Of a stretch of 23,582 nt of DNA, positions 1 to 23,582 are shown in pieces; the stretch's first letter is position 1; every line of letters begins with the position of its first letter. Both the position numbers and the translations under genes were made by a program. The notes beneath the pieces were generated by a model. The model was not told the origin of the DNA and did not search any database. It saw only the letters and a program-made list of their open reading frames with translations. The DNA comes from a virus. The DNA lies in the IMG/VR virus record IMGVR_UViG_3300029787_000340, positions 1-23,582 of that record; one strand, given 5' to 3'.

Positions 1-516
1 AATAATATCTAATTCATCGTATCTATATTCAAATGAATTATTTGGATAAAGTATAACTTCAAAGCTATTATCAGAATTACGATTGTATTCACGCATATCA
101 TACCAACCAAATATCATCTTAGTATTATCACCCCAAGACTTCATTCTAGAACTATTATCTCTTATTAGGTCAGTCCAAAAAGGAAACATAGTATAGGTGT
201 ATTGAGAACTAATAGGGTCAGGAGTGTAATCACCACAATAGTTATTGTAATTAATATTGCCTGTACCTAAACCAAAGTGAAGACAACCATTAGTAGCCAT
301 ACGAGCAGAGTCAAATTGTTGATTATAAAAAGTAAAAGTAAAAGGTATTGCTATAGTTGTTGAAAGTTGGTCATCACCTACTTCATAAGCTAACTCACCC
401 TCAAAATTACCTGCATTTTTTTGTAGCTGATAAAGGTCTTGATTAGCTTCGTATATGTATTGTGCCTGTATATTTAGGCACAAACACATTAACCCCCATA
501 TAATTCTTTTTTGCAT
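1..516 (-). CDS. Exported protein resembling a nidogen-like (NIDO) domain, 3' end beyond window
   Basis: Function not known. The frame is open from 516 to the window edge (172 codons), so the C-terminus is missing. With the ATG at 516 the protein begins MQKRIIWGLMCLCLNIQAQ, a good Sec signal peptide: basic n-region, hydrophobic core, probable cleavage after QA. The ATG at 489 overlaps the upstream stop as TAATG and has a G-rich Shine-Dalgarno (GGGGG), but it would cut off the n-region. I prefer 516, with a 28-bp overlap of the upstream gene; the choice is open. The mature part has the pattern FTFTFYNQQFDSARMATNG, then CLHFG, then a TMFPFWTDL block, then FEVILYPNNSFEYRY. This resembles the beta-sandwich of nidogen-like domains (shape-matching inference, not a search). 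Two cysteines in the mature part could form a disulfide. An exported adhesin-like or surface protein is possible. Confidence 0.7.
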   Translation of the reverse strand, partial: MQKRIIWGLMCLCLNIQAQYIYEANQDLYQLQKNAGNFEGELAYEVGDDQLSTTIAIPFTFTFYNQQFDSARMATNGCLHFGLGTGNINYNNYCGDYTPDPISSQYTYTMFPFWTDLIRDNSSRMKSWGDNTKMIFGWYDMREYNRNSDNSFEVILYPNNSFEYRYDELDII

Positions 517-1598
517 TGTGCTTTAGTTTTAGTTTTACTTACGATAACTTTACTGACTAAACCTGCTACATCAGCCTGTATTCTATCTCTTTTAGGATTA
601 TGTTCTTGACTACACTCTGCAACAAACTCATCTTCAAAATCCTCTTTGTCAGGTCTTTTTTGCGGATTAGCTATCCATAATGCTTTAGCTTCTTCACCTA
701 TTTTACCTTCATATGGTGCTGGTGTGCCTGCTTGCCACATAGCTTTAAATACTCTTGCATCTTGTGCTAATAAAGATATAGCAGCTACTTTCATGCCTTG
801 ATTATAAAGCATCTGTGATAGTTTTAATCTTTCACAATTCATATCTCTTACAGACTTACCACCACTTAAACCAAATACTTGTCCTTGAAATGCTCCTGAA
901 ACTCCTGTAGTACATAAATCTTGTGAATAACTCATTATAGATGGAGCAATAGCACTAGCTGGCGGTGCTTCAGATTTAACATTTTGATTTATTGTTTGTG
1001 TGCTATTTGATTCATTAATATTACGATTTGTATTATCAGATTTAGTATTATTATTGTTTTGATTTACATTATTAGTTTGCACATTTGATTGAGATGTTGA
1101 TTCATTAATATTTTTATTTGTGTTATCTGAAGTGCTTGTAGATGTATTAACATTAGTATTATTAACTGTTTGATTTACTGTTGAATTTACATTACTTGTA
1201 GATGTAGAAGTATTTATATTTGTATTAGTATTATTTGAACTTGCTGTAGAGGTAGATGTATTAACATTAGTGTTTACATTTGTATTTTGATTTGTATTTA
1301 CATTCGTATTTGACGAAGTATTGTTATTAGTCGATACATTTGTATTTGTTGAAACATTAGTGTTATTTGTAGTTGTATTATTAGTATTAGTGTTGGTGTT
1401 AGTATTCGTATTGGTATTTGTTGTCGTAGTGGTATTCGTTGTATCTAATATATTATTTTCACAATATTGCGTACCGCTATCACATGGAGTCGAGTTATCT
1501 TGTTGTGCGTGAACAACTGTGTTATATCCCATTAAAAATACTATCCAAAACATAAAGAAACACCACGCAAGTATATTATAGTATCGTTTATCGTTCAT
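489..1598 (-). CDS. Exported Asn/Thr/Ser-rich protein with conserved-looking C-terminal domain
   Basis: Function unknown. This 369-aa protein has a signal peptide or anchor at residues 9-31 (hydrophobic stretch, then VVHA before QQDN, probable cleavage after Ala31). A low-complexity tract of almost only N, T, S, V and I covers residues 53-208 (runs such as NTNTNTNT, NVNTSTSTS and NINES). The non-repetitive C-terminal domain of about 155 residues contains QDLCTTGVSGAFQGQVFGLSG, CERLKLSQMLYNQGMKVAA, and a FKAMWQAGTPAPYEGKIGEE block. Similar proteins (variable NT-rich linker plus this C-terminus) are familiar to me from marine phages, without a role. The gene overlaps the holin-like gene upstream by ATGA (1595-1598) and the NIDO-like gene downstream. 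The order membrane protein, exported linker protein, exported beta-protein suggests action at the host envelope. Repeat length probably varies between relatives. Confidence 0.85.
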   Translation of the reverse strand: MNDKRYYNILAWCFFMFWIVFLMGYNTVVHAQQDNSTPCDSGTQYCENNILDTTNTTTTTNTNTNTNTNTNTNNTTTNNTNVSTNTNVSTNNNTSSNTNVNTNQNTNVNTNVNTSTSTASSNNTNTNINTSTSTSNVNSTVNQTVNNTNVNTSTSTSDNTNKNINESTSQSNVQTNNVNQNNNNTKSDNTNRNINESNSTQTINQNVKSEAPPASAIAPSIMSYSQDLCTTGVSGAFQGQVFGLSGGKSVRDMNCERLKLSQMLYNQGMKVAAISLLAQDARVFKAMWQAGTPAPYEGKIGEEAKALWIANPQKRPDKEDFEDEFVAECSQEHNPKRDRIQADVAGLVSKVIVSKTKTKAQCKKELYGG

Positions 1599-1981
1599 TT
1601 TTCTTCGCCTTTAAAACTTTTACTACTACCACTTGTACCAGCATATAATCCAAACCATGCTGCTCCACTGCCAACTATTATTGATATAAGACCACTTTGT
1701 TCAAAGGTTGGTGTTTCTAAATTCATAAACCACATAGTTGAATAATATAAAAGAAATATATAAACGCTTAAAAATACTCTTGGAAATATTCTCCAAGAAT
1801 CTACAGCTTTAGCTAAATGTATCCATTTTTGATGCGGATTGCGAGTTGTTTCATCTTCTAAATCTCTAATTTTATCTTTTAGTTGTGATATTTCTTCAAT
1901 CATAGCCATGAACTTATTGAGGTCCATTTCTACTTCATTTCTATCCATATCTCCTGAAAATTTACTTCTGTGGTCTTCCAT
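1595..1981 (-). CDS. Two-TM holin-like membrane protein
   Basis: This 128-aa protein has a charged, coiled-coil-prone N-terminal half (residues 14-46, rich in E, K, D and L), then two hydrophobic segments at about 67-87 (VFLSVYIFLLYYSTMWFM) and 97-115 (LISIIVGSGAAWFGLYAG), then a short charged tail ending GEEK. The layout and the GAAWFGLY motif resemble small membrane proteins annotated as holins in marine phages. The proposed role, inferred, is pore formation in the host inner membrane. It starts 2 nt after the nuclease gene's stop and overlaps the exported protein downstream by ATGA. A membrane anchor for the two exported proteins that follow is an alternative role. Confidence 0.7.
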   Translation of the reverse strand: MEDHRSKFSGDMDRNEVEMDLNKFMAMIEEISQLKDKIRDLEDETTRNPHQKWIHLAKAVDSWRIFPRVFLSVYIFLLYYSTMWFMNLETPTFEQSGLISIIVGSGAAWFGLYAGTSGSSKSFKGEEK

Positions 1982-1983
1982 AT

Positions 1984-2400
1984 TTATATTTCTTTGTATT
2001 TACCTAACTCTATAAGTTTTTGTTTATTTTTAAGATGTTCTACTATTATGTCGCCTTTGCTTTGCCCTGTGTAAGCAACAGCTAAATATTTATCAACCAT
2101 TAACTGATTAATATTTATATCATTAACATAAAGTTCACCAAGTATTCTGCCAAATTTACCTTTAGCATCTTTTTGTGTTTTTATAATAACTTTATTTGAT
2201 TGGACTAAAGCATCTTGTAAAAAAGATTTTGATAATATACCTCTAGCTTTTTCATCTAAATCTCTAGTTCTAGACTCAGGCGTATCAATACCATACATTC
2301 TAACTCTAGCTTTATGAAATATTTTAAAACCTAAATCTATAGTTACATCTACTGTGTCACCATCTACTACTCTATCTATTGTGCAATTATATTCATACAT
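1984..2400 (-). CDS. Staphylococcal nuclease-like (thermonuclease) protein
   Basis: This 138-aa protein spans a single SNase domain. Visible motifs are VVDGDTV (residues 11-17, calcium-site acidic residues), RMYGIDTPES (34-43) and KGKFGRILGEL (80-90). By comparison with staphylococcal nuclease, the catalytic set is Arg34, Glu42 and Arg85, and all three are present. The family cleaves DNA or RNA phosphodiester bonds with Ca2+. There is no signal peptide, so the protein should act in the cytoplasm, perhaps degrading host nucleic acid or helping resolve packaged DNA (inference). The ATG overlaps the stop of the preceding basic-protein gene by one base (TAATG), with AGAAGA as a weak ribosome binding site. 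Its late position beside lysis-like genes is unusual for a nuclease used early in infection. Confidence 0.88.
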   Translation of the reverse strand: MYEYNCTIDRVVDGDTVDVTIDLGFKIFHKARVRMYGIDTPESRTRDLDEKARGILSKSFLQDALVQSNKVIIKTQKDAKGKFGRILGELYVNDININQLMVDKYLAVAYTGQSKGDIIVEHLKNKQKLIELGKYKEI

Positions 2401-2642
2401 TATCTTCTTTTACCTTTATGTAAGCCATGTTTTGCGTGTTGTTTACCTGCTCTTGTAGCTGCTCTTTTTTTTCTATTAGCTGCTGCTAGTTTTCTTCTAC
2501 CTTTAGGCGTTGATTTAAGTCTATCTATTTGTGTTTTTGGTGCATATACTTCACCTGTTTCAGATGATTTTTTACCACTAGGAGTAGTCCATTTTTGACC
2601 TGTCCATTTTTTTAAACTTCTCTGTGATTTTTTTAATGGCAT
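2400..2642 (-). CDS. Small highly basic protein, putative DNA- or RNA-binding
   Basis: This 80-aa protein starts MPLKKSQRSLKKWTGQKW. I use the ATG at 2642 because GGAG lies about 9 nt upstream; the longer frame to 2654 would need a TTG inside the preceding gene. The protein is strongly Lys/Arg-rich (GRRKLAAANRKKRAATRAGK, ending GKRR) with a small aromatic N-terminal block (SLKKWTGQKWTTPSGKKSS). Similar short SLKKW...KW proteins occur in phages and large DNA viruses as far as I recall; their function is not known. Nucleic-acid binding is inferred from charge alone. It sits 1 nt after the methyltransferase stop and is coupled by TAATG to the nuclease gene. Confidence 0.8.
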   Translation of the reverse strand: MPLKKSQRSLKKWTGQKWTTPSGKKSSETGEVYAPKTQIDRLKSTPKGRRKLAAANRKKRAATRAGKQHAKHGLHKGKRR

Positions 2643-2643
2643 T

Positions 2644-3246
2644 TTATTCTCCAAATATAACTATATATGCATCTGTTTTTTTAGGTTTATTAATATGTAA
2701 CCTTTGATAATTAAAACAAATATCGTGTATACCATCAGAAGTTTTATCTAATAATTCCCAAAATGATTCTCTTCCAGGATCAACCATAATTAATTGTTTA
2801 TCATTATCATTTAAATATTTAATTAAATTAATCCATAAATCTGTATGTATATTCCAAAAACAAACATCTACTGCTATGTATGTATTAAAATTTAAAGGCA
2901 AAGGTTCAGAAAAAATATCTTGCAAAATAAATTTAGGTTTTACACCCATTAAACTAGACATTAAATCAAAGTATGGTTTAACATTCTCATCAGCATCCAT
3001 GCCAACTGCATATGCACCTTTGCTTTGTAAATAATGTGTTAATGCACCCCAACCACAACCTAAATCTAAAATTTTATTATCTATTATATCTATTTCATCT
3101 AATGACTCTATGATAACCATAGAAGAATCCCAGATTTTATTTCCATGTAAGTTATGAACTTTTGTTTTACGTTTAAGTTTTTTTATCTCTGGATGAGATG
3201 ATGTAGGTATTTCTACATTTTTAATCCATAAACTATTTGTAGCCAC
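2644..3246 (-). CDS. SAM-dependent methyltransferase (METTL21/lysine-methyltransferase-like)
   Basis: This 200-aa Rossmann-fold methyltransferase has SAM motif I as ILDLGCGWGAL (59-69), an acidic motif II as VGMDADE (81-87), and QDIFSEPLPL (109-118) followed by YIAVDVCFWN (123-132) at motif IV. The block GNKIWDSSMVIIESL (35-49) just before motif I recalls the W-[DE]-S-[SA] segment of the METTL21-type lysine methyltransferases, which suggests a protein rather than a DNA substrate (inference; other class I families are possible). The start is GTG at 3246, with AAGG about 8 nt upstream and no in-frame ATG nearby. It overlaps the preceding gene by 14 nt. Position among basic virion-type proteins makes Lys-rich neighbours plausible substrates. 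Confidence 0.82.
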   Translation of the reverse strand: MATNSLWIKNVEIPTSSHPEIKKLKRKTKVHNLHGNKIWDSSMVIIESLDEIDIIDNKILDLGCGWGALTHYLQSKGAYAVGMDADENVKPYFDLMSSLMGVKPKFILQDIFSEPLPLNFNTYIAVDVCFWNIHTDLWINLIKYLNDNDKQLIMVDPGRESFWELLDKTSDGIHDICFNYQRLHINKPKKTDAYIVIFGE

Positions 3247-3514
3247 CGCCAGCCTTCTTATATGCTTTTGCTAACATTTGTGCTTTTCTTGCAGACCATT
3301 GCCCAGGTCTACCTCCTTTACCACCTGCTTTAATACGATTAAATATTCTTTTACGCATACCAGGTTTTGTATAGTTTCCTGCTTTATTAACTGTTGATTT
3401 GCGACCTTTTTTAAATTTAATAGCATCTAAAGTTTTAGCTTGACTAGCATGAGCTTTACTTGCTTTTTTTAGTTTATTAGAAACTGTTCTTATTGTTTTT
3501 TGTGCTCTACTCAT
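3233..3514 (-). CDS. Small basic protein with GGRPGQWSARKAQ...GGGYK C-terminus (DUF5872-like)
   Basis: This 93-aa basic protein begins MSRAQKTIRTVSNKLKKASK. I chose the ATG at 3514: it forms an ATGA overlap with the preceding gene and has AGGAC about 9 nt upstream. A longer frame to 3565 would run back inside that gene. The C-terminal 40 residues carry KAGGKGGRPGQWSARKAQ and end KKAGGGYK. From memory this matches the DUF5872 signature of phages and large eukaryotic DNA viruses; the family name needs confirming. Function is unknown. The net charge is strongly positive, so nucleic-acid binding or a virion role is possible. Confidence 0.82.
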   Translation of the reverse strand: MSRAQKTIRTVSNKLKKASKAHASQAKTLDAIKFKKGRKSTVNKAGNYTKPGMRKRIFNRIKAGGKGGRPGQWSARKAQMLAKAYKKAGGGYK

Positions 3515-3693
3515 AAAATTTGTCCTAATACACTTGAAGTAATTAATAACAAATAAAGACCCCATATCATATTTTCAAGTCTAGCAAATCTTGCTTGTCC
3601 TTGGTCTAATCGTTTTTCTATATTTTCATAACGAATAGCACACTCTTTTTCATGCGTGGTTATTTTATTTACGGCATCTTTAATTGTAGTCAT
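3511..3693 (-). CDS. XhlA-like small coiled-coil/TM protein, putative lysis accessory
   Basis: This 60-aa protein has a charged helical N-terminus (residues 1-41, including HEKECAIRYENIEKRLDQGQ) followed by one C-terminal membrane segment (42-60, MIWGLYLLLITSSVLGQIL). This amphipathic-helix-then-anchor arrangement matches the hemolysin XhlA family and some holin-associated proteins. A lysis role is inferred from shape and from the neighbouring 59-aa membrane protein. Start and stop are both coupled: TAATG with the upstream gene and ATGA with the downstream one. An i-spanin is an alternative, but the order (soluble part before the TM segment) argues against it. Confidence 0.72.
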   Translation of the reverse strand: MTTIKDAVNKITTHEKECAIRYENIEKRLDQGQARFARLENMIWGLYLLLITSSVLGQIL

Positions 3694-3872
3694 TACTTTT
3701 TAGGTGCTATTTCTTTAGCTTTACCTACATTAATTGCACACCAATCTACAAGTTTATAGATTTTACCAATCCAAATATCATCTTTTGGGGTCGGTGTTAA
3801 TGCACAAATAAGTGATGCACCTGATATTACCCAAGGTGCTATTTGTATTATTTTTAAAATTAAATCTAACAT
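3693..3872 (-). CDS. 59-aa single-TM protein, putative holin or lysis accessory
   Basis: This short gene has a strong ribosome binding site (AGGAGA about 6 nt before the ATG at 3872) and a stop that overlaps the next start as TAATG, so it is very likely translated. The protein begins MLDLILKIIQIAPWVISGAS, continues as a hydrophobic segment to about residue 26, then has TPTPKDDIWIGKIYKLVDWC and a basic end (KAKEIAPKK). One membrane span with a cytoplasmic amphipathic helix is likely. Together with the XhlA-like partner it looks like a two-gene holin-type cassette (inference). I do not recognise a named family. Confidence 0.78.
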   Translation of the reverse strand: MLDLILKIIQIAPWVISGASLICALTPTPKDDIWIGKIYKLVDWCAINVGKAKEIAPKK

Positions 3873-3881
3873 TATTTTCTC

Positions 3882-4526
3882 CTATGAAATTGATGGTTTT
3901 GGAAGCTCGTTACTTTTAAAATAACTTGGTAATCCAATTATAGGTCTGCCATCAAATTTATTTTCTTTAGCATTTTTACCATTTTTATCATTGTAGTGCA
4001 AAAATACTTGCCCACAATCTTTGCCTTTAAATGGTTTACGCCAGTGTTCTAAATCGCAACCACGATACATTAACATATCGCCTGCTTCTAATTTTATTTC
4101 TATACCATTTTTATTTTCTTTACCTGAAGGTTCTAAAAAAATTGACCAATCATCGCCACCTAAATTTAAAGTGGTAGATATTTCACAAGAATATCTATCT
4201 TTGTGTCTTTTTAACTCATCACCTTTTTTATAGATTCTTGCATAAGAATAAGTTTCAATTAACTTTATACCTGATTTTTTTTCCATAATAGGTTTAACTT
4301 TTTGTAATAAAGTTTCCATAACTATATCTGCGTAATGCGAATAAGTTTCAGGTATTTGTTGATCGTTCCAAACTCCAAAATATTCTGTAAATCCTGAAAT
4401 ATATTTTTCATCAAATAAATGTCTTGCAACTGCTCTTTTGTTTAAAAAATATTGATAACAAAAATCTGCTAGTTCGTTTGAAATAGCACCTTTAATTACT
4501 TGGTATTTATCTTTTTTAAAACTCAT
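3882..4526 (-). CDS. 2OG-Fe(II) oxygenase (second copy)
   Basis: This 214-aa protein of the 2-oxoglutarate/Fe(II) dioxygenase superfamily has the iron triad as His108-x-Asp110 (KRHKDRYSCEISTTLNLG) and His161 (CDLEHWRKPF). After the distal His comes CGQVFLHYND, where the usual Arg or Lys that salt-bridges 2-oxoglutarate is not obvious; Gln173 or a nearby Lys may take that place. The family hydroxylates proteins, nucleic acids or small molecules using O2 and 2OG, and phage members are common in marine genomes with mostly unknown substrates. The ATG shares one base with the stop of the 28-codon ORF upstream (TAATG), with AGGA about 8 nt before it. It differs clearly from the oxygenase at 4609-5235, so it is not a recent duplicate. 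Confidence 0.86.
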   Translation of the reverse strand: MSFKKDKYQVIKGAISNELADFCYQYFLNKRAVARHLFDEKYISGFTEYFGVWNDQQIPETYSHYADIVMETLLQKVKPIMEKKSGIKLIETYSYARIYKKGDELKRHKDRYSCEISTTLNLGGDDWSIFLEPSGKENKNGIEIKLEAGDMLMYRGCDLEHWRKPFKGKDCGQVFLHYNDKNGKNAKENKFDGRPIIGLPSYFKSNELPKPSIS

Positions 4527-4612
4527 TAAAATCCTGGTGGCTCATCAAACCATGCCATAATTAGTCCACATGATGACAATAAAAGAAATGCACTAATTAA
4601 AAAATCAATCAT
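4526..4612 (-). CDS. 28-aa overlapping membrane peptide between the two oxygenases
   Basis: This small ORF is linked at both ends: its ATG overlaps the upstream oxygenase stop as ATGA (4609-4612) and its TAA overlaps the downstream oxygenase ATG as TAATG (4526). Such double coupling is unlikely in a chance ORF. The peptide begins MIDFLISAFLLLSSCGLIMA and ends WFDEPPGF: one hydrophobic segment with an acidic, proline-containing tail. LSSC (12-15) fits a lipobox, but there is no basic n-region, so a plain membrane peptide is as likely. It may be a lysis or regulatory peptide, or may serve only to couple translation. Function unknown. Confidence 0.55.
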   Translation of the reverse strand: MIDFLISAFLLLSSCGLIMAWFDEPPGF

Positions 4613-5235
4613 CTAAATGGGTATCCTAAATTCCAACACACTAAAGAGTGTCGTATTCCTTTAGTTACTGGTTTGACTCTATGCCAAACAAAAGAAGGAA
4701 AAACTATTACACTACCTTTTTTTCTAATTTCTTCACATATTCTTGGTTGTGAACCTTCGTCTGTGTTTCTAAAATCAAACTCTAAATCACCGCCTTCGTA
4801 TTCTTTAGGGTTGGTTAGTGATACAGTCATACTAAGTTTTCTTAATTTGCCATGGGTGTTTGCATTTTCAGGATTATTGTAAGGTTCTTCGTATGAGTCG
4901 CAATGCCAATCATAAAACTGACTTTTTTTATATTCAGTAAATTGACAAGACTCTGACCAATCCCACTCAAAATTCCAACTAGCGTTTGCGTTGGCTTGAT
5001 GTATGTAAGGTTGTATTTCTTTGTATATCCATTGATCGTTCATCCAAACAATATCTGACTTGCGTTTTTTTTGGATGTTTTTAAGTTCTAGTTTGGTAAG
5101 TTTTTTGTCACTATTTCCAGCATTACCTGTAAGAGCCATTTGTTTGTTTTGCTCTTTGCCATAACGAACTATATCATCACAAATTCTTTCTGGAATTGCT
5201 GATTGAAAAAACCAATAATAATATTTTAAATTCAC
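4609..5235 (-). CDS. 2OG-Fe(II) oxygenase (prolyl-4-hydroxylase-like)
   Basis: This 208-aa protein is a complete prolyl-hydroxylase-type double-stranded beta-helix. The iron ligands are His111-x-Asp113 (YDWHCDSYEEP) and His185 (FPSFVWHRVKPV), and Arg195 (TKGIRHSLVCW) is well placed to bind 2-oxoglutarate. YEGGDLEFDF (146-155) is a typical core strand pair. The reaction would be 2OG- and O2-dependent hydroxylation, probably of a protein residue; the substrate is unknown. The start must be GTG at 5235, since an in-frame stop lies two codons upstream; no clear Shine-Dalgarno is seen. It follows the two glycine-rich adhesin genes after a 30-nt gap, and the adhesins carry Pro-containing segments, so they are candidate substrates (inference). 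Confidence 0.9.
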   Translation of the reverse strand: MNLKYYYWFFQSAIPERICDDIVRYGKEQNKQMALTGNAGNSDKKLTKLELKNIQKKRKSDIVWMNDQWIYKEIQPYIHQANANASWNFEWDWSESCQFTEYKKSQFYDWHCDSYEEPYNNPENANTHGKLRKLSMTVSLTNPKEYEGGDLEFDFRNTDEGSQPRICEEIRKKGSVIVFPSFVWHRVKPVTKGIRHSLVCWNLGYPFR

Positions 5236-5265
5236 AAGTCACTACACATTTGAATAATTATTTAT

Positions 5266-6210
5266 CTATACCCATTCATCAGCTTTAATTTGTCTATATA
5301 CAGTTCTTAAATCCCAACAACTTGAAGCAATAGCTAAAGCAGCTTCTTTTACAATAACAACTCCTGAACCACCTGCTCCGCTAGTTGGTCCACCAGCTCC
5401 ACCACCACCGCCACCAGTATTTGTTGTTCCTGCCTGTCCAGAATTATTTACGCTGAAATCTGCTCCGCCATCACCACCGCCTCCTGTGCCACCATCTCCC
5501 GATGCGTGTTGCGGTGCATTAGGTGCAAAATAATATCCTGAACCTCCGCCTCCTCCAGCGTAGGTTACATCTGAACCACTTATGGTTGAAGGAGAGCCAT
5601 TGCCTCCTCCTCCGCCCGAAACAGTGGGAGATGGAGTAACTCCTGTTCCTACAGCACCAGCACCACCGCCTCCGCCACCAACCCCAAAATTTGTAAAATC
5701 ACCCAAACCTTTACCACCATCATTACCTTGAGATGGAGAAACTGGGGGTGTGTTGCCCGAACCTTTGTTGTCTCTGCTGTTAGAAGCTCCACCGCCTCCG
5801 CCTGAACCACCATCACCGCCTGTATTTCCTGTGCCTGGTGTGGATGGAGAATTGTTTTGTCCACCGAAACCGCCACCAGCAGATGTAATAGGAGTTGGTG
5901 TACCTAACACTGAATTGCTACCTGCGTTGCCATTACCAGCATCAGTTACTCCTGCACCACCACCACCTACTGTTATTGGGTAGGGTGAATTACCCGAAAC
6001 TGGATTGCCTGTGCCTGTTCTTAAGCCACCAGCTCCACCTCCTCCTCCACCGCCATTTCCCACTCGACCGCCAGAACCACCTCCTGCGACTACTAAAAAT
6101 TCTATTTCAGAAGTTAGGGGTTGTGTGGTTAAAGTTCCACTTGAGTTAAAAGTAGTTATTTGTTGTGCTTGACTTTGTACTGTCTGTGCTGCTCCGATTA
6201 ATTTTGGCAT
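5266..6210 (-). CDS. Glycine-rich adhesin-like tail protein, second copy
   Basis: This 314-aa protein, very rich in Gly, is paralogous to the gene just upstream (6212-7135). The N-terminal part has TTFNSSGTLTTQPL then a VVAGGGSGG strand, typical of the glycine-rich domain of phage tip adhesins and surface proteins. The middle has many GGGGGGAG blocks separated by short variable loops, including the shared GNTPPVSPSQGN. The end has GSGVVIVKE and then a non-glycine tail, ASSCWDLRTVYRQIKADEWV. Known glycine-rich phage adhesins fold as polyglycine-II sandwiches whose variable loops contact host receptors; host recognition here is inferred. Codons for Gly make the gene much richer in GC than its surroundings. 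It starts 1 nt after the stop of its paralogue. Confidence 0.82.
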   Translation of the reverse strand: MPKLIGAAQTVQSQAQQITTFNSSGTLTTQPLTSEIEFLVVAGGGSGGRVGNGGGGGGGAGGLRTGTGNPVSGNSPYPITVGGGGAGVTDAGNGNAGSNSVLGTPTPITSAGGGFGGQNNSPSTPGTGNTGGDGGSGGGGGASNSRDNKGSGNTPPVSPSQGNDGGKGLGDFTNFGVGGGGGGAGAVGTGVTPSPTVSGGGGGNGSPSTISGSDVTYAGGGGGSGYYFAPNAPQHASGDGGTGGGGDGGADFSVNNSGQAGTTNTGGGGGGAGGPTSGAGGSGVVIVKEAALAIASSCWDLRTVYRQIKADEWV

Positions 6211-6211
6211 A

Positions 6212-7135
6212 TTACACCCATGTTCCTGCTTTTACATTTTCGTAAACTGCATCCATGCTCCACATACCACTTGCTAAATTAGGTCCTGCATCTTCTTTAA
6301 TAATAACGACACCAGAGCCACCAGCTTTACCAGGATTACTATTACCTGCTCCACCACCGCCTCCGCCAGTATTGGCAGTTCCTGTTGCTGCTGCACCACC
6401 ATCACCACCACCTTTTCCGCCACCACCAGAGCCACCAGCACCTTCAGTCTGACTAACATCGCCACCACCTCCGCCTCCGCCACCTCTTGTGACAGAAGAA
6501 CCTGTGATTGAAGAAGCTGTACCAGCACCACCATCACCGCCATCATAATAATCGCCACCACCGCCAACATTTTGATTATCTTGACCTACAGCACCAGCTC
6601 CACCGCCTCCGCCTCCGCCACCAAGGGCGTTAGCTCCACCGCCTCCACGATTTCCGCCAGTATTACCTTGTGATGGACTTACAGGGGGTGTATTTCCAGC
6701 AGCACCACCTGCATCGTTTGCAGTACTACTCCTACCACCAACACCTCCACCTGAACCACCAGCAACAGCAGAGTCACTATTAAAGCCACCTCCACCTCCG
6801 CCTCCTGCAGAAGTTATTGTAGAAAAAACTGAATTTGAACCACTATTACCTTCTCCTTGTGGACCGCCACCAGCAGCACCACCACCACCTACAGTTATTG
6901 GATAGCCTGTAGAAGCATCAACAGAAAAACCAGTAGCAGTTCTATATCCACCTGCTCCGCCACCACCACCAACTGTAGAGCCTCCACCTGCACCACCTGC
7001 AATGACTAAGTATTCAACTGTGGTTGCATAAGAAGTAGTAGTTAAAGTTCCGCTAGAGTTAAAAGTTGTTACAACTGCTGGTTGTTCAACTGGTGGGTTG
7101 TCTACGCCTATAATTCCACCATTAAGGTCAGCCAT
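6212..7135 (-). CDS. Glycine-rich adhesin-like tail protein, first copy
   Basis: This 307-aa protein has the same plan as 5266-6210: a short N-terminal segment (MADLNGGIIGVDNPPVEQP), the TTFNSSGTLTTTSYA strand, VEYLVIAGGAGGG, a long region of Gly blocks with variable loops, the shared GNTPPVSPSQGN, then GSGVVIIKED and a C-terminal tail ending MDAVYENVKAGTWV. The tails of both copies share the pattern AS..W....VY..[IV]KA..WV, which suggests a conserved attachment or trimerisation piece. It is likely a receptor-binding or fibre-tip protein (inference from the family). It follows the 152-aa structural protein by 2 nt. Confidence 0.82.
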   Translation of the reverse strand: MADLNGGIIGVDNPPVEQPAVVTTFNSSGTLTTTSYATTVEYLVIAGGAGGGSTVGGGGGAGGYRTATGFSVDASTGYPITVGGGGAAGGGPQGEGNSGSNSVFSTITSAGGGGGGGFNSDSAVAGGSGGGVGGRSSTANDAGGAAGNTPPVSPSQGNTGGNRGGGGANALGGGGGGGGAGAVGQDNQNVGGGGDYYDGGDGGAGTASSITGSSVTRGGGGGGGGDVSQTEGAGGSGGGGKGGGDGGAAATGTANTGGGGGGAGNSNPGKAGGSGVVIIKEDAGPNLASGMWSMDAVYENVKAGTWV

Positions 7136-7137
7136 GT

Positions 7138-7596
7138 TTAGACCTCATTCCATTGAGTATTAGTAGCATCCCATTCGTAGTTGGTTATAGTTTCTCCATT
7201 ATCACCTGTATAGGTTTTACCTAACCATTTTTGATTATCTTCATCCCAAGATATTAAGACAGTATTAGAGCTAATTTCAGTTACAGTAGGATAAGTTACA
7301 GGTGCTTGCCAGTCATCATTGCTATCTAAAGACCAAGATGTATATGGTTTTGGTGATATAAATTTGTTTTTACTAGCATCATAAGTACATCCTATGCCTG
7401 CGTATTGTTTTCTAAAGTTATTATTGTATGAGGTTTGTTTCCAAGCTGTACCGCCTGTTGCGTGTGGAACGATAGATGCTACAAATGTTTCTGCATCTGC
7501 GTGTTGATCGCCACCATTGGCATCTACATCATCGTTGGATATTACTATTACTCGTAATACTTCGTTGCTTGAGTTAAGTTCTGCAAAGTGAGCCAT
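7138..7596 (-). CDS. Putative structural/tail protein, 152 aa
   Basis: The protein begins MAHFAELNSSNEVLRVIVIS and contains WKQTSYNNNFRKQYAGIGC, YDASKNKFISPKPYTSWSLD and repeated Trp-containing turns (DDWQAPV, NQKWLGKT, NTQWNEV). Phage proteins with the FRKNYAGIGY-like and FI.P.P..SW motifs are common next to fibre genes in marine phages, and I regard this as one of them; no biochemical role is known. A very strong ribosome binding site (AAGGAGG) precedes the ATG, suggesting high expression as expected of a virion component. It is the first gene before the two glycine-rich adhesins. Confidence 0.75.
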   Translation of the reverse strand: MAHFAELNSSNEVLRVIVISNDDVDANGGDQHADAETFVASIVPHATGGTAWKQTSYNNNFRKQYAGIGCTYDASKNKFISPKPYTSWSLDSNDDWQAPVTYPTVTEISSNTVLISWDEDNQKWLGKTYTGDNGETITNYEWDATNTQWNEV

Positions 7597-7610
7597 TGTT
7601 AAATACCTCC

Positions 7611-7976
7611 TTAAGCGTCATCTAGTTCTTCGTAACTAATGGTGTAAGTTAAGTCTGAGTTAGCACTTGCACCACCTTCTAAGATGTCTCCTTCTTCAAG
7701 ATAAATACTTGAGTTTTTATCTATTAAGACAAGAGTAGCATCTGCTGGAACAGCAATGGTTGATGCAAACAAAACAACTGAGCCACCACTTTTAATAACT
7801 CCCATTGTTACTGTTGCTGAGTTTGTACCATCAATATTCGCAATAATAATGCTATTTACTTTTAATAACTTGTTACTAGCACAAGTTAATAAATCAGTTG
7901 TCGTAGTAGTTGTTAAAGCTCCATTTATACTATTACCATATATCGAAGTTACTGCTACTAGATTTGGATTTGCCAT
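7611..7976 (-). CDS. Small beta-rich structural protein
   Basis: This 121-aa protein starts MANPNLVAVTSIYGNSINGA, has a TTTTTTD run, then alternating hydrophobic strands (SIIIANIDGTNSATVTMGVI, then SIYLEEGDILEGGAS) and an acidic end (YEELDDA). The pattern suggests a single beta-sandwich of the sort found in head or tail decoration proteins. It lies between the fibre-like gene (7992-9092) and the 152-aa protein. No specific family recognised; a virion role is inferred from composition and context. Confidence 0.7.
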   Translation of the reverse strand: MANPNLVAVTSIYGNSINGALTTTTTTDLLTCASNKLLKVNSIIIANIDGTNSATVTMGVIKSGGSVVLFASTIAVPADATLVLIDKNSSIYLEEGDILEGGASANSDLTYTISYEELDDA

Positions 7977-7991
7977 AATATTCTCCTAAGT

Positions 7992-9092
7992 TTAACCAAA
8001 GACTAAAGCCATAGCAATAGCTTTACCTGTTGTTGCTTTTGTATCAAGCTGGGTTTGAATTGCTGATGTGACTCCATCAACATAATTAAGTTCTGCTGCA
8101 CTAGATGTTACTAATGTTCCACCCAATTTTAAACCATTACTTCCATCATGTGATGCAATGTCTACATCTATTGATCCATCTGTAAATGTGGTGTTTTGGT
8201 TTTCATCGATACTTATTGCTATGTTAGACCCCACTGTGCTACCTGAACCAATTACTAGGTCATCTGCTGAGTCGTCTAGTGCGATATGAAAGTCTTGTGC
8301 GTTACCATCAAAAACAATCTTAGTATCTTCTGCTCCTGCATCTCCTATTGTAAGGGTGGGAGTTGTGCCTTTTAAAGCCATAGTTTGAGCAACAATATCA
8401 CCTGTAGTAGATGAGGCTGCTTGTCCTACACCAATAGATTGAGCAAACTTAATATCTTGGTTTTCATCAATTTCAATAGCAGGAGTAGTTCCTACTGCCG
8501 ATCCAAGACCTATAACTAGATCATCAGCACTATCATCTAGTCCTATATAATAATCTTGTGCATTACCATCAAAAACTAATTTAGTATCTTCAGCAGTAGC
8601 ATCACCTATGGTTAAGGTTGTACCATTAATAGATAAAGTATCTGTTACTTGTAAATCAGTAAATACATCTAATACTGCTGCACCTGAACCTGCTCCATCT
8701 AACTGAACTACCGCTACTTTTCCATTAGCAACAGTTACATTAGAGCCTGAACCTTGAGATATAATAATATTATAAGGTCCACTACTACCTGAATCAGTGG
8801 TAGCATTTTCAATTATTTGTACTCTTTTCATGGTATTTGGACCAATCGTTATAGTACAGTCAGAATCTAAAGCACCTGTATATTTAAGATACATGGCTCT
8901 ACCAGCATCTGATGCACCATCTGCTACAGTTGTAGTATGAGTATCAGCATTAGTAGTAATAGCTTCAGTGCCTATACCAAGAGCTTCTCCAATAAGTTCT
9001 AAGTTAGTATTAGTTGTTGTACCCCATGTACCACTGGCATCACCAGTACCCATTTCATTGAGTCTTAAATTGTTTACATATGAACTTGCCAT
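7992..9092 (-). CDS. Tail-fibre-like protein with internal duplication
   Basis: This 366-aa protein has an N-terminal segment (MASSYVNNLRLNEMGTGDAS followed by GTWGTTTNTNLELIGEALG) typical of marine phage fibre proteins. The middle holds two copies of a roughly 55-residue module 87 residues apart: TIGDATAEDTKLVFDGNAQD at 161 and TIGDAGAEDTKIVFDGNAQD at 248, each followed by LDDSADDLVIG and IDENQ. The end, SAAELNYVDGVTSAIQTQLD then TKATTGKAIAMALVFG, is a known kind of trimerising tail-fibre terminus. An extended trimeric fibre or spike is likely. AGGA lies about 8 nt before the ATG. No chaperone or lyase domain is visible. Confidence 0.8.
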   Translation of the reverse strand: MASSYVNNLRLNEMGTGDASGTWGTTTNTNLELIGEALGIGTEAITTNADTHTTTVADGASDAGRAMYLKYTGALDSDCTITIGPNTMKRVQIIENATTDSGSSGPYNIIISQGSGSNVTVANGKVAVVQLDGAGSGAAVLDVFTDLQVTDTLSINGTTLTIGDATAEDTKLVFDGNAQDYYIGLDDSADDLVIGLGSAVGTTPAIEIDENQDIKFAQSIGVGQAASSTTGDIVAQTMALKGTTPTLTIGDAGAEDTKIVFDGNAQDFHIALDDSADDLVIGSGSTVGSNIAISIDENQNTTFTDGSIDVDIASHDGSNGLKLGGTLVTSSAAELNYVDGVTSAIQTQLDTKATTGKAIAMALVFG

Positions 9093-9124
9093 ATTATTTC
9101 CTCGTGTTAATCATAATATAATTT

Positions 9125-9655
9125 TTAAGCAACTTCACTCCAATTAGGTGTTTGTGAAGTGCTTATCGTTGAGTAGTTAGGTGTTTGAGATGTATCTACT
9201 AATCCCCAAACATTAACTCCGCCTAAACCTGATGTTGTTAATAATCCTGTTATATCTACATCTGCTGCTGCTGTTGGAGTAACTGAACCTAATGAAGATG
9301 TTGCAGCTCCAAGTGTAATAGGTAATATATTATTACTAATAATACTTTCATCACCTAAACCACTTGTTGATGTAACTGCAGATACGCCAACAATAGCAAC
9401 TGCTTGTACAGCCATTGTTCCAACTGCACTTGTTCCTGATTGTCCTGTAACTGGTAAAACATTAACTGTAACTAATGATTCATTACCTAATGCAGAAGTA
9501 CCTGCTACGCCTGTAACTGAAACATTTGCTACACCTGTAACTGTTTCTGAGCCTAAAGCTGAAGTTCCTGCTACCCCTGTTAAAGAAACAGGTATAGGTT
9601 CACCAAAGGTTAATTGACCCCAAGTACCTCTACCCCAACCAGTTATATTAGCCAT
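9125..9655 (-). CDS. Repeat protein with six GTSALG-type units, tail-associated
   Basis: This 176-aa protein starts MANITGWGRGTWGQLTFGEP, then has about six imperfect repeats of 21-23 residues built on V.VTGVAGTSALGSE: GTSALGSE, GTSALGNE, GTSAVGTM, STSGLGDE, ATSSLGSV and TTSGLGGV. The end carries SQTPNYSTISTSQTPNWSEV, a doubled SQTPN[YW] motif that I associate with termini of marine phage structural proteins. A repetitive beta-solenoid or fibrous element of the tail is likely (inference). Unit number is a candidate for variation between relatives. Confidence 0.75.
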   Translation of the reverse strand: MANITGWGRGTWGQLTFGEPIPVSLTGVAGTSALGSETVTGVANVSVTGVAGTSALGNESLVTVNVLPVTGQSGTSAVGTMAVQAVAIVGVSAVTSTSGLGDESIISNNILPITLGAATSSLGSVTPTAAADVDITGLLTTSGLGGVNVWGLVDTSQTPNYSTISTSQTPNWSEVA

Positions 9656-9663
9656 AAGCTAAA

Positions 9664-10095
9664 TTACGCTATTCTTATAATTGCGTTAGATGCATCTGCT
9701 GTAGGAAATTGAATAGTAAAAGCACCTGCTGTAGATGTTTTATCTCCACCAAAATCAAATACTGCAACTGCTGGATCGCCTGATTGTGTATCGTTATAGA
9801 TCATACATCCTCTAGCAGTAACAGTAGCTGTACCAAAAGTTAAATCAGCAAAGTCTGTAAATGCAGTTGTACCTGAACTTGTAGGATTTATATTGGTTAA
9901 TGCTGCACCACCAGAAGTATAATTAGTTCCAGATGCTTGATTGGTTGTAGTAAAAGCTGTGGTAGCTGCACCCATTGTTGCACTTGAAGTATACAAAGCT
10001 AGTTTAAAAGAATTACCTCCAGAAGCTAAAAAATTATGCTTACCTTCTAAAAGTTCTTTTTTAAAGCTAGTTGCCATTGCTTGTGTTATTGCCAT
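9664..10095 (-). CDS. Putative structural protein, 143 aa
   Basis: The protein begins MAITQAMATSFKKELLEGKH, and includes FKLALYTSSATMGAATTAFT, a TNQASGTNYTSGGAAL segment, and ARGCMIYNDTQSGDPAVAVF, then DFGGDKTSTAGAFTIQFP. Proteins of this type (SFK.ELL.G.H...K.ALY) are found repeatedly among virion genes of environmental phages; the role is unknown, perhaps a tail or baseplate component. The ATG overlaps the preceding stop by one base. No membrane or signal segment. Confidence 0.75.
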   Translation of the reverse strand: MAITQAMATSFKKELLEGKHNFLASGGNSFKLALYTSSATMGAATTAFTTTNQASGTNYTSGGAALTNINPTSSGTTAFTDFADLTFGTATVTARGCMIYNDTQSGDPAVAVFDFGGDKTSTAGAFTIQFPTADASNAIIRIA

Positions 10096-10385
10096 TATAG
10101 TCTCCTAATAATATTTGCTAAGTCTTTATGACCTTGTTTTTCTAATTCATTACATACTGTGCAAATGTGGTTTTTAATACCTTCTTTTACATAATATGTT
10201 ATGACCATTTTTGTTCTATCTCTAAACGCATGAGCCTGTGCTTTTATCATAGGATCAGCATTATCACTTATAGAAATTATTTTATCTGTTGCCATTTCTG
10301 CAACTTCTTCAGGCGTATGCCCTCTATTTTGAGTTGTTTTAACTCCTAAATCACCTATAGCAATTTTAAATTCATCTGTATGCAT
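10095..10385 (-). CDS. Conserved-looking small helical protein, unknown
   Basis: This 96-aa protein is charged and mainly helical by composition: MHTDEFKIAIGDLGVKTTQN, GHTPEEVAEMATDKIISISD, MIKAQAHAFRDRTKMVITYY, then KNHICTVCNELEKQGHKDLA. Two Cys in ICTVC could bind a metal but form only half a site. Both ends are coupled by TAATG to neighbours (10385 and 10095). I recognise it only as a type seen in marine phage structural regions; no function can be given. Confidence 0.72.
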   Translation of the reverse strand: MHTDEFKIAIGDLGVKTTQNRGHTPEEVAEMATDKIISISDNADPMIKAQAHAFRDRTKMVITYYVKEGIKNHICTVCNELEKQGHKDLANIIRRL

Positions 10386-11119
10386 TAATACTTATTTGGT
10401 TCTGTTGGTTCAGTTAAGTTTAAATCTTTTCTATTAATTATGCCAACAGGTTTAGATTCTGGTTCTAATTGCATTTCTGAAAGATTGCATACTTTCATAC
10501 CTGCACCATTTTGATAACTTACTTTAGGATCATTTAATCTATGATATCCATAAAGTTTTTCTTCAAAACCTATATCAGTATCTAATAATGTAGATCGTGG
10601 TGCTACTTCTATTTGCATACCAGCATTAATACATTTAGATAACCAAAACTCAGTGCATGATCTACCAGCTTCTGCAAAATGCATATTGTTTCTATAAGTA
10701 AAATCTATACCAAATAAAGATATTTTTTTAACTTTACTCCATAAAGCATAAGCTATTGTGTATGGAATTGTGTTATTAAAATAAGAACAACCTAAATCAC
10801 CTACAATAGATTCTATTGGATATTCTACTGCAGAAGGAACTCTATCATCTAATTCACAAGTATAAATAGGAAACTCGCACTGAGGTAAGTATTTACGCAT
10901 CATTGGAGTCATAGTTCCAGCATCTTCAGTATCTAAAAATCTACTCATAGGGTCTAAAATAAAAGCTCTATCTATTCTAGGTAATACGCCTATCATTGCA
11001 TTTATTGCCCATACTTCATCAAATTCTACGCTATGTGTTTGTGCAAGATGAAAGTCTATTTGACTTTGACCCATAGCAACTATAGCTACACTTGAACCTT
11101 CTAATTCTTTATTAGGCAT
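10385..11119 (-). CDS. MAF/DUF115-like protein (possible glycosyltransferase-type fold)
   Basis: This 244-aa protein opens with a Rossmann-like beta-loop (SSVAIVAMGQSQIDFHLAQ), followed by FDEVWAINAMIGVLPRIDRA and a FILDP strand. Later it has GCSYFNNTIPYTIAYALWSK, KKISLFGIDFTYRN and FWLSKCINAGMQIEVAPRST. This order resembles the motility-accessory-factor / DUF115 group (6-hydroxymethylpterin pyrophosphokinase MptE-like fold), whose bacterial members act in nonulosonic-acid transfer. A sugar-transfer role on virion proteins is possible, but substrate and activity are not shown by the sequence. It overlaps the adaptor gene upstream by 8 nt and is coupled downstream by TAATG. Confidence 0.62.
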   Translation of the reverse strand: MPNKELEGSSVAIVAMGQSQIDFHLAQTHSVEFDEVWAINAMIGVLPRIDRAFILDPMSRFLDTEDAGTMTPMMRKYLPQCEFPIYTCELDDRVPSAVEYPIESIVGDLGCSYFNNTIPYTIAYALWSKVKKISLFGIDFTYRNNMHFAEAGRSCTEFWLSKCINAGMQIEVAPRSTLLDTDIGFEEKLYGYHRLNDPKVSYQNGAGMKVCNLSEMQLEPESKPVGIINRKDLNLTEPTEPNKY

Positions 11120-11756
11120 TTATTTTACGCTGTCCATCTCTATAAGCATCTTTACGATTATATCCATCTGATTCTAAAGTTAGTCTACCTAATGCTTCTT
11201 GAAATCTTTTTTCATAATTTACTAGAATATCTGGTTCACCTTTCATAAATACATAGGCTTCACATAAAGAAGCATATAACAATACTTCTGGTGCATTTGT
11301 TCCTAACCAGCTAGTGCCATCAGCAGAAGCTGTTATAGATTCAGGTATATAAAAATAGTGTAGTTCTACTGTAAATCCTGAGCTTGGAGTTGGTCCAATA
11401 ATAAATGTGTCATCATCAAACTGTGCGTAATGTTTTGGTGTTCCTGTTGTAGCAGCCACAGGATAGGCTTCTCGTATAAAACTTACATCTGTATTTAAAA
11501 GATAAGTGTAATTATTACTGCTATCTAATACTGCTAAAGAGTATGGATATAAATAATCACTAGGAGAAGATAAGTATTGATTACCAGAAGTTAAACTACC
11601 AGTTACATTTTTTCTAAAATTTGGTAACTCAACAGATTTAATAATTCTTTGTTCTGCTTGAGTAATAATAGTTGCTAAATCAGCAACAAATGTTGATTCT
11701 GTATTTTGCGTATAATCTTGTATCGCTGATTTTAATGTTGTAAATGTCCAACTCAT
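11112..11756 (-). CDS. Head-to-tail adaptor-like protein (SU10-adaptor-type)
   Basis: This 214-aa protein begins MSWTFTTLKSAIQDYTQNTE. Its diagnostic stretch is ITQAEQRIIKSVELPNFRKN followed by TGSLTSGNQYLSSPSDYLYP, and later PKHYAQFDDDTFIIGPTPSS and the helix LYASLCEAYVFMKGEPDILV. I recognise this as the family of phage adaptor proteins typified by podovirus SU10, which sit below the portal as a ring and connect it to the tail. It overlaps the zinc-ribbon gene by ATGA (11753-11756). The head-side neighbour at 12318-13013 may be a second adaptor. Confidence 0.78.
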   Translation of the reverse strand: MSWTFTTLKSAIQDYTQNTESTFVADLATIITQAEQRIIKSVELPNFRKNVTGSLTSGNQYLSSPSDYLYPYSLAVLDSSNNYTYLLNTDVSFIREAYPVAATTGTPKHYAQFDDDTFIIGPTPSSGFTVELHYFYIPESITASADGTSWLGTNAPEVLLYASLCEAYVFMKGEPDILVNYEKRFQEALGRLTLESDGYNRKDAYRDGQRKINA

Positions 11757-12091
11757 GATGTGCTCACTGTTACTTTTCCTATTTCACCTTTAATATCTAA
11801 ACCCATAGTGCTTGAGCCAAATTCTGTAACTCCACCACCAATAGGATCAAAGGCAAAATATCTTGTTGATTCTGCTTCTCCTGTATCTACTCTAGGATTA
11901 TAAAGACTTTCATTATCACTGGTATCTATATCACCTAATTTAAGTTGCGGTTGATCAATATCAAAACATTCATTGCATACACGCAAACCATTTCTTTTGC
12001 TATCAACAATTTCATATCTAAGATCATTTAATTTATAGGAAAATCCACAACGATCACATATTCCTAATGCTTTTTTACCTTGTGCGTACAT
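11753..12091 (-). CDS. Zinc-ribbon-like structural-region protein
   Basis: This 112-aa protein has two CxxC knuckles, Cys12-x-x-Cys15 (GICDRCGFSYKL) and Cys39-x-x-Cys42 (RVCNECFD), separated by 23 residues with LRYEIVDSKRNGL: a standard treble-clef or zinc-ribbon spacing. The C-terminal half is acidic and Gly-rich (DTGEAESTRYFAFDPIGGGV). Proteins of this type sit between adaptor genes in many marine phages; their role is unknown, possibly a virion connector component. Coupled by TAATG to the gene upstream and by ATGA to the adaptor downstream. Confidence 0.75.
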   Translation of the reverse strand: MYAQGKKALGICDRCGFSYKLNDLRYEIVDSKRNGLRVCNECFDIDQPQLKLGDIDTSDNESLYNPRVDTGEAESTRYFAFDPIGGGVTEFGSSTMGLDIKGEIGKVTVSTS

Positions 12092-12318
12092 TAGTATATT
12101 TTCCTAATAGTATAATTAAATGGATTTACAGAAGATTTAGTATATAGATTACCTTCTATATCAATGCCTTTTAAAAAAGTATTATTAATTTTAATTATTT
12201 TTTTTAGTTGTATAGTAAAAGTATTAGACATATTGCCTTCTTTATCATACTCAACAACTATTATTTCATACTGTTCTTTAATAATTTTATAATAAAACTC
12301 TACTAATTTTTTAAACAT
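12091..12318 (-). CDS. Small basic protein, unknown
   Basis: This 75-aa protein is rich in Ile, Lys, Asn and Tyr: MFKKLVEFYYKIIKEQYEII at the start, FTIQLKKIIKINNTFLKGID in the middle, and PFNYTIRKIY at the end. The second half looks like a small beta domain. There is no signal peptide. Both start and stop overlap neighbours by one base (TAATG at 12318 and 12091), which supports a real gene. No family recognised and no function proposed. Confidence 0.7.
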   Translation of the reverse strand: MFKKLVEFYYKIIKEQYEIIVVEYDKEGNMSNTFTIQLKKIIKINNTFLKGIDIEGNLYTKSSVNPFNYTIRKIY

Positions 12319-13013
12319 TATCTATAAAAACTTACATCTGGAACAAATCTAACTGGTGCTTTTTCTCTATCAGCTTGAGTTACTTCTTCCCATAGCTCCA
12401 TATAGCGTTGTCGTATCATAGGAACTCTCTGTTGAGCCTCTGGTGACTTACAAGCTAAATTATATGCTAGAGCATAGGTTAGGCATGGAAGGTATCTAGA
12501 AGGCACATCAGCATTTAAAGTGCCAACTGTACCAACATCTTCTATGCGTTTTACATAATCGTAAACAAGTGTGTATGTTTGTGCTGAGTCAGGAGTTGCC
12601 CAAAGAATTATTTTTACTGCATCATTGTCTTTATCTACAAAAAACTGTGTAGGTTTTGATTGAGTAAGTTTTTTAGCTTGATGTGCATATTCTGTTCTAG
12701 ATATACGATTTAATCTTTGATCAAACTGTTTATTAGTATCTGCTGCATCAGTTCTAATAAAAACATCTACAATATCTAATGCACTTGAATCTACTGTATA
12801 GCTACTTGTACCTGCAGTAAGAGTTGTTGAACCTTGTTCTATAGTCCATAAGTTAAGACCTTTGTTTTGCCATTCTAAAAATACAAGATTAAGTGCTCGT
12901 TTAGCACTTCTATAACTATAACCTGAACGCAGTTCTAGACCACAAAGATCATAAGACTCTTCCATAATTTCACTTATGTCTAAGTTAAATGTTGTTGTTC
13001 CACTTGTTGCCAT
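12318..13013 (-). CDS. Putative head-tail connector/adaptor protein
   Basis: This 231-aa protein has an N-terminal helical part (ISEIMEESYDLCGLELRSGY then SYRSAKRALNLVFLEWQNKG), a strand section (LWTIEQGSTTLTAGTSSYTV), a PTQFFVDKDNDAVKIILWAT segment, and C-terminal helices (LPCLTYALAYNLACKSPEAQ). This helix, strand, helix plan resembles tail-tubular/gp4-type adaptors of podoviruses, which bind the portal ring. The identification rests on pattern and position. An AGGA ribosome site precedes the ATG at 13013. Confidence 0.68.
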   Translation of the reverse strand: MATSGTTTFNLDISEIMEESYDLCGLELRSGYSYRSAKRALNLVFLEWQNKGLNLWTIEQGSTTLTAGTSSYTVDSSALDIVDVFIRTDAADTNKQFDQRLNRISRTEYAHQAKKLTQSKPTQFFVDKDNDAVKIILWATPDSAQTYTLVYDYVKRIEDVGTVGTLNADVPSRYLPCLTYALAYNLACKSPEAQQRVPMIRQRYMELWEEVTQADREKAPVRFVPDVSFYR

Positions 13014-13025
13014 AGTAATCCTGTA

Positions 13026-13328
13026 TTAACACTTCCACCTTCTACGAGCCTGTCTTATTCTAGAATTAGGATCGTTTCGTGTTTTAGCTGAACTTCTTTT
13101 AAGTTGACCTAATGATCTTGCACAGTAAGACTTTCTGCGTTTTGCAGCCTTACTACCTTTTTTTACTTTACCTGTTACTGCTGTTTTAAGTTTAGAACCT
13201 GGATTTGCTTTGCGATAGGCTGCAACTCCTTTTTTGGTCATACCAGCACCAGACTTAGTAGAACGATAATTAGCTCCTTTACCCCTAGTTGTTTTGGGTA
13301 TAGGATTTTCTCGTTTTCGTTTGGTCAT
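13026..13328 (-). CDS. Basic KRKR protein (DUF6321-like), putative nucleic-acid binding
   Basis: This 100-aa protein has about one third Lys/Arg: MTKRKRENPIPKTTRGKGAN, GAGMTKKGVAAYRKANPGSK, AKRRKSYCARSLGQLKRSSA, ending RQARRRWKC. The GAGMT..G...YR..NPGSKL..AVT and RRKS[YF]CAR patterns match, from memory, a family (DUF6321) shared by marine phages and some giant viruses. Function is unknown; DNA condensation in the capsid, or attachment to packaged DNA, is the natural guess from charge. It lies between the connector gene and another basic protein. Confidence 0.8.
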   Translation of the reverse strand: MTKRKRENPIPKTTRGKGANYRSTKSGAGMTKKGVAAYRKANPGSKLKTAVTGKVKKGSKAAKRRKSYCARSLGQLKRSSAKTRNDPNSRIRQARRRWKC

Positions 13329-13342
13329 TTAAAAAAAGTTAA

Positions 13343-13588
13343 TTAACCTTTACCACCTTTAGGCATATATTTAGATGACTTTCCGCCACCTGACATACCT
13401 CCTTTAGTTCTTTTCTTTTTTACACCTGGTTCGCTAGTAAAGCTAGTATCACCACCGCCAAACATATTTCTTACATATTCATTGTAAGATTGTATTTTAG
13501 CTTCTTTGCCTACTTCAGTTTTCATACCACCAGCAGCTTTATACTTAGATGATTTACCACCACCTTTCATGTATTTAGATTTTTTCAT
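13343..13588 (-). CDS. Small Lys/Gly-rich repeat protein
   Basis: This 81-aa basic protein is built around a duplicated module: GGGKSSKYKAAGG (residues 9-21) and GGGKSSKYMPKGG (67-79), each next to a KYM. Between them lies IQSYNEYVRNMFGGGDTSF. No known domain. Composition suggests a disordered, nucleic-acid-binding or virion-interior protein (inference). It follows the imperfect terminator-like hairpin at 13612-13640, and is the middle one of three consecutive basic genes. Confidence 0.72.
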   Translation of the reverse strand: MKKSKYMKGGGKSSKYKAAGGMKTEVGKEAKIQSYNEYVRNMFGGGDTSFTSEPGVKKKRTKGGMSGGGKSSKYMPKGGKG

Positions 13589-13611
13589 AAGTTACCTTTT
13601 AAATTAAATAG

Positions 13612-13640
13612 TTATAGTACCCTCTGTAAGGGTACTATAA
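13612..13640 (-). terminator. 11-bp perfect hairpin, terminator-like
   Basis: TTATAGTACCC pairs perfectly with GGGTACTATAA around a 7-nt loop. It lies in the 67-nt gap between the H1-like gene (stop 13656) and the next start (13588). Downstream on the minus strand is CTATTTAATTT, T-rich but not a pure T-run, so it is a weak intrinsic terminator, a processing site or an operator. The stem itself is clear. Confidence 0.5.
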
Positions 13641-13655
13641 ACAAAGTGAGTTATG

Positions 13656-13916
13656 CTACTTTTTGGTAGCAGTTTTTTTAGACTTACCTTTTTTAGCTGA
13701 AGCTTTTTTTGCTGGAGCTTTTTTAGGCGTTTCTTTTTTTGGCTCTACTGCTTTCTTTACAGCCTTTTTAACAGGTTGTAGTTCTGCAACTTTTCGTTGA
13801 GCATCTTCAAGATCAGGATCAGGACCAAAAACTGGTATCCATATTCCATTTTCACCTTCTTGAAGAACTTTATATTGAGGTGGAAATTCACCTGTTTCTG
13901 AAATAATATATTTCAT
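13656..13916 (-). CDS. Protein with histone H1-like Lys/Ala C-terminal tail
   Basis: This 86-aa protein has a small N-terminal part (MKYIISETGEFPPQYKVLQE, GIWIPVFGPDPDLEDAQRKV) and a C-terminal tail of K, A, P and T from about residue 49 (KKAVKKAVEPKKE, then KKAPAKKASAKKGKSKK). Such tails bind DNA non-specifically in histone H1 and bacterial H1-like proteins. The N-terminal domain is unrecognised. A role in DNA condensation or packaging is inferred. The stop lies 16 nt before the hairpin at 13612-13640. Confidence 0.75.
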   Translation of the reverse strand: MKYIISETGEFPPQYKVLQEGENGIWIPVFGPDPDLEDAQRKVAELQPVKKAVKKAVEPKKETPKKAPAKKASAKKGKSKKTATKK

Positions 13917-13927
13917 AATGTCTCCGA

Positions 13928-14335
13928 TTAATCAGAATATACTTTTATCATTTCTAAAACGATAGAATAAGTATCTCCTGAACTATGACCCTTAGTAGTA
14001 AAAAGAATATCTCCAGTTTTACCACTCCCTGCATTATTTGAAAGTCCACCAAAATCTTGAAAGTCCATATGTCCATTACTACTTTCAGCTAGTTCCATAA
14101 GTAGAACATTGCTTGTAGCATCAAGAAACATTTGAACTGACATACCAACAATGGCATGACTCACTCGCATTACTCTAACTTCTGAGCATGAAGCACCTTC
14201 AGAGTTAGTAGCTAAAGCAGATACATCTACTTTAGCTACTGCGGATTCGCCACTGCCATCACTGACATTGGTAAACTTCATAATACAGTTTCTTTCACCA
14301 TCTATAATGGTTTGTGTAGTTACTGCATCAGCCAT
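13928..14335 (-). CDS. Putative virion protein, 135 aa
   Basis: The protein starts MADAVTTQTIIDGERNCIMK, then FTNVSDGSGESAVAKVDVSA, CSEVRVMRVSHAIVGMSVQM, and ends GDTYSIVLEMIKVYSD. It is beta-rich by composition. Proteins with DG.RN.I.KFTN.SDG followed by KVDVS are common near the capsid genes of marine phages, and I take this as one; its exact place in the virion is unknown. It lies 9 nt after the 194-aa gene and 11 nt before the H1-like gene. Confidence 0.75.
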   Translation of the reverse strand: MADAVTTQTIIDGERNCIMKFTNVSDGSGESAVAKVDVSALATNSEGASCSEVRVMRVSHAIVGMSVQMFLDATSNVLLMELAESSNGHMDFQDFGGLSNNAGSGKTGDILFTTKGHSSGDTYSIVLEMIKVYSD

Positions 14336-14344
14336 AATTTACTC

Positions 14345-14929
14345 CTAGCTAAAGCTATGAGAAACAGTGCCATCACCAAAGACATGACCATTAAGAAGCC
14401 ATATGGCATCTGTAATAGCTACACATCTAATATGACCGCCAATAAAGCGACCATCAGTGTCAGCATCCATAGTTAATCTATAGTCAGCAGCAGCAGGAAT
14501 ATTCCATCCTGCAGTGTCGATATCTTCATTAAGAGCAACTACGCTTCCTAATTCATCTTTATCGAGCTGAAATACCATACCTTGAAAAGTATCTGAACTA
14601 GAAGCTCCTTGTAAAATAAAAGAACCTGTAAATGTAGTACCTATATGAAACTCATAAAATAGTCCAGCAGCAGCAGCAGGTAAAGTTACTGTTACACCAG
14701 CAGCTCTATTCAAGCTAAAGATAGTTCCAGATTGTGCTGTAGTTGGAGTGTATGTTGCATCAGTAATGCTAGTTACAGGAAATAAATTATTTAGTGTTCC
14801 TGTTGTACTAATATTACCACTTGTATCAACATCTAGATTAGTTGTAATTGCTCCAGTTGTTGAGTTTTTAGTGATTTGTTCAAAACCACCTTCGGACCTA
14901 ACTGGTCCATTAAATGTTGTGTTAGCCAT
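14345..14929 (-). CDS. Putative head-associated structural protein (head-fibre-like)
   Basis: This 194-aa protein begins MANTTFNGPVRSEGGFEQIT, followed by TTNLDVDTSGNISTTGTLNN (a fibre-like strand repeat) and then a compact domain: TPTTAQSGTIFSLNRAAGVT, LPAAAAGLFYEFHIGTTFTG, and DADTDGRFIGGHIRCVAITD. The TTF.GPVRSE.GF start recurs in marine phage structural proteins next to the capsid gene. It is the first gene after the strong capsid terminator, with its own TAGGAGG site and a structured leader, so it is independently controlled or fed by read-through. Confidence 0.75.
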   Translation of the reverse strand: MANTTFNGPVRSEGGFEQITKNSTTGAITTNLDVDTSGNISTTGTLNNLFPVTSITDATYTPTTAQSGTIFSLNRAAGVTVTLPAAAAGLFYEFHIGTTFTGSFILQGASSSDTFQGMVFQLDKDELGSVVALNEDIDTAGWNIPAAADYRLTMDADTDGRFIGGHIRCVAITDAIWLLNGHVFGDGTVSHSFS

Positions 14930-14950
14930 TTTTCCTCCTAAAGGAAAGCA

Positions 14951-14988
14951 TCTATCATCTTGGCAAGTCTGCTAGGGCAGTTGATAGA
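14951..14988 (-). other. Structured leader ahead of 14345-14929
   Basis: Between the capsid terminator and the next start, TCTATCA (14951-14957) pairs with TGATAGA (14982-14988) and encloses a second stem, CTGC (14969-14972) with GCAG (14977-14980), loop 4 nt. A further CTAGGG / CCCTAG pair spans 14972-15007 and would compete with the inner stem. The pairing is read from sequence; any regulatory role is inferred. Confidence 0.4.
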
Positions 14989-15010
14989 CAAATTAAAATA
15001 TCCCTAGAAT

Positions 15011-15040
15011 AAAAAAAGGGGGAACAAAAGCTCCCCCTTT
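15011..15040 (-). terminator. Rho-independent terminator after the major capsid gene
   Basis: On the minus strand AAAGGGGG, a 10-nt loop (AGCTTTTGTT) and CCCCCTTT form an 8-bp stem with five G-C pairs, followed at once by TTTT. It lies 7 nt after the capsid stop codon (15048-15050). Position and shape fit a classical intrinsic terminator that ends the packaging/head transcript. Confidence 0.88.
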
Positions 15041-15047
15041 AAAGTCC

Positions 15048-15962
15048 TTACGAACTACCTGGTGATCCAAAGATACCAAGCGGATCAGATACTCCAAAGG
15101 AATATCTTTCTCTAGCTTTGTATCTAACATTACCAGTTTCAAAGTCACCATCCATTGAGGTGGTCATTGGTGCTCTGACAAAATGCTTCATGCCATCTGG
15201 AACATCAGTAGTAATAAAGAAAGCATTAGTATCAGTTAAATAATGATTAACTGAATAACCTTCTGGAATCACTCCATTAGTTTTAATAGCATTGATGTCA
15301 TTGTCAGCAGTACCGACTCTATAGTCACTTTGTAAAAGTCTAGTAGCTACGAACTGAAGATCAGAAGGTACTATTAGCTTTTTAGGTCTAGCTGCAATTT
15401 TAAGACCTCTTTCATCAGTATATTTACCGATTTGAATGATCGCATCTTCTAAAGATGTTTCATTTAAATCAGCTCCTGAAGAAGGTCTATTGCTGTTAGT
15501 TCCACCGCTTACAAGTGGGTGAGCTGTGCTGAATAATGCAACACCATCACCTGAAGAAAAAGTAGTTGAGAATCCATTATTTAATGGAAACGCTGCTTTA
15601 ACTTGTTTTGTATAAGCCATTGCACGAGCTAGTGCTTTAGTATATCTAGCTGATAAAGAAACATAAAGGTTATCCTCCATTGCTTCTTCGGTCACTGAAT
15701 ATCCCATAGCGATAGTTTCGTGTGTGTAACGAGCCACAAAAGATTCTTGAGCAGTATCATAACTGATAGTTGATCCTTCATCTTTTACTGGTGCTGCACC
15801 GAAGCCAGATAGTTTCAGTTCTTCCTCAAATGATCTTTCGGAATTTTCTGTAACATAAATTTCTTCATGCTCGTTTTCGTAGTTACCATACTCTTCACCA
15901 AACAAGGCGTTAAGTCCAGGTAATAATTGCTTGAGCTCATTAGCTCTTGATATAGCTGCCAT
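15048..15962 (-). CDS. Major capsid protein (HK97 fold, Mu gpT-like)
   Basis: This 304-aa protein starts MAAISRANELKQLLPGLNAL and forms the icosahedral shell. Features typical of the Mu gpT-like capsid family are the acidic N-arm region (EEYGNYENEHEEIYVTENSE), the SYDTAQESFVARYTHETIAM strand with YSVTEEAMEDN after it, the spine helix LSARYTKALARAMAYTKQVK, LFSTAHPLVSGGTNSNRPSS, and RPKKLIVPSDLQFVATRLLQ followed by a C-terminal ARERYSFGVSDPLGIFG. Length is normal for the family. It has no protease-type prodomain, in keeping with a separate scaffold upstream. AAGGGG precedes the ATG, the preceding gene lies 11 nt away, and the strong terminator follows. Confidence 0.92.
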   Translation of the reverse strand: MAAISRANELKQLLPGLNALFGEEYGNYENEHEEIYVTENSERSFEEELKLSGFGAAPVKDEGSTISYDTAQESFVARYTHETIAMGYSVTEEAMEDNLYVSLSARYTKALARAMAYTKQVKAAFPLNNGFSTTFSSGDGVALFSTAHPLVSGGTNSNRPSSGADLNETSLEDAIIQIGKYTDERGLKIAARPKKLIVPSDLQFVATRLLQSDYRVGTADNDINAIKTNGVIPEGYSVNHYLTDTNAFFITTDVPDGMKHFVRAPMTTSMDGDFETGNVRYKARERYSFGVSDPLGIFGSPGSS

Positions 15963-15973
15963 TTATATACCCC

Positions 15974-16561
15974 TTAGCCTATGCCAGTTGTGTTGAGCAG
16001 TTGATGCCCTACGTTAAACATTACTAATACATCAGTATATGTGTCACCTACTGCACTATCAGGACCATCAACAAAGTCGATAATCTTTAATGGTAGTGTA
16101 GCGGTAGTAGCTGCTGTATTCCCATCGACTGCGTTTTTGCTATTTCCAATAGTTGTACTTCCTGCAGTTTGCACGATAGCACAATTCTTGCCCAAGTCAT
16201 CTTGACCAAGAGTTTCATCGCCTTGCATTTGCATGACAATAAAAGGATCAGTAGCAACATACGCAACAATATCATCCGCAGCAGTTGATGCTGGGTAATA
16301 TTGATTTGGTGTGAATTGACCTGTGGTAGGATCAGTGTAAGCACAACCAAGGAAAACACCAATAGGTGTTAAAGATGTAGTACCAGTATCTTTTTGGATA
16401 GTGGTATTTGGATTATCATCGCCAAACTTTACAATATCGCCATAGAATATAGAAGTTCCATATGCATTTTTGATTTTGTAATGAGTAACTTTTCCTTGAT
16501 AAGGACTTCCAACAATAGTACCAATCGGTCTGCTCCCATAGGGAGCTGCTGTTGTAGACAT
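15974..16561 (-). CDS. Probable head decoration/stabilisation protein
   Basis: This 195-aa protein begins MSTTAAPYGSRPIGTIVGSP, then GKVTHYKIKNAYGTSIFYGD and IVKFGDD, PIGVFLGCAYTDPTTGQFTP, QYYPASTAADDIVAYVATDP, and FVDGPDSAVGDTYTDVLVMF. It is beta-rich, with the barrel-like VTHYKI..GYG..IFYGD pattern seen in proteins encoded just before marine phage capsid genes. It is likely a cement or decoration protein on the capsid surface (inference from position and composition). A strong AAGGAG site precedes the ATG; it follows a possible weak terminator at 16588-16610. Confidence 0.75.
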   Translation of the reverse strand: MSTTAAPYGSRPIGTIVGSPYQGKVTHYKIKNAYGTSIFYGDIVKFGDDNPNTTIQKDTGTTSLTPIGVFLGCAYTDPTTGQFTPNQYYPASTAADDIVAYVATDPFIVMQMQGDETLGQDDLGKNCAIVQTAGSTTIGNSKNAVDGNTAATTATLPLKIIDFVDGPDSAVGDTYTDVLVMFNVGHQLLNTTGIG

Positions 16562-16587
16562 AATTGTCTCCTTATTAAAATTAAATT

Positions 16588-16610
16588 AAAAAAAGATTCT
16601 AGGAATCTTT
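16588..16610 (-). terminator. AT-rich intrinsic terminator candidate before the decoration gene
   Basis: On the minus strand AAAGATTC, loop CTA, GAATCTTT makes an 8-bp stem directly followed by TTTT. The stem includes the stop codon of the 16599-17126 gene. Only two G-C pairs are present, so termination would be partial at best; partial termination could tune scaffold versus capsid transcript levels. Confidence 0.45.
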
Positions 16611-17126
16611 CCCAAAAGTTGTTCTCGATTTGCGTTCAAACACTTGTTTGGTCGCCATTCGATTATCTTGGTCTTTAAAATAAGTATTATCAACAGATTC
16701 CACTTGAGATGAAGCTAAGTCAGCAAAGTGTTTATCCCTTGCTTCCGCTCTCTCTTTAGGCATCTTACATAATAATTGTCCACCTATTTCAATATGACCT
16801 TTTTTTGCCCATTCTGAGTTATGATCCATCATATGTATTTGAAGCTCTGGATGATCTTCAAGTCGGACTGGTTGCCACCCTTCCCTCATTCTTCTAGAAA
16901 CATTTGGATTGTCAGTTTGCCCTAAAAGAGCAGTCCTTACCCATCTAAATACCCATCCGTCTTGCGGATCAGGTTCTGGAAGATTACCTACACTATCCCA
17001 ACTCATTGGTCTTGAATCGATTTCTCGACTTTCTACACTCCTTGGAGTACGCACTTGTTCGTTATCATTAGTTTCAGGAGAGTCAGCTTTAACTTCTTCT
17101 GATTGATTTTTAGTTTCTTCTGACAT
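16599..17126 (-). CDS. Charged protein of unknown function in head module
   Basis: This 175-aa protein has an acidic, disordered N-terminus (MSEETKNQSEEVKADSPETN) and a more ordered core: SRPMSWDSVGNLPEPDPQDG, WVFRWVRTALLGQTDNPNVS, RMREGWQPVRLEDHPELQIH, and GGQLLCKMPKERAEARDKHF. The W...VR...GWQPV and LCKMP..R...R segments are familiar from a conserved gene between scaffold and capsid in marine phages; its role in head assembly is not established. It starts 1 nt after the scaffold stop, with AAGGAG upstream, and its stop is within the stem of the hairpin at 16592-16610. Confidence 0.75.
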   Translation of the reverse strand: MSEETKNQSEEVKADSPETNDNEQVRTPRSVESREIDSRPMSWDSVGNLPEPDPQDGWVFRWVRTALLGQTDNPNVSRRMREGWQPVRLEDHPELQIHMMDHNSEWAKKGHIEIGGQLLCKMPKERAEARDKHFADLASSQVESVDNTYFKDQDNRMATKQVFERKSRTTFGKDS

Positions 17127-17127
17127 A

Positions 17128-18159
17128 TTAAATCTCCTTTAATAATTGATTTGCGTATTGCTCAGGACTAATTCCAAGTTGTCGTGCTAAACGAACTTGG
17201 GTCTGAGTCAAACGTATTTGCGAGGGTTTTTTATTTCCGCTATCCCTAGTGGCGGATGCAACAACTGTTGAAGGTTGTCGTTTTGGTGCTTCTGTTTCAT
17301 GGACTACTTCTGCAGTCTCTTCTACTTGAACACCAAAGAAACTTGGATATTCATTACGCATATGTTTATCTACTTCTGCATAATATTTTTGTGCATCATT
17401 TTCAGGAAGTATTCCCTGATTACGAAGTCTTTGATCAATGGTTAAAGCATATGAACTCATTTCTTGATGTTCAGGTACTGTGCTCATAAACCAAGGATTT
17501 TTGCTTGACCATGCTTTCATGTCAGGGTCTAGCTCTTGTGTTTGTTGTACTGGTTGTTCTGCAGGTAATTTTTTTGTTATTTCTGCTTGAACACTTTCTG
17601 CCATATTCATTGACTGTTGTTCTGCAAGAGTAGCTTTAGCTATCATCTCTTGTGCTTTAGTCATGCCATCAGCATCGCCTTCATCATAGGCTTTCTTAAA
17701 TTCTGCTTGAGCATTTTGTTTTGCCCATAAAGCATTGTTATGTGCTTGTTTGTTTAAGACTTCTCCGCCTTGATCAACCATAGCTTGTAGTCTTTGGTTT
17801 TCAGACATCATTGTTTGAAGTCTTTGAACAGCTTCTTTTGATTCTCTTGTTGCTGCTTCTTTAGCTCTGCGTTCTTCGTGATATTCGTATTTAATTTTAG
17901 CTATACGATCTGCAGCTCTTTTGCTGTAATCAGCTATTTCTTTATCTACAACATCATCATCAACTTCAACTGGTGTATCTTCTGCTCTAGGTTTTTTACC
18001 TTGATCTTCTACAGGAGTGTCATCAACAATAGTAACTTCTAGATCATCTGGTATTGTGCGATCTATTTCAGTTTGTTTGCCAAAGAATTGATCTTCTTTT
18101 GTTTGAACTACTGGTTCATCAAAGTTAGGTTCTTCATTAATTATTTCTGTTTTACTCAT
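17128..18159 (-). CDS. Probable capsid scaffolding protein
   Basis: This 343-aa protein is very rich in E, Q, K, D and A. It has an acidic N-terminus (PDDLEVTIVDDTPVEDQGK), a long coiled coil at about residues 80-205 (DYSKRAADRIAKIKYEYHEE, RLQTMMSENQRLQAMVDQGG), a folded segment (DPDMKAWSSKNPWFMSTVPE and QKYYAEVDKHMRNEYPSFF), a disordered linker, and a basic C-terminal helix (RLTQTQVRLARQLGISPEQY). Scaffolds typically bind the capsid protein through such a C-terminal helix. Position between portal and capsid genes supports this. The start overlaps the co-chaperonin stop by ATGA. Confidence 0.82.
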   Translation of the reverse strand: MSKTEIINEEPNFDEPVVQTKEDQFFGKQTEIDRTIPDDLEVTIVDDTPVEDQGKKPRAEDTPVEVDDDVVDKEIADYSKRAADRIAKIKYEYHEERRAKEAATRESKEAVQRLQTMMSENQRLQAMVDQGGEVLNKQAHNNALWAKQNAQAEFKKAYDEGDADGMTKAQEMIAKATLAEQQSMNMAESVQAEITKKLPAEQPVQQTQELDPDMKAWSSKNPWFMSTVPEHQEMSSYALTIDQRLRNQGILPENDAQKYYAEVDKHMRNEYPSFFGVQVEETAEVVHETEAPKRQPSTVVASATRDSGNKKPSQIRLTQTQVRLARQLGISPEQYANQLLKEI

Positions 18160-18560
18160 GCTCTTACTACTCCTGTTGGATCATCGACCACTGCTTCTAC
18201 AGTGTCATCATTAATTAAACGAAATTCTTGTCCATACATTTTCATGCGAGTTCCTGAGTAAGCTCTAAAAACAACCCAATCACCTTCTTTACACCAAGGT
18301 CCACTTGGAAACCTTTTGCTGTCGTTGTAACATTCAGTACCTAGTTTTAAAACATATCCACAAATATTACTTACTTCTTCATCTCTAAGAGTTGTAGTTG
18401 CTTTAATAATACCGCCATCAGTTTTTTCGTCTACTCTAGGCATAGCTATAAGAATCTTCCACCCTTTTGGTTCAGGTAGTTGACTTTTTATTTCTTCTTC
18501 TACGATAGGAGTTTCAACGCTTTCTGGTTCTGGAATGTTGACTTGTTCTTTTTTACTCAT
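18156..18560 (-). CDS. GroES-like co-chaperonin (viral Cpn10)
   Basis: This 134-aa protein has a non-conserved acidic N-terminal extension (residues 1-30) and then a Cpn10 domain: GWKILIAMPRVDEKTDGGII (33-52), where TDGGII..TTTLRDEE corresponds to the GroES mobile loop that docks on GroEL; ICGYVLKLG (66-74); WCKEGDWVVFRAYSGTRMKM (89-108); and FRLINDDTVEAVVDDP (113-128). The IVL-type tripeptide of GroES reads IIK here. The family caps the chaperonin chamber; T4 gp31 does this for its capsid protein. Its place between portal and scaffold suggests that it adapts the host GroEL for folding the capsid protein (inference). No clear Shine-Dalgarno; a small hairpin lies just upstream. Confidence 0.88.
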   Translation of the reverse strand: MSKKEQVNIPEPESVETPIVEEEIKSQLPEPKGWKILIAMPRVDEKTDGGIIKATTTLRDEEVSNICGYVLKLGTECYNDSKRFPSGPWCKEGDWVVFRAYSGTRMKMYGQEFRLINDDTVEAVVDDPTGVVRA

Positions 18561-18570
18561 ATTTTATGCA

Positions 18571-18585
18571 CGACTTTAGGAGTCG
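18571..18585 (-). promoter_or_regulatory. Small hairpin just before the co-chaperonin start
   Basis: CGACT and AGTCG pair perfectly around a 5-nt loop, ending 10 nt before the ATG at 18560. The space between stem and ATG holds no GGAG-type site. A role in limiting or directing translation of the co-chaperonin is possible; the stem is short, so this is tentative. Confidence 0.35.
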
Positions 18586-18590
18586 AGTTC

Positions 18591-18794
18591 CTATTGTTTG
18601 AGAACCCTTTCGATATAATCTAATAGTTCTCGTTCTGCAAGGGCAATACCCTCGATAACACCAACCATTTTTTGATAGTCAGGAAAGTCTTTACAAGCTC
18701 CTGTAGCAATATGATCAGCGTGTTCATTCATCATACCACGATACTTTAACTTCAGATGTTCTGATAGTGATAGCTCTGTGATTTCATTTGACAT
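18591..18794 (-). CDS. Small helical protein between portal and co-chaperonin, unknown
   Basis: This 67-aa, wholly helical-looking protein reads MSNEITELSLSEHLKLKYRG, then MNEHADHIATGACKDFPDYQ, and ends ALAERELLDYIERVLKQ. The LSEHLKLKYR..MNEHAD..A.G.C.D...Y pattern is familiar from marine phages, always near the portal as far as I recall; no role is known. The ATG comes 1 nt after the portal stop, without a visible Shine-Dalgarno, so translation is probably coupled to the portal. Confidence 0.72.
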   Translation of the reverse strand: MSNEITELSLSEHLKLKYRGMMNEHADHIATGACKDFPDYQKMVGVIEGIALAERELLDYIERVLKQ

Positions 18795-18795
18795 A

Positions 18796-21270
18796 CTAAT
18801 CGCTATCTTTAATCATATCCTTGGCTATGTCAACACCTGTTTTGAAATCTTCTATTGATTGTTTTTCTTTTTCATTTTCTTTTGATAGCAGATCACTAGC
18901 AACTTGCTGTCCTATTTTAGCTCCAGCTATCTGACCTTCTTGTTGCAATCTAGCTTCTTGTAATTCTTTATTAGATGCAGCTTTGGTTGCATCAAGCAAC
19001 AGTCTACCTTCGTCTATATCCATTTTAGCTTTGGCTTGTGCTTCTTTAATTGCTACTTCTCTTTCTTTAGCTTGAATAAGTGGGTCTTTAAGTTGTTCTT
19101 GTACTCGTTGTTGTTCAGCTTCTGCTTGTGATGTACCTAATACTCGTTTAGCTGCTTCTGCTACAAGGCTAGAGATACGCTTCTCAACATCTGCTGGTAT
19201 TGGCTCACCCTCTGGTGGAAGCTCAATACCCATTTCTCTTTCAACTTCTTTTCTATACTGCATTGATAAATGCTCATTGATGTAAGCTGAACCTGCAGCA
19301 AGTATTCCTGCAGCATTTGGACTCTGACCTACAAGTTGTTGTATTGCAGGGTCTTGTTGTGCTGATGTAACTACAGCAATATGTGCATCATGATCTTGAT
19401 CTATAAATGCTTTAACTGGCTTACCAGTAATAATGTTTTGTACTGCAGTAACTGGATCAACTGGTTTAACATCATCTACATCTGGAATAATATCTTCTAC
19501 ATCTTCAATGCCTAATACATTTAGCATTTGTCTGTGTAATTCAGGTAAGTTATACATATCAGGAGATGACTGAGCCAACTGCATAGCAGCCTGATATTGC
19601 ATAATTCTTTGAGCCATTGTTGCTGCATTAGGATCAGATACTGGTAATACATCTACTCTGTTATCAAAATCTTCTGTTTTAATATCTTCACCTTCATCTG
19701 TTTCATATGGATAAGATGGGTCTGTAAAGTCTTTTACAATGCCAACTAATATATCAAACTCTTTACGCATTGAAGCATGAAGTCTAGATTGCACAGCACT
19801 CATAACTTTTTGATTTCTTTCTAGCAATGCTAGTGTAGTTCCAACAGGTGCTTGGTTATTCATATCAGATATCTTCATGTCTGACATACTGGCAAACCTT
19901 CTGCCTTCTTCTACAATGTTCTGTAATAAGTTATACAAAGTTCCTGATGGTTCTTTGTATGGTAAAAATGTAATGTTGTCTCTAATAGCACCACCTGGTA
20001 CATCAACATCTCTAAATTCTCCAGGCATGATAGGAGTATCATCTCCCTTGATCCTGAGTCCTCTAGCTTTTAAACCACCAGGTAAATTACTTAAAGTACC
20101 TGCATCAACTAATTGTCTTAGTATGGATGTAGCTGACTTGGCTAATCCTCCTACCATGTGTATTAAACCAAACCCATAGAAACCTAATCCTGGTAGGTAT
20201 TGGTAATGTACAAAGTGCATCCTTCTTAGTTTTGCAGAGTCATCTTCGTAATAGTTTCTGCGTATGCTAAGAATAATGCCACTTGGATAATCGATGGTGA
20301 CAACATAAGGTATAGCGATACCTGTTTGTTTGCCTGAACTGTCAGTATCTTCAAACCCTTCTAGGTCTAAATCTACTTGCATTTCTAATATTGTATGGCT
20401 TTGATCGTAGTTATAAGTGTCTGATTCACCAGTAATTTCGTCATATTTCTTGGTAATATCTGACATTTTTTGTGAGCCATCAGGTATATTTACATCTCTG
20501 TAAAAACCATTAACTTGCATTTTTCTAACTGTGTTAGATGATTTACGCATAACATGGGTAGCTCTTTCACAAGTTTCTAAATCACTTGCTCCATAGTTAA
20601 CCACAACATCTTCTGCTGGTACAAAGATAGAACTCGGTCTATCTAAGCTAGGATCAAAATAAACTTTTCTAAATGCAGAACCTGCCAATGGCAATGAAAA
20701 TAACATCTTTTCTGTTTCAGTTCTGTACTCTGACATCTCATGTGTCAGCAAGTAGTTTAAGTAATCTTCTACTCTCTGCGATTGTTTTTCTTTTTCTTCT
20801 GTAATCTTTCCTACTATCTTAGTTCTGACTGGTCCAGCAGCAGGAAACATTTCTGTAATTGATTGGGATTGAAAGCGTATAACAGCTTCACTAAGCATTG
20901 GATGAAACACACCACAAGCTCCTGACCAAGGTGTAGTTCTTTCTTCTATCTTAAGTCCTAGCTGATCTAAGCCTTTAGTATAGGTTTCTTCCCACTCTGA
21001 TCTTGAGTCTTTGTCGCCATTGTAGTCACCGACAAGTTTAGAACCTAGCTCTTGTAAAACATCGTCATCTATAAATTCTGCTAGATTAGAGTCAAACTCT
21101 ACATTGCCCATTTCTTTAGCATTAGGATCAAAGTCAATGATCATGCCACCATCTTCAGTTTCGATGGCTAATGAGTCTGGGTTTTCTATAGCAATGGTAA
21201 GCTCTTGATCTTGAGGCTCTTGCTCTATTGTTCCTTCTACAGGTGTAGCTGGTTTTCTTTCTATAGCCAA
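18796..21270 (-). CDS. Portal protein
   Basis: This 824-aa protein forms the dodecameric vertex ring through which DNA is packaged. The core contains SEWEETYTKGLDQLGLKIEE, TPWSGACGVFHPMLSEAVIR, SQSITEMFPAAGPVRTKIVG, KMLFSLPLAGSAFRKVYFDP and IFVPAEDVVVNYGASDLETC, the signature layout of the large portals of marine podovirus-like phages and of P22-type portals. GFYGFGLIHMVGGLAKSATS and DAGTLSNLPGGLKARGLRIK follow. From about residue 700 the protein is a long charged helix (EQLKDPLIQAKEREVAIKEA), recalling the P22 barrel. The start is TTG at 21270 with AGGAG about 8 nt upstream. It is longer than the 725-aa P22 portal. Confidence 0.9.
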   Translation of the reverse strand: MAIERKPATPVEGTIEQEPQDQELTIAIENPDSLAIETEDGGMIIDFDPNAKEMGNVEFDSNLAEFIDDDVLQELGSKLVGDYNGDKDSRSEWEETYTKGLDQLGLKIEERTTPWSGACGVFHPMLSEAVIRFQSQSITEMFPAAGPVRTKIVGKITEEKEKQSQRVEDYLNYLLTHEMSEYRTETEKMLFSLPLAGSAFRKVYFDPSLDRPSSIFVPAEDVVVNYGASDLETCERATHVMRKSSNTVRKMQVNGFYRDVNIPDGSQKMSDITKKYDEITGESDTYNYDQSHTILEMQVDLDLEGFEDTDSSGKQTGIAIPYVVTIDYPSGIILSIRRNYYEDDSAKLRRMHFVHYQYLPGLGFYGFGLIHMVGGLAKSATSILRQLVDAGTLSNLPGGLKARGLRIKGDDTPIMPGEFRDVDVPGGAIRDNITFLPYKEPSGTLYNLLQNIVEEGRRFASMSDMKISDMNNQAPVGTTLALLERNQKVMSAVQSRLHASMRKEFDILVGIVKDFTDPSYPYETDEGEDIKTEDFDNRVDVLPVSDPNAATMAQRIMQYQAAMQLAQSSPDMYNLPELHRQMLNVLGIEDVEDIIPDVDDVKPVDPVTAVQNIITGKPVKAFIDQDHDAHIAVVTSAQQDPAIQQLVGQSPNAAGILAAGSAYINEHLSMQYRKEVEREMGIELPPEGEPIPADVEKRISSLVAEAAKRVLGTSQAEAEQQRVQEQLKDPLIQAKEREVAIKEAQAKAKMDIDEGRLLLDATKAASNKELQEARLQQEGQIAGAKIGQQVASDLLSKENEKEKQSIEDFKTGVDIAKDMIKDSD

Positions 21271-21279
21271 TTAAATCTC

Positions 21280-21465
21280 CTAATGTAATGTTTTATCATT
21301 TAACTCTTCATTTGTATTATCTTGCAGTATTTCTGTAAGTTCACCACATACTGTTAAATTTTGCTCTTTTGCTATGATATCAGCAGAATCAAATGAATCA
21401 GCATGAATGTTTGGTCCTGCATATTCATTACCATTATGTATAAAAGAAGTTATATAAATTTTCAT
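21280..21465 (-). CDS. Small protein between terminase and portal, unknown
   Basis: This 61-aa acidic protein begins MKIYITSFIHNGNEYAGPNI and continues HADSFDSADIIAKEQNLTVC, GELTEILQD. The GP.I.A.S...A..IA..Q.L...GEL pattern is seen in small ORFs next to terminase genes of other phages and may form a beta-alpha-beta unit. Role unknown. The ATG overlaps the terminase stop as TAATG, so it is translated after terL by coupling. Confidence 0.7.
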   Translation of the reverse strand: MKIYITSFIHNGNEYAGPNIHADSFDSADIIAKEQNLTVCGELTEILQDNTNEELNDKTLH

Positions 21466-22961
21466 TAATAATAATTTGCGGTACGATTATGTTCCAAAGG
21501 CTCATCTTCTTCGTCTGAGTATAATGGAATAAAACCACCTTGTCTGAATCTTAACAGAGCTTGCGTAGTGCTATCAACTAAATCGTCATGTTCCATGTTA
21601 GGAAATCCAGCAAACTCTTCAACGACTTCTTCTGCCCATCTAGTTGATGGAGCATAAACAACACCTGAAGCAAACAAATCAGAGACTGCATTGACTCTTG
21701 ATATCTTATCGTTACCTCGGCTAGGAGTGTATTCTTGTACAGGTATACCCATAGCTCGTAATTCAAATATTAAGGGCATACCAGCAGCCTTAGCCTCTAC
21801 AATGAAGGCATCTGGCTTGTATGCGTTGTATTTCTCAAACGCCATCTTCTTGAGATCAGGAAACTCTAATCGTTCTTTGTATGCATCTAGCATGATAACA
21901 AAGGGGGAAATAAGTCCATCGTCATCTTCTTTGTAGAAAACTCCCCATGTAGTACACGCAGAATAGTCAGCTCTTTGATTCTTCATAAAAGCTGTATCCC
22001 ATGATTGAATAACAAATTCACACTGAGGAGGCTCTCTGCCTTCCCACACTTGCCACCATTCACGCTTAACTAAAGCTCCCTCCTCAGAGGTTGGGTCTTG
22101 TTGATATTGAGCCATCCACTTGCTGTTAGGTAGCTCGGCTTTCAAAGCCTCTAATTCTTCTAACTTCCAGAACTCTGCCCACAAAGGGTTTCCAGAAGGC
22201 ATAATGGCAGGAAGTTCTATGACTTCCCACTGGTCAGCACCGCCACGCTTTACACTAGCATCGACTACTTGACCTGTTAAATCTTTATTGTGCCATCTAG
22301 TCATGACCACAACGATAGAACCATTCGGTTGTAAACGCTGTCTTGGACCAGATGTGTACCATTCATAGGTACGATTGAATACATTGATGTCTGCAGAAGC
22401 TCCCTCTTGCTCAGAATGGGGATCGTCAATAATAAGTAGATCAGCACCTTTACCAGTAACCGCACCGCCTACACCAATCGCAAAGTAGTCTCCACCCTGA
22501 TTGGTGTTCCACCTACCTGCTGCTTTTGAATCTGACTGTAAGCTCACATTAGGAAATACAGCTTTGTAATCCGCACTATTAACTAAGTTTCTAACCTTTC
22601 TACCAAAGCCAACCGCTAGTTCAGCAGTATGGGCAGTCTGGATAATCTTCTTATCTGGGTATTTACCTAAGAACCACGCAGGAAGCAGGTACGAAGCGAA
22701 CTCACTCTTGGTATGTCGAGGTGGCATATTGATAATTAAACGCTTCAGATCGCCTCTAGCGACTCTCTCGAAGGCATCCGCCATAATCTCATGGTGTCTA
22801 CCATGGATAAAGGCTGACCACATCTCCCCAACAAAGGTCATGAAGTCCTCATGGCACTTTTCTCTACCTTTGGCTTTTTCTAGTTCTTCTAACAGGGAAA
22901 GAAGTTCCTGCTTCTGATCAGAGGATAGGTTCTTTACTTTACTTAGTACACTTTTATCCAT
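21465..22961 (-). CDS. terL: Terminase large subunit
   Basis: This 498-aa ATPase-nuclease drives DNA into the prohead and cuts it. The ATPase domain has an atypical Walker A, MPPRHTKSE (79-87), Walker B LLIIDDP (175-181, with Asp179/Asp180), and VVVMTRWH (217-224) at the coupling motif. The RNase H-like nuclease has IQSWDTAF (318-325, Asp322), FIVEAKAAG (386-394, Glu389) and HDDLVDS (458-464). Length is usual for the family. The ATG at 22961 has no clear Shine-Dalgarno (AGATAGTAAGT precedes it), and an unusual repeat cluster lies just upstream. A TerS-like gene ends 387 nt upstream. Confidence 0.95.
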   Translation of the reverse strand: MDKSVLSKVKNLSSDQKQELLSLLEELEKAKGREKCHEDFMTFVGEMWSAFIHGRHHEIMADAFERVARGDLKRLIINMPPRHTKSEFASYLLPAWFLGKYPDKKIIQTAHTAELAVGFGRKVRNLVNSADYKAVFPNVSLQSDSKAAGRWNTNQGGDYFAIGVGGAVTGKGADLLIIDDPHSEQEGASADINVFNRTYEWYTSGPRQRLQPNGSIVVVMTRWHNKDLTGQVVDASVKRGGADQWEVIELPAIMPSGNPLWAEFWKLEELEALKAELPNSKWMAQYQQDPTSEEGALVKREWWQVWEGREPPQCEFVIQSWDTAFMKNQRADYSACTTWGVFYKEDDDGLISPFVIMLDAYKERLEFPDLKKMAFEKYNAYKPDAFIVEAKAAGMPLIFELRAMGIPVQEYTPSRGNDKISRVNAVSDLFASGVVYAPSTRWAEEVVEEFAGFPNMEHDDLVDSTTQALLRFRQGGFIPLYSDEEDEPLEHNRTANYY

Positions 22962-22978
22962 ACTTACTATCTAGTATA

Positions 22979-23065
22979 TACCTAATAGGTAGTGATTCTT
23001 AAATAAAAAAACTTAATAGGTACATATAGGTAGGCACTCATTAGGTATTCACTGGATACTAGGTA
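22979..23065. repeat. Cluster of TAGGTA hexamers upstream of terL
   Basis: TAGGTA occurs five times in the same orientation, at 22986, 23017, 23027, 23042 and 23060 (start positions). One inverted copy, TACCTA at 22979, forms with the first the near-palindrome TACCTAATAGGTA. A further TACCTA is at 23163. Spacings (31, 10, 15 and 18 nt) are irregular, as for protein-binding sites rather than a tandem array. Candidate roles are terminase recognition or an operator for terL. Confidence 0.7.
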
Positions 23066-23078
23066 TATGTATCTACAG

Positions 23079-23084
23079 ATTATA
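23079..23084 (-). promoter_or_regulatory. Candidate -10 element for terL
   Basis: TATAAT occurs on the minus strand 118 nt before the terL start, preceded by GCAATATTG. No good -35 (TTGACA-like) box lies at 16-18 nt; TTGATT is found 24 nt upstream, too far. If used, the transcript would start near 23072 and carry the TAGGTA cluster in its leader. In AT-rich DNA this could be chance. Confidence 0.3.
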
Positions 23085-23348
23085 CAATATTGCATGGCTT
23101 CACATAAAAATCAACCCTTAATTTTGAAAATATAGTATGGGGGGGGTGCAAAAAACAGTTTTTACCTAGAAAAAAGGGGTATATGGCAAAGAAAGATAGC
23201 AAAATGCAATATATAATAGGGGGGGTATGTGAAATTAGGTCATATTATGAGTAAAACACTATGTATATATGATAGCAGGTAGCCTGTTGTATATTTGGGG
23301 GGTGGGGTGTCTCTTTATACTGTGGATTTCCCTCTATTAAGGTGGGGT

Positions 23349-23582
23349 CTACTCTGCTGATTCTCTGATCAATGCTTCTATCTTCTCCTCTATCTCACTC
23401 TCTATGTCATCACTGGTTCTGCTCTCCTTGATCTCTAGAGTGTCACTGAATAGGTTCACTGTCTTACCTAACAATTCCAATGCTCTAACTCTCGTGCTGT
23501 CACTGTCCGCTTCCTTAGACTCTCTCATAAGCTGTTCAAGAACATAGCTTCTCGTTCGAGTAGTGGAAGCTACTGCATTGGT
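23349..23582 (-). CDS. terS: Probable terminase small subunit, C-terminal part (5' end beyond window)
   Basis: The frame is open from the window edge to the TAG at 23349-23351, giving 77 residues of the C-terminus. It reads TNAVASTTRTRSYVLEQLMR, then ADSDSTRVRALELLGKTVNL, FSDTLEIKESRTSDD, and ends in an acidic helix (EEKIEALIRESAE). The RVRALELLGK..NLF.D..E pattern is characteristic of small terminase subunits of the P22/SPP1-like helix-turn-helix type, which recognise the packaging site and hand DNA to TerL. The N-terminal DNA-binding domain lies outside the window, so the assignment rests on this segment and on position before terL. Confidence 0.75.
   Translation of the reverse strand, partial: TNAVASTTRTRSYVLEQLMRESKEADSDSTRVRALELLGKTVNLFSDTLEIKESRTSDDIESEIEEKIEALIRESAE

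Follow-up and report, generated by a model that had tools for sequence, protein, structure and literature searches.

The TAGGTA hexamers packed upstream of the large terminase gene terL in this viral DNA probably constitute an operator array, shared with the leader of the primase-helicase gene and read by a trans-acting regulator, most likely a phage-encoded Arc-type ribbon-helix-helix (RHH) protein. The array is conserved among relatives, the terL and primase-helicase arrays have a motif and a module in common, and the sites are restricted to these two leaders.

The stretch analysed, referred to here as the window, comprises 23,582 nucleotides. On its plus strand, TAGGTA starts at positions 22986, 23017, 23027, 23042 and 23060 and an inverted copy (TACCTA) at 22979, with TACCTAATAGGTA occupying 22979-22991. 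Because terL is a minus-strand gene with its ATG at 22961, the cluster lies 18-104 nt away on the upstream side. The sequence-only reading had reported five same-strand copies and one inverted copy in exactly this interval, and the positions and counts proved correct. It had also remarked on the poor ribosome binding site of terL; no Shine-Dalgarno element is visible ahead of the ATG, where the sequence reads CTAGATAGTAAGTATG. The features around the late-operon leader are the following:

22979-23065, minus strand: first array, with five TACCTA and one TAGGTA in the direction of terL, in the late-operon leader; read from the sequence and conserved in relatives.
22961-22966, minus strand: extra copy of the TACYTA type (TACTTA on the plus strand), overlapping the terL start codon; read from the sequence.
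22940-22945, minus strand: extra copy of the TACYTA type (TACTTA on the plus strand), just within the terL reading frame; read from the sequence.
21465-22961, minus strand: terL, large terminase subunit, the first gene downstream of the array.
23349-23582, minus strand: terS (small terminase subunit), 3' part only, as the gene runs past the end of the window.
22973-23002, minus strand: putative promoter-like TTAAGA-18-TATACT with array sites in its spacer, a pattern no more frequent than in shuffled sequence.
23079-23114, minus strand: promoter-like block TTGATTTTTATGTGAAG...TATAAT, near-invariant and immediately upstream of the array; the best match in relatives is always here.

Clustering of this density exceeds chance, as had been proposed. 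Six copies fall in 87 bp; among 2000 dinucleotide-shuffled versions of the window the maximum was four, reached once, and among 20,000 shuffles of the intergenic region it was four, reached nine times. TAGGTA also forms the densest 87-bp cluster among all hexamers in the window, and when TACTTA/TAAGTA are added the count rises to eight copies in 126 bp against a shuffle maximum of five (500 shuffles). Over the whole window TAGGTA occurs 26 times versus 15.4 expected, a mild excess only, and the high density is confined to the local cluster.

We compared 80 loci of TerL relatives. The cluster is kept among them, at an identical position in the nearest ones; in distant relatives TACCTA and TACTTA interchange and the spacing drifts too, which is the conservation with drifting spacing for which the sequence-only reading had suggested looking. 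Of the related viral contigs (L009-L088), about half end 0-1.1 kb upstream of terL. Among 37 non-redundant terL-upstream regions, TACTTA/TAAGTA (18.5-fold) and TACCTA/TAGGTA (17.6-fold) were among the most enriched hexamers. At the sequence level, TAGGTA is a variant of the wider motif TACYTA, which occurs in both orientations and whose flanks extend it to AGTATnTACYTAnTARgT. Inverted pairs at a step of 7 and everted pairs at a step of 4 are the commonest short-range arrangements, and the spacing of sites is irregular overall (for example steps of 7, 4, 8, 31 and 18). Some relatives carry an ORF of about 65 codons between array and terL and one relative carries several genes there; despite these insertions the array continues to head the late operon. 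The inserted ORF of about 65 aa has a hydrophobic stretch (L018-L022, L028, L032, L044 and others).

No arrays were found in the cultivated pelagiphage relatives, nor in the 50-kb stretches searched of HTVC023P, HTVC027P, 023Pt_psg01 and DSL-LC04, and two TerL relatives located in metagenome-assembled genomes both lack a TACYTA array in the genome contigs searched. A search of Rfam returned no match above chance. A literature search found no paper describing the TACYTA motif, in agreement with the earlier remark that no described element is known to have this hexamer. As a separate observation, the window encodes a GroES-like co-chaperonin (Pfam Cpn10) at 18159-18560, and cultivated pelagiphage relatives encode one too.

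A weight matrix trained on the terL arrays only was then used to scan the longer relatives. In nearly all of them one further array per genome was detected, between an ORF of about 90 codons and the primase-helicase start codon; its distance upstream of terL is about 9.6-11.5 kb, in some cases counted across contig ends. The exception is G005, a 45-kb contig on which no primase array was found and which may not reach the primase-helicase gene. Searches with the primase and with the RHH protein extended the finding: at least two sites were present at 68 of 73 primase loci, these loci having been found via the RHH protein together with a primase match. Across 12 contigs (about 600 kb), strong sites numbered 88 in the two leaders versus 7 elsewhere, the 88 being made up of 82 scored by script and six hits of G021 counted as its primase array. 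Both arrays contain a common module of about 50 bp, TACTTACTAAGTTTTT..TTTAA.AAGTATCTACT..TARGTATATAC. As for a shared operator, the motif occurs in two leaders and is scarce outside them, and its position is kept while sequence and spacing drift. The window, a 23.6-kb fragment, contains the first array only and ends before the second array and the RHH gene. Its closest long relative, G001 (TerL 99% identical), carries both arrays, and from its relatives the present phage would be expected to possess the second array and the RHH gene as well. The ORF of about 90 aa preceding the primase array was considered as the regulator and set aside, its model being all-helical with no informative fold or family match.

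Comparison of early genes across relatives brought out a small conserved DNA-binding candidate of 75-117 aa with a near-invariant N-terminal domain; its gene lies about 2 kb from the primase array. Every array-bearing genome whose contig extends over this locus encodes the protein, cut short by the contig end in the case of G004, and no copy was detected in HTVC023P, HTVC027P, 023Pt_psg01 or DSL-LC04. The co-occurrence with the arrays is not specific because other early genes have the same distribution. Within the domain, R7, C8 and RSLN are nearly invariant. The structural model has a pLDDT of about 95 and helices at residues 10-22 and 27-42, with the strand unassigned in the monomer model. 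Its top fold matches in the PDB are Arc (1baz, 1bdv, 1par) and AmrZ, several of them DNA complexes, at Foldseek E values of only about 0.05-0.2. Matches to PHROG Arc-like repressors are weak (E = 6.6e-4 and 2.4e-3), the Pfam Arc match (0.04) is below the cut-off, and cultivated phages gave no match to the protein. The predicted fold is nevertheless that of an Arc-type RHH protein, and we consider this protein the most likely candidate to read both arrays, its binding being putative. A 63-aa RHH-like ORF of G001 was rejected as reader since it is not conserved.

Two further observations count against this reading. The spacing between sites is irregular, and in G018 and G019 (L149 and L150), whose terL side lies off the contigs, drift has turned the primase array into TAGATACTA repeats, yet the RHH strand is unchanged. 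We dropped this motif switch as a test of specificity: it does not discriminate, because the other arrays contain AGTATCTA as a conserved sub-element and the strand stays the same. A search of viral contigs for the TAGATACTA-pair pattern returned mostly unrelated matches; one contig, L244, has such an array at the late-operon start after terS.

Arc of phage P22 is a phage regulator whose helix carries the signature RS(L/V)N, and it acts on a single operator bound by two dimers. The candidate reader resembles it in predicted fold and has RSLN at the corresponding signature, whereas here many half-sites of another sequence are spread over two operon leaders. A second relevant system is Omega of pSM19035, an RHH ParB protein that reads arrays of WATCACW heptads in direct and inverted orientation overlapping promoters (PMC9499535). 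Short-site arrays in both orientations and a small RHH protein, here a candidate, as reader are common to both systems; in contrast to Omega, the motif is TACYTA, the sites are irregularly spaced rather than contiguous heptads, and a scan of conserved early proteins turned up no recognisable ParA partner. RptR, a helix-turn-helix-like repressor, reads TAGCTA repeats in a modular manner and is reported not to bind TAGGTA (PMC12255303). It is similar in having repeated 6-bp sites within a promoter, overlapping the -10 element, but its site and its protein class are different. AmrZ, among the best fold matches, is a chromosomal RHH regulator of Pseudomonas that acts as both repressor and activator (PMC3325190), and its site and function differ from those considered here.

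Four alternatives bear on what the arrays do and what reads them. The first, that the sites are recognised by a transcription factor of the host and not by a protein of the phage, draws on the cultivated relative HTVC027P, which has no RNA polymerase of its own and relies on that of the host (PMC12753301); host factors could be recruited. We regard it as rather unlikely, given that only two phage leaders carry the arrays and that the cultivated pelagiphage relatives showed none. It is likewise unlikely that the arrays serve a replication or partition protein as replication-origin iterons or centromere-like sites, in the manner of RHH ParB/Omega arrays. One array does adjoin the primase-helicase gene and plasmid RHH proteins bind such arrays (PMC9499535), but both arrays adjoin operon start codons and the proteins scanned include no recognised partner of the ParA type. 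Moreover, the cumulative GC-skew extremes in most relatives fall near terS-terL and about 17 kb away, not at the primase array, a pattern also compatible with gene orientation.

The third alternative is that TerS recognises the array as a pac/cos site to initiate packaging, possibly with autoregulation of terminase expression as well. The sequence-only reading had offered an operator and a pac/cos site, with TerS as reader, side by side; the operator gained from an array that is conserved, drifting and not dense elsewhere, while the packaging site lost to the second array and to single-copy blocks in the same gap, and TerS to the RHH protein as the likelier reader. The array does lie between terS and terL, like some pac sites, and many related contigs stop within 1.1 kb upstream of terL. 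These ends, however, scatter between -7 and -1120 and do not share a single point, several fall at C-runs and several contigs run through, and we rejected the pile-up as a physical end. The array is also not unique, a second array of the same motif lying about 10 kb off before the primase-helicase gene. The same gap holds two further, single-copy blocks that are better conserved than the array:

23195-23213, minus strand: near-invariant block TATATTGCATTTTGCTAGC, with one mismatch in the window; found here in relatives, with weak matches of 3-4 mismatches elsewhere.
23257-23271, minus strand: near-invariant block CATATATACATAGTG, single-copy in relatives.

Both blocks occupy the terS-terL gap of most relatives and match more weakly elsewhere. 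They are possible packaging or control sites, and better pac/cos candidates than the duplicated array. The identity of TerS is out of step with the motif as well: TerS of G019 is 80% identical to that of G007 though the primase array of G019 has drifted, and G015, with a TerS 54% identical, has the same motif. Given a second array at a distance from the terminase genes, and near-invariant blocks that are single-copy, a role as pac/cos site is quite improbable. The RHH protein is a likelier reader than TerS.

Least probable of all is that the repeats work at the RNA level, by folding in the leader or by antitermination: opposite-orientation hexamers can pair and single sequences fold with z of about -2.0 (sense) and -1.5 (antisense), but RNAalifold detected no consensus structure in the array alignment (a test of low power, shuffles also giving zero) and the orientation bias relative to the downstream gene is reversed between the arrays, with 114 TACYTA to 59 TARGTA in one and 34 to 77 in the other. 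The opposite bias, the lack of a consensus RNA fold and the mild z on both strands favour recognition on double-stranded DNA, which is probably how the sites are read.

The operator array would then work as follows. TACYTA half-sites in both orientations, forming inverted pairs (TACYTAnTARGTA) and everted pairs (TARGTAnnTACYTA), would cover the leader, beginning just downstream of the conserved promoter-like block and reaching the start codon of terL. A regulator acting in trans would read them on double-stranded DNA and would read the sister array before the primase-helicase gene too, with RHH dimers binding adjacent half-sites cooperatively. Repression appears the most likely outcome, promoter and start codon being blocked until the level or activity of the regulator changes; activation is a possible alternative mode, and the direction of control is our inference. 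Because one regulator would read both leaders, replication and the late genes for packaging and morphogenesis would be controlled together. We tentatively propose, at somewhat less than even confidence, a two-site regulon in which the RHH protein coats the TACYTA arrays over the primase-helicase and late leaders and so coordinates replication with packaging.

For the interpretation of phage genomes, a caution follows: repeats between terS and terL should not be called packaging sites from position alone. Such phages abound in marine metagenomes, and the lack of an RNA polymerase of its own in HTVC027P raises the question of how they time replication and late genes. The proposed regulon would belong to a widespread uncultivated marine phage clade and would represent a mechanism so far undescribed in these phages; with its compact pair of arrays and a named candidate reader, it makes the question of timing directly testable.
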